DNA of 64,000 bases. Origin: an uncultured Aeromonadales bacterium. Lineage in GTDB: Bacteria; Pseudomonadota; Gammaproteobacteria; Enterobacterales; Succinivibrionaceae. The translations under genes and the position numbers were made by a program. The stretch is taken from positions 1 to 64,000 of the forward strand of contig CACYPI010000006.1 in NCBI GenBank assembly GCA_902776275.1, read 5' to 3'. Each line of letters opens with the position of its first letter. Position 1 is the stretch's first letter. The notes beneath the pieces were generated by a model that made no database searches, was not told where the DNA came from, and worked only from the letters and a program-made list of their open reading frames with translations. Below, piece by piece: positions 1-64,000 of this stretch.

Positions 1-121
1 CAGAGGGCCCACACAGATTGTCCGTACTTGTTTTCAAAGAACTTTTTCCATCCACCGGCTCGCGGTGGCGGTGTCTTGCGACAACGGAAATGCATTATAC
101 GGAGTTTTAAATCCTAGTCAA
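1..121 (-). promoter_or_regulatory. rRNA operon promoter and 16S leader, partial
   Basis: Read on the minus strand, a -35 box TTGACT (116-121) lies 16 bp from a perfect -10 box TATAAT (94-99). The DNA upstream (about 122-175) is very A/T-rich, like an UP element. Transcription would run out of the left edge. The leader contains TTCTTTGAAAAC (boxA-like, about 34-45), then ACAATCTGTGTGGGC (7-21), which matches the leader just before 16S rRNA in E. coli rrn operons. The 16S gene itself would lie left of base 1. In E. coli, murI also directly precedes rrnB. A weak A/T stem (132-151) may end murI transcription. Confidence 0.85.
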
Positions 122-162
122 CAAAAATTTAAAAAAACTTCGATGTTTTTTATAATTGTTTG

Positions 163-975
163 TTATTGTTTGATTTTGAATTGATCGAGGCTTCTGAATC
201 CAAAGCTGCGGACCATGCGCAGGCGGCCTTCATAGTCGCCTAGGATCCCGGTGTAGAACGCCCTCTCGCCCGTGCGCTCCTGCCATGAGGCATCCCCAAG
301 AGATGACAGCACACTGGCCACGCGCCTGCCGATCGCCTCCCCGGTGTCGATGAAGCGAATGTCAGGCATCAGGCGCTCGAGCACGTCGGAGATGAATGGG
401 TAATGGGTGCAGCCGAGCACTGCGACATCGGGGCGCTCTTCCCCTTCAAGATCCATGATCGGGCTTACCGCCTTCCTTATGCCCTCTACATCGGTGTAGC
501 CGGTGGACAGCCTTCTTTCAGCTATGGACGCCAGTGAGGGCGATCCCACCTTGATCACCTTGCAGCCTTGGGCGTACTTGCTGATGAGCTCGTCCGTGTA
601 GGGGCGGCCCACCGTGCCAGGCGTGGCGAGCAGCGCGATCACCTTTTTTTTGGAGAGGGAGGCTGCAGGCTTGATGGCCGGAACCACCCCTACCACCGGG
701 ATGTCGAGGGCTGCGCGCACCTGCGGCAGCACCACGGTGCTGGCGGTGTTGCAGGCGATCACGACTGCCGCAGGCGCGTAGAGCTCGCGCATCCTGCGCA
801 GGATCGAGCAAACCCGCTCCTCGAGGAACTCCGGGGTCTTGGTGCCATAGGGAAAGCATTCGTTGTCAAAGATGTAGTAGCCCTCAACTGCCGGGTTGAG
901 CTTCTTGACGTCCCGGTATACCGAGAGCCCGCCCACGCCTGAGTCGAAGAAAACCACGCGCCTGGCCTTTTCCAT
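163..975 (-). CDS. murI: Glutamate racemase
   Basis: MurI converts L-glutamate to D-glutamate in the cytoplasm for peptidoglycan precursor synthesis. The 270-residue protein has the family motifs in order: FDSGVGGLS near residue 10, IACNTAS with the first catalytic cysteine (about residues 73-79), and LGCTHYPF with the second (about residues 187-194). The length is normal (E. coli 285). The start ATG has a G-rich Shine-Dalgarno about 8 nt upstream. The stop codon lies in the A/T-rich DNA upstream of the rRNA promoter, so murI and the rRNA operon are adjacent and co-directional, as in E. coli. A small frameshifted membrane gene ends 39 nt upstream and probably shares the transcript. Confidence 0.97.
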   Translation of the reverse strand: MEKARRVVFFDSGVGGLSVYRDVKKLNPAVEGYYIFDNECFPYGTKTPEFLEERVCSILRRMRELYAPAAVVIACNTASTVVLPQVRAALDIPVVGVVPAIKPAASLSKKKVIALLATPGTVGRPYTDELISKYAQGCKVIKVGSPSLASIAERRLSTGYTDVEGIRKAVSPIMDLEGEERPDVAVLGCTHYPFISDVLERLMPDIRFIDTGEAIGRRVASVLSSLGDASWQERTGERAFYTGILGDYEGRLRMVRSFGFRSLDQFKIKQ

Positions 976-1014
976 GAGATCCCCCCATTCCTGCGCGGGA
1001 ATTGCCGCGCAAGC

Positions 1015-1454
1015 TCAGATTTTAGCTTTTGGGAGGGCCGCTTTCACACCTTCTGCCTCCCGCCCCTGCCCAAGGCGCAATCCCTGCCGCGCCCCGACGA
1101 TCCTGCGATCACGCTTCCACCTTGCCGTGACCAGTAGCGAGAGGATCGCGAGTACCAGGAGGAACCACCCGCAGATCCCCATCATCCTCGGCCACCGGAT
1201 CCCGCGCAGCGCTATGTCCCTCATGAACGAGAACTGCCAGCTCACCGGGAAAACATAGCGGATCACAAGCGCTAAGGTGTTGAAGCTGCCGACGGCGAGC
1301 ATCGCGCCGCTGAAGAGATACAAAGACACCAGGGTGAAAGGCTCAGAGGGGCGGCTTTGGATGGGGTGTAGGTGTTCCACACCAGAAAGAAAGCCAGCCA
1401 GGCCAGGGCAAGGCAGGGCGCCGATGAGCCTCGCCTGTTCGACCGCAGCGCCAT
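1015..1454 (-). pseudogene. Small membrane protein gene with apparent frameshift
   Basis: Two overlapping minus-strand frames look like one small membrane protein. The first starts at ATG 1452-1454 and gives a hydrophobic segment (CLALAWLAFFLVWNTYTP). The second carries two more (FTLVSLYLFSGAML and GICGWFLLVLAILSLLV), then a basic tail that ends at 1015. They join near the run of four G at 1348-1351: one extra base there gives a continuous reading (SKAAPSEPFTLVSLY) of about 146 residues with three membrane segments. The gene is divergent from trmA and ends 39 nt before murI, where E. coli has btuB. I do not recognise the family. It could be a true pseudogene or a sequencing indel in a homopolymer. 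Confidence 0.45.
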
Positions 1455-1515
1455 GCGCGGGTAAAATTCTCATGTCCAATGCCGCGCTGCGGCGCATGAG
1501 TGCGAGGAAAGCCAT

Positions 1516-2655
1516 ATGCTCAAGCCCCTTCTTTATACCGTCGATCCCGAGCACTACGGGGACTACCTGAAGGAAAAGACCGATGCGGCAGACGCCCTGT
1601 TCGAGGCCGTCGCCCCCGGATGCCCTGGTGCTGAGATCCACGAGTCGGCTGCGGAGCACTTCCGCAACCGCGCTGAGTTTGCGGTATTCCACGACGGCGA
1701 TCGGATCTGCTACGCGATGTTCGAGAAAAAGGGCCGCGAGCGCATCCGCCACGAGGTCAAGTCCTTTCCGATGGCCCATGAGGCCATAAACCGCGCGATG
1801 CAGCTTCTGCAGGAGGCGGCGCACTCGATGGACGAGATCGCGCGCAACCTCTTCGAGGCGGAGTTCCTCTGCAACACGGCAGGAGAGGTGGTGATCACGC
1901 TCGACTACCACCGCCGCCTCGACGAGGCTGCCTGGAGCGCAGCGGCTCAGGATCTCATCGCCTTCCTCGCGGATAACGGGCTCAAGGCCTCGGCAGTCGC
2001 CCGCTCGCGCAAGCAGAAGATAGCCGTCCCAGGCGACTGCGTGCTCGAGACGATCAGGACCACCGACAAGCGTTCATTCGGCCTCTACGAGGCCGAGGGG
2101 TGCTTCACCCAGCCCAACACCGCGGTTGCCTGCAGGATGGTCTCGTTCGCGCGCGAGTGCTGCGCAGGCCAGCAGGGGCGCGACCTCCTCGAGCTCTACT
2201 GCGGCAGCGGCACCTTCACGGTCTGCCTGGCCGATCTGTTCAGGAAGGCGCTTGCCACCGAGGTTGCGCGCGTGCCGGCGCAGATCGCCGCGTGCAACAT
2301 AAAAAAGAACGGGATAACAAACATTAAAACAGCGCGCCTAAGTGCAGAGGAGATGTCGCAGGCCTTGGACGGGGTGAGGCCCTTCCACCGCCTCATGCAG
2401 ATAGACTGCGATCTTGAAACCTACGACTTCTCGACGCTGCTCATCGATCCGCCCCGCTGCGGGCTGGGCGATGACATGTCGCTCTCCTTCACGGCGCGCT
2501 TTGAGCGCGTGATCTACATCTCCTGCAACCCGGCCACCCAGTGCGAGGATCTCAAGACCCTGCTTAGGACCCACCGCATCGCGCGCCGCGCCTACTTCGA
2601 CCAGTTCCCCTACACCCCGCACCTTGAAAGCGGGGTGCTGCTCGTGCGCAGGTAA
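1516..2655 (+). CDS. trmA: tRNA (uracil-5-)-methyltransferase
   Basis: TrmA is an SAM-dependent enzyme that makes m5U54 (ribothymidine) in the T-loop of tRNAs. At 379 residues it is close to E. coli TrmA (366). Visible motifs: FTQPNTAV, the SAM-binding LLELYCGSGTF near residue 225, IDPPRCGL, and YISCNPATQC with the nucleophilic cysteine near residue 335. The C-terminus FPYTPHLESGVLL matches the family. GAGG lies 8 nt before the ATG. The gene is divergent from the frameshifted membrane gene and converges on the malic enzyme gene, with a terminator between them. TrmA rather than RumA is favoured because there is no iron-sulfur cysteine cluster. Confidence 0.95.
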   Translation: MLKPLLYTVDPEHYGDYLKEKTDAADALFEAVAPGCPGAEIHESAAEHFRNRAEFAVFHDGDRICYAMFEKKGRERIRHEVKSFPMAHEAINRAMQLLQEAAHSMDEIARNLFEAEFLCNTAGEVVITLDYHRRLDEAAWSAAAQDLIAFLADNGLKASAVARSRKQKIAVPGDCVLETIRTTDKRSFGLYEAEGCFTQPNTAVACRMVSFARECCAGQQGRDLLELYCGSGTFTVCLADLFRKALATEVARVPAQIAACNIKKNGITNIKTARLSAEEMSQALDGVRPFHRLMQIDCDLETYDFSTLLIDPPRCGLGDDMSLSFTARFERVIYISCNPATQCEDLKTLLRTHRIARRAYFDQFPYTPHLESGVLLVRR

Positions 2656-2676
2656 GAAGGGGCCTTCAGTACGCAA

Positions 2677-2733
2677 AAGCCCGGCATGAGCCGGGCTTCT
2701 TGATCAAGGCGGGGCCGAAGGCCCTGCCTTGAT
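2677..2733. terminator. Two hairpins between trmA and malic enzyme
   Basis: An 8-bp stem AAGCCCGG/CCGGGCTT (2677-2684 with 2691-2698) is flanked by AAAA on the left, so it has a T tract when read from maeB. A second long hairpin (2703-2716 with 2720-2733, one G-T pair, 3-nt loop) lies next to it, just after the malic enzyme stop codon. The convergent genes can both end here. Confidence 0.8.
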
Positions 2734-2739
2734 TGCCTA

Positions 2740-3999
<1,260 letters not shown>

Positions 4000-4329
4000 A
4001 GTGCCACCTCGCTGGGCTGCCCTCGCAGCCCCTGTTTGTCTGCAATTGTCTTATTGAAGTCTTTTTGCCTTGCAACCGTTGGAGCTACAAGGATCGAAAA
4101 AAAGTGTAGCAGATTTGCCCTACTTGGATACCAGTCACGCAGGGCGAAATGAAAAACTTTGATCAGATGACACTTTCACGCACAAAAGGCGTACACGACT
4201 TGACTGTAAAGATAAAGAAGAGGAGCAGGAGGGAAGGCAGGCGAGGCCTGCGCCTTTAGCGGAAAAAGGAAGGCCGGGCGGCTCCGGGGCGTCGCCCCGC
4301 TGCCGTCCGGCCTCCTGCGCGCTGCGAAA
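4000..4329. other. Intergenic region between maeB and rpmE
   Basis: This 330-bp stretch holds the rpmE terminator (4271-4313) and must contain the maeB promoter. About 4030-4200 is A/T-richer than its surroundings. A TACACT hexamer read leftward near 4105-4110 could be a -10 box, but I see no good -35 partner. No gene or RNA is evident. Confidence 0.5.
4271..4313 (-). terminator. Terminator of rpmE
   Basis: On the minus strand a 12-bp stem (4302-4313 with 4271-4282, one G-T pair) encloses a second stem CGGGGC-GTC-GCCCCG. TCCTTTTTCC follows, an intrinsic terminator directly after rpmE. Confidence 0.8.
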
Positions 4330-4578
4330 TTACTTCTTGGCAGCGGCCTTCTTGCCAGCGCCGAGATCGAAGGCGCCGAAAGCGCCAAAGCGCTTCTTGA
4401 AGGCCTCGACACGCCCGCCGGTGTCGACGATCTTCTGCTTGCCGGTGTAGAACGGGTGGCACTTGGAGCACACGTCGATGTTCAGATCATGGCCGGCGGT
4501 TGAACGGATCTTGAAAGTGTTGCCGCAAGAGCAGCGGACGGTCACTTCCTCGTACTTGGGGTGGATGTTCGGTTTCAT
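4330..4578 (-). CDS. rpmE: 50S ribosomal protein L31, zinc-binding form
   Basis: L31 is a small protein of the large ribosomal subunit that bridges to the 30S head. The 82-residue product carries the zinc ligands CSC (residues 16-18) and [13 protein letters not shown], so it is the C+ paralogue, which also acts as a zinc reserve. The family core is followed by an unusual Ala/Gly/Lys tail ([11 protein letters not shown]), slightly longer than E. coli L31 (70). It is divergent from priA, as in many gammaproteobacteria, with the shared promoter region at 4579-4728. Confidence 0.97.
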
Positions 4579-4728
4579 TTGTTGGTCCTCTTTGCGTATC
4601 GCACTTCCAGCCGCTTATGCGCCAGACACCATACGCCGATTAAAAAACTGCGCTATGATAAGCCGAATCGGCGCCATGCGCAATTTTTTTTCGCGCGCGC
4701 CTTGGCAAATTCCCAAAACCCCGCCCAA

Positions 4729-6957
4729 ATGCCTTCCGTATACGTAAAAGTCGCCGTGAACCGCCCGCTGAGGGAGACCTTTGCCTACAAAGTCGACGCC
4801 GGGGATCCGGAGGCGCTGCCAGGCTCGAGGGTGCGCGCGCGCTTTGCCGGAAGCGAGGCCATAGGGATAGTCACCGCCGCCTGCACGGCAGGACAGGCGG
4901 GCATCCCCCCTTCCAGGATCCAGAAGGCCGAGCTGCTCGACCCCCATGGGCTCATCCCCAGGGACGTGCGCGCGATGGTCGAGTTCGGATCGCGCTACTA
5001 CCACCACCCCATAGGGCAGTGCTACGCCACGGCGCTGCCCAAGCTGCTGCGCGATGGCGCCAAGTGCGCCTACGCCGAGGTCCCGGCGCTCAAGCTTACG
5101 CAAGGCCAGGACCCTGGAGCCATCAGGAGGATCAGGTCGCAGGAGCAGCTGCAGATCCTCGAGATCCTAAGGCACGGGCCGGTGCGCCGGCGCGAGTTGC
5201 GCGAGCGCGGCTTCTCATCGCAAAGCGAGAACGCGCTCGTAAAGCGCGGGCTGGCTGTGAAGACCGATCTGAGCGGAAGCTTCACGCCCTGGAGGGAGCT
5301 TGGATGCAATCTTGTGCGCGAGACTCCCCCTGATCCTGATCCAGAGCAGCGCTCGGCCATCGAGGCCATCACCTCTTGCGAGGGCTTTGGCGCCTTCCTC
5401 TTGGACGGCGTCACCGGATCAGGCAAGACCGAGGTCTATCTGCGCGCCATCGAGCACGCGCTCTCCCAAGGCCGCGCGGCGCTGGTGCTGGTGCCGGAGA
5501 TCGCACTGACCCCGCAAACCTTCAACCGCTTCTACCGCCGCTTCAACGTGCCGGTGACCTCGATGCACTCGCAGCTGAGCGATCGCGAGCGCCTTGACGC
5601 CTACATCGACATGGCCTCGGGCCGCGCGGCGATCATCATCGGCACCCGCACTGCGCTCTTCACGCCGATCCCGAACTTGGGGCTCATCGTGCTCGACGAG
5701 GAGCACGACACCTCGTTCAAGCAGACCGACGGCTTTCGCTACCACGCGCGCGCGCTGGCCCTGGTGCGCGGCAGGGAGAGCGGATGCCCGGTGGTCATGG
5801 GCTCGGCCACCCCGAGCCTTGAGAGCTACTACAACGTCTCGCGCGGGCTCTTCACCAAGCTCGACTTGCACAAGCGCGCCGGCGGCGCGCTCATGCCCGA
5901 CTGTGAGATCGTGGACCTGCGCGGCGAGCCCCTCACCGACGGCCTGCCCGCCGGCATAGGGGAGACGCTCGAGGACGCCATAGGCGAGGAGACCGCGCGC
6001 GGCAACCAGGTGCTCTTGTTCCTAAACCGCCGCGGCTACTCCCACCACATGTTCTGCCACGCCTGCGGGCACGTCTTCACCTGCCCAAGCTGCGACAACC
6101 CGCTCACGGTCCACCGCGCGCAGGGGCGCCTCAAGTGCCACGTCTGCGAGTCCTCGTTCCCCATCCCCGCAAAGTGCCCGGAGTGCGGCGCGGACGCGCT
6201 GATGGAAACGGGGTTTGGAACCGAGCAGACCGAGGACTTCCTGCGCAAGCGCTACCCGGACGTTGGGATCGAGCGCATCGACCGCGACACCGTGGCGACC
6301 AAGGCCGCGCTTGAGGAGCGCCTTTGCCGCATCCGCAGCGGAGAGAGCCAGATCCTGCTAGGCACCCAGATGGTGGCCAAGGGCCACGACTTCCCCGACG
6401 TCACGCTCGTGGGGATCCTCGACGTCGACTCAGGGCTCTACTCCGACGACTTCAGGGCCCGCGAGTACTCCGCGCAGCTTCTGACCCAGGTCGCAGGGCG
6501 CGCCGGGCGCGCCTCCAAGCACGGCCGCGTGCTCGTGCAGACGCACTCGCCGGACAGCCTGTTGCTCAACGAGCTCGTCGATCCAGGCATTCCATACGAC
6601 GCCATCGCCGCCGAGCTCTTGGAGGAGCGCTCCAGGATGGATCTGCCGCCTGCCACCTCGCAGGCCTTCCTCCTGTCGAACAGCACCGACCGCAGGTGCG
6701 CCTACGCCCTGCTCTCCTTCGTGCACCAGGCGCTCGAAGGCCTTGCCGCCAAGTGGCCTGGCGTTAAGGTGAGCCCCGTGTTGTCTGATAAAATGGAGAA
6801 AAGGCAGAACCGCTACCACTTCCACATCCTGCTGACGTCCGGCAGCCGCCACAGCCTGTCGGCGCTGCTCGACGCCGCGGCCGAGGCCGCAGGCCGCGCC
6901 CCCCCAGGCGGCGACGCGCGCTTCGCGATCGAGGTCGATCCGATCATCATGTACTGA
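4729..6957 (+). CDS. priA: Primosomal protein N', replication restart helicase
   Basis: PriA recognises stalled forks and D-loops and loads the DnaB helicase for replication restart. The frame is open further upstream, but similarity begins at MPSVYVKVAVNRPL, so I place the start at ATG 4729 (742 residues; E. coli 732). Motifs: Walker A GVTGSGKTEVY near residue 226, DEEH box (LDEEHDTSFKQ) near residue 321, and a zinc-binding region with paired CxxC motifs at about residues 443-486 (CHACG, CPSC, CHVC, CPECG). It is the first gene of a rightward run. A UUCG-loop terminator separates it from argS, so argS probably also has its own promoter. Confidence 0.95.
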   Translation: MPSVYVKVAVNRPLRETFAYKVDAGDPEALPGSRVRARFAGSEAIGIVTAACTAGQAGIPPSRIQKAELLDPHGLIPRDVRAMVEFGSRYYHHPIGQCYATALPKLLRDGAKCAYAEVPALKLTQGQDPGAIRRIRSQEQLQILEILRHGPVRRRELRERGFSSQSENALVKRGLAVKTDLSGSFTPWRELGCNLVRETPPDPDPEQRSAIEAITSCEGFGAFLLDGVTGSGKTEVYLRAIEHALSQGRAALVLVPEIALTPQTFNRFYRRFNVPVTSMHSQLSDRERLDAYIDMASGRAAIIIGTRTALFTPIPNLGLIVLDEEHDTSFKQTDGFRYHARALALVRGRESGCPVVMGSATPSLESYYNVSRGLFTKLDLHKRAGGALMPDCEIVDLRGEPLTDGLPAGIGETLEDAIGEETARGNQVLLFLNRRGYSHHMFCHACGHVFTCPSCDNPLTVHRAQGRLKCHVCESSFPIPAKCPECGADALMETGFGTEQTEDFLRKRYPDVGIERIDRDTVATKAALEERLCRIRSGESQILLGTQMVAKGHDFPDVTLVGILDVDSGLYSDDFRAREYSAQLLTQVAGRAGRASKHGRVLVQTHSPDSLLLNELVDPGIPYDAIAAELLEERSRMDLPPATSQAFLLSNSTDRRCAYALLSFVHQALEGLAAKWPGVKVSPVLSDKMEKRQNRYHFHILLTSGSRHSLSALLDAAAEAAGRAPPGGDARFAIEVDPIIMY

Positions 6958-7012
6958 CGCTCAACCGCGGCGTTCTGCCGTTGAACGAAACCTGAGGAAA
7001 AATACCAGGAAA

Positions 7013-7030
7013 CCGCCTTCGGGCGGCTTT
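7013..7030 (+). terminator. UUCG-loop terminator after priA
   Basis: The stem CCGCC/GGCGG (7013-7017 with 7022-7026) carries a TTCG tetraloop and is followed by CTTTT. It ends only 12 nt before the argS ATG, so it may reduce read-through into argS or affect its translation. Confidence 0.65.
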
Positions 7031-7042
7031 TGGAACCCAACG

Positions 7043-8779
7043 ATGAAAGACTACATTCAAGACCTGCTCAAGACCTGCATAAAGGAAATCGACTCGGCGC
7101 ACGAGGTGCCGCAGGAGCTGCTCTCCAAGATCCGCGTCGACCGCACCAAGGACCGCTCGCGCGGCGACTTTGCTACCAACGCCGCGCTCATCCTCGCCAA
7201 GCCCCTGCACCGCAAGCCAGCCAACGTCGCGGCGGCCATCGCGGCGCGGATCCCGTCGTCCGAGAGGATCTCCAAGGTCGAGGTCGCAGGCCCTGGCTTC
7301 ATCAACTTCTTCGTCAACGAGGACGAGGTGGCAGGCCAGCTCTCCGCGATGGCCGCCGACCCCAGGCTCGGAGTCAAGCTCAAGCAGGATCCGCAGGTCG
7401 TGGTCGTCGACTACTCCGCGCCCAACGTCGCCAAGGAGATGGCCGTGCACCACCTGCGCTCGACCGTCATCGGCGACGCCGTGGTCAGGGTGCTCGAGTT
7501 CGAGGGCGACCACGTGATCCGCGCCAACCACATCGGCGACTGGGGCACCCAGTTCGGCATGCTCATCGCCTACCTCGAGAAGAAGGAGAATGAGCAGGGC
7601 GCCGGCATGGACTTGAGCGACTTCGAGGCCTTCTACCGCGAGGCCAAGCAGTGCTACGACGAAGATCCGGATTTTGCCGAGAAGGCCAGGCACTACGTGG
7701 TGCTGCTACAGGGCGGCGACGAGTACTGCCGCAAGATGTGGCGCAAGCTCGTCACGATGACCATGGATCAGAACCAGAAGCTCTACGACCGCCTCGACGT
7801 GACGCTCAAGCCCAAGGACATCATGGGCGAGAGCCTCTACAACGACATGCTCCCTGGCGTGGTCGAGGACCTCATGAAGAAGGGGATCGCGGTCGAGGAC
7901 CAGGGCGCCGTGGTCGTCTACCTGCCTGAGTTCAAGAACAAGGACGGGGAGCTTCTGGGCAACATCATCCGCAAGAAGGACGGCGGGTACCTCTACAACA
8001 CCACCGACATCGCCTGTGTCAAGTACCGCGTCGAGAAGCTGCACGCCCAGCGCATCCTCTACTTCTCCGACTCGCGCCAGCACCAGCACCACGAGGTGGT
8101 CTGGGAGATCGCCAAGAAGGCCGGCTACGTGCCCGATGGCGTCACCTACGAGCACTGCCAGTTCGGCATGATGCTCGGCAAGGACGGCCGCCCGTTCAAG
8201 ACCCGCGACGGCGGCACCGTCAAGCTGCGCGACCTGCTCGACGAGGCCGAGTCGCGCGTCGAGGCGCTCCTGAGACAGCGCGGCAGCACGCTTGAGGGCG
8301 AGGAGCGCAAGCGCGTCGTCCACAACATCGCCATCGGCGCGGTCAAGTACGCCGACCTCTCGAAGAACCGCAACACCGACTACATCTTCGACTGGGACCA
8401 GATGCTCTCGTTCGACGGCAACACCGCCCCCTACCTCCAGTACGCCTACAGCCGCATCCGCGCGATCTTCCGCAAGGCCGGCGACGAGCCTGGGCAGATC
8501 GTGATCGGCAACGAGGCCGAGAAGGCCCTCGGCGCCAAGCTGCTGGGCTTTGCCGAGGCGGTGCGCCAGACCGGTGACAAGTGCCTGCCCAACCTGCTAT
8601 GCACCTACCTCTTCGAGCTCTCCGGGCTGTACATGCGATTCTACGAGGCCTGCCCGGTGCTCAAGGATGGTGTTGACGAGCAGACCCGCCGCAGCCGCCT
8701 GGCGCTCTGCGGCCTCACCGCCCGCGTGCTCAAGCAGGGCCTGGGGCTTTTGGGCATCAACGTGATGGAGCAGATGTAA
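7043..8779 (+). CDS. argS: Arginyl-tRNA synthetase
   Basis: ArgRS is a class I synthetase that charges tRNA-Arg. The 578-residue protein (E. coli 577) has the N-terminal tRNA-contacting domain, then DYSAPNVAKEMAVHHLRS near residues 123-140, where the usual HIGH-type HVGH reads AVHH. The second histidine and the following LRST are kept. ANHIGDWGTQFGML follows, then an anticodon-binding helical domain ending in GLGLLGINVMEQM. No clear KMSKS is visible, which is normal for many ArgRS. The stop codon directly abuts the ATG of the FtsN-like gene, as in Shewanella-type priA-argS-ftsN-hslVU clusters. Confidence 0.97.
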   Translation: MKDYIQDLLKTCIKEIDSAHEVPQELLSKIRVDRTKDRSRGDFATNAALILAKPLHRKPANVAAAIAARIPSSERISKVEVAGPGFINFFVNEDEVAGQLSAMAADPRLGVKLKQDPQVVVVDYSAPNVAKEMAVHHLRSTVIGDAVVRVLEFEGDHVIRANHIGDWGTQFGMLIAYLEKKENEQGAGMDLSDFEAFYREAKQCYDEDPDFAEKARHYVVLLQGGDEYCRKMWRKLVTMTMDQNQKLYDRLDVTLKPKDIMGESLYNDMLPGVVEDLMKKGIAVEDQGAVVVYLPEFKNKDGELLGNIIRKKDGGYLYNTTDIACVKYRVEKLHAQRILYFSDSRQHQHHEVVWEIAKKAGYVPDGVTYEHCQFGMMLGKDGRPFKTRDGGTVKLRDLLDEAESRVEALLRQRGSTLEGEERKRVVHNIAIGAVKYADLSKNRNTDYIFDWDQMLSFDGNTAPYLQYAYSRIRAIFRKAGDEPGQIVIGNEAEKALGAKLLGFAEAVRQTGDKCLPNLLCTYLFELSGLYMRFYEACPVLKDGVDEQTRRSRLALCGLTARVLKQGLGLLGINVMEQM

Positions 8780-9715
8780 ATGATTTTTGGAAAACGCGCC
8801 GCGCAAGCGCCCTCGCGCGCCCAGATCCTAAAGCGCGGGCTCGTCGGCATCGCCGTGGTGCTGGTGCTCGCCTTCATAGCCTCATTCCTAGGCGGCGGCT
8901 CGGACGCGCCTGCGCCAAAAGATCAGCAAACCCAGGGCGATCAAAAGCCAAAGACCCAGCAAAATAACAGCCAAAGCGAGGATGAAGGCAGCGCCATCGA
9001 CGCCAAGGATCTGCTGGGCGCCGAGCCCGACGCCCCGTCATCGAGCGGCGACCAGAGGGTTCCGGCCAGCCGCAAGTTCGACTACAGCGCAGGCATGGAC
9101 GATGATCAGGGCGCGCAGGACGGGGCGCTGGAGCCTCCCAAGGGCACGGCTCCGGCTTCCGAGCCCATGGCCCAGCCTGCGCCTGGCCAGGCCTCCAGCG
9201 CCGAGGGCGGCGATGGCGAGGCCGTGCCGGTGCAGGACGCCGAGGAACCGCTTCCTGCTCCTGCCCCGGCACAAGGCCATGACGGGGCCTTGAGCGCACC
9301 TTCCAGTTCGCAGCCAGAACCTGCTCCGGCGCCCACCGCAACGCCGGCACCGGCGCCGGCGCCAGCTCCCGCCCCTGCCTCGACTCCGGCCCCTGCTCCA
9401 GCACCTGCCGCAACTCCGGCCCCGGCTCCTGCGCAAGCTCCTGCCGCCAAATCCGAGGCTCAGCAGCAACCTGCGCAGCCTGCCAAGGAAAGCACGGGCG
9501 CGGTGCTCTACTGCGGGAGCTTTGGCACCTCGCACCAAGCTGAGGAGCAGAAGGCCCTGCTGGCCTTCCAGGGCCAGCGCGCGGCTGTGGTGAAGCGCTC
9601 TGGGTCCTACACGTTAAAGCTGGGGCCTTACAAGACCAAGGCCGCCGCGCGCGCCGAGTTCTCAAAGCTCGACCAGGCGGGGCTGGTCAGCGAGTGCGCG
9701 CTCGAGGACAACTGA
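8780..9715 (+). CDS. ftsN: SPOR-domain cell division protein, FtsN-like
   Basis: FtsN is the late division protein that activates septal peptidoglycan synthesis. The 311 residues show a short basic cytoplasmic N-terminus, one membrane helix ([17 protein letters not shown], about residues 19-35), a long low-complexity periplasmic linker rich in Ala/Pro (about residues 154-236, many AP dipeptides), and a C-terminal SPOR domain (about 241-311) starting [16 protein letters not shown], which binds denuded glycan. It starts directly after the argS stop and lies 22 nt before hslV, the usual ftsN position. The name rests on architecture and position; DedD- or DamX-type proteins share the fold. Confidence 0.85.
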
Positions 9716-9737
9716 TTTCCACGAAGGACACGGGACA

Positions 9738-10271
9738 ATGACAACAATCGTAACGGTCCGCCGCCACGGAGTCGTCGCCATGGGCGGCGACGGCCAGGTG
9801 ACCATGGGCCAGAACACCATACTCAAGGGAAACGCGATCAAGGTCCGCAAGATCTACAAGGACCAGGTGATCGCAGGCTTCGCCGGCTCCACCGCCGACG
9901 CCTTCACGCTGCTCGACCTCTTTGAGAAGAAGCTCGAGGAGCACCAGGGGATCCTGGAGCGCGCGGCCATCGAGCTTGCCAAGCTCTGGCGCAGCGACCG
10001 CGCGCTGCGCAAGCTCGAGGCGATCCTCATAGTCGCCGACAAGCGCATGTCGGTCATGGTGACCGGCACCGGCGACGTCGTGAAGCTCGACGACGACGTG
10101 CTCGCCACCGGCTCGGGCGGCAACTACGCCCTGGCCGCCGCGCGCGCCCTGATGCGCCACACCGACATGGGCGCCGAGGAGATCGTCCGCGAGGCGCTTA
10201 AGATAGCCTCCGAGATCTGCGTCTACACCGATTCGTTCCAGACCGTTGAAACCTTGAAGTCGGAGGCTTGA
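9738..10271 (+). CDS. hslV: ATP-dependent protease peptidase subunit HslV
   Basis: HslV forms the two-ring proteolytic core of the HslUV (ClpQY) complex. The 177-residue product begins [11 protein letters not shown], so removal of Met exposes the catalytic Thr. [25 protein letters not shown]-like sequence follows (about residues 49-72), and [14 protein letters not shown] occurs near residue 120. Length matches E. coli (176). It is followed 4 nt later by hslU, its ATPase partner; the hslU Shine-Dalgarno (GGAGG) lies inside the end of hslV. Confidence 0.98.
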
Positions 10272-10275
10272 GAGA

Positions 10276-11604
10276 ATGAACGAGCTTACGCCGCGCCAGA
10301 TAGTCGCCGAGCTTGACCGCTACATCATCGGCCAGGAGGAGGCCAAGAAATCCGTCGCCATCGCGCTGCGCAACCGCTGGCGCCGCCTCCAGGTCGACAA
10401 GGACCTCCAGGGCGAGATAGTCCCCAAGAACATCCTGATGATCGGCCCCACCGGCGTGGGCAAGACCGAGATCGCGCGCCGCCTCGCAAAGCTTGCCAAG
10501 GCGCCGTTCATCAAGGTCGAGGCCACGAAGTACACCGAGGTTGGCTACGTCGGCAAGGACGTCGAGTCGATGATCCGCGACCTCACCGACGTCGCCATGA
10601 AGATGGTGCGCGAGGAGGCGATGGAGCGCAACCGCTCGAGCGCCGAGGATCGGGCCGAGTCCCGCATCCTCGACATCCTGCTTCCGCCGCGCTCGGGCGA
10701 GAGCGAGGAGGAGAAGGAGGGCAGCTCGGCCCGCCAGCTCCTGCGCAAGCAGCTGCGCGAGGGCAAGCTCGACGACCGCGAGGTCGAAGTCGAGGTGCCC
10801 AAGGCCAACAACGCCCCCAGCTCCTTGAACATCATCGGCGCCGGGAGCATGGAGGACATGTCATCGCAGCTCTCCGAGCTCTTCTCGTCGCTGGGCCAGG
10901 GCGGCAAGGTGCGCCAGACCATGAAGGTCAAGGACGCGTTCAAGGCCCTCGCCGACGAGGAGGCCGACCGCCTCGCGAAGGCCGGCGACCTCAAGACCCG
11001 CGCCATCGACCTTGTGGAGAACAGCGGCATCGTCTTCATCGACGAAATAGACAAGATCTGCCAGGAGTCGCGCGACTCCGGGCAGGTCTCGCGCCAGGGC
11101 GTGCAGCGCGACCTGCTCCCGCTCATCGAGGGCAGCACCGTGCAGACCAAGTACGGCATGGTCCGCACCGACCACATCCTCTTCATCGCCTCGGGCGCCT
11201 TCCAGATGTCCAAGCCCTCCGACCTCATCCCCGAGCTCCAGGGCCGCCTGCCGATCCGCGTCGAGCTCAAGGCCCTGACCGCCGACGACTTCGAACGCAT
11301 CCTCACCGAGCCCCACAACTCGCTGGTCAAGCAGTACGAGCTGCTGCTCAAGACCGAGAACGTGACGGTGCGCTTCGACAAGGCCGCAGTGCGCCGCATC
11401 GCCGAGGACGCCTTCAAGGTCAACGAGCGCACCGAAAACATCGGCGCGCGCCGCCTCCACACCCTGATGGAGCGCATCCTCGAGGATCTCTCGTTCGAGG
11501 CCCCGGAGAAGGCCGGGCTCGAGCTCACCATCGACGAGAAGTACGTGGATGAGCACTTGGGCGATCTGGTTGAAAACGAAGATCTGAGCAGGTACATACT
11601 CTGA
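10276..11604 (+). CDS. hslU: ATP-dependent protease ATPase subunit HslU
   Basis: HslU is the AAA+ unfoldase that feeds substrates into HslV. The 442-residue protein has Walker [18 protein letters not shown] near residue 57, the pore loop [14 protein letters not shown] near residue 90, a charged intermediate domain (about 110-240), Walker [11 protein letters not shown] near residue 251, and a C-terminal domain that ends DLSRYIL and docks into HslV. Length is normal (E. coli 443). Its TGA stop overlaps the ATG of the next coiled-coil gene by one base, which suggests translational coupling. Confidence 0.98.
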
Positions 11605-11864
11605 TGCCAGGCGAGAAATACCCTTCCACCCCGCGCGAGCAGATGCTCCTAAAGGAGCTTGAGGATCTGCTCGAGAGCGCCCGCGAGGCCGCGGCGGATC
11701 TTGAGAAGTCGCGCCAGTCGCTTAGTGAGCGCGAAAGCGAGATCCGCGCGCTCAGGCGCGACATGATCGAGCTTAAGGAAGAGAACCAGCACCTGCGCGA
11801 GGTGCTGCAAACCTGGCGGATGCGGCTTGACTCGGTGCTAAGCCAGCTCAAGTCCATAAACTGA
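11604..11864 (+). CDS. Small coiled-coil protein, ZapB-like
   Basis: The gene encodes 86 residues that are nearly all charged heptad-like sequence (EQMLLKELEDLLESAREAA, then LSERESEIRALRRDMIELK) with no signal peptide or membrane segment, so a cytoplasmic coiled coil. Size, composition and position right after hslVU resemble ZapB, the FtsZ-ring-associated coiled coil that lies a few genes from hslU in E. coli. Sequence identity of such short coiled coils is not diagnostic, so the family is tentative. The start ATG overlaps the hslU stop, and a strong terminator follows 15 nt after its own stop, making it the last gene of the priA-hslU run. Confidence 0.7.
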   Translation: MPGEKYPSTPREQMLLKELEDLLESAREAAADLEKSRQSLSERESEIRALRRDMIELKEENQHLREVLQTWRMRLDSVLSQLKSIN

Positions 11865-11879
11865 AGAACATGATCCAAG

Positions 11880-11908
11880 GCGGGCGGCCAATCGGCCGCC
11901 CGCTTTTT
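11880..11908 (+). terminator. Terminator after hslVU operon
   Basis: A perfect 10-bp stem GCGGGCGGCC/GGCCGCCCGC (11880-11889 with 11894-11903), loop AATC, followed by TTTTT. A classic intrinsic terminator. Confidence 0.92.
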
Positions 11909-11924
11909 CCTCGTGGAGGCGCTG

Positions 11925-13787
11925 CTACCTTGCCATCTTCACGCCGATGCGCAATAGCACCATCAGCACCGCGCCTGTCAATGTGCCAGCGCCCACTGCC
12001 GATGCATAGTTGAGCGCATGGTAGGCCAGCGGGATTATGAAGATCCCTCCGTGCGGAGCGCAGACTGCGCATCCCCACCAGCACGAGAGCGCGCCTGCGC
12101 AGGCCGAACCTGCAAAGCAGGCGAAGCGCATGCGCGAGGGAGCGATGAGCATGAAGGGCATCACGCCCTCGGTCACGAACAAGAGCCCCTTGCCGATGGC
12201 CCCCAGGCTCTGCTTGCGCTCATTGGCCGAGAACAGCGGGCGGGCGCAAAGCGATGCGAGCCCGGCGGCGAGGGGAGGCACCATGCCGCCTGCCATCACC
12301 GCAGCCATCACCAAGCCGCCGGCGCCGCTCTCAGGCAGGCTGTCGGCGAGCATCAGCACGCCGATGGCATAGGAGAGCTTGTTGAGCGGCCCGCCCATGT
12401 CGGCAGACATCATCGAGGCCAGCACCGCGCCCAAGAGCGCGCGCGAGGCCGGGGAGGACTGGTTTATGAAGTCCATGATCCACGAGTCCAGGGCCGACGA
12501 GGGGATCGAGGTCACGAACTCGGCCACCGCGGTCACGCCGAGCGTACCTGCAAGCGGGTAGACGAGCAGCGCGAACATCGCGTCATGGCCGCGCAGGAAG
12601 CTTCGCGCAAGCTTGGCCGTCATGTAGGCGATGGCGCCGCCTGCAAAGCCGTTGAGCACCGCCCCGATGACCCCCGCACCCGAGAGATCGGCCATCACCC
12701 CGCCGACGAAGCCTGCGACCAGGGCGGTCCTGCCGCCTATCGAGAGGGCGATGAAAGCCGAGAGCACCGGGAAGAGCAGGATGCTGATGCTGTAGCCCAC
12801 GGTCTCGAAGAAGAAGCCGACGTCGGTGCCGTTGACATGGTCGAGCGCTGCGAATGCCGAGAGCAGGCCAGATGCGGCCACCAGCGGCATCAGATAGGTC
12901 AGCCCGCTCATCAGGTGGCGGTAGAGCAGCATCGGCAGCGAGACTGATTCCGTGGACGAAACTAGCGAGTACTTCGGGCAGTCGGGCGACAGGGCGCGGG
13001 TTATGAGCTCCTCGGGCTTGCGGATCCCGTCGTTGACTCCAACGCGCACCAGCGGCTTGCCGATGAAGCGGTCCATGCGCACCGTGCGGTCGGCCGCGAC
13101 TATTACGGCCTTGGCCTTGGCGATGTCCTCAGGGAGCAGCTTGTTGCGGTTGCCCGCCGCGCCGTCGGCCTCGACCTTGATGGAAAGCCCCATCTCGCGG
13201 GCCTTGAGCTCGAGGGCCTCGGCTGCCATGTAGGTATGCGAGAGCCCCGCCGGGCACGCCGTGACCGCCACGAGATCATAGCCGCCCTCGCTGGGCGGGG
13301 CGGCCTCATGCGACTGCTCCTCGTCCTTCTCGGCACTCTCGGCCTTGTCTATGAGCGACAGGAACTCGGAGACGGACTTGGCGTCGATGAGCGACTGCCT
13401 GAAACTGGGATCGATCAAGAGCGAGGAGAGGCAGGCGAGCACGTCCAGGTGCGCATCCGAGGCTTTGTGCGGCGAGGCGATGATGAAGAACAGCCGCGCC
13501 TTCTTGCCGTCGAGCGAGTCGAACTCGATGCCGTCGCGCACGACCATGGCCGCAAGCCCCGGGTAGGAGACTCCGGCGCTCTTGGCGTGGGGGATCGCCA
13601 CCCCCTCGCCAAGGCCGGTCGATCCCTTGGCCTCGCGGTCGAACACGGCCTGGCGGAAGCGCTCGGCATCGTTGATGCAGCCGGTGGACGAGATCAAATC
13701 GACGAGGCGGTTGATGGCCCCTTCCTTGTCCTTGACCTCGGGGCTGAGATCGACGGCCTTGGGCTCAAGCAGATCGCGTATGCGCAT
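11925..13787 (-). CDS. Fructose-type PTS transporter EIIABC
   Basis: A three-domain phosphotransferase permease that imports and phosphorylates a fructose-like sugar. From the preferred start MRIRDLLEPK (620 residues) the domains are EIIA with GVAIPHAK (phospho-His near residue 67), a charged linker (about 148-168), EIIB with VTACPAGLSHTYMAAE (phospho-Cys near residue 178), and a polytopic EIIC (about 285-620) with GGPLNKLSYAIGVLM. The frame is open 13 codons further, but AGGA lies well placed before this ATG. E. coli FruA instead has IIB'BC, with IIA carried on FruB. No HPr, enzyme I or fruK gene is nearby, so the sugar and the phosphorylated position are uncertain. It is separated from cysE by 54 nt. 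Confidence 0.9.
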   Translation of the reverse strand: MRIRDLLEPKAVDLSPEVKDKEGAINRLVDLISSTGCINDAERFRQAVFDREAKGSTGLGEGVAIPHAKSAGVSYPGLAAMVVRDGIEFDSLDGKKARLFFIIASPHKASDAHLDVLACLSSLLIDPSFRQSLIDAKSVSEFLSLIDKAESAEKDEEQSHEAAPPSEGGYDLVAVTACPAGLSHTYMAAEALELKAREMGLSIKVEADGAAGNRNKLLPEDIAKAKAVIVAADRTVRMDRFIGKPLVRVGVNDGIRKPEELITRALSPDCPKYSLVSSTESVSLPMLLYRHLMSGLTYLMPLVAASGLLSAFAALDHVNGTDVGFFFETVGYSISILLFPVLSAFIALSIGGRTALVAGFVGGVMADLSGAGVIGAVLNGFAGGAIAYMTAKLARSFLRGHDAMFALLVYPLAGTLGVTAVAEFVTSIPSSALDSWIMDFINQSSPASRALLGAVLASMMSADMGGPLNKLSYAIGVLMLADSLPESGAGGLVMAAVMAGGMVPPLAAGLASLCARPLFSANERKQSLGAIGKGLLFVTEGVMPFMLIAPSRMRFACFAGSACAGALSCWWGCAVCAPHGGIFIIPLAYHALNYASAVGAGTLTGAVLMVLLRIGVKMAR

Positions 13788-13841
13788 GGATGTCCTGTGT
13801 GTCCCGGGGCACGGCGCCCCGTGCAATTATAGATCGGGCGA

Positions 13842-14675
13842 TCAAGGCACTTCCTTGTTGCGGATGGCCGGGCAGTAGTCGTCCTCGAGGCTCTGGTCCA
13901 TCTCCAGCGAAGGCATGTACTCGATGGGCCTGCCCACCGGCCGCGCCGGCACCCCGGCCACCGTGGTGTGCGGCGGCACGTTGTCGAGCACCACCGAGCC
14001 GGCGCCGACCTTGGCGCCCTCGCCGATGCGGATGTTGCCCAGGATCTTGGCGCCCGCGCCGATCATGACGCCGCGCCCGACCTTGGGGTGGCGATCCCCC
14101 GAGACCTTGCCCGTGCCGCCTAGCGTGACGCCGTGGAGCATCGAGACCATGTCCCCCACCACCGCCGTCTCGCCTATGACTATCCCAAGGGCGTGGTCGA
14201 GCATGATCCCGCGGCCGATCCTGGCGGCAGGATGGATGTCCACCCCGAAGGTGTCCGAGATAGCGCACTGCAGGTAGCGCGCCAGCGGCTTGCGCCCGCG
14301 GCCCCACAGCCAGTGGGCGACGCGCCAGATCTCAAGCACCCTGGGACCCTTTAAAAAGAGGAACGGCACCACCACCGAGTCAGATGAGGCGGGGTCGCGG
14401 GCGATGACCGCGCGCATGTCGTCGGCCGCCGCGTCCAGGAGATCCGGGCAGTTCTGGTAGGCGTCCATGCACATGGCGTAGAGCTCGGCGCGGCCAACGA
14501 TGCCGTTGGCAAGCGAGTAGGAGCACGCGCGCGCCAGCGCCTGGTCAAAGCCGGTGCTCGTGAGCACGGACTTCTCAAGCGTGAGCCTGAGCACGCCCTC
14601 GCTTTGCGCTATCTGCGAGGCTTCCTTGCGCAGATCCTTCCAGTACTCGTCGGATGAGTGGGTGCCTTCGTTCAT
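13842..14675 (-). CDS. cysE: Serine O-acetyltransferase
   Basis: CysE acetylates L-serine to O-acetylserine, the first step of cysteine synthesis. The 277-residue product has an N-terminal helical domain and a C-terminal left-handed beta-helix of hexapeptide repeats (IGRGIMLDHALGIVIGETAV, then GTGKVSGDRHPKVGRGVMIG). The motif DIHPAARIGRGI and the catalytic His/Asp region are present. It starts at MNEGTHSS; the ATG overlaps the stop of the upstream cation-efflux gene (ATGA), so the two are coupled. In E. coli cysE follows gpsA; here it lies about 37 kb from the yibN-secB-gpsA group. Confidence 0.96.
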   Translation of the reverse strand: MNEGTHSSDEYWKDLRKEASQIAQSEGVLRLTLEKSVLTSTGFDQALARACSYSLANGIVGRAELYAMCMDAYQNCPDLLDAAADDMRAVIARDPASSDSVVVPFLFLKGPRVLEIWRVAHWLWGRGRKPLARYLQCAISDTFGVDIHPAARIGRGIMLDHALGIVIGETAVVGDMVSMLHGVTLGGTGKVSGDRHPKVGRGVMIGAGAKILGNIRIGEGAKVGAGSVVLDNVPPHTTVAGVPARPVGRPIEYMPSLEMDQSLEDDYCPAIRNKEVP

Positions 14676-15649
14676 ATGATCCTGGTTTCGGCGTCCTTTT
14701 CGCCCTTTTCCAAATCCTCGGCGTAGACCTTCGCGTCCGCCGCAGTCTCCGGTGAATCCGGCTCCATGTGCAGCGAGATGTCGGCCTCGGCAAAGCCCGA
14801 CGCGCGCACGCTGCGCTCGGCGGCCGAGGCGATCGCGTGGGCGTCCTGCAGCGAGATCCTGGGATCGAGCACCAGATGGCACTGGATGAAGTACTGCGGG
14901 CCGGCCTTGCGGGTCTTGAGGTCATGCAGGGATCTTACCCCAGGGGTGGTCAGCAGCGCCCTCATGATCTCCTGGTTCTCGCGCACCTCCAGCGTCTTGT
15001 CCACGAGCGTGTTAGCCGCATCGTAGCCGATCTTCCAGGCCCCGCGCAGGATGAGCACGCCGATGATGGCCGCGAACATCCCGTCGGCCCAGAGGTGGCC
15101 GTAGAAGCTCAGCGCCAGCGCCGCCATCACGCCCAGGTTGAGGCCGATGTCCGAGATGTAGTGGAAGCGGTCGGCGTAGACGAGCTCGCTGTGTGTCTTG
15201 CGGTAGACGTAGCCCTGGAAGGAGACGAGGATCAGCGTAAGCGCGATGGTGCAGCCGCTCACTCCAAGCGCCACGAGCGCGTTCTCAACCTCCTGGGGGT
15301 GGCGGAACTTGTCGATGCCGTGGACCACCAAGAGCACGGCCGAGCCGCCGATGAAAGCCGCCTGCGCCAGCGAGGCGAGCGCCTGGGCCTTGAAATGGCC
15401 GTAGCGGTGCTCGCGGTCGGCAGGCATGAGCGAGTAGCGCAGCGTGACAAGGTTTATGAGGGCGGCCAGCGAGTCGAACACCGAGTCGGTGAGCGATGCG
15501 AACATGCTCGACGAGCCGCTGAGCAGCCACACCGCGAGCTTTACGAAAACGAAGGCCACGCCGGTTGCAACCGAGGCGAAGCCTGCGAAGGTCACCAGGC
15601 GGCGGTAGGCCTCGATGCCGGTCGCGGCCTTGACTCCAGCGCTTTCCAT
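14672..15649 (-). CDS. fieF: Cation diffusion facilitator, FieF-like
   Basis: An inner-membrane proton-coupled exporter of divalent metals (iron or zinc). The 325 residues show about six membrane segments, beginning FAGFASVATGVAFVFVKLAV. The metal-binding TDSVFDSLAALI is near residue 58 and ADREHRYGHFKAQALAS near residue 83. The C-terminal cytoplasmic ferredoxin-like domain contains CHLVLDPRISLQDAH. The D-x3-D and H-x3-D-type metal sites of FieF appear to be kept. A G-rich Shine-Dalgarno lies just before the ATG. It is the first gene of a two-gene operon with cysE (4-nt overlap). Metal specificity cannot be read from the sequence. Confidence 0.88.
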   Translation of the reverse strand: MESAGVKAATGIEAYRRLVTFAGFASVATGVAFVFVKLAVWLLSGSSSMFASLTDSVFDSLAALINLVTLRYSLMPADREHRYGHFKAQALASLAQAAFIGGSAVLLVVHGIDKFRHPQEVENALVALGVSGCTIALTLILVSFQGYVYRKTHSELVYADRFHYISDIGLNLGVMAALALSFYGHLWADGMFAAIIGVLILRGAWKIGYDAANTLVDKTLEVRENQEIMRALLTTPGVRSLHDLKTRKAGPQYFIQCHLVLDPRISLQDAHAIASAAERSVRASGFAEADISLHMEPDSPETAADAKVYAEDLEKGEKDAETRII

Positions 15650-15962
15650 AACCCCTCCATGAACTTGATGACGGCCCCCTTTAAAAGGGCGGCGAAGCCA
15701 AGACTAGCACTTGGGACGCCTGTTGCCCTGCGCTAATATTGTTAATATTTATCAGCATGTTGACTATGACTCACTCTGATTTTCAGGAAATCCCGCAACT
15801 TGCGGGCGCAAAGCGGCCCGGGATGCGCCTGGCAGATCGCCAAAATGTGCGCCAAGCCTCGGACGAGGCGGGCAAAATGGGCTTGGATCGCACAACATTG
15901 CGCCTTGCAAAATATAATGGAAATAATACAAGAACAATAATCATGAGAGTCAGGAAGGGAGA
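15650..15962. promoter_or_regulatory. Divergent promoter region, fieF / plsB
   Basis: This 313-bp stretch separates leftward fieF from rightward plsB. An A/T-rich patch has two copies of AATATT spaced by three bases (15735-15749). A TATAAT at 15913-15918 is a plausible -10 box for plsB, 45 nt before its start, although its -35 is not clear. A short rightward frame begins at 15739 but has no coding character. No RNA gene is seen. Confidence 0.5.
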
Positions 15963-18407
15963 ATGCCGCTTGTTGTACAAAAAGCCCTGAGGCTGCTGTT
16001 CTACTGGCCGTTCCGCCTCACCACCAACTGCTCGCCGGTCCCCTATGAGCCCAGCAAGTGGATCAAGGTCGATTCGGCGCTTCCGGTCGCCTACATCACC
16101 GTGACCTCGGGGCTTGGCAACCTGCTGGCCATCGAGAGGCTCACCCAGAAGATGCACCTGCCCTCGCCGTTCTCCGACCTCTACATCCATGGCAGGAGGG
16201 TGCCGAGGATCGCCTACCTGCACAACCCCAGGATGTTCTCAAGCCACGGCGTCGACGCCTGCGCCGAGAAGGTGTTCGAGGAGTGGGCGGAGGCCTGCGC
16301 TGAGTCGCACACCGACCTCCAGGTGATCCCCATCTCGGTCATCTGGTCTAGAAACCCCGGCTACAAGGGCCGGCCGCTGCACGGCTTTGGCATCAACAAC
16401 CACACCCCCTCGTTCAAGAAGTTCTTCAACCTCATGCTCCAGGGGCGCGACAACTGCACCATCGTGCAGGATCTCGTGACGGTAAGCGGGATCATGAGGC
16501 GCTGCGGCGGCAAGCCCGACTACGCGATGCTAAAGCGCCTGGCCTCCATCAAGTTCATCTCCAAGGCCCGCATGATCGTGGGCAAGCCGCTGCCCGATCG
16601 CGCCAAGACCATCGATGCCCTGCTAAAGCGCCCGGCGGTGCTGCGCGCCATCGACGCCGAGGCCTCCCGCACGGGGCTTTCCAAGGAGGAGATCTCAAGG
16701 CGAGCGCGGCGGATCTACGACGTGATGGTCTCCGATCCGCGCTATCCGCTCATCCGCTTCCTCAACACCATCATCTCGCACGTCTGGAAGCGCATCTACC
16801 ACGGCCAGACCATCATAGGCGCGGAGGCCGTGCGCAGGCTCTCCGAAAACGGGCATGAGATCATCTACATCCCATGCCACCGCAGCCACATGGACTACGT
16901 CCTGCTCTCGTTCGTGATCTTCCACGAGGGCCTGCCCATGCCGCAGATAGCCTCGGGCGACAACTTGAACTTCTTCCCCGTGGGGCCGCTCATCAGGCGC
17001 TGCGGCTCCTACTTCATCCGCCGCAAGATGCGCGGCGACGACTTCTACATCGCGCTGTTCTCCGAGTACCTGTGCCTGCTCTTCGAGACGGGCTACGCCA
17101 CCGAGTTCTTCATCGAAGGCGGCCGCTCGAGGACCGGCAGGACGCTCCCGCCCAAGACCGGCATGGTCGCGATGGCCGTCGAGTCGCAGCTGCGCGGCAT
17201 AAGCCGCCCCATCACCTTCGTGCCGATCTACCTGGGCTACGAGCACGTCTCCGAGGTGCGCTCGTACATGTCTGAGCTGAACGGGCACGCCAAGCAGAAG
17301 GAGAGCGCCTGGCAGCTCCTGGGGATCTTCAAGCGCATGCGCTACTACGGGCGAGGCTACGTGACCTTCGGCAAGCCCATCGAGATCCCGCAGTACCTCG
17401 CGGAGAAAGTGCCCAATTGGCGCGAGGACATCGATCCTGAGGGGAAGAACCGCCCCGCGTGGCTGCACGACACGGTGAACCGCCTGGCCGACAACATCAT
17501 CCGCAACCTCAACGGCGCGGCGCAGGCCAACGGCATCAACCTCTGCGCCCTGGCCATCATGAGCGACACCGACCACACGATGAGCATGGCCAAGCTCCAC
17601 GCCTGCATCAACATGTACTTAAGGCTCATGAAGGCCGACGAGAAGCTCCACGACCTGATGCCCAAGCAGACGGCCGGCGTGCTCATCAAGCAGGCGCTCG
17701 AGCTCAACAAGTTCCACGTCTACGACGTGGGCGAGGACATGAAGTTCGTCCGCCCAAGCTACGGCCAGTCGCTGCAGCTGACCTACTTTGAGAACAATAT
17801 CGTCCACCTGTTTGCGCTGCCGGCGCTCATCGCCAACATCATCATCCGCAACGGCCACATCACGCGCGAGGACATCCGCGTCCACACGCGCCAGATCTTC
17901 TACTTCCTGCGCCACGAGCTCTACGCCCCGGTGGACGAGAGCCGCCTGGACATGCTGATCACTCGCTACATCAATTGCTTCCTGGTCTCAGGCTACATCA
18001 CCGAGAACCAGGGGATGATCTTCCTGTCAGGCGACGGCTTCGACGAGTTCTACATACTCTCGCGCTGCATCCACTTGAACCTGGTGCGCTACTTGGTCGC
18101 GGTCACCGCGCTCAAGGGCATCAGCAACGGCACCACCACGATCCCGGAGTTCGTCGGCAAGTGCATCGTCTACGCAAGGCGCCTGCCGGTGGACGTCACC
18201 GGCAACTCGCCTGAATTCGCCGATCCGATCCTCTTTAAAATCATGTGCGATACTTTCATGCGGCACAAGTATTTCGCCCTTGATGCCGATAAGAGGATCA
18301 CCAGCATCGACGAACCCAAGGTCGCCCGCCTGGCTGCAGCCTGCAAGCCGCTTCTGGGTGCGCGCGACGTGCGGGTCTTGAATGGCCAAAGCGTCGCCGA
18401 GATCTGA
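15963..18407 (+). CDS. plsB: Glycerol-3-phosphate acyltransferase
   Basis: PlsB, on the inner membrane, adds an acyl chain to sn-glycerol-3-phosphate, the first step of phospholipid synthesis. The 814-residue protein (E. coli 807) has the acyltransferase motif HRSHMDYVLL (HX4D, near residue 306), a second block with FFPVGPLIRRCGSYFIRRKM, FIEGGRSRTGRTLPPKTGM near residue 382, and ITFVPIYLGYEHV. The start ATG has AGGAAGGGAGA just upstream. It is followed 16 nt later by an exported FliL-like gene. Long length and motif order separate it from PlsY- and PlsC-type enzymes. Confidence 0.97.
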   Translation: MPLVVQKALRLLFYWPFRLTTNCSPVPYEPSKWIKVDSALPVAYITVTSGLGNLLAIERLTQKMHLPSPFSDLYIHGRRVPRIAYLHNPRMFSSHGVDACAEKVFEEWAEACAESHTDLQVIPISVIWSRNPGYKGRPLHGFGINNHTPSFKKFFNLMLQGRDNCTIVQDLVTVSGIMRRCGGKPDYAMLKRLASIKFISKARMIVGKPLPDRAKTIDALLKRPAVLRAIDAEASRTGLSKEEISRRARRIYDVMVSDPRYPLIRFLNTIISHVWKRIYHGQTIIGAEAVRRLSENGHEIIYIPCHRSHMDYVLLSFVIFHEGLPMPQIASGDNLNFFPVGPLIRRCGSYFIRRKMRGDDFYIALFSEYLCLLFETGYATEFFIEGGRSRTGRTLPPKTGMVAMAVESQLRGISRPITFVPIYLGYEHVSEVRSYMSELNGHAKQKESAWQLLGIFKRMRYYGRGYVTFGKPIEIPQYLAEKVPNWREDIDPEGKNRPAWLHDTVNRLADNIIRNLNGAAQANGINLCALAIMSDTDHTMSMAKLHACINMYLRLMKADEKLHDLMPKQTAGVLIKQALELNKFHVYDVGEDMKFVRPSYGQSLQLTYFENNIVHLFALPALIANIIIRNGHITREDIRVHTRQIFYFLRHELYAPVDESRLDMLITRYINCFLVSGYITENQGMIFLSGDGFDEFYILSRCIHLNLVRYLVAVTALKGISNGTTTIPEFVGKCIVYARRLPVDVTGNSPEFADPILFKIMCDTFMRHKYFALDADKRITSIDEPKVARLAAACKPLLGARDVRVLNGQSVAEI

Positions 18408-18423
18408 TCTGCAAGGAGCACAT

Positions 18424-18903
18424 ATGAAAAAGTTGAACGCGGCGGCTGCCGCCGCGCTGGCCGCCCTGATGGCGGCCATGCTCGCCATCTCCGCCCCCTG
18501 CGCCGCCGCCGAAGAAGGGGCGGCCACGACCCAGGATGGATCCAAGGGCAACGATCCGGCCGTCCAGAAGAAGCCCGACGTGGGCTACTTCACCGTCCAG
18601 CCGGATTTCGTCACCAACCTTGCAAGCCCCAACCCGGCCGACCGCCTGCACTATGTGCGCATCCGCGTCTGCCTGATGCTGGGCAACGAGAAGGATCGCG
18701 AGGTGGTCGCGGGCATGGAGCCTGCGATCAAGGATGCCGTGATGACGGTGCTGGGGGCCAAGGAGTTCACCCAGGTAGCCTCGCCTGACGGCCGCGAGAA
18801 GATCCGCATCGAGTGCCGCGACAAGATCATGGGCCTGATGCAATCCAAGGTCGGCACCGCGGTGGTCCAGGACGTGCTCTTTTTAAGCTACATGTTCCAG
18901 TAA
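18424..18903 (+). CDS. Exported FliL-family-like protein
   Basis: A 159-residue protein starting MKKLNAAAAAALAALMAAML, a signal peptide or membrane anchor ending at about APCAAAEE. The mature part has YFTVQPDFVTNLASPNP, LHYVRIRVCLMLGNEKDREVV and a C-terminus DVLFLSYMFQ. This is the pattern of the periplasmic FliL domain (beta strand, helix, terminal FxxFxxQ-like end). FliL associates with the flagellar stator, but no flagellar gene is nearby. AAGGAG lies before the ATG. It is probably cotranscribed with plsB and ends in a terminator shared with glpG. The family call is moderate; the function here is unknown. Confidence 0.65.
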   Translation: MKKLNAAAAAALAALMAAMLAISAPCAAAEEGAATTQDGSKGNDPAVQKKPDVGYFTVQPDFVTNLASPNPADRLHYVRIRVCLMLGNEKDREVVAGMEPAIKDAVMTVLGAKEFTQVASPDGREKIRIECRDKIMGLMQSKVGTAVVQDVLFLSYMFQ

Positions 18904-18917
18904 GCGCAGCGCTTGCA

Positions 18918-18945
18918 AGAAGGCCGGGCAGATGCCCGGCCTTCT
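18918..18945. terminator. Bidirectional terminator, fliL-like / glpG
   Basis: A stem of about 12 bp, AGAAGGCCGGGC paired with GCCCGGCCTTCT (18918-18929 with 18934-18945), lies between two convergent genes and is followed by GGTTT on the plus strand. Confidence 0.8.
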
Positions 18946-18964
18946 GGTTTCATGAGGATCGCCT

Positions 18965-19819
18965 TCAGCCAAAGAGGCGCGGGCGCCTGAAGTCGACGAG
19001 GCCGATGGCCGCGCCGACGGCAAGGCCGCCCAAGTGGCAGAAGTTGGCGATGCCGCCCGTGAAGAAGCCGAAGAGTATGAAGACGACGCTCACGGCGAGC
19101 AATCCTGCCGGAAAGCCCAGCGCCTGCGGGGCGTCGGGGCGCTTTGAGATCACCCCCAGGTAGCCGATGACGCCGTAGACCACGCCCGAAAGCCCCCCGA
19201 AGACGCCGTTTTGCAGCGCCATGTACTGCAGGAGGTTGGAGAACGCGGCCACCACGAGCGCAAGCGCCACGAGCTTGCCCGTGCCCAGCACCCTCTCGAT
19301 GGGGCGTGCCAGCGCCTCCCACATCACGAGGTTGAAGGCGATGTGCATGATCCCAAAGTGCAGGAATGCCGGGGTGATCAGGCGGTAGGCGCCCCAGGGC
19401 AGCATCGCGCCCTGGGCGTGGTTGAGCGAGAACATCGAGACCATGAAGTCCTCGTCCGCAAACTCCCCGATGAAGAAGGCGATGCAGATCACCTCGACGA
19501 TCGAGGTCGCCGAGAGCGGGTTCCAGGAGAGCGCCTGGAAGAAGCGCGGCTTCATGCCGCGCCGCTTGGGCGCGCGCGCCCCGCGGCTCCAGGATGGCTG
19601 GCTGAACGAGCTGTCCCAGGGATTCTTGATGAAACGGGCAAGCTCGCGCTTGGCCGCCGGCACGTCCTCCTCCCGCGCAGCGTAGACCGACCAGTGCTCG
19701 GAGGCGCCCGGCGCGGCCTTGGCGGGGATCCCGCGCGAGTTCAGGTAGTCGGCGAAGGTCAGCGCCTTCTCGCGCGGCAGCAGGCAGATCTCGTAGCCTA
19801 ATCCCTGCGACTGAGCCAT
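18965..19819 (-). CDS. glpG: Rhomboid intramembrane serine protease
   Basis: GlpG cleaves membrane proteins within or near the lipid bilayer. Starting at [10 protein letters not shown] (284 residues; E. coli 276), there is an N-terminal cytoplasmic domain (about 1-75) and a six-helix rhomboid core. The core has [14 protein letters not shown] near residues 154-167, the catalytic serine in GGLSGVVYG (Ser211) and the catalytic histidine in NFCHLGG (His262). Its start lies inside the 3' end of hldD (22-nt overlap), so it is coupled to hldD. In E. coli glpG lies instead with glpE and glpR. Confidence 0.95.
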
Positions 19820-20763
19820 TTCATGTACTCCGCAGTGCCCTGCGCCACGGTCTTGAACTCGACGTCGCAGCCGGCGGCGCGCAGCCTCGTCAGGTCGGCC
19901 TGGGTGTAGCACTGGTAGTGCCCGACCAGGTGCTCTGGGAAGTCGATGTACTCAGTCTGCCCGCGCCCGAAGAACTTGATGGCCGCGTCGGCGATGTGCT
20001 GGAAGGGCTCGGCCCTGCCGGTGCCGCAGTTGTAGATCCCCGAAGGGCCGTGGTGCTCCAGGAACCAGAGGTTGACCTTGGCGACGTCCTCGACGTAGAC
20101 GAAGTCGCGCATGTGCCCGCCGTCGGGGTAGCCCATGCAGCCGCGGAAGAGCTTGGGGTTCTCGCCGCGCTTCATCTGGTTGTAGAGGTGGAAGGCCACC
20201 GAGGCCATCGTCCCCTTGTGGCCCTCGCGCGGGCCGTAGACGTTGAAGTACCTCAGCCCCACGACCTGGGAGTTAAGCGACGGCAGGCGGCGGCGCACGT
20301 ACTCGTCGAAGAGGAACTTCGAGTAGCCGTAGACGTTGAGCGGGCCCTCGTTCTCCCTGCCCTCCACAAAGACCTTGCCGCCGCCGTAGGTGGCCGCGGA
20401 GCTGGCGTAGAAGAACGGGATGCGGTGCGCCGCCGCGAACTCGAAGAGCCTGACGGTGTACTCGTAGTTGTTCTTCATCACGTAGCGGCCGTCCCACTCG
20501 GTCGTGGACGAGCAGGCGCCCTCGTGGTAGATGGCGCTGATGTTCCTCAAGCCGTATTTGGCGTCGAAGGACTTCTCGTCGGAGAACAGGGCCAGGAAGT
20601 CCTGCTTGTCCATGTAGTCGGCTATGTCGAGATCCGTCAGGTTGATGAACTTGTGCCCCTCGGTGAGGTTGTCCACCACCAGTATGTCCGTGATGCCCTT
20701 TTCGTTGAGGGCCTTGACGAGGTTGGATCCGATGAATCCGCAGCCGCCGGTCACTATAATCAT
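19798..20763 (-). CDS. hldD: ADP-L-glycero-D-manno-heptose 6-epimerase
   Basis: HldD epimerises ADP-D-glycero-heptose to the L-glycero form used for the LPS inner core. The 321-residue protein starts [19 protein letters not shown], with the Rossmann motif GGCGFIG, then the family signature [32 protein letters not shown] near residue 90, and the YxxxK site [13 protein letters not shown]. An alternative ATG seven codons upstream exists, but E. coli HldD begins at this position. It is divergent from waaF, whose enzyme uses its product, and overlaps glpG downstream. Confidence 0.97.
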
Positions 20764-20921
20764 TGCAATGATGCCTCGAGCCAAGTTATTGAACCGATTG
20801 CGGCGCCATGCGCCGCCGGACTTGCCGGGGCGGATGCCGCCATGGCGCCTGAAGATCGGCGCCTTGCCTGATTTTAACCCATTGGCCCGCCCGTTTGGGG
20901 CCGGCCCCAGGAGGCAGAACC

Positions 20922-21953
20922 TTGCGCCGCATTCTGGTAATCGCGCCCTCGTGGCTTGGCGACATCATCATGTCCCAGGCGCTGCTGAAGGCGCTCAAGT
21001 CGCTTCATCCCTCATGCGAGATCACCGTCTACGCTCCCGCCTACGCGCTCCCAGTGGTGGCGCGCATGAAGGAGGCCGCCCACGCCATCGAAAACCCCTT
21101 CGGCCACGGGCAGCTCCTGCTCATGAAACGCTGGCAGGAGGGCCGAAAGCTCAGAAAGCTTGGCTTTGACACCTGCTTCGTGCTGCCAAATTCCATAAAG
21201 TCGGCCCTGGTGCCCTTCTTTGCGGGGATCCCTGACCGCCGCGGCTTCAAGGGCGAGGGGCGCTACTTCCTGTTAAACTCCATGCGCTGCAACAAAAACG
21301 ACTACCCGCGCATGGCAGACCGCTATGTGGCGCTCGCCTACCCGAAGAACCAGGTGAGGCGCGCCTCCGACCTGCCAAAGTGGGAGCTCCCGGCCCTGGA
21401 GCTCATGGAGCCCTCGCCCGAGCTGCTCTCCCGCCTCAAGCTCGATTTCGGCAAGCCCGCGCTGGCACTGGGCTGCGGGGCCAGCTACGGACCTGCCAAG
21501 ATCTGGCCTGCCGAATATTTCGCGGAGGTTTGCAAGTGGTGGGTCCGTAAGACCGGAGGGCTGTGCATCGCCTTTGGCACCAAGTCCGACGCCGCAGCTG
21601 CAAATGCGGTAGAAAAGGCGCTCTCCGGGGAGGCGCTCTCGCACTTTCGCAACATCGCGGGCCTCACCAAGGTGGATGAGGCGCTCGACCTCCTGGGCAA
21701 GTGCGGCGCCGCAGTCTGCAACGACTCGGGGCTCATGCACACCGCGGCCGCAGCCGACGTCCCGCAGGCTGACATCTTCGGGTCGACGTCCGCGACCTAC
21801 ACCCCGCCGCTTTCTAACAAGGCCGCGTGCATCGAGTCCTCCGAGCCCTGCCGCCCGTGCTTTGAGCGCACCTGCCCCAAGGGCACCTACGCCTGCCTGC
21901 GCGGGATCAGCCCGGAGCGCGTCATCAAGGCGCTAGGGAGCGTCATGAAATGA
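20922..21953 (+). CDS. waaF: ADP-heptose:LPS heptosyltransferase II
   Basis: WaaF adds the second heptose of the LPS inner core on the cytoplasmic face of the inner membrane. The 343 residues match the family: [20 protein letters not shown] at the start, [20 protein letters not shown] near residue 87, [31 protein letters not shown] near residue 265, and [14 protein letters not shown] place the start at TTG 20922 because a perfect AGGAGG (909-914 of this kilobase, i.e. 20909-20914) lies 7 nt before it; an ATG at 20895 adds nine unconserved codons and has no such site. The stop overlaps the waaA ATG by 4 nt. Confidence 0.95.
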
Positions 21954-23257
21954 GACTCAAATCAGCGTGCTTCATGTTCTGCTACCGCCTTGCCGCGACC
22001 GCGCTCATCCTCCCGGCAGCCTGCTATCTGGCGTTGAGGCGCAGGCGCGATCCGCCTTACGGATGGCGCTTGTGGCAGCTCTTCGGGCTGGCCCTGCCGC
22101 GCCTGCGCGGCGGCTGCGTGGTCTTCCACGCTGCCTCGATGGGCGAGGCAAACTCGCTCAAGGCCCTGGCCGGAACCTTTGCGCTCGCGCATCCGGGCAC
22201 CCGAACCGTGGTGTCGGTCATGACCACCACCGGCAGGGAGGCTGCCCTCAGGATCAAGGGCGTGGACGTGGTGTTCGCGCCGCTTGACCAATTCTGCGCC
22301 TGCCGCAGGTTCTTTCGGAGGCTGCGCCCCAGGATGCTCGTGACGGTGGACACCGAGCTGTGGCCCGAGAAACTTGCCGCCGCGCGCCGCTTCGGCTGCC
22401 CCTTCGTGATCGTCAACGGCCGCATGCAGCAGAAGAACCTTGAGAAGTACCTGCGCCATCCAGCGCTGGCCAAGGATCTCCTGGGGGAGCGCCTGGCCTG
22501 CGTGCTGTGCGCCTCCGAGGAGGACGCCGCGCGCTACCGCGCGCTCGGCGTCCCCAGCGAGCGCGTCGCCGTCACCGGCAACCTCAAGTACGACATAGAG
22601 ATGGATCCGCAAAAGCTCGCCAAAGGGCGGGGGTTCCGGCAGGATCTGGGCTGCCCGGTGCTCGGGGCGCTGAGCCTGCACTCAGGCGAGGAGGTCCTGG
22701 TGATCGGTGCCTTCCTCAGGATGAGGGAGCAGATCCCGGATCTGCGGCTCGTGCTGGTGCCCAGGCACAAGGAGGACGGCGAGGCGGCCTGCGCGCTGAT
22801 GGACTCGAAGGGTCTTGCCTATGAGAGGCGCAGCGCGCTGCGCTGCGCAGAGGACTTCACCTCCCCGGTGCTCCTGGGCGACACCATGGGCGAGATGGCG
22901 CTCTACATCGGCATGTGCCATGCAGCCTTCATGGGCGGGAGCTTCTGCCCCATAGGCGGCCACAATCCCATCGAGCCCGCCTCCTGCGGCGTGCCCGTGC
23001 TCACCGGCCCCGACTTCCACAACTTCAAGGGCGAGTATGCCGCGCTCATGGACTCGGGCGGCGCCGTGGAGTGCCAAAGCGAGGAGGACCTGGCCCAAAA
23101 GGCCTGCGCGCTGCTCTCCTCTGATGAAGAGCTGGAGCGCCGCTCGAAGGCCGCGCTTGAGGCCGTGCAGTCAGGCCGCGGGGCCGTGGGTCGCACGCTT
23201 GAGACCTTGGGCAGGATCCTCGATCACGGGGTGGAGGCGCAGCCGCCGGCGCGTTGA
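21950..23257 (+). CDS. waaA: Kdo transferase
   Basis: WaaA adds 3-deoxy-D-manno-octulosonate to lipid IVA. The 435-residue protein has an N-terminal membrane anchor (FCYRLAATALILPAACYLAL), the motif FHAASMGEANSLKAL near residue 57, TVDTELWPEKL near residue 128, GNLKYDIEMDP, LVPRHKEDGEAA, and GGHNPIEPASCGVPV near residue 338. The ATG overlaps the waaF stop (ATGA), so the two LPS genes are translationally coupled. The presence of kdkA 2 kb away suggests, as an inference, that this is a monofunctional WaaA that adds one Kdo, as in Haemophilus. Confidence 0.95.
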   Translation: MRLKSACFMFCYRLAATALILPAACYLALRRRRDPPYGWRLWQLFGLALPRLRGGCVVFHAASMGEANSLKALAGTFALAHPGTRTVVSVMTTTGREAALRIKGVDVVFAPLDQFCACRRFFRRLRPRMLVTVDTELWPEKLAAARRFGCPFVIVNGRMQQKNLEKYLRHPALAKDLLGERLACVLCASEEDAARYRALGVPSERVAVTGNLKYDIEMDPQKLAKGRGFRQDLGCPVLGALSLHSGEEVLVIGAFLRMREQIPDLRLVLVPRHKEDGEAACALMDSKGLAYERRSALRCAEDFTSPVLLGDTMGEMALYIGMCHAAFMGGSFCPIGGHNPIEPASCGVPVLTGPDFHNFKGEYAALMDSGGAVECQSEEDLAQKACALLSSDEELERRSKAALEAVQSGRGAVGRTLETLGRILDHGVEAQPPAR

Positions 23258-23666
23258 AAAGCTGCGCTCCTTAAGACAGGGGCTGCAGATGATTTGGCAT
23301 CCAGCCCTTGGTTACTTGTCTGACAACTTAATTATCATCTAACTAATCTGCCGAGGATCATCCTGTTTATGAAAGTGCTGTAGCCAAGGGGCCCGCTTGT
23401 CCTACATCACAGATCGGCAATTTTCCCTGGCAAGGCCACGCAGGATTCGTGCCATACCATCGATTTGTTATTTAATTTATTTTTAAAACAATTCTTATAT
23501 ACAGGACAGCTTGCATTTCATAAAATCCAGCCGATTGCCCAAAGCGGGGCCGATCTCGCCTTTGCGTCGCGGTTTTATAAGTTAGAATCGGATTAGTTAC
23601 TGCGCCAAGGCTTTCGAAGACGCAGCCAAGTTTTTCCGACAACAACAACAAGAAAGTGGAAAACCC
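23258..23666. promoter_or_regulatory. Regulatory gap before iclR-type gene
   Basis: A 409-bp stretch with A/T-rich patches (about 23328-23345 and 23460-23525). It contains an 11-bp inverted repeat TTGTC-T-GACAA at 23316-23326, of the type bound by FCD-class GntR regulators, and must hold the promoter of the IclR gene. No small gene or structured RNA could be supported. Confidence 0.45.
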
Positions 23667-24392
23667 ATGCAAGCTAACGAAAACACAAGCCAGTCACTGG
23701 CGCCTGCCCTTGAGAGGGGGATCAGGATCCTGGACATTGTAAGAAGGCTGCGCAGTTGCAGCGTAAGCAGGATCGTCGATGAGTCCGGACTTCCAAGGAG
23801 CAGCGCCTATGTCCTCGTAGGTGCGCTGGCAAAATACGAGATGCTGAGGCAGAAGGACAACGGTGAATACCAGCTTTGGACCAGGGCGCTGATGCTCGGA
23901 CTGGCCGCCGAGGACGCCATCGGGATCAACGCCCCCCTGGCATCCTGCCTCGACCGCCTGGCCGCAGCCCCCGGCGCCGATGCCGCCTGCTTTGCAGTGC
24001 GCGACAGCTTCTCAGCGCGCTGCGCCATCATCAGGCTCCGCCCTGGAGCCGCCTCGCCCTTCCCTCCTGAGGGCGGAAAGATCGAATTCCGTTCCGGCGC
24101 GCTCGGCTGGTGCCTTGAGGCCTTTTACGAAGGCAACGATCGCAGCGGCAGGCCTGAGCCGACCCCTGCGGCGAGGCTTGAGATCGAGCGCGTCCGCGCC
24201 CGCGGCTGGGCCTGCGACCGTCCATCCTCAGGTCCGAAGATCATTGCAGCCCCGGTAGCGGATCACCACGGCAACCTCCTGGGCGTGCTCGCGGTGGCAG
24301 GCGACGGCGGCCGCTTCGCCCCCTCCGGGATCACCTCGGCCGCGCTGGCCCTGCGCACCGCCTGCGCGGATCTCGCGCGCATGCTCGGCTGA
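23667..24392 (+). CDS. IclR-family transcriptional regulator
   Basis: A 241-residue regulator with an N-terminal winged helix-turn-helix (about 12-70: LERGIRILDIVRRL, VSRIVDESGLPRSSAYVLVG) and a C-terminal ligand-binding GAF-like domain that ends IAAPVADHHGNLLGVLAVAG. The layout is that of IclR/KdgR regulators of carbon catabolism. The effector and targets cannot be told: its right neighbour is a convergent flavoprotein gene and waaA lies 409 bp upstream. It has its own promoter region and a strong terminator directly after. Confidence 0.9.
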   Translation: MQANENTSQSLAPALERGIRILDIVRRLRSCSVSRIVDESGLPRSSAYVLVGALAKYEMLRQKDNGEYQLWTRALMLGLAAEDAIGINAPLASCLDRLAAAPGADAACFAVRDSFSARCAIIRLRPGAASPFPPEGGKIEFRSGALGWCLEAFYEGNDRSGRPEPTPAARLEIERVRARGWACDRPSSGPKIIAAPVADHHGNLLGVLAVAGDGGRFAPSGITSAALALRTACADLARMLG

Positions 24393-24398
24393 GACGAT

Positions 24399-24423
24399 GC
24401 GGCCCGGCGCAAGGCCGGGCCGC
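24399..24423 (+). terminator. Terminator after iclR-type gene
   Basis: A perfect 10-bp stem GCGGCCCGGC/GCCGGGCCGC (24399-24408 with 24414-24423), loop GCAAG, followed by TTGTTGG. The T tract is weak. Confidence 0.7.
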
Positions 24424-24442
24424 TTGTTGGCGCGATGCTGCG

Positions 24443-24997
24443 TCAATCCTTCTGCTCTGAGGTCCCTGCAAAGCCCCTTATGAACTCGACGTAGCGCCTG
24501 GCGCTCTCGGCGATGTTCTCGACCGTCGCGGCCGCAGGATCCTCGGCCCCGAAGAACGCGAAGGTGCCGCGGAAGTCAGCCTTGCAGTAGGCAAAGCTCT
24601 GGATGAAGGGCTTGAGGAAGGAATCGAGCTCGGCAGGAGCCTGGTCGCCACCGTAATCCTTCTGACTGCCGCCGCAGCTCACCGCCAGGGCGACCTTGCG
24701 CCCTTCAAGGCGGTGGGCCTTGCCGTAGGCCCAGTCCTTGGTCAGGACCAGGTCAAACCACTGCTTGAGCATCGGCGGGCAGCTGTACCAGTACAGGGGG
24801 AACTCGAACACCAAGGCGTCGTTGTTCTCGATCACCGAATGCTCCACGGCAGGATCGATCACTCCGCGCGGGTAGACGCTCTCAAGGTTGTGGACCACAA
24901 ACTCGTCCGGATACTTCCTCAGTTCCTCCGCCCAGCGGCGGTTGACCACGGAACTGTCAAAGTGGGGGTGGTCGATAAAAATTACGGTCTTTTTCAT
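24443..24997 (-). CDS. NAD(P)H-dependent flavodoxin-like oxidoreductase
   Basis: A 184-residue flavodoxin-2 family protein (KefF, MdaB and NQO1 relatives), an FMN/FAD enzyme that reduces quinones or similar compounds. It begins KKTVIFIDHPHFDSSVVNRR (phosphate-binding region), has the characteristic FEFPLYWYSCPPMLKQWFD near residue 83 and LAVSCGGSQKDYGG near residue 118. AAGG lies before the start ATG. It converges on the IclR gene and is otherwise alone. KefF, the partner of a potassium efflux channel, is one possibility, but no kefC is in the window. Confidence 0.85.
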   Translation of the reverse strand: MKKTVIFIDHPHFDSSVVNRRWAEELRKYPDEFVVHNLESVYPRGVIDPAVEHSVIENNDALVFEFPLYWYSCPPMLKQWFDLVLTKDWAYGKAHRLEGRKVALAVSCGGSQKDYGGDQAPAELDSFLKPFIQSFAYCKADFRGTFAFFGAEDPAAATVENIAESARRYVEFIRGFAGTSEQKD

Positions 24998-25124
24998 GCT
25001 GCCTTATCCTGGCTTCCAAGTTGCCGGCCTGCAGGCCCGCTGCATTTTGCTTTAAGTTTAGTCCGTGCCGGGGCGTTTCGCCCCGCCCTTTCAGCCTGCG
25101 CTCAGGGCGTGCCTTTGACAGATA

Positions 25125-25844
25125 CTACACCGTGCCGGCATGGTGCATTGCTTTGCTCTCTATAAGGGCAAAATCAGTATCATTATAATGCGCTTTACCT
25201 GTTGTCCTGTGGATCTCTTTTAAAAAAGATCTTCTAAGGCGGTCAAGCACGGCCTGGCGCTTGCCGCTATCCATCTCCGTCCTGAAGCACTTGTCAAAAT
25301 CGATGAGGTAGAAATCCCCGCTTTCGGAGAGCAGGATGTTGCGGATGTTGAGGTCGGTGTGCATGATCCCCGCGTCAAAGAACCTGCCGATGGTCATGCC
25401 AAGGCGTGAAAGCTCCTCCTGCGTAAGCAGGCGGCGCGCGATCACAACTGAGAGATCCAAGGCCTCGATGCGCCCGACCACGATGTCCTGCCTTATGAAG
25501 GCGCACCCAGTCTCGCGCGCCGCCACCGGTTGCGGAACCGGCAAACCCTCGGAGCGCATCCAGGAGAGGAGCGAGAACTCGTCAAAAGCCCGGTGCGCGC
25601 GGGGCATGAACGAGGCGAAGCGATCGCCCATCACGCGCCCCCAGAGGCCGCCGCGCAGGTAATGGCGCAGGAAGCAGCCGCGCCCGCCTAAGCTGAAGGA
25701 GAGCGCCTGCCCGCGCCCGCCGCACTCCTTCGCGCCGCCAGCCTTGAGCGCTGCCGCATCAAAGAGCCTTGGCGCCATCTCCTCGCCAAGCCCATTGGAT
25801 GCCATGTACCTCCACTGGCCTATCTTGAAAACGCAACCTTCCAT
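25125..25844 (-). CDS. kdkA: 3-deoxy-D-manno-octulosonic acid kinase
   Basis: KdkA phosphorylates Kdo in the LPS inner core. The 239-residue protein has an eukaryotic-like lipopolysaccharide kinase fold: CFLRHYLRGGLWGRVMGDRF near residue 56, the catalytic loop IMHTDLNIRNILL near residue 160, and the metal-binding DFDKCFRTEMDSGKRQAVL-like block near residue 180. GGAGG lies 6 nt before the ATG. It is divergent from the opsX-like heptosyltransferase gene. In Haemophilus and Vibrio this kinase goes with a single-Kdo core, where OpsX uses Kdo-phosphate. WaaP-type heptose kinase is the main alternative. Confidence 0.88.
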   Translation of the reverse strand: MEGCVFKIGQWRYMASNGLGEEMAPRLFDAAALKAGGAKECGGRGQALSFSLGGRGCFLRHYLRGGLWGRVMGDRFASFMPRAHRAFDEFSLLSWMRSEGLPVPQPVAARETGCAFIRQDIVVGRIEALDLSVVIARRLLTQEELSRLGMTIGRFFDAGIMHTDLNIRNILLSESGDFYLIDFDKCFRTEMDSGKRQAVLDRLRRSFLKEIHRTTGKAHYNDTDFALIESKAMHHAGTV

Positions 25845-25936
25845 GAGAGCCTCCGCCAGCTGATTTTACCTGAACAGGCAGGGTTGCCTGCAGATCACGG
25901 CCGCACGCGCCGGCGTTTGGTAAGATCGCATCCAAT

Positions 25937-27007
25937 ATGACTGCAAGCACAAGCAACAGGAAATCAGCCTGCGTCCTCAGGCTCACCGCATTAGGCGATT
26001 GCGTAAACAGCTTCGGCATGCTCTGCGCCATGCGCGCGTCCGAGCCCAAGGCCGTTCTCGAGTGGATCATCGACCAGCGCTTCGCCCCGCTCTTCCGCGA
26101 CGCGGAGGGCAGGGACATCATCCCCATGGTCCCGCTTGACTTCTCGCGCGGGATCGCAGGCGCCGTCATCCAGGCCCACCGGGCGCTTTCAGGCAGCCGC
26201 TTTGACGCGCTGCTCGACATGCAGACCTCGCTCAAGGCCTCGCTCGTGTCGCTTGCCGTCCGCGCCCGCGAGCGGCTCGGCTACGACTCCGAGCGCTCGC
26301 GCGAGGGTCAGTGCCTCTTCGTCAGCCGCAAGGTGCCATCGCCTTCCAACCCCCACGTGCTCGCTGGATTCATGGCTTTCGCCAAGGCCGCAGGCTTTGG
26401 CGATCTGCAGCCGCGCTGGGACTTCAAGCTTTCAGAGGGCGAGCTTGCGCCCTACCTTGAGCTCTCCTCTGGCAGGCCGCTGTTCACCATCGCCCCCGCC
26501 TCGGCCAAGCCCCAGAAGAACTGGAGCCCCGAAGGCTACGCCGCGCTTGCCGACTATGCCGCAGGGCACGGCTTCAAGGCGGTGCTTGCTGGCACTGCCT
26601 CCAAGCAGGACATTGGCCTGTGCGCGAGGATCTCCGCGCTCGCCTCCTGCGAATGCCTCAACCTCTGCGGCAAGACCTCGCTTCGGCAGCTTGCCGCGCT
26701 GCTTGCCTGCTCAGCGCTCGTGCTCGCCCCCGACAGCGCCTGCATGCACATCGCCTCGGCCGTGAACACCCCGGTGATCGGGCTTTTCGCGGTGCACAAC
26801 CCTGCGCGCGTAGGCTCCTGGAAGTATCCGGACCTCTGGGTCTCGGCCTACCGCGATCTGGCAAAGGCCGAGCTTGGCGGCAAGCACATACCATGGCGCT
26901 ACCGCGTGCGCGACGAGCACGCGATGTCCCACATCACCATCGATGCCGTGAAGGAAGCCTTCGACACGGCGATGGACCACTACGCCCCCCAGGAGGGGAT
27001 CGACTGA
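25937..27007 (+). CDS. Heptosyltransferase, glycosyltransferase family 9 (OpsX/WaaC-like)
   Basis: A 356-residue GT9 enzyme expected to transfer heptose from ADP-heptose to the Kdo region. It starts ... CVLRLTALGDCVNSFGML (nucleotide-sugar motif near residue 12) and has LDMQTSLKASLVSL, FTIAPASAKPQKNWSPEGY near residue 183, and the donor-binding ALVLAPDSACMHIASAVNTP near residue 260. The pattern is closer to OpsX (heptosyltransferase I acting on Kdo-phosphate) than to WaaC, and the divergent kdkA neighbour fits. Its TGA overlaps the coaD ATG by one base. Confidence 0.85.
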   Translation: MTASTSNRKSACVLRLTALGDCVNSFGMLCAMRASEPKAVLEWIIDQRFAPLFRDAEGRDIIPMVPLDFSRGIAGAVIQAHRALSGSRFDALLDMQTSLKASLVSLAVRARERLGYDSERSREGQCLFVSRKVPSPSNPHVLAGFMAFAKAAGFGDLQPRWDFKLSEGELAPYLELSSGRPLFTIAPASAKPQKNWSPEGYAALADYAAGHGFKAVLAGTASKQDIGLCARISALASCECLNLCGKTSLRQLAALLACSALVLAPDSACMHIASAVNTPVIGLFAVHNPARVGSWKYPDLWVSAYRDLAKAELGGKHIPWRYRVRDEHAMSHITIDAVKEAFDTAMDHYAPQEGID

Positions 27008-27510
27008 TGAACACCTCCCCCGCCGTATTCCCAGGCACCTTCGATCCGCTGACGCTCGGGCACCTCGACATAATCCGCCGCGCCGCCAGAGTGTTCGGCC
27101 GCGTGATCGTGGCCGTGGCAGCAAGCCCGGCCAAGCACCCGCTGTTTACGCTTGAGGAGCGCGTGGAGACGGCGCGGCGCAGCGTGCAGGACCTGGGCTG
27201 CGTCGAGGTTAAAGGGTTTTCCGGGATGCTCGTTGACTTCTTGAGGCAGGAGGGGGCGAGCGTGCTCGTCAGGGGCGTGAGGACCGTGGCCGACTACGAC
27301 TACGAGGTCCAGCTTTCAGGCATGTACCGCGTGCTGATGCCCGACATGGAGATCGTGATGCTCCCCACCTCGGGCGATCTCTGCTTCATCTCCTCGACGC
27401 TGGTGCGCGACGTGATCATCCACGACGGCGACATCTCAAAGTTCGTGCCGGGGCCGGTCGAGGAGTTCGTGAAGGCGCACCCTCACTTCTGGCAGCGCGG
27501 GCAGAAGTAG
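27007..27510 (+). CDS. coaD: Phosphopantetheine adenylyltransferase
   Basis: CoaD transfers AMP from ATP to 4'-phosphopantetheine, the penultimate step of coenzyme A synthesis. The 167-residue product has FPGTFDPLTLGHLDIIRRA (T/HxGH nucleotidyltransferase motif) and FISSTLVRDVI near residue 128, both diagnostic. Start ATG overlaps the heptosyltransferase stop. The 3' end overlaps the 3' end of mutM on the other strand by 28 bp. In E. coli coaD also lies between waaA and mutM-rpmGB. Confidence 0.97.
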   Translation: MNTSPAVFPGTFDPLTLGHLDIIRRAARVFGRVIVAVAASPAKHPLFTLEERVETARRSVQDLGCVEVKGFSGMLVDFLRQEGASVLVRGVRTVADYDYEVQLSGMYRVLMPDMEIVMLPTSGDLCFISSTLVRDVIIHDGDISKFVPGPVEEFVKAHPHFWQRGQK

Positions 27511-28301
27511 GTGCTCCGCTGCCCGATGGTCTTCTCCTCGATCGGGGTGCCGCAGCGGACGCAGGGTTCGCCCTTGTGCCCGTAGACGTTCAGATCCTGC
27601 ACGAAGTATCCCATCTTGCCGTCGGCGCCTTGGAAGGTGTGGATGGTGGTGCCGCCCTTGGCGATCGCGGCCCTCAGGGTCTCCCTGATGTGCGCGCAGA
27701 GCTTTTCGCACTCGTCCAATGTCACGTCGCAGGCGCGGCGGTCCGGCCTCACCCCCGACAGGAAGAGCACCTCCGAGGCGTAGATGTTTCCAACCCCCAC
27801 CACGACCTCCTGGTCCATGATCGCCTGCTTGACGGTGCAGCGGTGCTTTGAGAGCGCCTCGAAGAGCCCCTGCGGCGTGAAGCCGCTGCCCAGGGGCTCG
27901 GGGCCCAGGCCGCACAGCCACTTGCTTGCAAGAGGATCCTCCCCGGGCGGAACGTAGCCCAGAAGCCCGAAGCGGCGCGCATCGTTGAGCCGTATGACCG
28001 TGCCTGAGTCCAGGGTGAGTTCGAAGTGATCGTGCTTGATCCTAGGCCCCGGCGAGGCGAGCACGCTCAGATGCCCGCTCATGCCCAGGTGGATCACCAG
28101 CGTCCCCGCGCTGGTCTTGAGCAAAATGTACTTGGCGCGGCGCGACAGGCCCTCGACCTTCGAGTCGATGAGGCGGTCGAGCTCGTTTGGGATCGGCTCT
28201 CGAAGCTTCATTCCGTCGGTCCACACGTCGGTTATGACCGCATTCTCGAGCGCAGGACGGATCCCGCGCATCGTAACCTCCACCTCAGGGAGCTCTGGCA
28301 T
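27483..28301 (-). CDS. mutM: Formamidopyrimidine-DNA glycosylase
   Basis: MutM (Fpg) removes 8-oxoguanine and formamidopyrimidines and nicks the abasic site. Starting MPELPEVEVTMRGIRP, the N-terminal Pro2 and Glu3 are the catalytic residues once Met is removed. HLGMSGHLSV with the beta-lyase lysine region follows, then VGVGNIYASEVLF, and a C-terminal zinc finger CVRC...CPRC at about residues 250-270. 272 residues (E. coli 269). GGAGGCGAGGA lies directly before the ATG. A terminator just upstream (28336-28360) separates it from rpmG, so it likely has its own promoter or depends on read-through. Confidence 0.97.
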   Translation of the reverse strand: MPELPEVEVTMRGIRPALENAVITDVWTDGMKLREPIPNELDRLIDSKVEGLSRRAKYILLKTSAGTLVIHLGMSGHLSVLASPGPRIKHDHFELTLDSGTVIRLNDARRFGLLGYVPPGEDPLASKWLCGLGPEPLGSGFTPQGLFEALSKHRCTVKQAIMDQEVVVGVGNIYASEVLFLSGVRPDRRACDVTLDECEKLCAHIRETLRAAIAKGGTTIHTFQGADGKMGYFVQDLNVYGHKGEPCVRCGTPIEEKTIGQRSTYFCPRCQK

Positions 28302-28335
28302 TCCTCGCCTCCGGCCGCTGGGGCCATATAAAACA

Positions 28336-28360
28336 AAACCCTGTCTCATCAACAGGGTTT
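28336..28360 (-). terminator. Terminator after rpmBG
   Basis: Read leftward, a perfect 9-bp stem (28352-28360 with 28336-28344) with a 7-nt loop is followed by TGTTTT. It lies between rpmG and mutM. Confidence 0.78.
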
Positions 28361-28399
28361 CAATGTTCACGTTGGAAAGGATTGGCAACGGCCATGCCG

Positions 28400-28570
28400 T
28401 TACTTGATCTTGCCTTCCTTGTACAGCACGTGCTTGCGCACCACCGGGTCGTACTTCATCATCTCGAGCTTGCCCGGGGTGGTGCGACGGTTCTTGTCAG
28501 TGGTGTAGAAGTGGCCGGTGCCGGCAGTTGAATTCAAACGGATCTTCTCGCGACCGCCTTTCTTAGCCAT
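28400..28570 (-). CDS. rpmG: 50S ribosomal protein L33
   Basis: L33 is a small protein near the E site of the 50S subunit. The frame translates to 56 residues: [20 protein letters not shown] at the start, [16 protein letters not shown] in the middle, KEGKIK at the end. There are no cysteines, so this is the zinc-independent (C-) form, unlike L31 in this window. A perfect AGGAGG lies 6 nt before the ATG. It follows rpmB by 13 nt, the conserved rpmB-rpmG-mutM order. Confidence 0.97.
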
Positions 28571-28583
28571 GATAGCCTCCTAA

Positions 28584-28820
28584 TTAGACTCTGACGCCTT
28601 TGGCGCGCATGTCGGCCAGAACGGCATCAATGCCGCGCTTGTCGATGGTGCGCATGCCTGCAGCGGTGACGCGCAGCCTGACGAAACGGCCCTCGCTCTC
28701 AACCCAGAAACGGTGGTACTTGAGGTTCGGAAGGAAACGGCGCTTGGCAGCGTTCTTGGCGTGGGAACGAAGGTATCCCACCATCGGGCGCTTGCCCGTA
28801 ACTTGGCAAACTTTGGACAT
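28584..28820 (-). CDS. rpmB: 50S ribosomal protein L28
   Basis: L28 is a 50S subunit protein. From [20 protein letters not shown] the product is 78 residues, with the family core [19 protein letters not shown] and C-terminus [15 protein letters not shown] start four codons upstream is possible, but all relatives begin at MS(K/R)VC. It has its own leftward promoter (28907-28935) and is followed by rpmG. Confidence 0.97.
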
Positions 28821-29254
28821 GTTTTTCCACACTCCAATAAATTTTACGGGTCACAGCACCTTGGAGCTGCAACCAAAAAAGTTCAGGGTTAGTACAAAGT
28901 GCGCATATTCTAGCACGCGCAAGGCGCAATTTTAAGCCTTCCGCAGATTTTTGCAAAGATTTCCGGCCTCCCTGCCAAGCAAAAGCCCATGCCAAGGGGC
29001 TGCCGAACCTGCCCGCCCAGCCCTGCGCCAACCTCCAAAGAAGCACTGCAAGATCCCAAGGCGCAAGCAGCAATGCATGTTTTTTAATTGGCAAACAATC
29101 TGTTGCCGTATTAGCGCAACCGGTGCCGCCTCTTTGGCAACGGCAGGACGGGCTTTGCATTCTGCGCCCTGCGAGGCCTTCTTGCCAAGAAGGCCTTGCT
29201 ATGATGCTTGAAGTTACCAAGGCGCAAGGCGCCGTCAAGCATTGGAGCTTCAAA
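28821..29254. other. Intergenic region, rpmB / hydroxy-acid oxidase
   Basis: A 434-bp gap between divergent genes. It holds the rpmB promoter at its left end and, at 29174-29196, a perfect 10-bp inverted repeat AGGCCTTCTT-GCC-AAGAAGGCCT followed at once by TATGAT (29200-29205). The repeat could be an operator at a rightward promoter, or a hairpin. An open frame runs through from 29123, but its first codons look non-coding. Confidence 0.45.
28907..28935 (-). promoter_or_regulatory. Promoter of rpmB-rpmG
   Basis: Read leftward, TTAAAA (930-935 of this kilobase) and TAGAAT (907-912) are separated by 17 bp, about 87 nt before the rpmB start codon. A plausible sigma-70 promoter. Confidence 0.5.
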
Positions 29255-30208
29255 ATGGAAAAGCAGGAAGAACGCTGGCCAGGCCCTCCTGGCATGATCC
29301 CCGTCACCAGCGGCCGCGCCGACGACGCGGCCCTCTTCACCCGCCTCTACCTCGACCGCATCCGCGTCGAGATGCGCGTCATCGGCTCGGTGAAGCCCTC
29401 CCTCAAGACCACGCTCTTCGGGCGCGAGTTCTCATCGCCCATCATGATGCCGGCCTTCTCCCACTTGAATAAGGCGGTCAGGGACGGCCCGCGCCCGATG
29501 GAGGAGTACGCGCGCGCCGCGTCAAGCCTCGGCACGCTCAACTTCGTGGGCATGGAGCCTGACGAGGAGTTCGCACAGATCGCCAAGGCCAACCCGGTCA
29601 CCGTGCGCATCATCAAGCCCTTCGCCGACCACGGCCTCATCCGCAGCCAGATCGACTTCGCCCGCTCCTGCGGCGCCTTCGCAGTAGGCGTCGACATCGA
29701 CCACATCGCAGGCAGGGACGGCGGCTACGACGTAGTGGACACGATCCCGATGGGCCCGGTCATGGAAGATGATCTGCGGCAGTACGCGGCGATGGCGGGG
29801 CTCCCGTTCATCGCCAAGGGCGTGCTCTCCGTCTCCGACGCGCTCAAGGCGGCCGATGCCGGCTGCGCCGGCATCGTGGTCTCCCACCACCACGGCCGCA
29901 TCCCGTTCGGCATGGCCCCGGCCCAGGTGCTGCCTGAGATCCGCAAGGCCCTGGCCGATGCCGGTTCCGACATGGCGGTGCTCGCCGACTGCTCGGTGGA
30001 CAGCGGCTACGACGCCTACAAGCTCATGGCGCTCGGCGCGAAGGCCGTCTGCGCCGGGAGATCGATCCTAAGGCCCCTGCTCAAGGAAGGCCAGAAGGGG
30101 GTTGAGGAGCAGATCCGCAAGATGAACGCGGAGCTCTCCGAGCTCATGCTCTACACCGGGATCCCCGACACCTCCTCCTTCGACCCCTCGGTGCTCCACC
30201 TGTGCTGA
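29255..30208 (+). CDS. FMN-dependent alpha-hydroxy-acid oxidase family protein
   Basis: A TIM-barrel flavoenzyme of the lactate oxidase/dehydrogenase and glycolate oxidase family; it would oxidise a 2-hydroxy acid using FMN. The 317 residues show SSPIMMPAFSHLNKAV near residue 58, the FMN-binding lysine in LPFIAKGVLSVSDALKAA near residue 185, and IVVSHHHGRIPFG near residue 207, where the usual SNHGGR catalytic block reads SHHHGR (His and Arg kept). GAKAVCAGRSILRPL follows. I chose ATG 29255 because GGAG precedes it; two in-frame ATGs occur at 29201 and 29204. It is monocistronic, and no lactate permease is nearby. The substrate is unknown. Confidence 0.8.
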   Translation: MEKQEERWPGPPGMIPVTSGRADDAALFTRLYLDRIRVEMRVIGSVKPSLKTTLFGREFSSPIMMPAFSHLNKAVRDGPRPMEEYARAASSLGTLNFVGMEPDEEFAQIAKANPVTVRIIKPFADHGLIRSQIDFARSCGAFAVGVDIDHIAGRDGGYDVVDTIPMGPVMEDDLRQYAAMAGLPFIAKGVLSVSDALKAADAGCAGIVVSHHHGRIPFGMAPAQVLPEIRKALADAGSDMAVLADCSVDSGYDAYKLMALGAKAVCAGRSILRPLLKEGQKGVEEQIRKMNAELSELMLYTGIPDTSSFDPSVLHLC

Positions 30209-30281
30209 TGGCAGGCTCGAAAAAGGGCCTTTGCGCCCCCATGTAGGCACACAGATATGAGGATTTTTAGGGAGTTATGCC

Positions 30282-31598
30282 ATGAGCGCGCTGTTACCGT
30301 TGAAAAACAAGAAGATAATTCTAGGGATCACTGGAAGCATTGCCGCCTACAAGGCCTGCGTGCTGTGCCGCCTGCTCATCAAGAACGGGGCTGACGTCCA
30401 GGTCGTCATGACGCCCTCTGCCTGCAAGCTCGTGGGCAGGGACACCCTGGCGGCCTTAAGCGGCCACCCCGTGCCCTGCGACATCTTCGAGGATGCCGGC
30501 AAGATCGGCCACATCGCGATCTCCAAGGACGCCGACATCGCCGTCGTCGCCCCGGCCACCGCCCAGACCATCGCCAAGCTCGCCCACGGCTTTGCCGACA
30601 ACATGCTCACCGCCGGATTGCTCGCCGCGACCTGCCCGATCGCCATCGCCCCGGCGATGAACGTCAACATGTTCCGCAACCAGGCCACGCAGGAGAACCT
30701 GCGCATCCTCTCGCGCCGCGGGTACTACGTGATGCGCCCGGCCTCGGGCAGCCTCGCCTGCGGCGACACCGGCGAGGGCCGCATGCCCGAGCCCGAGGAC
30801 ATCATGGGCTTCATCCTGAGCATTCTCAACGGATCGCACGCGCAGCGCATCGGCTTTGAAGGCCGCGGGGCGCTGCCTTCGCCCAAGTCCCCGGCCGAGC
30901 TTGGCCAGACCAGGCTGCTGCCGCGCGCCTCGGGCGCCGGCCTCAAGGTCATCGTCACCGCGGGCCCCACCGCCGAGGCCATCGATCCAGTGCGCTTCAT
31001 CACCAACCGCAGCTCTGGCAGGATGGGCTACGCCATCGCGCAGGCCGCCCGCGAGCGCGGCGCCTCGGTCGTGCTGATCTCAGGGCCCACCGCCCTCGAG
31101 GCCCCCGAGGGGGTCACGAGGATCAATGTGCGCTCCGCGCTCGACATGCTGCAGGCCGTCGAGGACAACCTCGCAGGCTGCAGCGTGTTCATCGGCTGCG
31201 CGGCGGTTTCTGACTACCGCTGCGAGACCATCGCCGATCAGAAGATCTCAGGTCGAGAGAAGGGTCAGACCATGACGCTCAAGCTCGTCAAGAACCCGGA
31301 CATCGCCGCCACCGTGGGCAAGCTCGAGCACGGCCGCCCGTTCACCGTGGGCTTCGCCGCCGAGACCATCAACGGCGAGGAGCACGCCAAGGCGAAGCTT
31401 GAGGAGAAGAACCTCGACATGATCGCGATGAACTATGTCAACAGCACCACCCAGGGCTTCGGCTCGGGCAGCAACGAGCTGTTCGTCTACGACCGCGACG
31501 GCCTGGCCGCCCACCTGCCGCTGCAGAGCAAGCAGGCGCTCGCAGGCGAGCTTTGCGACATGATCTTCACGAAGGCCGCAGACGGAGAGAAGGCATGA
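30282..31598 (+). CDS. coaBC: Bifunctional phosphopantothenoylcysteine synthetase/decarboxylase
   Basis: CoaBC (Dfp) joins cysteine to 4'-phosphopantothenate and decarboxylates the product, two steps of CoA synthesis. In 438 residues, the N-terminal CoaC flavodomain has GITGSIAAYKA, IGHIAIS with the catalytic His, APAMNVNMF near residue 126, and LACGDTGEGRM with the catalytic Cys. The C-terminal CoaB half has VTAGPTAEAIDPVRFITN near residue 227 and LKLVKNPDI. The CoaB KxKK motif reads KISG, keeping only the first lysine. GGGAG lies 8 nt before the ATG. It overlaps dut by 4 nt, the conserved coaBC-dut pair. Confidence 0.96.
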   Translation: MSALLPLKNKKIILGITGSIAAYKACVLCRLLIKNGADVQVVMTPSACKLVGRDTLAALSGHPVPCDIFEDAGKIGHIAISKDADIAVVAPATAQTIAKLAHGFADNMLTAGLLAATCPIAIAPAMNVNMFRNQATQENLRILSRRGYYVMRPASGSLACGDTGEGRMPEPEDIMGFILSILNGSHAQRIGFEGRGALPSPKSPAELGQTRLLPRASGAGLKVIVTAGPTAEAIDPVRFITNRSSGRMGYAIAQAARERGASVVLISGPTALEAPEGVTRINVRSALDMLQAVEDNLAGCSVFIGCAAVSDYRCETIADQKISGREKGQTMTLKLVKNPDIAATVGKLEHGRPFTVGFAAETINGEEHAKAKLEEKNLDMIAMNYVNSTTQGFGSGSNELFVYDRDGLAAHLPLQSKQALAGELCDMIFTKAADGEKA

Positions 31599-32065
31599 GC
31601 GCAAGGCCCCTTCAGGTAAGGCTCAGGATCCTCGACCAGCGCCTGGGGACGCTCTACCCCCTGCCCTCGCCTGCGACTGCGGGCTCGGCGGGGGTGGACC
31701 TGCGCGCGATGATCGAGAAGGCCCACGTGATGGAGCCTGGCGAGGTCTTCTCCGTAAGCGCAGGCTTTGCCATGCACATCGGGGATCCCGGCGTCTGCGC
31801 CTGCATCTTCCCGCGCTCGGGCCTGGGCTCGAAGAGCGGCATCGTGCTTGGCAACTTAACCGGGATCATCGACTCTGACTACCAGGGCCCCATCAGCGTT
31901 CCGCTGTGGAACCGCTCGGGCGCCCCTTTCGCGGTGAACCCGGGCGACCGCATCGCGCAGATGGTCTTCATGCCGGTGTTCACGCCGAAGTTCGAGGTCT
32001 GCGAGAAGTTTCCCGAGGCCTCCGACCGCGGAGAGTCAGGTTTCGGCTCGACCGGAAGATCGTAG
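31595..32065 (+). CDS. dut: Deoxyuridine 5'-triphosphate nucleotidohydrolase
   Basis: dUTPase splits dUTP to dUMP and PPi, keeping uracil out of DNA and supplying dTMP synthesis. The 156-residue trimeric-type enzyme has motif 1 GSAGVDLRA, motif 2 FPRSGLGSKSGI, motif 3 GNLTGIIDSDYQGP, motif 4 GDRIAQMVFMP and motif 5 ESGFGSTGRS. Start ATG overlaps the coaBC stop (ATGA), so the two are coupled. A strong terminator follows. Confidence 0.97.
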   Translation: MSARPLQVRLRILDQRLGTLYPLPSPATAGSAGVDLRAMIEKAHVMEPGEVFSVSAGFAMHIGDPGVCACIFPRSGLGSKSGIVLGNLTGIIDSDYQGPISVPLWNRSGAPFAVNPGDRIAQMVFMPVFTPKFEVCEKFPEASDRGESGFGSTGRS

Positions 32066-32086
32066 GAGCCTTGCTCCAAAAAACAT

Positions 32087-32117
32087 GCAGGCGGCGCTGG
32101 ATGCCAGCGCCGCCTGC
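32087..32117. terminator. Bidirectional terminator, dut / argH
   Basis: A perfect 14-bp stem (32087-32100 with 32104-32117) with loop ATG. AAAAAA lies to the left (a T tract for argH) and TTGCGTTT to the right. Confidence 0.9.
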
Positions 32118-32138
32118 TTGCGTTTATGGCTTGCTAAA

Positions 32139-33524
32139 TCAGCCCTCGCGCTTTGCGAGCATCTCCTTGAGCGAGGCGATCTCCCTGGCCGTCTGCGCCG
32201 GGGCCGTGCCGCCCTTGATGTCGCGCTTGGCAAGGATGTTCTCAACCTGCAGCGGGGCGTAGACGTCGTCGCCCACCACTGGGCTGAACTTGCGGAATTC
32301 CTCGACGCTGAGATCCTCAAGCGGCTTCTTCTGCTCGATGGCGTAAAGCACTGCCCTGCCCACGATCGAGTGGGCCTCGCGGAAGGGAATCCCCTTGGAG
32401 ACGAGGTAGTCGGCAAGCTCAGTGGCGTTCGAGTAGCCGCCCTTGGCAGCCTCGAGCGCGCGATCGCAATTGAGCTTGAGCCCCTCGAAGACCAGCGCGG
32501 CCATGTAGAGGCTGTCGTGCCAGGTGTCCACCGCGTCGAAGAGGCGCTCCTTGTCCTCCTGCAGATCCTTGTCGTAGGCAAGCGGCAGGGCCTTGCAGGT
32601 GACGAGCATGCCGGTCAGGGCGCCGACCACGCGGCCGCACTTGCCGCGGATGAGTTCGAGCGAGTCGGGGTTCTTCTTCTGGGGCATCAGCGAGGAGCCG
32701 GAGGTCACCTTGTCCGAGAGAGTCACGAAGCGCGCCTCGCCGGAGTTGTAGATGATGAGGTCCTCGGCCATGCGCGAGAGGTGGACCATCGAGATGGAGG
32801 CGCAGGAGAGCAGCTCCATCACGTGATCGCGGTCGGAGACCGCGTCGAGGCTGTTGGAGGTGGCGCGGTCAAAGCCCAGGGCACGCGCAAGCTTCTCGCG
32901 GTCGATCCTGTAGGCCGTGCCGGCGAGGGCGGCCGAGCCCAGCGGGCAGGTCTCCATCAGCTTCTCGGCGTTCTTCAGGCGCTGGTAGTCGCGCTCGAAC
33001 ATCTGGAGGTAGGCGAGGATCCAGTGGGAGAAGGTGACAGGCTGGGCCCTCTGGAGGTGGGTGTATCCCGGGAACACCGCGCCCTGGAAGCGTTCGGCGG
33101 CTGAGAGCAGCTCCTTCTGAAGGTGGACGATGGCCTTTGCGATCTCGCGCGATGCCTTGCGGCACCAGAGCTTGAGATCGAGAGCGACCTGATCGTTGCG
33201 GCTGCGGCCGGTGTGGAGCTTCTTTCCAAGATCGCCTACCTTCTCGATGAGGCGGCGCTCGACATAGGAGTGGATGTCCTCGTCGCCTGCTTTAGCGATG
33301 GAGTGGATGTCCTCTTCTGCCTCCTTGTGCAGCTCAAAGAGGGCCTTCTTCAGGCGCGCGCACTCGTCGTCTGTGAGCACCCCGGCCTCGTGGATGGCAT
33401 CGGCCCAGCACTCAGAGCCCTCGATGTCCTCGAGCGCCATCCGGTAGTCGAACTTCAGCGAGTCGTTGTAGTTCTTGAATCTCTCATCAGGTCCTTCCTT
33501 GAACCTGCCGCCCCATAAGGCCAT
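32139..33524 (-). CDS. argH: Argininosuccinate lyase
   Basis: ArgH splits argininosuccinate into arginine and fumarate, the last step of arginine synthesis. From [20 protein letters not shown] the protein is 461 residues (E. coli 457). It has [18 protein letters not shown] near residue 107 and the superfamily signature [20 protein letters not shown] near residue 277 with the catalytic serine. GGGAG lies 6 nt before the ATG; upstream codons in the open frame are not conserved. It is the last gene of argF-argG-argH, after a hairpin that may partly terminate argG transcripts. Confidence 0.97.
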
Positions 33525-33629
33525 AGCAAACTCCCGCGCCCAAGGCGCCCATTGGAAAACATCCGCGCCGCTGCGGCGCGGCCTCAAATATAGCAGACCC
33601 AGGCGCCGCTTTGGGCGCCTTATAACAAA

Positions 33630-33651
33630 GCGGCGCCCCGCAGGGCGCCGC
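33630..33651 (-). terminator. Hairpin after argG
   Basis: Read leftward, GCGGCGCCC pairs with GGGCGCCGC (33643-33651 with 33630-33638, loop of 4) and is followed by TTTGTTA. It lies in the 148-bp argG-argH gap, so it may set lower argH expression or separate the genes. Confidence 0.6.
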
Positions 33652-33672
33652 ATTAACTCATCTGATCCTGGC

Positions 33673-34908
33673 TTACTTGCCGGCCTTCTTGGCCGCGGCG
33701 TTGATCGCGCGGATCCTGGCAGGCAGCGAGTACAGGCGGATGAAGCCCTCGGCATCATGCTGGCTGTAAACGTGGTCGGCGCCGAAAGTCACGAAGTCGA
33801 AGTTGAACAGGCTGTTGGGCGAGTCCTTCTGGGTGACCATGACGTTGCCCTTGTAGAGCTTGACCACGACCTTGCCGTTGACGTCGTGCGCCAGCTCGTC
33901 GGCAGCGGCCTGGAGGATCTCGCGGAGCCTGGTGAACCAGCGGCCGTCGTAGACGAGCTGGGAGAAGTCGACAGCGAGCTTCTCGCGGAACTCGCGGGTG
34001 GCCTTGTCCAGCACCAGCTGCTCGACGGCGCGGAGGGCCTGGTAGATGATGGTGCCGCCCGGGGTCTCGTAGCAGCCGCGGGACTTCATGCCGACCAGGC
34101 GGTTCTCGGTGATGTCGATCCTGCCGACGCCGTTGCGGGCGCCATAGGTGTTGAGCAGGTCTAAGACCTGGTAAGGGGTCATCTCCTTGCCGTCGACCGC
34201 GGTGACCTCGCCGTCCTTGACGGTGAGCTCGTGGTACTCGGGCTTGTCCGGGGCCTTCTCAGGATCGGTGGTCCAGACCCAGACGTTCTCCGAAGGGGCG
34301 TTCCAGGTGTGCTCGAGCTCGCCGCCTTCGGTGGAGATGTGCAGGCAGTTGGCATCGCGGCTGTAGATCTTCTTGAGGGTGGCCTTGCAGGGGATGTGGC
34401 GCTCGTTGAGGTAGGCCAGAAGCTCCTCGCGGGACTTCAGGTTCCAGATCCTCCACGGGGCGATGACGTCCAGCTGCGGGGCCAGCGCAGCGACCGCGCT
34501 CTCGAACCTGACCTGGTCGTTGCCCTTGCCGGTCGCGCCGTGCGCGACGGCGTCAGCGCCCTCGGCGAGGGCGGCCTCGACCATGGCCTTGGCGATCACC
34601 GGGCGGGCGATGGCGGTGCCGAGCAGGTAGGTGCCCTCGTACAGCGCGCCGGTCTTCATCATCTCGAAGACGTAGTCACGGACGAACTCCTCGCGGAGAT
34701 CCTTGATTATGCACTTGCTGGCGCCGGAGGCCTTGGCCTTCTCCTCGATCCCGTCGAGGTCGTCGCGCTCCTGGCCGACGTCGGCGACGAAGCAGATCAC
34801 CTCGCAGCCGAAATTCTCCTTGAGCCACGGCACGATGGTGGAAGTGTCGAGTCCGCCGGAGTAGGCGAGCAGGACTTTCTTGTACTTCTTGTTGATGCAA
34901 TCTGACAT
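33673..34908 (-). CDS. argG: Argininosuccinate synthase
   Basis: ArgG condenses citrulline and aspartate using ATP. 411 residues with the N-type pyrophosphatase loop [14 protein letters not shown] near residue 12, [14 protein letters not shown] near residue 115, and [16 protein letters not shown]. This is the type I (non-E. coli) ArgG length of about 400. Of two ATGs six bases apart I choose the second ([11 protein letters not shown]), since GAGG is 8 nt before it and only 2 nt before the first. It follows argF by 21 nt. Confidence 0.96.
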
Positions 34909-34929
34909 TTTCATTTCCTCAAGCGCAGA

Positions 34930-35838
34930 TTAATCGGAGATTAATTTAGAGAGGACTGCCATGTGGATGTGCAGGCGGTTCTCGGCCTCGTCGAAGACGA
35001 CGCTCCTGGGGCCGTCCATGACTTCATCGGTGATCTCGTAGTTGCGGTGCGCAGGCAGGCAGTGCAGGACGATCTGCGCGCCCGACTGCTCAAGCAGGGC
35101 CTTATTGATCTGGTAGGGCATGTACTTCTTGCGCACGCTGTCCAGCGGGGTGTTGTCTCCCATGGATACCCAGGTGTCGGTGTAGAGCACGTCCACGCCC
35201 TTGATGAGGGAGGGATCGTTGAACACCTTGAGCTCGCAGCCGTTCTTCTTGGCTATCTCGCGCGCCTTCGTGAAGATCTGCACGTCGGGGCCACAGCCCT
35301 CGGGCACGCAGCACCAGACGTTGACGCCGAGCGTGGCGCCGGCGACGAGCAGCGAGTTGGTGACGTTGTTGCCATCGCCCGTGTAGCAGAGGGTGGCGCC
35401 CTTGAGGCGGCCCAAGTGCTCGCGCACGGTCAGGTAGTCCGCCATGGCCTGCGCCGGGTGGTAGAGGTCGGAGAGCGCGTTGATGACCGGCACCGAGCCG
35501 TACTTGGCCAGTTCCTCGAGCGTGCGCTGCGAGTAAACCCTGCCCACGAGGCAGTCGACCCAGCGCGAGAGGTTGCGCGCGTAGTCGCCGATGGTCTCGC
35601 GCTTGCCGAGATCGCCGTTTTGCAGGTCAAGGTAGATGCCGTGGCCGCCTAAGCGGTAGAAGGCAAGCTCGAAGGTGGTCCTGGTGCGAAGCGACGGCTT
35701 CTCGAACATGATCGCGCCGCTGCGGCCGGCGAGCACCTGGGAGTACTTCCGCGGATCCTCCTTCATGGCCGAAGCCGTGTCGAGGATCTGAAGGTACCCG
35801 TCCTGGTCGAACTCGAAGCCGGTTAATAGATGAAGCAT
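34930..35838 (-). CDS. argF: Ornithine carbamoyltransferase
   Basis: ArgF makes citrulline from ornithine and carbamoyl phosphate. 302 residues, starting MLHLLTGFEFDQDGYLQILD. The carbamoyl-phosphate loop reads FEKPSLRTRTTFELA (near residue 46; E. coli has STRTR), and DLYHPAQAMADYLT, YTGDGNNVTNSLL, DTWVSMGDN and the ornithine-binding HCLPAHRNYE (near residue 256) follow. It is the first gene of argFGH. The HCLPA and SMG loops favour ornithine rather than acetylornithine as substrate. A terminator-like hairpin precedes its ribosome-binding site. Confidence 0.93.
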   Translation of the reverse strand: MLHLLTGFEFDQDGYLQILDTASAMKEDPRKYSQVLAGRSGAIMFEKPSLRTRTTFELAFYRLGGHGIYLDLQNGDLGKRETIGDYARNLSRWVDCLVGRVYSQRTLEELAKYGSVPVINALSDLYHPAQAMADYLTVREHLGRLKGATLCYTGDGNNVTNSLLVAGATLGVNVWCCVPEGCGPDVQIFTKAREIAKKNGCELKVFNDPSLIKGVDVLYTDTWVSMGDNTPLDSVRKKYMPYQINKALLEQSGAQIVLHCLPAHRNYEITDEVMDGPRSVVFDEAENRLHIHMAVLSKLISD

Positions 35839-35859
35839 GTCCACTCCGGAAAAATCAAA

Positions 35860-35904
35860 AGAACAGCCGCCGCGTCCCTTCAATCCGGGACTGCCCGCTG
35901 TTCT
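35860..35904 (-). terminator. Terminator-like hairpin in argF leader
   Basis: Read leftward, AGAACAGC pairs with GCTGTTCT (35897-35904 with 35860-35867), with a second helix inside (GTCCC/GGGAC, 35887-35891 with 35874-35878). TTTGATTTTT follows, then the argF Shine-Dalgarno CCGGAG. It lies only 21 nt before the argF ATG and has no gene to terminate in its own leader, so an attenuator is possible. Confidence 0.55.
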
Positions 35905-35953
35905 CTTCTAAAAACAAACAACGAATCCCATATTAGCAAAAACCGCCCGCAGG

Positions 35954-35977
35954 GTGCGCCCGCGCGCGCGGGCGCAC
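35954..35977. repeat. Perfect 24-bp GC palindrome
   Basis: GTGCGCCCGCGC followed by its exact reverse complement, about 116 bp before argF and 125 bp after nudE. On the minus strand it is followed by CCTGCGGGCGGTTTTT. It may be the nudE terminator; TAATAT at 35930-35935 just beyond it could be the argF -10 box. Confidence 0.6.
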
Positions 35978-36101
35978 TAAAAAAAGTGCATGTGGTCGCA
36001 CCTGGCGCCCATGGCGCCATCAGGATTGGATTTGGAAAGGCGCGCAGGCCAGCTCTTGCGCCATAGGAGCCTTGCACAAGGGCGGTATTGCAGCCATTGG
36101 C

Positions 36102-36683
36102 TTACCCGAGCATGCCGAGCGCGTGCATCGCCAAGGCGAGGCAGGCGATGGCGCGGGACTCGGTAAGCGGAGAGTGCGGGTCGAAGACGAGCTGCCTTGC
36201 CTCCTCTGGCGACACCTTTATGAGGTCGATGGGCTCGGGCTCGTCGCCGGAGTCGAGCTTCTTCTCGTAGATCCCGGTGCACAGGAAGGAATGCATGCGC
36301 AGCGAGAGCATGCCCGGGGCCACCTTCATCACGTCCTTGAGCTTGATGCAGTCGGTGAAGCCGTAGCCTATCTCCTCCTCAAGCTCCCTCTCGCAGGCCT
36401 GCTCGGGGGTCTCGCCACCGTCTATCTTGCCCTTGACGAAGCCGAGCTCGTAGCGCTCGAACCCGCAGGCGTACTCGGCGGTCATGAGGAAGTGCTTCCC
36501 GTCCCATGGGACGATCTCGACGGCGCCGTTGCCGCCGACGAGCTTCTCGTAGGTGCGCTCCTGGCCGTTTGAGAACCTGAGGTCGAGCTCCTCGACCGTG
36601 AAGAACCTCGACACCTTTTTCCTGCGCCTGCCGAGCACCTCGGGCACGTGCGCCTGAAGCCCTTGCAGATCCCCGATCTCCAT
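36102..36683 (-). CDS. nudE: ADP compounds hydrolase, Nudix family
   Basis: NudE hydrolyses ADP-ribose, Ap3A and NADH. The 193-residue protein has FFTVEELDLRFSNGQERTYE (family N-terminus), AEYACGFERYELGFVKG, and a full Nudix box GKIDGGETPEQACERELEEE (then IGYG) near residue 94. E. coli NudE is 186. Two in-frame starts exist (36683 and 36695); I use the inner one, which has GGGG 6 nt upstream. It is divergent from hslR, the order near hslRO in E. coli. Confidence 0.92.
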   Translation of the reverse strand: MEIGDLQGLQAHVPEVLGRRRKKVSRFFTVEELDLRFSNGQERTYEKLVGGNGAVEIVPWDGKHFLMTAEYACGFERYELGFVKGKIDGGETPEQACERELEEEIGYGFTDCIKLKDVMKVAPGMLSLRMHSFLCTGIYEKKLDSGDEPEPIDLIKVSPEEARQLVFDPHSPLTESRAIACLALAMHALGMLG

Positions 36684-36760
36684 ACGAAACCCCATGTTCC
36701 TGCTATACTTCCGCTGTTGCTTAGCACGATACCAAATACCGTCCATCCGGACACAACAAG

Positions 36761-37165
36761 ATGACAAAAGATCCCGCCGGCGCAGTGCGCCTGGACAAGT
36801 GGCTCTGGGCAGCCAGGTTCTACAAGACCCGCAGCATCGCCCGCGAGATGATCGAGGGCGGCAAGGTCGACTACAACGGAACGAGGGCCAAGCCCTCGCG
36901 CACCGTCGAGATCGGCGCTCTGGTGAGGCTCCTCAAGGGCAACCTGCGCATCGAGGTCGAGGTGGCCGGGATCTCCGACGTGCGGGGGCCGGCGAGCGAG
37001 GCTTGCAAGCTCTACCGGGAGACCGACGAGGGCGCTGCATCGCGGGAGAAGCAGATTGCCCAGCTCAAGATGAACGCCCTTCTCGCCCCCCATCCAGACT
37101 CGCGCCCCACCAAGAAGGAGCGCAGGGCCCTGCTTTCCATCAAACACGGCGGATACAGCAAATGA
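36761..37165 (+). CDS. hslR: Heat shock protein 15, ribosome-associated
   Basis: Hsp15 binds free 50S subunits that carry stalled nascent chains and helps recycle them. 134 residues with an S4 RNA-binding domain at the start (RLDKWLWAARFYKTRSIARE, then GGKVDYNGTRAKPSRTVEIG) and a basic C-terminal tail (RPTKKERRALLS), the Hsp15 layout. Its stop overlaps the hslO ATG by 4 nt, the same pair as in E. coli. Confidence 0.96.
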   Translation: MTKDPAGAVRLDKWLWAARFYKTRSIAREMIEGGKVDYNGTRAKPSRTVEIGALVRLLKGNLRIEVEVAGISDVRGPASEACKLYRETDEGAASREKQIAQLKMNALLAPHPDSRPTKKERRALLSIKHGGYSK

Positions 37166-38064
37166 CCGACACCAACACCGGATTTGCCGAGGACTGCGAC
37201 AGCCTGCTGCGCTTCCTCTTTGACAACCACAAGGGCGTGCGCGGGGAGATCCTGCACATGCACAAGCCCTGCACCGATCTGCTCTCTCCCCACTCCTACC
37301 CCGAGTGCGTCAAGTCGCTGATGCTCGATCTGGCCGCAGCCTCGCAGCTTTTCTGCGCAACCCTGAAGGACGGCTCCGAGGTCATGCTCCAGATCCGCGG
37401 CGGCAAGGGCTCGCCCCTCAAGTACGCGATCATCAACACGCGCCCGGACAGCACCTTCTACGGTTCAGCAAGCCTCGATCAGGCGCTGCCCTGCCCCGAT
37501 GAGCTGCCCTTTTCCAAGCTTGCAGGCGATGACGGGGTACTCGCCATCACCATCTTCCCCGAAGGCGACGCCAAGGACCGCTGGCAGGGCATCGTGCCGC
37601 TTGGCACTCAATCGGTGGCCGGCGCACTTGAGAACTACTTCAAGGACTCGGCGCAGCTGTCCACGAGGTTCTTCATAAAAAGCGACCCGAAGCGGCAGGC
37701 CGCAGGCGGGATCATGCTCCAGGTGATCCCGGAGGTCACGGGCAACCTCGACTCGCTCGAGCACCTCTCGGTGCTCGCCTCGACCATCACCGCAGGCGAG
37801 CTTTGGAAGCTCTCCAACACCGACATCCTCTCAAGGCTCTTTGCCCGCGAGGACGTCAGGATCCTCCCCTCGCGCCCCGTAGCCTTCCGCTGCATCTGCT
37901 CGAAGGCCCGCTGCGAGAAGGCGCTCATGAGCATGGATCCACGCGAGCTTGAGTCCATAGTCAGGGAGCAGGGCGGTGCTACCATGGCCTGCCAGCACTG
38001 CGGGCGCAAGTACGAGTTCACCAAGGCCGAGCTCGAGGCCCTGCTTGCGAGGTCTTGCCAATGA
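37162..38064 (+). CDS. hslO: 33 kDa redox-regulated chaperone
   Basis: Hsp33 is a holdase chaperone switched on by oxidation. The 300-residue product has the N-terminal core (RGEILHMHKPCTDLL, IRGGKGSPLKYAIINTRPDS, GVLAITIF) and a C-terminal redox switch with the zinc ligands CIC (near residue 241) and CQHC (near residue 275), four conserved cysteines. It is coupled to hslR upstream and overlaps the MFS gene by 4 nt downstream, so all three genes form one operon. Confidence 0.96.
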   Translation: MTDTNTGFAEDCDSLLRFLFDNHKGVRGEILHMHKPCTDLLSPHSYPECVKSLMLDLAAASQLFCATLKDGSEVMLQIRGGKGSPLKYAIINTRPDSTFYGSASLDQALPCPDELPFSKLAGDDGVLAITIFPEGDAKDRWQGIVPLGTQSVAGALENYFKDSAQLSTRFFIKSDPKRQAAGGIMLQVIPEVTGNLDSLEHLSVLASTITAGELWKLSNTDILSRLFAREDVRILPSRPVAFRCICSKARCEKALMSMDPRELESIVREQGGATMACQHCGRKYEFTKAELEALLARSCQ

Positions 38065-39266
38065 GCACTGCTGCTATTCCCGCGCCGCGCGGGCCAGAGC
38101 ACAGCTGGATCAATGTCTTCATCATGGGCTGCGGCCACTTCATGGCCGACTTCTTCTGCGACATCCTGCCCATACTGCTGCCGATGCTCGCAAGGCGCTT
38201 CGGGCTCTCATACTCCGAGTGCGGCGCGCTCTTCATGGTCTTCCAGGTCGTCTGCAGCTTCCTCCAGCCGCCCATCGGCCTCTACGCCGACCGCCACGGC
38301 GTCGGCTGGATCATGCCCGCCTCGATCCTCACCGGCGCGGTGTTCGCCTGCGCGGTCACGCTCGTGAACTCGGTGTGGATGCTGCTTGTGATCATCCTGC
38401 TCTCGGGTTTTTGCGCCTCAGGCTTCCACCCCGTCGCAGGCGGAATCGTCCCCTCGGTCGCCCCCAAGGGCCGCGACGTGCTGGCAACCTCGATCTTCAT
38501 CGCAGGCGGCAACATCGGCTTTGCCGTGGCGCCGGTCGCCGTCGCCATCTTCCTCGACCACTTCAGCGACTCGAGCCTGCCCTGGCTCTCGCTGCCGGCC
38601 GTGCTCACCACGGCGCTCATCTGCATGAGAAGGCTGCACGTGCGCCATCCCGAGCCCGGCGCTGCCGCGGAGCTGCCCAGCACCCGCGACATCCTGCACA
38701 ACCGCCAGTTCATGCTGCTGACTGTGAGCATCGGCCTGCGCTCATGGTGCTACTGCGCGTTCATCATGTACCTGCCGCTGCTACTCTCCTCCAACGGCTT
38801 TGACAGCGTCTCGAGCGCCACCGCCTCCATGGTCATGCTGCTTGGTACCGCAACCGGAGGGCTTGCAGTGGGCGGTGCGGCGATGCGCGCCGGCCTCAAG
38901 AAGATCATCCTGGGATCCTACGTGGTCTCCTTCTTCTTCTGCTCGCTCTTCCTGTGGCGCACCGACCTGAGCCTGCTCTCGTATGCCGCGCTCTTCATGA
39001 CCGGAGCCGGGCTCTATGGCTCGACCCCGGCGGCCATCGTCTGGTCCGAGAAGCTGCTCTCCCGCCAGGCTGCGGCTTTCGCGACCTCGATGATGCTCGG
39101 CTTCACCTTCGGCATAGGCTACATGCTCTCGGTCATAACCGGCGCCATCGGCGACGTGATAGGCCTGCAGGCCGGCTTTGCGGTCACAGTGCTCCCGGCG
39201 CTGGCCATCGGAGCCCTGGTGCTCACCAAGCTCAAGGATCCAAAGGAAAGGACGCTGTATCACTGA
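38061..39266 (+). CDS. MFS transporter, Fsr-like
   Basis: A 401-residue major facilitator with about 12 membrane helices. It resembles the fosmidomycin-resistance (Fsr) group: N-terminal FIMGCGHFMADFFCDILPIL, then PPIGLYADRHGVGWIMPASI (loop 2-3 motif), GFCASGFHPVAGGIVPSVAP near residue 118, and a symmetric second half with GAGLYGSTPAAIVWSEKLLS. The start ATG overlaps the hslO stop (ATGA). The substrate is unknown; drug or metabolite export is likely from the family. Confidence 0.85.
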   Translation: MSTAAIPAPRGPEHSWINVFIMGCGHFMADFFCDILPILLPMLARRFGLSYSECGALFMVFQVVCSFLQPPIGLYADRHGVGWIMPASILTGAVFACAVTLVNSVWMLLVIILLSGFCASGFHPVAGGIVPSVAPKGRDVLATSIFIAGGNIGFAVAPVAVAIFLDHFSDSSLPWLSLPAVLTTALICMRRLHVRHPEPGAAAELPSTRDILHNRQFMLLTVSIGLRSWCYCAFIMYLPLLLSSNGFDSVSSATASMVMLLGTATGGLAVGGAAMRAGLKKIILGSYVVSFFFCSLFLWRTDLSLLSYAALFMTGAGLYGSTPAAIVWSEKLLSRQAAAFATSMMLGFTFGIGYMLSVITGAIGDVIGLQAGFAVTVLPALAIGALVLTKLKDPKERTLYH

Positions 39267-39335
39267 CCTCGGGGATCGCGGCCATTCAAGGCTATAATCG
39301 CTTACACGCTTTTGTCTTAAAACGAGAGAACAACA

Positions 39336-39986
39336 ATGTCCAGGAAAAGCCTGCTTGAAGTATTCGGCTCAGACAGCGACGAGCGCGTCGAAGCCGCCCT
39401 CGAGGCCCTGCGCAAGGGCCGCGGCATCATGGTTGCCGACAACGAGGATCGCGAGAATGAAGGCGATCTGATCTTTGCGGCGCAGACCATAACCGACGCC
39501 CAGATGGCGTTCATGATCCGCGAGTGCTCGGGGATCGTCTGCGTCTGCATCCACGAGTCGCAGGCCAAGCGCATGGGTCTGAACCTGATGGTCTCCCACA
39601 ACACCTCGACCTACGGCACCGCGTTCACCGTCTCGGTCGATGCCGCCCAGGGCGTCACCACCGGCGTCTCCGCACCCGACCGCGTCAAGGCCGTCCGCGC
39701 CGTGATAAACCCCGATGGCAAGCCCTCTGATCTCGTGGCCCCGGGCCACACTTTCCCGCTCATCGCCAAGGAAGGCGGCGTGCTCGAGCGCGACGGCCAT
39801 ACCGAGGCCTCGGTCGACTTCGCCCGCCTGGCAGGCCTCGAGCCTGCAGGCGTGCTCTGCGAGCTCTGCGCACCTGACGGCCTGATGGCCAAGCTCCCGC
39901 GCGTCGTCAATTTCGCGCTCGACCACGATCTCACCGCAGTCACCATCGCCGATCTCATCAAGTACCGCGAAAAGCACAATGTCTGA
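39336..39986 (+). CDS. ribB: 3,4-dihydroxy-2-butanone 4-phosphate synthase
   Basis: RibB converts ribulose 5-phosphate into the four-carbon unit of riboflavin. The 216-residue stand-alone enzyme has the acidic loop [16 protein letters not shown] near residue 32, [20 protein letters not shown] near residue 90, and [22 protein letters not shown]-type sequence near residue 139. A TATAAT at 39293-39298 suggests its own promoter. The 69-bp leader is too short for an FMN riboswitch, unlike many proteobacterial ribB genes. The last 8 nt overlap the bioH-like gene. Confidence 0.96.
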
Positions 39987-40764
39987 CGGACGCGGCGACA
40001 CAGGGGCCGGGCGCAAGCTCGGCTTCCTCGCCGCAGGCCCCTCGTCCGGGCGGCCCCTTGCCGTGACCCACGGCTGGGCCGCCGATTCCTCATTCACCTC
40101 ATGCATAAGCGCGCTTTTTCCCAAAAGGCGCGTGCTCCTTATAGACATGCCGGGCTACGGCAGGAGCGCCGATCTTGCAGATGCGGCGCCAGATTTCGAC
40201 CGCACGCTAAGCCTGCTTGCAGCCACGCTGCCTGAGGGCTGCGACCTCATGTGCTGGTCGCTCTCCTCGCTGTTCGGCATAGCCCTCTGCGCCCGCGGGA
40301 TGCTGGATGGCAGGCTTGTCACCGTCTGCGGCAGCCCCCGCATCCCCGATGAGCCAGGAAACCCAGGCCTCAAGGAGCGCTATGTCAGGAAGCTGCTTGA
40401 GGCCCTGACCCCGAGGTCGGCGCCCCACCTCATCGGCCTCTTTTATGCAGCCCAGCGCCGAGGCTTGGGCGGCGAGCACATCGCAGCATGTTTCAAGTCG
40501 TTCAAGCTCCCGCCGTACAGCGTGCTCAAGGCCGGGGTCGACATCATGGCCGCAGCCGACGAGCGCGTGGATTTCATGCGCATGAGAAACCGCGCCCTGC
40601 ACCTCTTTGGCAGGCATGATCTGCTGGTGCCGCCTGCGCAGTCAGGGATCATGGCAAAGCGCCATGGCAGCGCCTGCCACGTGCTTGAAAATTCCGCCCA
40701 CATGCCCTTCATCACCGAGCCCCAGGCATTTGCCAAAGCAGTCGATTCCTTTCTAATATACTGA
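39979..40764 (+). CDS. bioH: Alpha/beta hydrolase, BioH-like
   Basis: BioH demethylates pimeloyl-ACP methyl ester in biotin synthesis. The 261-residue protein has the oxyanion motif [10 protein letters not shown] near residue 30, a nucleophile elbow CWSLSSLFG near residue 92 (usual G-x-S-x-G; both Gly positions are substituted), the acid in [10 protein letters not shown] near residue 212, and the catalytic His in [10 protein letters not shown]. Its position near nfuA agrees with E. coli bioH-gntX-nfuA. It overlaps ribB by 8 nt. The elbow substitutions make the name tentative. Confidence 0.7.
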
Positions 40765-40864
40765 ATTTTCTTAATTAAAAATTTTTCTGCATTTTGTTAA
40801 AAGGCGCTTCAAAAATTGCCGTTAACAAGGATGAAGGGAAATTGTGCCTGGGGGAATTGGCCAA
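40765..40864 (+). promoter_or_regulatory. A/T-rich leader of hypothetical gene
   Basis: A 100-bp A/T-rich block (about 40765-40820, TTAATTAAAAATTTTT) lies between the bioH-like stop and the next gene, in clear contrast to the GC-rich surroundings. It probably contains a promoter; boxes are ambiguous. Confidence 0.4.
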
Positions 40865-41452
40865 ATGGAAGTTGCGACTTATGCTGCCAACATAGCGCCG
40901 CCAGTCTTCTCGCCTAGCGTCGAGGGGGCCAAGAGGGACAATCTTGCCCGCCAGACCATCCCCCAGCCTGTCGAATCCCAGAACTCCGCCGCCTCGGAAC
41001 AAGCGGCATCCCAAGCCACTTCAGGCACCAACTCCACCCTCTACGCCCAGTCCCAGGTAGTCATCACCGAGGATGGCAGGCGCAAGCAGCAAGGCGGCGG
41101 CAAAGGCTCATCAAAGGGAAACGGCGGCAGCGAAGGCGCCGAGGGCAAGAGCACTGCCCAGACAGCGCAGTCGCAGGCGATGCAGTCCGCATCAAGGATC
41201 TCCCAAGGCCAGGGGACGGCTGCGGAAAATTCGGCCAAGTCCGTGGCCGCATCCTATTCGGGATCGGCCCAGAGCGCGCGTGAGGAGAAGGAGATCCGCA
41301 AGAGCGAGGGATTGCACCCGTCGTACGCGCGCTACTCGGCCGAGGCTGCCCAGGACGGCCAGGACAGCCTTGCCTCAAAGGCCGTGAGCGCGCGCTACAA
41401 CGGCATAGTCAGGAACTACAACCCCGGGCAGAACCTGAGCCTCATGGCCTGA
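40865..41452 (+). CDS. Hypothetical low-complexity protein
   Basis: 195 residues from ATG 40865 (a GTG start at 40844, with AAGGGA upstream, would add seven). No signal peptide or membrane helix is visible. The N-terminus MEVATYAANIAPPVFSP is followed by AKRDNLARQTIPQP, a long Ser/Gln/Ala/Gly-rich part with basic and glycine clusters (RKQQGGGKGSSKGNGG), and a more ordered end (SYARYSAEAA, ARYNGIVRNYNPGQNLSLMA). The N-terminal RDN motif is reminiscent of the SprA-related putative metalloprotease family, but the catalytic domain is absent. It is the first gene after an A/T-rich leader and stops 1 bp before the convergent greB stop. Function unknown; coding character is supported by clean stop spacing. 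Confidence 0.7.
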   Translation: MEVATYAANIAPPVFSPSVEGAKRDNLARQTIPQPVESQNSAASEQAASQATSGTNSTLYAQSQVVITEDGRRKQQGGGKGSSKGNGGSEGAEGKSTAQTAQSQAMQSASRISQGQGTAAENSAKSVAASYSGSAQSAREEKEIRKSEGLHPSYARYSAEAAQDGQDSLASKAVSARYNGIVRNYNPGQNLSLMA

Positions 41453-41453
41453 G

Positions 41454-42071
41454 TCACTTGACCAGCGTGGCCATGTACTCTTCCTGGATCTTCTTCTGCT
41501 CTTCCTCTGAAACCTCCTCGACGGCTTCCTCCTGCTGATCGTCATCCTCGCGCAAGAAGCGATCCTCGATGGGAAGCTCCTCGAACCACTCGGGGGCCTT
41601 GTAGGAGATCTTGTTGACGTACCAGATCTTGTCGCCCTTGGGGGTCTTCACCGTGGCCTCATCATCGACCTGCTTGCCCAAAAGCGCCCGCGCCATCGGG
41701 GAGTCCACCGAGATGTAGTTGTCGCGCCCGAAGATCTCCTCGGCGCCGACGATGCGGATCCTCATGGTCACCGGGCTGTCGTCGTCGGACTCGATCTCGA
41801 CGTAGGCCCCGAAGAACACCTTGCCCTCCTGCTGGGGGTTATAGGTGATCACCTGCAGATCGTTCATGCAGTGCCTGAGAAAGCGCACGCGGCGGTCGAT
41901 CTGCCCCAAGAGCCTCTTGTTGTAGTGGTAGTCGGCATTCTCCGAGCGGTCGCCCAGGCTTGCCGCCCACGCGACCTTGGCGGTCACGTCGGGGCGCTTC
42001 ACGTTCCACAGGTAGTCGAGCTCCTTGTGGAGCTGATCGTATCCTTCGCGGGTAATGTAGGGTTTTGCCAT
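41454..42071 (-). CDS. greB: Transcription elongation factor GreB with acidic tail
   Basis: GreB rescues backtracked RNA polymerase by stimulating RNA cleavage. From MAKPYITREGYDQLHKELDY the protein has the N-terminal coiled coil with the acidic tip region (ASLGDRSENADYHYNKRLLG near residue 37) and the FKBP-like domain (ISVDSPMARALLGKQVDDEA, IWYVNKISY). The usual GreB ends here at about 158 residues; this one goes on for about 45 residues, strongly acidic (REDDDQQEEAVEEVSEEEQK), total 205. The ATG is preceded by GGAG and AGGTG. It follows pckA after a hairpin. Confidence 0.93.
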   Translation of the reverse strand: MAKPYITREGYDQLHKELDYLWNVKRPDVTAKVAWAASLGDRSENADYHYNKRLLGQIDRRVRFLRHCMNDLQVITYNPQQEGKVFFGAYVEIESDDDSPVTMRIRIVGAEEIFGRDNYISVDSPMARALLGKQVDDEATVKTPKGDKIWYVNKISYKAPEWFEELPIEDRFLREDDDQQEEAVEEVSEEEQKKIQEEYMATLVK

Positions 42072-42095
42072 TTTCACCTGCTCCATACAGCACAA

Positions 42096-42122
42096 GACCC
42101 GGCATGCATGGCATGCCGGGTC
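42096..42122 (-). terminator. Hairpin between pckA and greB
   Basis: A perfect 12-bp stem (42096-42107 with 42111-42122), 3-nt loop, only 25 nt before the greB ATG. The T tract is poor (CTTGTG), so it may be a partial terminator or an RNA-stability element. Confidence 0.6.
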
Positions 42123-42160
42123 GTCCATGTTTTAGCCTTTAAGGCTAGCCTTGGCTCAAA

Positions 42161-43774
42161 TTAGAGCTGCGGGCCAGCAGCCTTGAGGGCGCCATCCTTG
42201 TCGAACGCAGAGAACTTGGCGAAGTTCTTGATGAAGCGCTCGGAGAGGTCCTTGGCCTTCTTCTCCCACTCGGAGGCATCCTTGTAGGTGTCGCGAGGAT
42301 CGAGAATGGCAGGATCAACGCCCGGAAGAGCGGTCGGGACGACAAACGAGAAGAACGGGATCTTCTTGGTCGGGGCCTTGTCGATCGAGCCGTCGAGGAT
42401 CGCGTCGATGATGCCGCGGGTGTCCTTGATGGAGATGCGCTTGCCGGTGCCGTTCCAGCCGGTGTTGACGAGGTAGGCGCGGGCGCCGGAGGCGTCCATG
42501 CGCTTGACGAGCACGTCAGCATAGGTGGTAGGAGGCAGCGACAGGAAGGCAGCGCCGAAGCAAGGCGAGAAGGTCGGGGTAGGCTCGGTGATGCCGCGCT
42601 CGGTGCCGGCCAGCTTTGCGGTGAAGCCGGAGAGGAAGTAGTACTTGGTCTGGTTCTTGTCGAGCAGGGAGACCGGAGGCAGGACGCCGAAGGCATCAGC
42701 CGACAGGAAGATCACGCGCTTTGCCGCAGGGCCCTTGGAGATCGGGCGGACGATGTTCTTGATGTGGAAGATCGGGTAGGACACGCGGGTGTTCTCGGTG
42801 ACGGACTTGTCAGCGAAGTCGACGTTGCCGGCCTTGTCGGTGGTCACGTTCTCGAGCAGGGCGTTGCGCTTGATGGCGTTCCAAATGTCAGGCTCGTTCT
42901 CCTTGGAGAGGTTGATCACCTTGGCGTAGCAGCCGCCTTCGAAGTTGAAGACGCCGTCGTCATCCCAGCCGTGCTCGTCGTCGCCGATGAGGAGGCGCTT
43001 CGGGTCGGTGGAGAGGGTGGTCTTGCCGGTGCCGGACAGGCCGAAGAAGATGGCGGTGTTCTTGCCTTCCTTGTCGGTGTTGGCAGAGCAGTGCATCGCG
43101 GCGATGCCCTTGAGCGGGAGGAAATAGTTCATCATGGAGAACATGCCCTTCTTCATCTCGCCGCCGTACCAGGTGTTGAGGATGATCTGCATGCGCTCGG
43201 TCAGGTTGAAGACCACGGCGGTCTCGGAGTTGAGGCCCAGCTCCTTGAAGTTCTCGACCTTGGCCTTGGCGGCGTTGAGGACCACGAAGTCAGGCTTGAA
43301 GGTCTCGAGCTCCTCGGGGGTCGGGCGGATGAACATGTTGGTGACGAAGTGGGCCTGCCAGGCGACTTCCATCACGAAGCGGATGCTCATGCGGGTGTTG
43401 GCGTTGGCGCCGCAGAAGCAGTCGACGACGTACAGCTTCTTGTTGGAAAGCTCCTTGCCAGCCAGCTTCTTGAGCTCGTTCCAGGAAGCGGTGGAGAGCG
43501 GCTTGTTGTCGTTCTTGAACTCAGGGGTGTTCCACCAGAAGGTGTCCTTGGTGGTGTCGTCCTTGACGATGAACTTGTCCTTAGGGGAGCGGCCGGTGTA
43601 GATGCCGGTCATGACGTCAACGGCGCCCATGTTGGTGACGACGCCCTTGTCGTAGCCGGTCAGGCCCTCGACGGTCTCGTCGGCGAACAGCTGCTGGTAG
43701 GTCGGATTGTAAGTGATGCTGGCAGCAGAAGAGATGCCATACTTCGCTAAGGAAAGCTCGTCAAATAAGCTCAT
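42161..43774 (-). CDS. pckA: ATP-dependent phosphoenolpyruvate carboxykinase
   Basis: PckA interconverts oxaloacetate and PEP with ATP/ADP. In succinate-forming fermenters it runs in the carboxylating, ATP-yielding direction; that role here is inference. 537 residues (E. coli 540) with [19 protein letters not shown] near residue 120, [20 protein letters not shown], the kinase-1a loop [14 protein letters not shown] near residue 243, the metal site [20 protein letters not shown] near residue 262, and [14 protein letters not shown] lies before the ATG. It has its own upstream regulatory region. Confidence 0.97.
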
Positions 43775-44089
43775 TGCTTTTCTCCATAAATAACCGAGTT
43801 GCCTCGGAGAACTAACTAACGCGACATTTTATCGTAGATAGGGTGCCGCGAGGCAGGTTTGAAAAAAAATTACAAGTCCATTCCCAAGCATTGCACACGA
43901 TGGTTAACAGCATGATATTAAAACATTAAGATTTGCAAACCCGTCCCGATCTTCCATACAGAAAACCCGTCTTGGGAACTGTCTTTTCCAAGCCCTGTGC
44001 AAATCCTTCTCATGACTCCTTGAGCGGCGGGGCCGCACTGTATAATCAGTCAGTTTCAAAAGCACCGACTAATCCACAGCGAGGCCCAA
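43775..44089. promoter_or_regulatory. Divergent promoter region, pckA / nfuA
   Basis: A 315-bp gap. On the right strand, TTGAGC (44020-44025) and a perfect TATAAT (44041-44046) with 15 bp between them form a likely nfuA promoter, 43 nt before its ATG. For pckA, leftward TTCAAA and TATCTA with 17 bp between them are possible boxes at about 43834-43862. The centre is A/T-rich. I see no convincing CRP site. Confidence 0.5.
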
Positions 44090-44680
44090 ATGAGCAAGAT
44101 TTCAGTGAGCGAGAAGGCTCAGGAGTATTTCCTCAAGATCATCAGCAAGCAGAAAATGGAAGGCCTCGCGATCCGCCTGACCGCCACCAACCCTGGCACC
44201 CCGGGCGCGCAGTGCGGGATCCTCTACTGCCCCAAGGAGTACATCACCAAGGCCGACGAGCACTTCCAGATGAAGGGCTTCGAGATCGTCATCGACGAGG
44301 GCGTTTCCGAGTACCTTGACGGCTCCGTGCTCGACCTGGGCAAGGACGACGACGGCGAGGACCTGCTGACCTTCCACGCCCCCAACCTCACCAAGAGCCC
44401 GCTGCCTGAGGACGCATCCCTCAAGGACAAGGTCGCGCTCTTCATCAAGAACGTCGTGAGCCCCTCCCTTGCAGGGCATGGCGGCGCGGTCGAACTTGCC
44501 GACGTCACCGACGACGGCGTGGTGAAGGTCAAGTTCGAGGGCGGGTGCCTGGGCTGCTCGCTTGCAGGAGTCACGCTCCAGGACGGCATCAAGACCCAGC
44601 TCAACCAGGCCTTCCCCGGCATGATCAAGGACGTCGTCGATGTCACCGAACACGTCAAGACCGACGAGACCTATGCCTGA
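44090..44680 (+). CDS. nfuA: Fe-S biogenesis protein
   Basis: NfuA is a carrier that delivers [4Fe-4S] clusters to client proteins. 196 residues: an N-terminal degenerate A-type domain (ISVSEKAQEYFLKIISKQ, RLTATNPGTPGAQCGILYC) and a C-terminal Nfu domain with the cluster-binding CxxC in GGCLGCSLAGVTLQDGI near residue 149 and HGGAVELADVTDDG just before it. GAGG lies 5 nt before the ATG. It is monocistronic with a long hairpin after it. In E. coli nfuA is next to bioH-gntX. Confidence 0.97.
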   Translation: MSKISVSEKAQEYFLKIISKQKMEGLAIRLTATNPGTPGAQCGILYCPKEYITKADEHFQMKGFEIVIDEGVSEYLDGSVLDLGKDDDGEDLLTFHAPNLTKSPLPEDASLKDKVALFIKNVVSPSLAGHGGAVELADVTDDGVVKVKFEGGCLGCSLAGVTLQDGIKTQLNQAFPGMIKDVVDVTEHVKTDETYA

Positions 44681-44702
44681 TTGAAAAGGCATGGGCGATG
44701 AC

Positions 44703-44735
44703 AGCAAGGCCCGGCGCAATGCGCCGGGCCTTGCT
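44703..44735. terminator. Terminator, nfuA / araA
   Basis: A perfect 15-bp stem (44703-44717 with 44721-44735), loop AAT, then TTATG. It lies between two convergent genes and can serve both. Confidence 0.8.
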
Positions 44736-44756
44736 TTATGCCCTTTCAGGCTCCGC

Positions 44757-46196
44757 TCACCTTGCGGAGAACCTCATCAGGTCTTCCTCGGTGGTGTCGT
44801 CGCCGATGGTCACAAGCTCAGTGCCGGTGAACTTGCAGAACATCTCGATGTCGCGCCTGTCGAGGGCGGTGGAGACCACGCTGTGGTGGGCGCCGCCGGC
44901 GTAGCACCAGCCTTCGGTGCCGATCTTGAAGTTCGGCTTGTGGCGGAACATGATCCTGGCCACCGGGAGCTTAGGCATGGGCTTGGGCTGCTTGATGAGC
45001 TCGATGTCCGCGCAGATGATCCTGAAGTGGTCGCCAAGGTCGGTCATGCAGACCTGGACTCCATCGCCCTGGATGCCGTCGAAGATCAGGCGGGCAGGAT
45101 CTTCCTTGCCGCCGATGCCCAGCGGGAGGACGTCAATCTCAGGCTTGGTCGCTGCGAAATCGACCGGAACCTCGAGCATGTGGGAGGCGAGCTCGACTTC
45201 CTGTCCCTGCGTGAGATCGTAGGTGTAGTCCTCGATGAAGCCGGTGTGGCCCTTGCGGCCCCTGGCCATGTTCATGAAGACCGCCGAGAGCGCGGAGGTC
45301 TTGTAGTCGCCCTCGGGACCGAAGCCGATGCCGCGGCCCATCAGGTTCTGCGCGGCGATGCCTGGCAGCTGCTTGAAGCCGTGGAGGTCCTGGAAGGTGT
45401 CGGCGAAGGCGCCCACGCCGTTTTGGGCGAGGAACTTGTCAAGCGCCACCTCGTAGCGGGCCTGCTCGCGCACTGCGGCGATGTTTTTGGTCTTCATGGT
45501 GTACTTGGACTCGTACTCGGCCATCTTGGCGTCGACTTCCTTGTCGGAGACGGCGTTGATGATGTCAACGAGGTCGCCCACTGCAAAGTAGTTGCACTCC
45601 CAGCCGTAGACGATCTGCGACTCAACGCGATCGCCGTCGGTGACCGCCACTTCCCTCATGTTGTTGCCGAAGGACGCGACCTTGAGCTTCCTTGAGAAGG
45701 AGACCGCGCGCGCCACGTCGATGAAGCGGCGGATCTCGTCGAGCACGTCCTGGTGCTTGTAGTAGCCGGCGACGGTCTGGTGGAGGATGCGCATCCTCGA
45801 GAGGATGAAGCTGAACTCGCGATCGCCGTGGGCAGACTGGTTGAGGTTCATGAAGTCCATGTCGATGGCGTCGTACGGGAGCTTCTCGTTGGCCTGGGTG
45901 TGCAGGTGCAGCAGGGGCTTGCGCAGCTCCTGGAGGCCCTTGATCCACATCTTGGCCGGCGAGAAGGTGTGCATCCACGCCATCACGCCGATGCAGTCGT
46001 CATCGCACTGCGCGCGGCGCAGATCGCTGATGCAGGTCTCGGAGTTGACGACGGTGGGCAGCAGCTCCACCTGGCAGACTCCCTTGAACTGCTCGTTGAA
46101 GAACGCGGTCATCTCGGCCGCATCGGAGGCCACGTGCCTTAAGCACTCATCACCGTAAAGGTCCTGGGACCCGACGACGAAGTAAAGCTTGTCCAT
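44757..46196 (-). CDS. araA: L-arabinose isomerase
   Basis: AraA converts L-arabinose to L-ribulose. 479 residues with LYFVVGSQDLYGDECLRHVA at the start, WMHTFSPAKMWIKGL near residue 74, the catalytic glutamates in GFGPEGDYKTSAL and FIEDYTYDL, and AGGAHHSVVSTALD near the end (His ligands). Slightly shorter than E. coli AraA (500). AGGA lies 7 nt before the ATG. It is the last gene of a four-gene operon with an ABC sugar transporter. No araB or araD (kinase, epimerase) is in the window, so the pathway must be completed elsewhere. Confidence 0.95.
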   Translation of the reverse strand: MDKLYFVVGSQDLYGDECLRHVASDAAEMTAFFNEQFKGVCQVELLPTVVNSETCISDLRRAQCDDDCIGVMAWMHTFSPAKMWIKGLQELRKPLLHLHTQANEKLPYDAIDMDFMNLNQSAHGDREFSFILSRMRILHQTVAGYYKHQDVLDEIRRFIDVARAVSFSRKLKVASFGNNMREVAVTDGDRVESQIVYGWECNYFAVGDLVDIINAVSDKEVDAKMAEYESKYTMKTKNIAAVREQARYEVALDKFLAQNGVGAFADTFQDLHGFKQLPGIAAQNLMGRGIGFGPEGDYKTSALSAVFMNMARGRKGHTGFIEDYTYDLTQGQEVELASHMLEVPVDFAATKPEIDVLPLGIGGKEDPARLIFDGIQGDGVQVCMTDLGDHFRIICADIELIKQPKPMPKLPVARIMFRHKPNFKIGTEGWCYAGGAHHSVVSTALDRRDIEMFCKFTGTELVTIGDDTTEEDLMRFSAR

Positions 46197-46242
46197 ATTT
46201 ATTTCCTGTTTTTTCTTGTAAACCTATTAAAACTAAAACCCT

Positions 46243-47211
46243 TTACTTGATGACCGTGAGCGAGTCGCGATCAGCGAAGATCGCCACGAATACCAGGAAC
46301 ACGATGCCCTGTATGAGCTGCATGAGCTGCGGGGTGAAGCCCATCATGGTCAGGCCCGAAAGCAGGACCACATAGAGCAGCGAGCCGACCACGCAGTTGC
46401 CGAACCTCGCCATGGCGCCGCCTGAGATCGGCATGCCGCCCAGCACCAGCGCGATGAGGATCTGGGTCTCAAGCATGTTGCCGCCCGATGAGGTCACGGA
46501 GCCGATCTTGATGGCGCTGATGAAGGCCGCGAAGCCAGTGATCGCGCCGGAGAGCACGTAGACCATGAACTTCATGCGGTCGGTCCTGATACCGGCGAAC
46601 TTGGCCGCCTGCTCGCCAGCGCCGATGGCCTTGAGGTAGACGCCGAACTTGGTGAACGTGAAGATCACAAAGCCCACTGCCACCACCGCTGCGGTGCACA
46701 CGACCTTGAAGGTGGTGCTGTCGATCATCAGTAGCTGCGGGGAGCCTGCGACCGGGCTGTTGGTGGTCAGGTACTTGATGAGGCCGCGGAACAGGAACAT
46801 GGTGCAGATCGTCACGATGAATGACTTGATCTTGCGCCTGACGTAGAAGTACCCGTTCACCGCTCCGATGGCCGCGCCGGTTGCGATGCCGGCCAAGATC
46901 GCCAGCGGGATGCTGTACTTGGAGACCGCGCACACCACGATGCACGACAATCCGAGTATCGAGCCCTGGGAGAAGTCCAATCCACCCATCGTCATGATGA
47001 AGAACACGCCCATGGACGCGATCATGATGACGTAGACCTGGGACATCGCCAGGGGCAGGTGCTTCAAAAGCCTGCCATTGGTCTCGTAGTTGAAGAAGAT
47101 GATCATCAGGATCAGACCTGCGATCGGCAACAGGGCGCGGATTAGCTTCCACCTCCTGGCGGACCTGATCTGGCTTTCCTTGCTGGTTTCAACAGCTGCT
47201 GCTTCAGTCAT
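46243..47211 (-). CDS. ABC sugar transporter permease 2
   Basis: A 322-residue permease of the ribose/xylose/galactose-type ABC importers (BPD_transp_2), with about 8-10 membrane helices. Family motifs include IMTMGGLDFSQGSILGLSCI near residue 73, VNGYFYVRRKIKSFIVTI, and the coupling region KAIGAGEQAAKFAGIRTDR near residue 194, then LVLGGMPISGGAMARFGNCV. AGGAG lies 8 nt before the ATG. It lies 16 nt after the ATPase gene and 46 nt before araA, so the cargo is probably L-arabinose. Confidence 0.9.
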   Translation of the reverse strand: MTEAAAVETSKESQIRSARRWKLIRALLPIAGLILMIIFFNYETNGRLLKHLPLAMSQVYVIMIASMGVFFIMTMGGLDFSQGSILGLSCIVVCAVSKYSIPLAILAGIATGAAIGAVNGYFYVRRKIKSFIVTICTMFLFRGLIKYLTTNSPVAGSPQLLMIDSTTFKVVCTAAVVAVGFVIFTFTKFGVYLKAIGAGEQAAKFAGIRTDRMKFMVYVLSGAITGFAAFISAIKIGSVTSSGGNMLETQILIALVLGGMPISGGAMARFGNCVVGSLLYVVLLSGLTMMGFTPQLMQLIQGIVFLVFVAIFADRDSLTVIK

Positions 47212-47227
47212 GATTCGTTCTCCTGCC

Positions 47228-48736
47228 TTAAACCATCATCTCGATGAGGTTGTTTTCGTTGAGCTCGCGGCTGCGCTTGACCTCGCCGTTCAAGGCGCCG
47301 TCCTTCATGATGATGATGCGGTCGCACATTCCTATGAGCTCCATGAGCTCCTCGGAGATCATGATGATCGACTTGCCCTGCTTCCTCATCTGATCCATCA
47401 GCTGGTAGATGTCCTGCTTAACCTTGATGTCGATGCCGCGGGTTGGCGAGTCGAGCACCACGATGTCCGACCCCTTGCCGATCCAGCGCGCAAGCACGAC
47501 CTTCTGCTTGTTGCCGCCGGAAAGCTCGGAGACAAACTGGTCCACTGCGACCATCTTTACGGACATCTCCTTGGCGTACTTGTCAGCAAAATCGTTGATC
47601 TTGCGCCAGTTGAGCAGCCCGGTCTTGCCGATGCCCAGCCTGTCGAGCGAGGGCAGCGCGATGTTGTCGCGGATGCTCTGGTTGATGACCACCGACTCGT
47701 TGTCGCGGTCCTTGGAGGTGTAGGCGATCGAGTGGGCGATGGCGGTGGGAATGTCGTTGATCTGCGTGCCGTCGGCGAGCGAGACCTCGCCCACGCGGTC
47801 AAAGCTGGCGCCGAACACGGCCTTGCCGACCTCGTGCATGCCGGACTCCGAAAGACCGCCGAATCCCAGGATCTCGCCGCGGTGCAGATCGAAGCTGACA
47901 TCGTGGATGATCCCGGGCACGCTCACGTGCTTGACTGAGAGCACCACTTCGTCGGAAACCTTCTCGCCGTAGTCGCTGCGGTAATAGCTGCCGGTCATCT
48001 CGCGGCCGACCATCAGCTTCTTGAGCTGCTCCTCGTTGACGTCCTTGCTCCTGACGGTGTCGATGTAGGTGCCGTCGCGGAGGATGGTAATGGTGTCGGA
48101 CTTGTCGAGCACCTCGGGCAGGTCATGGGAGATGAAGATGACCGTCCCGCCCTCGCGGCGGATCCTGGCCATGTGCTTGTACAGCTCCTCGCGGCCTTCC
48201 TGCGAGAGCGCGGTGGTGGTCTCGTCGATCACCACGATGCGAGGGTGGAAGTAGGTGGCCTTGACGATCTCGATGAGCTTGCGGTCCTCGAAGTTGTAGT
48301 CATCGACGAGGTTCGACGCCTTGATGCGCTCGAAGCCATAGAGCCTCAGGAGCCTGTCGGCCTCGGCGTTCATCGCCTTGGTGTCGCGGATGAAGCCGGC
48401 ATGGATGAAGCGCTCCTCATGCCCGAGGAAGATGTTCTCGGCAACGGTCAGCCCCGAAAGCGTGCCCAGCTCCTGGACGATGATCGAGATGCCCTGGTTG
48501 TTGGCGTCGACCTGGTTCTTGGGATGGACGTCCTTGCCATCGAGGGTGAACGTGCCGCTGTCTATCGAGTAGATGCCGGTCAGCATGTTCGTGAGGGTGG
48601 ACTTGCCAGAGCCGTTCTCGCCGATGAGGGCGTGCACCTCGCCCTTGGCGATGTCGAAGGAGACGTCCTTGAGGGCCTTGGTGATGCCGAATGACTTGCA
48701 AAGGTGCCTGATCTGCAAACCCTGTTCTTCGCTCAT
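47228..48736 (-). CDS. ABC sugar transporter ATPase, two nucleotide-binding domains
   Basis: A 502-residue tandem ATPase of the RbsA/MglA/AraG type. The N-terminal domain has Walker A GENGSGKSTLTNMLTG near residue 38 and Walker B IVVIDETTTALS, but its signature region reads NFEDRKLIEIVKA in place of the usual LSxGxQQ. The C-terminal domain has a degenerate Walker A (GFGGLSESGMHEVGKA), a full signature ELSGGNKQKVVLARW near residue 405, and VVLDSPTRGIDI. Only the first site is therefore likely to be normal in Walker A, as is usual in this family. AGGAG lies 6 nt before the ATG. Confidence 0.92.
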   Translation of the reverse strand: MSEEQGLQIRHLCKSFGITKALKDVSFDIAKGEVHALIGENGSGKSTLTNMLTGIYSIDSGTFTLDGKDVHPKNQVDANNQGISIIVQELGTLSGLTVAENIFLGHEERFIHAGFIRDTKAMNAEADRLLRLYGFERIKASNLVDDYNFEDRKLIEIVKATYFHPRIVVIDETTTALSQEGREELYKHMARIRREGGTVIFISHDLPEVLDKSDTITILRDGTYIDTVRSKDVNEEQLKKLMVGREMTGSYYRSDYGEKVSDEVVLSVKHVSVPGIIHDVSFDLHRGEILGFGGLSESGMHEVGKAVFGASFDRVGEVSLADGTQINDIPTAIAHSIAYTSKDRDNESVVINQSIRDNIALPSLDRLGIGKTGLLNWRKINDFADKYAKEMSVKMVAVDQFVSELSGGNKQKVVLARWIGKGSDIVVLDSPTRGIDIKVKQDIYQLMDQMRKQGKSIIMISEELMELIGMCDRIIIMKDGALNGEVKRSRELNENNLIEMMV

Positions 48737-48746
48737 TTTTCGCTCC

Positions 48747-49697
48747 TCACTTGACGATCTCGCCCTTGTTGACCTTGGTGGTCAGGGTGATGATGATCAG
48801 CAGCGCCAGGCCGCTGATGAGATCCTGGATTGCCGTCGGCGCGCCCAGGGAGATGAAACCGAAGAAGATGATGTTGACGATGAGCTCGCCCAGGATGATC
48901 GCCTGCAGCGGGATCCCGTACTTCATGAACGCAAGTCCGAAGAAGCAGCCCATGGTCGGCACGAAGTTCCTGGTCATCGAGGCCATGCCGGTCACGGCGA
49001 CCATCGAGGAGCCGTAGCTGATGGTCAAAATGGCCATCGCCCCGAAGAAGGCGCCGCTCAAGATGAAGGCGAGCACCTTGTACTTGTCGACGTTAATGCC
49101 CATGTTCTTGGCCACGAACTCGTTGGAGCCGATGGCGTAGGTGTAGGTGCCGAACCTCGTGTAGTTCAGGATCCCCCACGCTATTACAAAGGTGAGGATC
49201 GCAAGCAGGATGTCTCCGGGCATCTGGCCGAAGGCCCTGAGATCTGACGGTAGGGTCTGCTCGCGGCCGCCTGCGATGTAGTTGGCGACCGATTCATAGA
49301 TGAGCGCCAAGCCTGCGGTGACGATCATCGAAGGGATGCGCAGCTTCACGTAGAACAAGCCGTTGCACAAGCCCACGAGCGCGCCGGTGGCGACGCTGCC
49401 CAGGATGAGCCCCGGATAGCCCAGGCCGAAGTTCGTGGCCAGCTGGCAGCCCACGATGCCCGAGAGGATGATGTTGGCGCCGATTGAGAAATCGAACAGG
49501 CCCATGTCCATCACGAAGTAGAACCCGATGGCGCCGACCGTGGTTATCAGGCTTGCCTGGAAATAGCTCAGAAGGTTTGATGGGGACCCGAAGTTGTCCG
49601 GGGTCAGGATTTTGAATACGGCCCAGGAAAGGAACACTAGTGCAGTCAGCACTATGTACCCCTTGGTCGCTCCGGACATGTTCTTGAAACTAGTCAT
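48747..49697 (-). CDS. ABC sugar transporter permease 1
   Basis: A 316-residue BPD_transp_2 permease and first gene of the leftward arabinose operon. Motifs: MDMGLFDFSIGANIILSGIV near residue 64, NGLFYVKLRIPSMIVTAGLA, and the coupling loop YAIGSNEFVAKNMGINVDKY near residue 188. It pairs with permease 2, from which it differs enough to suggest a heterodimer. AGGAG lies 5 nt before the ATG. The promoter must lie in the operator-rich gap to its right. Confidence 0.9.
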   Translation of the reverse strand: MTSFKNMSGATKGYIVLTALVFLSWAVFKILTPDNFGSPSNLLSYFQASLITTVGAIGFYFVMDMGLFDFSIGANIILSGIVGCQLATNFGLGYPGLILGSVATGALVGLCNGLFYVKLRIPSMIVTAGLALIYESVANYIAGGREQTLPSDLRAFGQMPGDILLAILTFVIAWGILNYTRFGTYTYAIGSNEFVAKNMGINVDKYKVLAFILSGAFFGAMAILTISYGSSMVAVTGMASMTRNFVPTMGCFFGLAFMKYGIPLQAIILGELIVNIIFFGFISLGAPTAIQDLISGLALLIIITLTTKVNKGEIVK

Positions 49698-50300
49698 ATG
49701 CTCCTGCCATGTTTGCCCCGGTTACGCTCCGGGTTGATTGTTTACGCGACGACGCGCACAGCCTTTTCCAAGCTGCCAGATAAAAGATAGTTGGCGACTG
49801 CACGGAAATCATGCAACCGTTTACGGTTTTTCTACAGCGCGCACGTTTTTTCAGACCATGCCGGAATTTTATGCGGCACGCATCACAAAAATCGTTAAAG
49901 AGCGAAGAATTGGCGCAAAGGTTGTTTTTATCCCGCTCCCGATGTTTTCTTACGGCACATTTCATTGTTTGCCATGAAGATTTACATAAAGTTAACGATG
50001 CTTTCCTCAGCACTTGTCATACCTGTGCGCAAACGTTTGGATGGATATGGAGCATGATGAGCGCCACACGGCGTGCGCACGCAAAAAGTTACGGATAACA
50101 TGTTAATAATCATGCTGATAGCCGGAATACCGTTTGAGATAGCCAAGGATTTATTCGACATTTGTGATCCCTGCACACGTTTGCACCCTGAAAACATCTA
50201 TCATCGAAGGCAGGTGCAATGCGGGACAGCGCATCAATCCTCCGCATCGCTCCGGCACTATTAAACAGAGAAGTTACAGACAAGACATAGGGAAACAAAC
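49698..50300. promoter_or_regulatory. Arabinose divergon control region with LacI-type operators
   Basis: A 603-bp, comparatively A/T-rich gap between the divergent permease and binding-protein genes. It holds several copies of a GCAAACGTTTGC-like inverted repeat, the operator type of LacI-family regulators: GCAACCGTTTAC (49813-49824), GCGCACGTTTTT (49839-49850), GCAAACGTTTGG (50029-50040), AATACCGTTTGA (50126-50137) and GCACACGTTTGC (50173-50184). No regulator gene is next to it. Small open frames here have no coding character. I found no typical AraC-type direct repeats. Confidence 0.65.
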
Positions 50301-51443
50301 ATGAAGTTCGCATTTCGCAAATTAACATTTGCCTGCGCGTGCACCATTCTCGGCGCCGCCATGGCTTCCGTTTCCACCAGCGCCAATGCAATTGAGAACA
50401 AGGACATCAAGATCGGCGTCTCGATTTGGTCGTCCACCGACGTCCTCGGCTCCGACTGCAAGCGCGTCCTCGACGAGGCCGCCAAGGCTCTCGGCGTCCA
50501 GGTCCAGTATGTCGACCAGGGCCACGTCTCCGAGAAGGTGACCGCTTCCGTCGAGCAGCTGGCCGCTGCCGGTTGCCAGGGCATCATCATCTGCAACTCG
50601 TCGGACACTGAGATGACCTCGGCCATCAAGACCGCCAACGACAACGAGGTCTACCTCACCCAGTTCTTCCGCATCATCAACAAGGAGCACAGCCCCGATA
50701 TCTACAAGATGGCGACCGACTCCCCGTACTACATCGGCGCGGTCCACGAGAACGAGCCTGAGAACGGCGAGAAGCTGGTGCAGATCCTCATTGACAAGGG
50801 CTGCAGGAACATCGGCCTCATCGGCTGGGAGCAGGGCGATGCCACTTGGCTTGGCAGGTGGCAGGGCTACAAGGCCGGCGTTGAGAAGTGGAACAAGGCC
50901 CACCCTAACGATCAGGTGAAGCTTTCCGAGCCGCAGTACGCAGGCACCTCTTCAGAAGGCGGCTCGAAGGCTGCCGAGGCACTGATGGCTGCCAACCCGA
51001 AGCTTGACGCACTGATCCCGGCTGGCGGCGGCGGCGATCCTCTCCAGGGCGCCATTGCAGCCGTTGAGCGCGCTGGCAAGACCGGCAAGATCCACATCGT
51101 CTCCACCGACTTCCTCCCTGATCTAGGCAAGAGGCTGGAGAACGGCTCCATGGCTGGCGAGTCCGGCGGCCACTACTGCGATCCTCTGTTCGCCTTCATG
51201 ATGACCTACAACGCCATCAAGGGCAATTACAAGGACTTCGCAGGCAAGTTCGTCGACTTCAAGTTCCCGTACCTCTATGTGTCCTCTCCTAAGGATTACT
51301 CAGGCTACGAGGAGTACTTCGTCAAGCAGCTCCCTTATACCGACAAGGAGCTGGTCGACATGTCAAAGCTCGACATGAACGCCCTGCAGGCAACCGCCTC
51401 CAAGCTGTCCATCGAGGACGCGAAGGCCCGTTCCGGCAAGTAA
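50301..51443 (+). CDS. Periplasmic sugar-binding protein of ABC transporter
   Basis: A 380-residue precursor of the Peripla_BP_4 (ribose/galactose-binding) class. It has a signal peptide (KLTFACACTILGAAMAS, cleaved near SANA), then KDIKIGVSIWSSTDVLGSDC, GCQGIIICNSSDTEMTSAI near residue 93, CRNIGLIGWEQGDATWLGRW near residue 171, and PKLDALIPAGGGGDPLQGAI. AGGG lies before the ATG. It is divergent from the two permeases, the ATPase and araA, and very probably supplies L-arabinose to that transporter. Two hairpins, the second a strong terminator, follow. Confidence 0.92.
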   Translation: MKFAFRKLTFACACTILGAAMASVSTSANAIENKDIKIGVSIWSSTDVLGSDCKRVLDEAAKALGVQVQYVDQGHVSEKVTASVEQLAAAGCQGIIICNSSDTEMTSAIKTANDNEVYLTQFFRIINKEHSPDIYKMATDSPYYIGAVHENEPENGEKLVQILIDKGCRNIGLIGWEQGDATWLGRWQGYKAGVEKWNKAHPNDQVKLSEPQYAGTSSEGGSKAAEALMAANPKLDALIPAGGGGDPLQGAIAAVERAGKTGKIHIVSTDFLPDLGKRLENGSMAGESGGHYCDPLFAFMMTYNAIKGNYKDFAGKFVDFKFPYLYVSSPKDYSGYEEYFVKQLPYTDKELVDMSKLDMNALQATASKLSIEDAKARSGK

Positions 51444-51460
51444 TAAAACCGCATGGGAAA

Positions 51461-51515
51461 GCCGGGGCCCGCGGCCCCGGCATCAGAAGGCAGCGCATAA
51501 CGCGCTGCCTTTTTT
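51461..51515 (+). terminator. Tandem hairpins after sugar-binding protein gene
   Basis: The first stem, GCCGGGGCC paired with GGCCCCGGC (51461-51481), is followed by a second stem AAGGCAGCGC/GCGCTGCCTT (51487-51496 with 51502-51511, loop ATAAC) and a run of six T. The first may protect the mRNA 3' end, the second terminates. Confidence 0.9.
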
Positions 51516-51708
51516 AGTTCATGAAGATTGGTGTAAGGTTTTTGAGTGGCTGGAATGAACGCGGATCGCTTTGCATCAATGCTTGGGCCATCGTTTCATG
51601 GCCTTGTCGCTGCAAAAGGCGGGCGATGCGGCTTCATTTTGCGAATTGCGCAAATAAATTGCTGGCGAACAAGCAGATAACTCTGAGGATGCGCCTTTGA
51701 GATCCGCC

Positions 51709-52710
51709 CTACTCTGACTTGATGGCGCGGTTTAAAAGCTCAGAGGCCGCCGCCTTGCCGCTCTTGCCCTCGTAGACGATCTCGTAGAGCTCTGAGCAAA
51801 TCGGCATCTGCACGCCGCATTGCGCTGCGAGCTTGCGCATGACCGGGATCATGCCGTAGCCCTCGACCACCTGGCCTATCTTGGCCAGGGCGTCATCAGG
51901 CCTCATGCCCTGCCCCAGCATCACGCCGAAGCGGCGGTTGCGCGACTGGTTGTCGGTGCAGGTGAGGATCAGATCGCCCAATCCTGAAAGCCCCATGAAC
52001 GAGCGCTCTGATGCCCCGCGCGCCACGCCGAACCTCACCATCTCCGCAAGGCCGCGGGTTATGAGCGCGGTGCGCGCGTTGGCCCCGTAGCCGAGTCCGT
52101 CGGACATGCCAGCGGCGATCGCGATGACGTTCTTCACGGCGCCGCCAATCTGCAGCCCCGTGAGATCCGATCCCTCGTAAAGCCTGAAGGCCCGCGTGTG
52201 CATGAGCCTGCAAAGCTCCGAGGAGAACTCCTTTGGCGTGCCGGCAACCGAGATCGCAGTCGGCATGCCCGAGGCCAGCTCGCGCGCGAACGTTGGGCCC
52301 GAGAGCACGGCCATCGGGATCCCCTGCGGCAGGATCTCGGAGGCTACATCCGAGAGCAGCCTGCCATCTGGGGAGAGCCCCTTGGTGGCCCAGGCAAAGC
52401 GATGGGATGGCGTCATGTAGGGCGCGAGCGCGCCCACGACTTGAGCGAACGTGGCGCTTGGCACCACGACTAAGATGGTGTTGGAGGCCGCCGCCGCTTG
52501 TTCAAGCGATCCGGTGACCTCCAAGGTGCCGGGGAAGCGGATCCCCGGAAGGTAGGCGGTATTTTCGCGCGACTGCTGCATGGCCGCCGCCCTTTCGGGG
52601 CGGTGGTCCCACAGCATGGCCTTGAGGCCCTTGGAAGAAGCGACCACCGCCAGGGCAGTGCCGTAGGAACCGGCGCCTATGACGGAGATGTCAAATCCGC
52701 TCTGGCCCAT
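51709..52710 (-). CDS. gpsA: Glycerol-3-phosphate dehydrogenase [NAD(P)+]
   Basis: GpsA reduces dihydroxyacetone phosphate to sn-glycerol-3-phosphate for phospholipid synthesis, supplying PlsB. 333 residues with the nucleotide-binding VIGAGSYGTALAVVA near residue 10, LSGPTFARELASGMPTAISV near residue 135, the catalytic lysine in IGGAVKNVIAIAAGM near residue 187, and FMGLSGLGDLILTCTD. GGAAG lies 6 nt before the ATG. It lies 18 nt after secB, the conserved yibN-secB-gpsA order; cysE is missing from this spot and grxC is absent. Confidence 0.97.
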   Translation of the reverse strand: MGQSGFDISVIGAGSYGTALAVVASSKGLKAMLWDHRPERAAAMQQSRENTAYLPGIRFPGTLEVTGSLEQAAAASNTILVVVPSATFAQVVGALAPYMTPSHRFAWATKGLSPDGRLLSDVASEILPQGIPMAVLSGPTFARELASGMPTAISVAGTPKEFSSELCRLMHTRAFRLYEGSDLTGLQIGGAVKNVIAIAAGMSDGLGYGANARTALITRGLAEMVRFGVARGASERSFMGLSGLGDLILTCTDNQSRNRRFGVMLGQGMRPDDALAKIGQVVEGYGMIPVMRKLAAQCGVQMPICSELYEIVYEGKSGKAAASELLNRAIKSE

Positions 52711-52728
52711 GTGGACTTCCGCGCAGGA

Positions 52729-53247
52729 TTACTGCTGGGCCGCGCCTTCCTTCTTGACAGCCTCTTCCTTGGCCTTCTGGGCAGCCTCGGCCTGGCGGGC
52801 CCTGTAGAGAGCCTCGAAGTTCAGCGGGCGCAGGTTGAGCGCCGGGAAGGTCGCGCGGTTAACCAGCGAGGCGATGTGCTCGCGGGCGTACGGGAAGAGG
52901 GTGTTCGGGGCAACGGCGCCAAGCAGGTAGTGGGCGGTGGCGTCGTCGACGTTCTTGACGAGGAAGATGCCGGCCTGGTGGACTTCGGCGATGAAGGCGA
53001 TCTTGTCCTCGATCTTGCAGGTCGCGGTGACGCGCAGGTCGATCTCGAACTGATCGTCGCCGAGGCTGGTCGGCTTGGCATCGAACTCGACGGAGATCTC
53101 AGGCTTCCAAGCCATCTTGAAGACGGCGGGAGTGTTGGGGGTCTCAAGCGAGCAGTCCTTGGCGTATATCCTCAGAACCTCGAACATGGGCTGGTTCTGC
53201 TGGGCATTGGCCTGGTTCTCAGGGGTCTTTTCGTTGGTGTCTGCCAT
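52729..53247 (-). CDS. secB: Protein-export chaperone SecB
   Basis: SecB is a tetrameric chaperone that keeps preproteins unfolded and passes them to SecA. 172 residues: a Gln/Asn-rich N-terminus, then FEVLRIYAKDCSLETPNTPA near residue 22, HQAGIFLVKNVDD near residue 89, LLGAVAPNTLFPYAREHIAS near residue 107, and a charged Ala/Lys/Glu tail. Length exceeds E. coli SecB (155) because of both ends. It lies between yibN and gpsA on one transcript. Confidence 0.97.
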   Translation of the reverse strand: MADTNEKTPENQANAQQNQPMFEVLRIYAKDCSLETPNTPAVFKMAWKPEISVEFDAKPTSLGDDQFEIDLRVTATCKIEDKIAFIAEVHQAGIFLVKNVDDATAHYLLGAVAPNTLFPYAREHIASLVNRATFPALNLRPLNFEALYRARQAEAAQKAKEEAVKKEGAAQQ

Positions 53248-53277
53248 TTCCTGGTTATTCCTTATATTGGATGACTG

Positions 53278-53706
53278 TTACTTGACTGAAAGGGGAAGGT
53301 TGTCGGCCTGCCACTGGGCGATGCCACCCTCGAGCGAGACGACCTGGTAGCCGGCCTTCTTGAGGATGCGGGCGCTGTTGAAGCTGTCCGTGTCGTACTT
53401 GTCGCGGCCGACGACGATGATCTTTCGCTCGGAGCCGCCGCTGATGGAGTACCTGCCCGAGCGGATGTCGGCTGCCGGAACGTTGACCGAGCCGGGCACG
53501 TGCCCGCCCTTGAAGGTCGCCGCGCTCCTGACGTCGACGAATAGGCCGTTCTCATGGTTGACGAGGAACGTGCACTTTGCCGACGAAAGCTTCTTGATGC
53601 CGGCGGTGAGGATGCGGATCTGGACGTAGACGAGCCCGACGAGGGCGCAGACCCAGACTGCCGCGAGGATGTAGTGGCGGCCTAGGAAGGCGGTGTATTC
53701 CGCCAT
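53278..53706 (-). CDS. Membrane-anchored rhodanese-like protein, YibN type
   Basis: 142 residues from MAEYTAFLGRHYILAAVWVC, aligned to the start of E. coli YibN; an ATG 14 codons upstream is the alternative. One N-terminal membrane helix (HYILAAVWVCALVGLVYV) is followed by a rhodanese domain with NGLFVDVRSAATFKGGHVPG near residue 54. The active-site position reads IIVVGRDKYDTDS, with no cysteine, so sulfurtransferase activity is unlikely, as in YibN. Recent work links YibN to membrane-protein insertion; its job here is inferred. First gene of yibN-secB-gpsA. Confidence 0.88.
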   Translation of the reverse strand: MAEYTAFLGRHYILAAVWVCALVGLVYVQIRILTAGIKKLSSAKCTFLVNHENGLFVDVRSAATFKGGHVPGSVNVPAADIRSGRYSISGGSERKIIVVGRDKYDTDSFNSARILKKAGYQVVSLEGGIAQWQADNLPLSVK

Positions 53707-53870
53707 GTCCGCCGATGAAATGAAGTCTCCCAAAACTGACCTCTGCATGTGTAGGCTATGACTTTTTGCTGCGCAATTTTAGCATACGCGCGGCAACTCT
53801 CCCGCCGCATAGGGCGTTTGCGCTCACGCAAGTGAAAGAATTTGCGCAAGCGCCATGGCGCAGCAGACAG

Positions 53871-55632
53871 TCAGCAAACCTTTTCGACCGCTTTGGCCTC
53901 CGAACCGGAAAACACAATCGCCCAGCAGTCGAGCCTCGGCCTTTGCGCAAGCCTGGGAGCCTTCCTGTAGCGCGCAAGCTGCTCTTTTGCCTTGCGCAGG
54001 CACGACTCCACTGAGGAAGGCGTGCACTTGCCCTTGAGAGGTACTTGAGCTCGAGCAGGAAATCTATTTTGCTTGCACTGAAGTTCTCAATGAACAGGTC
54101 CCCCTGCCCGGATCACCGGTCTCAAATTCAAACGAGGGCCTCAGCGCCTTGTTGGTCCCGTTTCTTACGGAGCAGTAGAAAATCATCTGCAGCGCCTTCT
54201 CGTTAAAGCCGGAGAAGCCCGATGACAGGAGATCGGCAGTCAGGGTCCTTACGACATCGATCAATCCTTTGATGTCCTCTTTCTCAGCCATCGCCGATAA
54301 ATCGAGGTCGGGAGGAATGGCGATGTCATCCCCTTCAAGGCCAGATAGTCCAGGAAAGTCTGGAATACGATCTCGTTTGGCGGGCGATACTCCAATGATA
54401 TCTGGCTGTTGTCGCTGCCATGATTCGGCGAGAACGTCAGGAAGCCCAGATACGTGAGGAAGGAGACGAGCTGGTTGCGGTCGAAATTTCCTGCCTGGTT
54501 CAAATTCAGGTTCTGGGAACCTGGGCGACTATCGGCTTTCTATCGAGGATTTTGCTGGATATCTCGTTCACGGACTCCGGCCTTGCCAAGCGCATGACGC
54601 TTTGGAGTTTCCCAAGGTCCTCCCCCATGGAGCCGTCTTCAAGCTAGTAGGGAATGTGCCTTTGATCTATAAGATTTTTCAAGAATACCTGGCACATGTT
54701 CGTATTGAACACATGCTCGTCTGACTCAGGGGAGAACACATAGCCGTCGTAGTAGCGCTCCATGATGTCCATGATCTGGCTTTTGGTTACGCCGGGGATC
54801 CTGCTGAAGTCGACGGTTTCATCAACCACCTGTGACAGCTCATCAGCCGTAAAGCCGACCATCGAGTTGAACTCGCTTTTGGCGCTGATCTTGGTTGCGA
54901 TATTGAATCCCGAAGTCAGCGAATCCATGGAGACGGCGGAAACGCCTGTGATGAAAAAGCGCCCGATAGGCAGCCCCCTGTTTGCTCCAGATATAGCTTT
55001 TCAGGGTGCTGAAGAACCTCTTAAGCAATCCTTGATTGCCTGATACTGTCGAGCTTTTGTTTTTGAAAGCTTTCTTGTCCCTATCCAGCACCTCGTTTGA
55101 GAAGTGGTCATATTCATCGATGATCACGTAAATCCATTCGTTCTCTTTTGCCCGGTACTGGAAGTTGTTGAAGAAGTTGAAGAAGAGGGAAAGCAGTGAT
55201 TCTGGATCCTCGCGCGGGGCTTCCACCATCTGCTCGTATGAGAACCCCTTGTCAGGATGGTATTTCGAGAACTCGAAGATCCCCCTGAACAGCGCCAGCC
55301 CCAAGCTGGCCAACGCGCGGTCGGAACTGCTTGAGTCGATCCCGGAGAAATCCAGCATCAGGCAGTAGTAGGAACTAGCCTTGGGAGTCTTGTGCACATG
55401 GATCCACGCCCTCAAACGTCCGCTCAAATGCGTCCTTGAAAGCGACGTCGTAGTAAGAAAGCACGCTGGTGAAGAAGGTCTTGCCGAAGCGGCGCGGGCG
55501 CAGGAACAGCATTGCTGGCAAGTCGCTGTCTTCGGGTCGGGCTATGTACTTTGTCTTGTCTACAAAAAGCGTGTCCTTGTCAGATGCCTTCGCAAGCGGC
55601 AAATTGCCAAGGGTGAACCTCTTGAAACTCAT
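53871..55632 (-). pseudogene. Decayed AAA-ATPase-like / PD-(D/E)XK nuclease-fold gene
   Basis: A leftward gene broken into at least seven reading-frame pieces that join into about 587 residues. In order: FKRFTLGNLPLAKASDKDTL with FLRPRRFGKTFFTSVLSYY (P-loop-like, 55.4-55.6 kb), YVIIDEYDHFSNEVLDRDKK (Walker B), GFTADELSQVVDETVDF, FDRNQLVSFLTYLGFLTFSP, and a C-terminal GDLFIENFSASKIDFLLELK nuclease-fold motif ending ...DCWAIVFSGSEAKAVEKVC. Breaks lie near 55395, 54974-54978 (C run), 54644 (in-frame TAG), 54515-54517, 54330-54333 (C run), 54100-54110 and 54010. This is the common AAA-ATPase-like/PDDEXK_9 family of fermentative gut bacteria. Some breaks are at homopolymers and could be sequencing errors; the TAG is not. 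Confidence 0.85.
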
Positions 55633-55895
55633 GCTGCCCCTACACCAGATTCTTTTGAATATAGCCAACTTAGCTGGAAATCTCCTGTAGCTTCAGGCAA
55701 GGACCGACATGTAGCATGCCCATTGGGTGCAAAGAGAGGCAACCTTGCGAATGCAAGTGCTAGAAGAGGGTATGATTAGCTATGGCTAACGCGCCTTCGC
55801 GCATGAGACATTTTCCCGCGCGCCCCTTATTGGGCGCGGAGAAAGGCTAGAATGTGCACAGGCAAGAAATTTGACCACTTGAGACAAGAAAAGGT
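55633..55895. other. Gap before gpmI
   Basis: About 263 bp between the decayed ATPase gene and gpmI. A GC hairpin (CGCGCC with GGCGCG, about 55818-55840) is followed by TAGAAT (55848-55853), a likely -10 box for gpmI about 43 nt before its start. Nothing else is recognisable. Confidence 0.4.
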
Positions 55896-57434
55896 ATGGA
55901 AAAGAAAAAAACTTTCGCCCTGATCATCATGGACGGCTGGGGTGACAATCCCGACGCCAGGTTCAATGCAGTCAAGGCCGGCAAGACCCCGAACCTCGAC
56001 GCGCTGACCGCCAAGTACGCCCACACCGACATCCAGGCTTCCGGCACCTACGTGGGCCTGCCCGAGGGCCAGATGGGCAACTCCGAGGTCGGCCACACCA
56101 ACATCGGCGCCGGCAGGGTCGTGTACCAGGAGCTCACCCGCATTTCCAAGGCCATCGAGGACGACGACTTCTTCAAGAACCCGGTCCTCTGCGAGGCCGT
56201 CGACAAGGCGGTCAAGGCCGGCAAGGCCGTCCACATCATGGGCCTGATGTCCCCAGGCGGAGTCCACTCCCACGAGAAGCACATCATCGCCATGATCAAG
56301 ATGGCGGCCCAGCGCGGCGCCAAGCAGATCTACTTCCACCCGTTCCTCGACGGCCGCGACGTCCCGCCGCGCTCCGCGCAGGGCGACATCGACGTCTTCG
56401 AGAAGCTCTTCAAGGAGCTGGGCGTCGGCCGCATCGTCTCATTGATCGGCCGCTACTACGCGATGGACCGCGACAACCGCTGGGACCGCGAGCAGCAGGC
56501 CTATGACCTGCTCACCCAGTCCAAGAGCGAGTTCGCCCCGTTCAAGACCGCCACCGAGGCCCTCAAGGCCGCCTACGACCGCGGCGAGAACGACGAGTTC
56601 GTCAAGGCCTCCGTCGTCGGCGAGCCCGTCAAGATGGAAGATGGCGACAGCCTGATCTTCATGAACTTCCGCGCCGACCGCGCCCGCCAGATCACCAGGG
56701 CCTTCGTCAACGACGACAAGGACTTCACCGGCTTCAAGCGCGAGTACAGGCCCAAGCTCTCCGACTTCGTGATGCTGACCCAGTACGCCGCCGACATCAA
56801 GACCGCCTGCGCCTATCCCCCCGAGGATCTGGTCAACACCCTGGGCGAGTGGCTCTCCAAGCACGGCAAGACCCAGCTGCGCATCTCCGAGACCGAGAAG
56901 TACGCCCACGTCACCTTCTTCTTCAACGGCGGCGTCGAGACCGTGTTCCCGGGCGAGGATCGCATCCTGATCCAGTCCCCGAAGGTCGCCACCTACGACC
57001 TGCAGCCTGAGATGAGCTCGAAGGAACTCACCGACAAGCTCTGCGCGGCCATCGAGTCGGGCAAGTACGACGTCGTGATCTGCAACTACCCCAACGGCGA
57101 CATGGTCGGCCACACCGGCAAGTTCGAGGCTGCGGTCAAGGCCGTCGAGGCGGTCGACCACTGCATCGGCAGGGTCGTCGAGTCGTTGAAGAAGGTCGGA
57201 GGCGAGTGCCTGATCACCGCGGACCACGGCAACTGCGAGCGCATGAAGGACATGACCACCGGCCAGCCCTACACCGCCCACACCAACCTCCCGGTCCCGT
57301 TCATCTACGTCGGCCGCAAGGCCAGGATGCGCGAGGGCGGCCGCCTGTGCGACATCGCTCCGACCATCCTCAAGCTCATCGGCCTGCCCCAGCCCAAGGA
57401 GATGACCGGCAAGTCGATCGTCGAGCTTGAGTGA
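55896..57434 (+). CDS. gpmI: 2,3-bisphosphoglycerate-independent phosphoglycerate mutase
   Basis: GpmI interconverts 3- and 2-phosphoglycerate in glycolysis with a manganese-dependent phosphoserine intermediate. 512 residues (E. coli GpmM 514): [20 protein letters not shown] at the start, [20 protein letters not shown] with the active serine near residue 61, [46 protein letters not shown] near residue 394, and [11 protein letters not shown] near residue 443. In E. coli it is the divergent neighbour of yibN; here a decayed gene sits between them. It is monocistronic with a strong terminator. Confidence 0.98.
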
Positions 57435-57451
57435 CAAGCTAGCTGAAGAAT

Positions 57452-57486
57452 AAAAAAATCCCCGGCCGATGGCTGGGGATTTTTTT
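57452..57486. terminator. Bidirectional terminator, gpmI / pmbA
   Basis: ATCCCC pairs with GGGGAT (57458-57463 with 57475-57480), extended by seven A on the left and seven T on the right. The symmetric A/T flanks allow termination in both directions. Confidence 0.9.
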
Positions 57487-57511
57487 ATTTCACATCCAGG
57501 AATTACTGCCT

Positions 57512-58870
57512 TCAGCTTCCCGACACGGTCATGCCCTTGACCAGGATCGCCCCGGTGTGCACGCGGTAGCGCGGATCGAAGCTGTCGGACATCAGCTCCA
57601 TGCGGCGGTACATGTCCCTGAGGTTGCCTGCGATGGTGATCCCGGCCACCGGATGGACCTTGCGGCCGTCCTTGAAGTAGTAGCCTGCGGCGCCGTGCGA
57701 GTAGTTGCCGCTTGCCAGATCGGTGCCCTGCCCCATGAGCTCCTCGACCACGATCCCCTCGCCCGCCTTCGCAAGCAGCTCGTCGAACGGAAGCTCGCGG
57801 CCGTCGCCGAAATGGACGTCCCAGTTGTAGATCCCGCTGGCATGGCCATTGGACTTCATGTGGAGCTTGCGCGAGGAGTAGGTGGCAAGCAGGTAGGCCT
57901 TGAGCACGCCGCCTGAGACCACGTCCATGGGCAGCGCGCGCACGCCCTCGCCATCGCAGTCGTCCGAGCCCAGCCCGCCCTCGACGAAGGGATCCTCGCG
58001 TATACCGACATAGGAGGGCATGATCTCCTTGCCAAGCGCATCGCAGAGGAACGAGGTCCTGCGGAAGAGCGCCCCGCCGCTGATGGCCCCGGCCAGCGTG
58101 CCGATGAGGCCCTGCACCGCGCCCTTGGAGAAGACCACGTTCATCGGACCGGTCCTGACCCTCTTGGGCCCGAGCTTGCCCAAGGTGTTTGAGAGCGCCT
58201 CCTTGGCGATCCTCTCGGGCTCCCAAAGGCCGTCTATCCTCCTTGAGACGGTGAAGCCGCTGCCGCGCTCCATCGCGCCGCCGCGCTCGCCCAAAAGCGT
58301 CAGACCTGCCGAGCAGTAGGAGGACGAGGAGGCGTGGCAGAATCCGTTGGAGTCGGCGAAGCATCCGGTGTATATGGAGGCGGTGGCATACGAGCCGTCG
58401 CTACCCTTGATGTCCCCGCCCTTGTGCTCCATGCCGAGCTTGTCGAGCTTGACGGCGATGTCCGCAGCTTGGTCGGGGCTGTCAAACCCAGGATAGAGCA
58501 GCTTCAAGTCGCGGAAATCGCGGCACAGCAGCTCGGGATCGGCCACGCCGGCGCAGGGATCCTCGCCAGCGAACGAGGCTATGCTCATCGCGCTCTCGAT
58601 GCACCTTCTGATGGCGTCGGGCCGCAGATCCGTGGTAGACGAGGAGCCGCGGCGGTGGCCGCGGAAGACGCTGATGCTGAGGCCGTTGCCGCGGTTGAAC
58701 TCGATGTTCTCGACACAGCCGTCGCGCGATGAGACCGAGAGTCCGGAATTTCCTCCGATGTAGACGCTGCACTGGTCGGCGCCTTCCTTGAGGATGGCCT
58801 TGATGGTTGAGGAGGCGATCTGCTCAAGCTCGCCCTCGCGCTTCCTGATCCCCTCGATGAAATCGGACAT
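57512..58870 (-). CDS. pmbA: PmbA/TldE metalloprotease-complex subunit
   Basis: PmbA (TldE) forms a heterodimer with TldD that degrades small peptides such as microcin B17 precursor leader and CcdA. From MSDFIEGIRKREGELEQIAS the protein is 452 residues (E. coli 450). Visible parts include EFNRGNGLSISVFRGHRRGS near residue 58, GTLAGAISGGALFRRTSFL near residue 250, DGEGVRALPMDVVSGGVLKA, and SGNYSHGAAGYYFKDGRKVH near residue 385. The HExxH of TldD is absent, as expected for the TldE partner; tldD itself is not in the window. Confidence 0.95.
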   Translation of the reverse strand: MSDFIEGIRKREGELEQIASSTIKAILKEGADQCSVYIGGNSGLSVSSRDGCVENIEFNRGNGLSISVFRGHRRGSSSTTDLRPDAIRRCIESAMSIASFAGEDPCAGVADPELLCRDFRDLKLLYPGFDSPDQAADIAVKLDKLGMEHKGGDIKGSDGSYATASIYTGCFADSNGFCHASSSSYCSAGLTLLGERGGAMERGSGFTVSRRIDGLWEPERIAKEALSNTLGKLGPKRVRTGPMNVVFSKGAVQGLIGTLAGAISGGALFRRTSFLCDALGKEIMPSYVGIREDPFVEGGLGSDDCDGEGVRALPMDVVSGGVLKAYLLATYSSRKLHMKSNGHASGIYNWDVHFGDGRELPFDELLAKAGEGIVVEELMGQGTDLASGNYSHGAAGYYFKDGRKVHPVAGITIAGNLRDMYRRMELMSDSFDPRYRVHTGAILVKGMTVSGS

Positions 58871-59006
58871 TAGTTTTCCCCCCGAAGCCGCTGCGGCCCA
58901 AAAAGGCCCTGCAAATGAAACAAACTCTCTGTTGCAAACGCCCGTGCAAGCGATCACAATTCTGATCATTCCGCACCAGATTGCAATTCAACCACAAAAG
59001 AAGCCC

Positions 59007-60038
59007 ATGGACACGACAAACCAAGCAATGCCGCAGCGCCGCAGGCGCTCGATGCTCGAGACCATATTGCGCAAGTACCTGCTCATCTTCGCAATCGCTA
59101 CCGGCGGCATCGTATTCACGCTCTTCCACAACGTTCCGGCCCTCGCGCCCCTCAAGCCCGCCGCCTACTTCGTGGGCGACAAGATGCTCCCGGTGTTCAT
59201 CTTCACGATGCTCTACCTTTCGTTCTGCAAGGTGAACCTCAAGGACATGAGGCCGCGCATGTGGCACGTGGTGCTCTACACGCTGACGTTCGCATCCACG
59301 CTGGCGCTGTCGCTTGCGATCCGCTGGTGCGACAGCCCCACTGCCAAGATCCTGCTTGAGGGAGCCGTGATCTGCGTGATCTGCCCTCCAGCCGCCGCCG
59401 CAGGCGTCATCGCAGGCCACATCGGGGGCAACGAGTCCTCGGTGGTCACGGGCGTGCTCATCGGCAACCTGCTGGCCTCGGCATGCATCCCGGGATTATT
59501 CCCGCTGTTCACCAGCAAGATGGGCGGCACCTTCTTCCAGGAGTTCCTGCTCCTGGCAGGCCACGTCTTCCCGGTCATCGTGCTGCCGCTGATCCTGGCT
59601 TTCGCGACCAAGCTCTTCTTAAAGAGGCTGCACCATTTCATCACCACGACGCTGCACGACGCCTCGTTCTACATCTGGGGCGTCACGCTCTCGGTGGTGG
59701 CCGGGCGCTCGTTCAACGTCATCGTCAACTCCCCGGAGCCTGCGACGGTGATCTGGGCGCTTGCAGGCATCGGTCTTGTGATCACCGCCTTCAACTTCGC
59801 GGTGGGCAAGATCGTCGGCCAGTTCTGCGGCCAGAGGATCAGCGCAGGCCAGGCCTACGGCCAGCGCAACGGCGTGTTCGGGCTTTGGATCTCGCTGACC
59901 TTCCTCGATCCGGCCGCGGCCATCGCGCAAGGCTGCTACATCCTCTGGCAGAACTGCATGAACTCCTGGCAGATCTGGCACCGCGAGCGCTACTTGGAGC
60001 GCTGCCGCAAGGCAGGGATCGAGCCCTACGTCGAGTGA
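59007..60038 (+). CDS. Membrane transporter, bile acid:Na+ symporter-like
   Basis: A 343-residue polytopic protein with about nine membrane segments. ATG 59007 (MDTTNQAM) is preferred, since codons upstream overlap pmbA and are unconserved. Segments include LLIFAIATGGIVFTLFHNV, KMLPVFIFTMLYLSFCKVNL, and FFQEFLLLAGHVFPVIVLPL, with small-residue-rich AVICVICPPAAAAGVIAG near residue 125 and RNGVFGLWISLTFLDPAAAI near residue 285. The pattern resembles the BASS (SBF) superfamily of Na+-coupled organic anion carriers. Substrate unknown; the family call is tentative. It converges on the next gene with a 6-bp gap. Confidence 0.65.
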   Translation: MDTTNQAMPQRRRRSMLETILRKYLLIFAIATGGIVFTLFHNVPALAPLKPAAYFVGDKMLPVFIFTMLYLSFCKVNLKDMRPRMWHVVLYTLTFASTLALSLAIRWCDSPTAKILLEGAVICVICPPAAAAGVIAGHIGGNESSVVTGVLIGNLLASACIPGLFPLFTSKMGGTFFQEFLLLAGHVFPVIVLPLILAFATKLFLKRLHHFITTTLHDASFYIWGVTLSVVAGRSFNVIVNSPEPATVIWALAGIGLVITAFNFAVGKIVGQFCGQRISAGQAYGQRNGVFGLWISLTFLDPAAAIAQGCYILWQNCMNSWQIWHRERYLERCRKAGIEPYVE

Positions 60039-60044
60039 CCGTTC

Positions 60045-60410
60045 CTACAGGCTATCGGGAACCCCGGTCTCGAACTCATCGCCCACGGGCATGAAGCCAA
60101 GCTCCATCTTGTTGTCCCTGAGCATCGGGACCCACGACTTGTTGTAGGCCTCGGTTGAAACCTTCCTAGGCTCCACGCCCCCTATCTTCATGGACTCGGC
60201 GAAGGCCTTGGCAAAGCCCTCGTCCGTGAAGACCGGAACCACCCCGCCTTCGGCGCCCTCGGCGTCATCCTGGATCACCACGGGCCCATCGTCATCGGCG
60301 AGGATGAAGAAGCAGCCGTTTTGCTTCACCTTCTCCTCGAAGAACGCCCTGCGGTACTCGGCATTGAGCTTGAGCACGGCATCGCGCTCCTTCTTTGTGA
60401 GTTCTTCCAT
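60045..60410 (-). CDS. Small cytoplasmic protein, DUF2750-like
   Basis: 121 residues, acidic, no signal or membrane segment. The order RRAFFEEKVKQNGCFFILAD, then VVPVFTDEGFAKAFAES, then VSTEAYNKSWVPMLRDN and ELGFMPVGDEFE, resembles DUF2750 proteins (a repeated pattern of Trp/Phe, Pro-Val-Phe and W-x-P-x-L). Function is unknown. It starts 18 nt after the uvrA stop and is probably cotranscribed with uvrA. Confidence 0.6.
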   Translation of the reverse strand: MEELTKKERDAVLKLNAEYRRAFFEEKVKQNGCFFILADDDGPVVIQDDAEGAEGGVVPVFTDEGFAKAFAESMKIGGVEPRKVSTEAYNKSWVPMLRDNKMELGFMPVGDEFETGVPDSL

Positions 60411-60428
60411 GATGTTCTCCTTGTGCTG

Positions 60429-63263
60429 TCAGTATCCGCGCTTGAGTATGGGCTTTAAGAACTGCCCGGTGTAGGAGGCGGCGCACTGCGCCACTTCCTC
60501 CGGCGTGCCGGTGCAGATCACCGTGCCGCCGCCCGAGCCGCCCTCAGGACCCAGATCGATTAGGTAGTCAGCCGACTTGATGACATCGAGGTTGTGCTCG
60601 ATGACGATGACGGTGTTGCCGCTGTCGCGCAGGCGCATCAGCACCTCGAGCAGCTGCTTGACGTCCTGGAAGTGCAAGCCGGTCGTGGGCTCGTCGAGCA
60701 CGTAGAGCGTGCGCCCGGTGGCGCGCCTTGAGAGCTCGCGCGAGAGCTTGATGCGCTGCGCCTCGCCGCCTGAGAAGGTCGTGGCGGCCTGCCCCAGGGT
60801 GATGTAGGAGAGCCCGACGTCCATCAGGGTCTTGAGCTTGGAGGCGATCGAAGGCACCGCCCCGAAGAAGTCGAGCGCCTCCTCGACGTTCATGTCCAGC
60901 ACCTGCGAGATGTCCTTGCCCTTGTACTTCACCTCGAGCGTCTCGCGGTTGTAGCGCCGGCCGCCGCACTCGTCGCACTTGACGTAGACGTCGGGCATGA
61001 AGTTCATCGACACCCTGATAGTGCCGTCGCCCTGGCAGGCCTCGCAGCGGCCTCCACGGACGTTGAACGAGAACCTTCCAGGCCCGTAGCCCTTGGCACG
61101 GGCGTCGGCGGTCTTCGAGAAGAGCAGCCTGATGTCCTGGAAGATCCCGACGTAGGTCGCAGGGTTGGACCTCGGGGTCCTGCCGATGGGGCTTTGGTCG
61201 ATGCAGATGATCTTGTCGAAGTTCTCAAGCCCCGAGATCTTCTTGCAGGGGGCCGGATCCTCGTTGGCGGTGACGCGGTTGAGCTCGCGCTCGGCGATGC
61301 GCACGAGCGTGTCGTTGACCAGCGTCGACTTGCCGGAGCCCGAGACTCCGGTGACCACCACGAAGCATCCCACCGGGAACTTGACGCTGATGTCCTTGAG
61401 GTTGTTGCCGGTGCAGCCTTCAAGCGAGATCCACTTGCCGGCCTTGGGCTTCATGCGCTTGCGTGGGATCTCGATGCGCCTGCGGCCTGCGAGGTAGTCG
61501 CCGGTGAGCGATCCCTTGGTGTTCTCGATGTCCTCGACCGTGCCCTGGGCTATCACGCTGCCACCGTGGACGCCGGCCCCAGGGCCGATGTCGACGATGT
61601 GGTCGGCCGCGCGCATCGTGTCCTCGTCGTGTTCGACCACGATCACGGTGTTGCCGAGGTCGCGCAGGTGCTTGAGCGCGTCGATGAGCTTGCTGTTGTC
61701 GCGCTGGTGGAGGCCGATCGACGGCTCGTCGAGCGTGTACATGACTCCGGTGAGGCCGGCTCCGATCTGGCTTGCCAGGCGGATGCGCTGCGACTCGCCG
61801 CCTGAGAGCGTCTCGGCCGAGCGCGAGAGCGTGAGGTAGCCCAAGCCCACGTTCACGAGGAAGCTCAAGCGTGCGCGCACCTCCTTGAGGAGCCTCCTTG
61901 CGATCGCCTCCTGCTGGGTGTCGAGCTTTAGGTTGCTGAAGAAGTCATAGGCCTCGGAGATCGACATGTCGCAGACCTCGGGAAGCGACTTCCCGGCCAC
62001 GAACACGTGGCGGTACTCCTTCTTGATCCTCGCGCCGTGGCACTCGGGGCACGGCAGCGGGGTCATAAGGGTGCCGATGTACTCGCGCACGTACTCCGAC
62101 TCGGTCTCGTGGAGCCTGCGCTCGTAGTTTGGGATCACACCCTCGAAGGGCTCGAAGCGTTTCTCGACCTTGTTTGAGCTCACGAACTCCATGGGGATCG
62201 GCTCGCCGGTGCCGTACAGGAAGAGCTTGCGCTCGCGGTCGGTGAGGTCCTTGAACGGGCGGTGCAGGTCGATGTGGTAGTGCTCGGCCACCTGCTCCAA
62301 GTAGCGGTAGTAGAAGATGTAGCGGCGGTCCCAGCCGGCGATGGCGCCGTCGTAGACCGACTTCTCGGGATCAGGGACGATCTTCTTCTCGTCGAACACC
62401 ATCATCGAGCCCAGGCCGTCGCACTTGGGGCAGGCGCCGTGGGGATTGTTGAACGAGAAGTCGCGCGGCTCGAGCTCGGGGATCGAGTAGCCGCAGATCG
62501 GGCAGGAATAGTGCGACGAGAAGAGGATCTCGTCCTCCTTATTGTGCTCGTCCATCGGTGCGGCGATGCACAATCCGTCGGCGTGTCCCAGCGCAGTCTC
62601 GACCGAATCGGCCACGCGCTGCCTGATGTCTGGGCGGATCTTGAAGCGGTCGACCACGATCTCGATGGTGTGCTTGATGCGCAGCCCGAGCTTTGGCGGA
62701 TCGGAGAGGTCGCAGATCTCGCCGTCGACGCGGGCGCGGATGAAGCCGTCCTTTGAGAGCTCCTCGAAGAGCTGGCGGTACTCGCCCTTGCGGCCGCGCA
62801 CCACCGGGGCGAGGATCATGTACTTCGCCCCCTCGGGCAGCGCCATGATTGCATCGGTGATCTCGGTGACGGTCTGGGCCTTGAGCACGGTTCCGTGCTC
62901 GGGGCAGCGCGCCTCTCCGGCGCGCGCCCACAGGAGCCTCAGATAATCCTGGATCTCGGTGATGGTGCCCACAGTGGAGCGGGGGTTGTGCGAGGTCGAC
63001 TTCTGCTCGATGGAGATCGCAGGCGAAAGGCCCTCTATGGAGTCCACGTCGGGCTTGTCCACGAGCGAAAGGAACTGGCGGGCGTAGGAGGAGAGCGACT
63101 CGACGTAGCGGCGCTGGCCTTCGGCGTAGAGCGTGTCGAACGCGAGCGACGACTTTCCAGAGCCCGAGAGCCCGGTTATGACGATGAGGCGGTTGCGCGG
63201 GAGCGACAGGCTGATGTTCCTGAGGTTGTGGGTGCGCGCGCCGCGTATGGTTATCTTGTCCAT
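60429..63263 (-). CDS. uvrA: Excinuclease ABC subunit A
   Basis: UvrA finds DNA damage with UvrB in nucleotide excision repair. 944 residues from [20 protein letters not shown] (E. coli 940); an ATG three codons earlier is possible. Two ABC ATPase domains: Walker [16 protein letters not shown] near residue 31 and [15 protein letters not shown] near residue 637. Signatures are [14 protein letters not shown] and [15 protein letters not shown]. Zinc sites are CPICGY/CPKCDG and [14 protein letters not shown]. Divergent from ssb, as in E. coli, with a candidate SOS box in between. Confidence 0.97.
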
Positions 63264-63457
63264 TTGTTCCATGAAAGGCCGGGCGGCCGGCGGTGCCGCC
63301 TCAGAGAAAAGACAGGGGACGAGAGGCCCGGAAACGCCCGCCGGGCCTTGTTTGGCGCCATTATACACAGGCCCTCGCGACCCTCCCCCACGATGAGCAT
63401 TTTTCGCCGCAGCCCCCGTGCGGATGCGCCTTGCGATCACAAGCCCGATTTGCGGCG

Positions 63458-63484
63458 CTGTGGAAAAAAACGGTGTTATATAAT
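63458..63484. promoter_or_regulatory. Candidate LexA box and ssb promoter
   Basis: CTGT, eight bases, then ACGG (63458-63473) matches the LexA box CTGT-N8-ACAG except for one base. A perfect TATAAT (63479-63484) follows, about 49 nt before the ssb ATG, with the box at the -35 position. E. coli uvrA and ssb share an SOS box in the same divergent gap. Confidence 0.55.
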
Positions 63485-63532
63485 TTTTCCAGCAACCTGA
63501 AAACCACACCTAACTTAGAAGGATTTGAGCAT

Positions 63533-64000
63533 ATGGCACGCGGTGTCAACAAAGTAATTCTCATCGGCAACCTAGGCGACGAGCCGACTGTCAGGACCAC
63601 CAGCACCGGCAGGAGCGTGGCCACGATCTCCATGGTCACCAACGAAATGCGCCGCAACTCCGAGACCGGCGAGTACACCGAGATCGCCGAGTGGCACCAC
63701 GTGGTGCTCTGGGGCAAGCTCGCCGATGTGGCCAAGCAGTACCTTCACAAGGGATCGCAGATCTACATCGAAGGCAGGCTCCGCACCCGCTCCTACATGG
63801 ACAAGCAGAACCAGAAGCGCTACGTGACCGAGGTCCACGCCGACGATATGCAGATGCTCGGCAGGCCCCAGGGAGGCTCCCAGGGCCAGGGCGAGTACCA
63901 GCCGCGCCAGTCACGCCAAGGCGGCTACGGCAGCTCCTCGGGCTATGGCTCGCAGGGCGGGTACGGATCGCAAGGCCAGGGCGGCTACGGCTCCCAGGGC
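63533..64000 (+). CDS. ssb: Single-stranded DNA-binding protein, partial
   Basis: SSB coats single-stranded DNA in replication and repair. 156 residues are visible and the gene runs past the right edge. The ATG has AGAAGGA upstream. It opens ARGVNKVILIGNLGDEPTVR and has the OB-fold block EWHHVVLWGKLADVAKQYLH near residue 55 and GSQIYIEGRLRTRSYMDKQN. Then begins a Gly/Gln/Ser/Tyr-rich linker with GGYGS-type repeats. The acidic C-terminal tip (usually DDDIPF), which binds partner proteins, is beyond the window. Confidence 0.97.
   Translation, partial: MARGVNKVILIGNLGDEPTVRTTSTGRSVATISMVTNEMRRNSETGEYTEIAEWHHVVLWGKLADVAKQYLHKGSQIYIEGRLRTRSYMDKQNQKRYVTEVHADDMQMLGRPQGGSQGQGEYQPRQSRQGGYGSSSGYGSQGGYGSQGQGGYGSQG

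Follow-up and report, generated by a model that had tools for sequence, protein, structure and literature searches.

A probable pseudogene of a DUF1703-type gene, presumably inserted between gpmI and yibN in a member of the Succinivibrionaceae

The gpmI and yibN genes are direct neighbours in E. coli, as had been stated in a preliminary description of the locus studied here; in the one E. coli genome measured, they lie 202 bp apart. In the gut-type bacterium considered below, a member of the Succinivibrionaceae from a genus near Succinivibrio, a broken gene stands between these two housekeeping genes. We asked what this gene is, whether its breaks are real, and how it came to occupy this space. 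The window (the whole 64,000-nucleotide stretch analyzed) is part of contig C6 of a 2.54-Mb draft genome in 129 contigs. The flanks of the broken gene are intact: a yibN-type rhodanese gene at positions 53278–53748 on the minus strand and gpmI at 55896–57434 on the plus strand. Both have Pfam matches, as does the PmbA/TldD gene adjoining gpmI. We conclude that the locus very probably carries a pseudogene of a DUF1703-type gene that was inserted singly and decayed in the host lineage.

The broken gene was compared by frame-aware alignment with a profile built from five intact paralogues that the same genome carries. The two are collinear over their whole length, with DNA positions 55632 down to 53879 corresponding to columns 1 to 581 of 581; a TGA is located at 53873–53871, the 3′ end of the copy. 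The full-length gene thus delimited (53871–55632, minus strand) has net frame changes near positions 55410, 54992, 54514, 54332, 54102, and 54037, and one in-frame TAG (54644–54646, minus strand). The alignment printed seven marks, but the adjacent marks at 55413 and 55408 were counted as one site, giving six. The same six sites were obtained at all four penalties tried; with the weakest penalty, eight marks were printed, two of the sites then being split. The tblastn searches, whose queries were several intact own-genome paralogues and copies found in G006, a genome of the same genus, yielded the frame order −2, −3, −1, −3, −2, −1, −3, which again corresponds to six changes, although fewer pieces were obtained with some single queries. 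In a leave-one-out control, all five intact paralogues aligned without a single frame change or stop. The broken gene reported in the preliminary description, including its coordinates, is therefore borne out by this comparison with intact paralogues (six net frame changes plus one TAG versus none in 5/5 controls).

Proteins of the DUF1703 type are described in PMC1913061 as combining an AAA-ATPase_like domain (PF09820) with a PDDEXK_9 domain (PF08011) and as having an unusual Walker A motif, RPRRFGKS, and a Walker B motif, DEYD. The window copy appears to share this domain order. Its N-terminal piece (55414–55632, minus strand), which ends at the first frame change, carries the Walker A variant RPRRFGKT, and the second piece of the AAA domain (54996–55406, minus strand), in a different frame, carries DEYD. 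Both pieces match PF09820 above the cut-off of 26.1 bits, the first with 47.7 to 49.4 bits (49.4 for the ORF at 55375–55668) and the second with 32.5 to 33.9 bits. The remainder, comprising a linker and the PD-(D/E)XK region (C-terminal part at 53871–54514, minus strand), contains further frame changes and has no Pfam match of its own, and four further ORFs of the window copy had zero Pfam matches at an E value of 1. PF08011 matches 11 stretches of the host genome, the window copy not being among them; yet its C-terminal region aligns to the intact paralogues, and the two intact paralogues scanned exceed the cut-offs of both families. The window copy thus differs from the DUF1703 genes described in PMC1913061 in being broken and in having a C-terminal domain that does not score by itself. 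The PF09820 scores, the two Walker motifs, and collinearity over 581/581 columns agree with the initial assignment to the AAA-ATPase-like/PDDEXK_9 family, while the single open reading frame expected of a functional DUF1703 member is lacking.

The preliminary description left it to be decided whether the breaks reflect decay or sequencing error. ORF-free gaps were computed mechanically, using ORFs of 100 residues or more. Only one such gap in the window is longer than 1 kb (53749–54842); it lies within and just beside the broken gene, and the next largest is 561 bp. All 20 other window ORFs that were scanned match Pfam families. Five pairs of neighboring ORFs overlap, but the members of each pair belong to different Pfam families, and none looks split. 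The window contains 619 single-base runs of four or more, only 25 of which lie inside the broken gene; if runs had caused errors, further genes would be expected to show them. Since the breaks fall in one 1.76-kb gene and no sign of another split gene was seen in the rest of the window, they are taken as real, and the balance shifts strongly toward decay; as judged from the assembled sequence, the breaks would be true mutations.

It could be argued instead that the gene is intact and has been corrupted by sequencing or assembly error. The breaks are small shifts, three of the six have a run of four or more no further than 12 bases away (compared to 29% of gene positions), and the assembly is a draft. 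However, neither the search for ORF-free gaps nor the scan of 20 other ORFs revealed a second broken gene in the window, although all but 25 of its 619 runs lie outside this one. A TAG is present besides the frame changes. Collapse of repeats is not expected either, because the intact paralogues of the window copy’s subfamily are only about 44 to 46% identical to it in protein. We therefore consider an error of this kind very unlikely. The view that most of the breaks are one-base changes in homopolymers has weak support: half of the breaks are near runs, and the first one is not clearly a one-base change.

The locus was also said to be richer in A/T than its neighbors, and this difference is real. 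In 1-kb bins, the G+C content is 0.523 and 0.515 for the two bins of the gene versus 0.594 to 0.665 for the adjoining ones; bins at 49–51 kb are likewise low (0.546 to 0.564). At the first, second, and third codon positions, the window copy has G+C contents of 0.49, 0.38, and 0.72, while the intact copies have 0.50 to 0.55, 0.37 to 0.42, and 0.61 to 0.78, respectively, so its composition is coding-like. Low G+C as a sign of decay was ruled out, since the intact paralogues are similar in codon-position G+C.

The origin of the gene at this site was approached through the corresponding space in other genomes. Of 55 genomes with gpmI (the host included), 11 were dropped because they lack yibN in this arrangement on the gpmI contig; in the remaining 44, the two genes share a contig and diverge as they do in the host. 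The distance between the two genes is 2147 bp in the host versus 193 to 465 bp in all 16 measurable same-genus relatives (16 of 18, those with both genes on one contig), and the gene is absent there. In 36 of the 43 other genomes, these 16 included, the gap is under 650 bp. It exceeds 1 kb in the remaining seven, and in the five of these that were examined (G051 and G055 were left out), none of the ORFs of at least 100 residues is related to the broken gene. The gap could also be measured at 73 of 80 named gpmI loci, where it ranges from 93 to 607 bp, and none of the 80 loci matches the five intact paralogues at an E value of 1e-4. The simplest reading of the gap sizes is insertion in the host lineage followed by decay, insertion being inferred in preference to repeated loss.

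Under the opposite polarity, the gene would be ancestral at the gpmI-yibN site and would have been lost in the sampled relatives. Family matches in all 56 bacterial-family genomes searched are compatible with this, and gains and losses may both be frequent. Nevertheless, the gap is smaller than 650 bp in every measurable same-genus relative, in most of the other genomes, and at 73/73 measurable named loci, and the larger gaps examined are without a related ORF, which makes ancestral presence extremely unlikely. In a different genus of the bacterial family, the gpmI-yibN gap of two genomes, G025 (L206) and G035 (L207), is occupied by a single long ORF (1128 and 1161 residues, respectively) whose start, as read from the letters, resembles that of a lipoprotein.

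The DNA that is absent from the gpmI-yibN space of G006 spans approximately positions 53788–55713, its borders being uncertain by tens of bases owing to a weak alignment. The best fits to this empty site, of low score, place the borders at about 53787–53799 and 55713–55727; judged by eye, the borders could lie as far along as about 53850 on the left and about 55775 on the right. For G018, the fit had a negative score and was uninformative. No transposase match was found among the gene pieces scanned, which within the insert are only pieces of the broken gene. Repeats at the insert are short and mostly intragenic, and a weak inverted pair (19 nt, 74%; 54024–54042 and 55742–55760) has one arm in the gene. 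No mobile-element hallmark or convincing end repeat was recognized, but with borders known to tens of bases, a short target duplication could escape. The window has no Rfam family at gathering scores. Upstream of gpmI, at 55776–55789, there is a near-perfect palindrome, TTAGCTATGGCTAA, the only such place in the window. At up to two mismatches, 0.09 matches are expected, but the pattern was drawn from the same place. Similar letters are seen by eye upstream of gpmI in G006 and G018, and the palindrome is possibly an operator.

The preferred reading, a pseudogene of an inserted gene, implies the following course. A single DUF1703-type gene would have entered the gpmI-yibN space in the host lineage after its split from the sampled relatives and would then have been inactivated by several small indels and one nonsense change. 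The full-length protein would no longer be made, and an N-terminal fragment shorter than 100 residues is the most that could be. The decay is probably fairly recent, because the copy retains its full length, its motifs, a coding-like GC3 of 0.72, and 142 of the 168 invariant residues, those on which all five intact copies agree. When four of the five copies were used as reference, the window copy kept 78 to 84% of the invariant residues and the left-out intact copies kept 85 to 98%. This reduced retention may reflect either some erosion or simply a greater distance, which these data do not separate. A close orthologue was not found among the candidates scored, at most six per genome, the best other DNA match being 74% over 225 bases in G006.

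That the breaks are in use, either in programmed frameshifting or because the N-terminal piece still yields a short product, is scarcely credible. This piece does retain a start codon and the Walker A motif, and the most similar other broken copy, on contig C22, has the same net frame change at the same alignment column, but the lesions differ and so do not form a shared site with a shared signal, the five aligned intact copies have no frame changes and eight own-genome copies are one open frame, and six changes plus a stop far exceed any programmed gene that we know of.

The multicopy nature ascribed to the family is evident in the host genome, where PF09820 matches 21 stretches. These represent 20 distinct places, since two of the matches come from the window copy. 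Thirteen of the 20 places could be judged, the others being six cut by contig ends and the distant copy on C54. Eight copies are intact (five by the frame-aligned control and three by open frame length only, 631 to 644 residues), and five are broken. Besides the window copy, the broken ones are C24, which has one frame change; C10:25288 and C42:7419, each interrupted by a single stop; and C22, which aligns to 426 of 581 columns and has five frame changes at the standard penalty, or fewer and a stop at stricter ones. The C22 copy (L028, G000:C22) and the window copy both change frame at column 77. A shared break was rejected since the lesions differ, and the coincidence could be due either to chance or to a fragile spot. 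Eight contigs of the host (C91, C84, C30, C51, C53, C120, C97, and C39) appear to end inside a DUF1703-type gene. The family thus probably breaks the assembly, making the copy number uncertain.

PF09820 exceeds its cut-off in 56/56 bacterial-family genomes searched (the host included), with 1 to at least 45 matches per genome, 9 genomes having at least 45. The median is about 21 by hand tally, in which top counts are lower bounds and broken genes can count twice. In 14 well-known control genomes, one subthreshold signal and no match over the cut-off were obtained. Some copies stand in tandem rows: L213 of G006 (C56:9500–21000) has five DUF1703-type genes with open frames of 583 to 593 residues, and such rows are also seen in L198, L201, and L204 of G014, a one-contig genome. 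In G014, two of five aligned copies are defective (a stop in L191 and an alignment that ends after 259 of 540 columns in L202), but the five were chosen partly for their odd look, so this is not a rate. L197 of the same genome, suspected of being broken from its ORF lengths, was rejected as such, since frame-aware alignment revealed no frame change or stop.

The family had also been said to spread in gut bacteria. The copies are indeed many and scattered; a recent jump, however, was not caught, because the best copy pairs are only about 88% alike among 16 stretches of G014 and 90% alike over 380 bases in the host genome. In the G014 stretches, scattered copies resemble each other in the coding region and in a leader, some tens of bases long, but no further. 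The same extent is seen for the host pair C10/C41, which is 86% alike. Shared ends of copies were not found. These limits, together with an insert that contains no other recognized gene, support a reading in which DUF1703 genes of the Succinivibrionaceae are transposase-free single-gene units, perhaps spread by their own predicted nuclease and ATPase and often decaying after arrival, with the window copy as a dead unit. A strict form of this reading is weakened by the contig-end pieces C84 and C53, of another own-genome subfamily, whose likeness (about 85%) runs some 220 bases past the open frame. As a whole, we regard it as improbable.

A plasmid or phage source of the copies was rejected, as no record is close enough. 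Nine plasmid records have 27 to 33% identity; their sources include Bacteroides, Phocaeicola, or Parabacteroides (five records) and Thiothrix (two records). Ten unannotated records titled “Bacteriophage sp.”, which derive from faecal samples, have 26 to 35%. The C41 copy had no relative in a scan of viral contigs, which reaches close relatives only.

A comparable expansion exists in the symbiont Cardinium, which belongs to a different phylum than the host. For Cardinium cCpun, 25 DUF1703 paralogues with an average identity of 39% are reported, including some partial genes that lie near scaffold borders and may be artefacts (PMC6387759). The present genome resembles that of cCpun as portrayed there in being host-associated and in having many divergent paralogues, some of them incomplete, but the window copy is located well within a contig of considerable length, and its decay is by frame changes.

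As to function, a tabulation of defence systems places PF09820 under RADAR (RdrA), PARIS1, and Old-tin (PMC10952713). A PADLOC scan of two intact paralogues at an E value of 0.1 returned zero families; two intact paralogues have no family in PHROGs or NCBIfam, and one of these has no sequence match among solved structures. A defence role for the DUF1703 family may still be entertained in light of these comparisons.

Overall, the window copy is most likely an ordinary pseudogene of a known, expandable multicopy family. For correct annotation, this means that 53871–55632 should not be entered as a series of small proteins. By itself, the copy matters little. However, a predicted nuclease-ATPase family is present in all sampled genomes of the Succinivibrionaceae, and its broken copies are frequent in the one genome that was studied in detail, which makes this bacterial family a tractable case for learning why DUF1703 genes multiply and what their role is.
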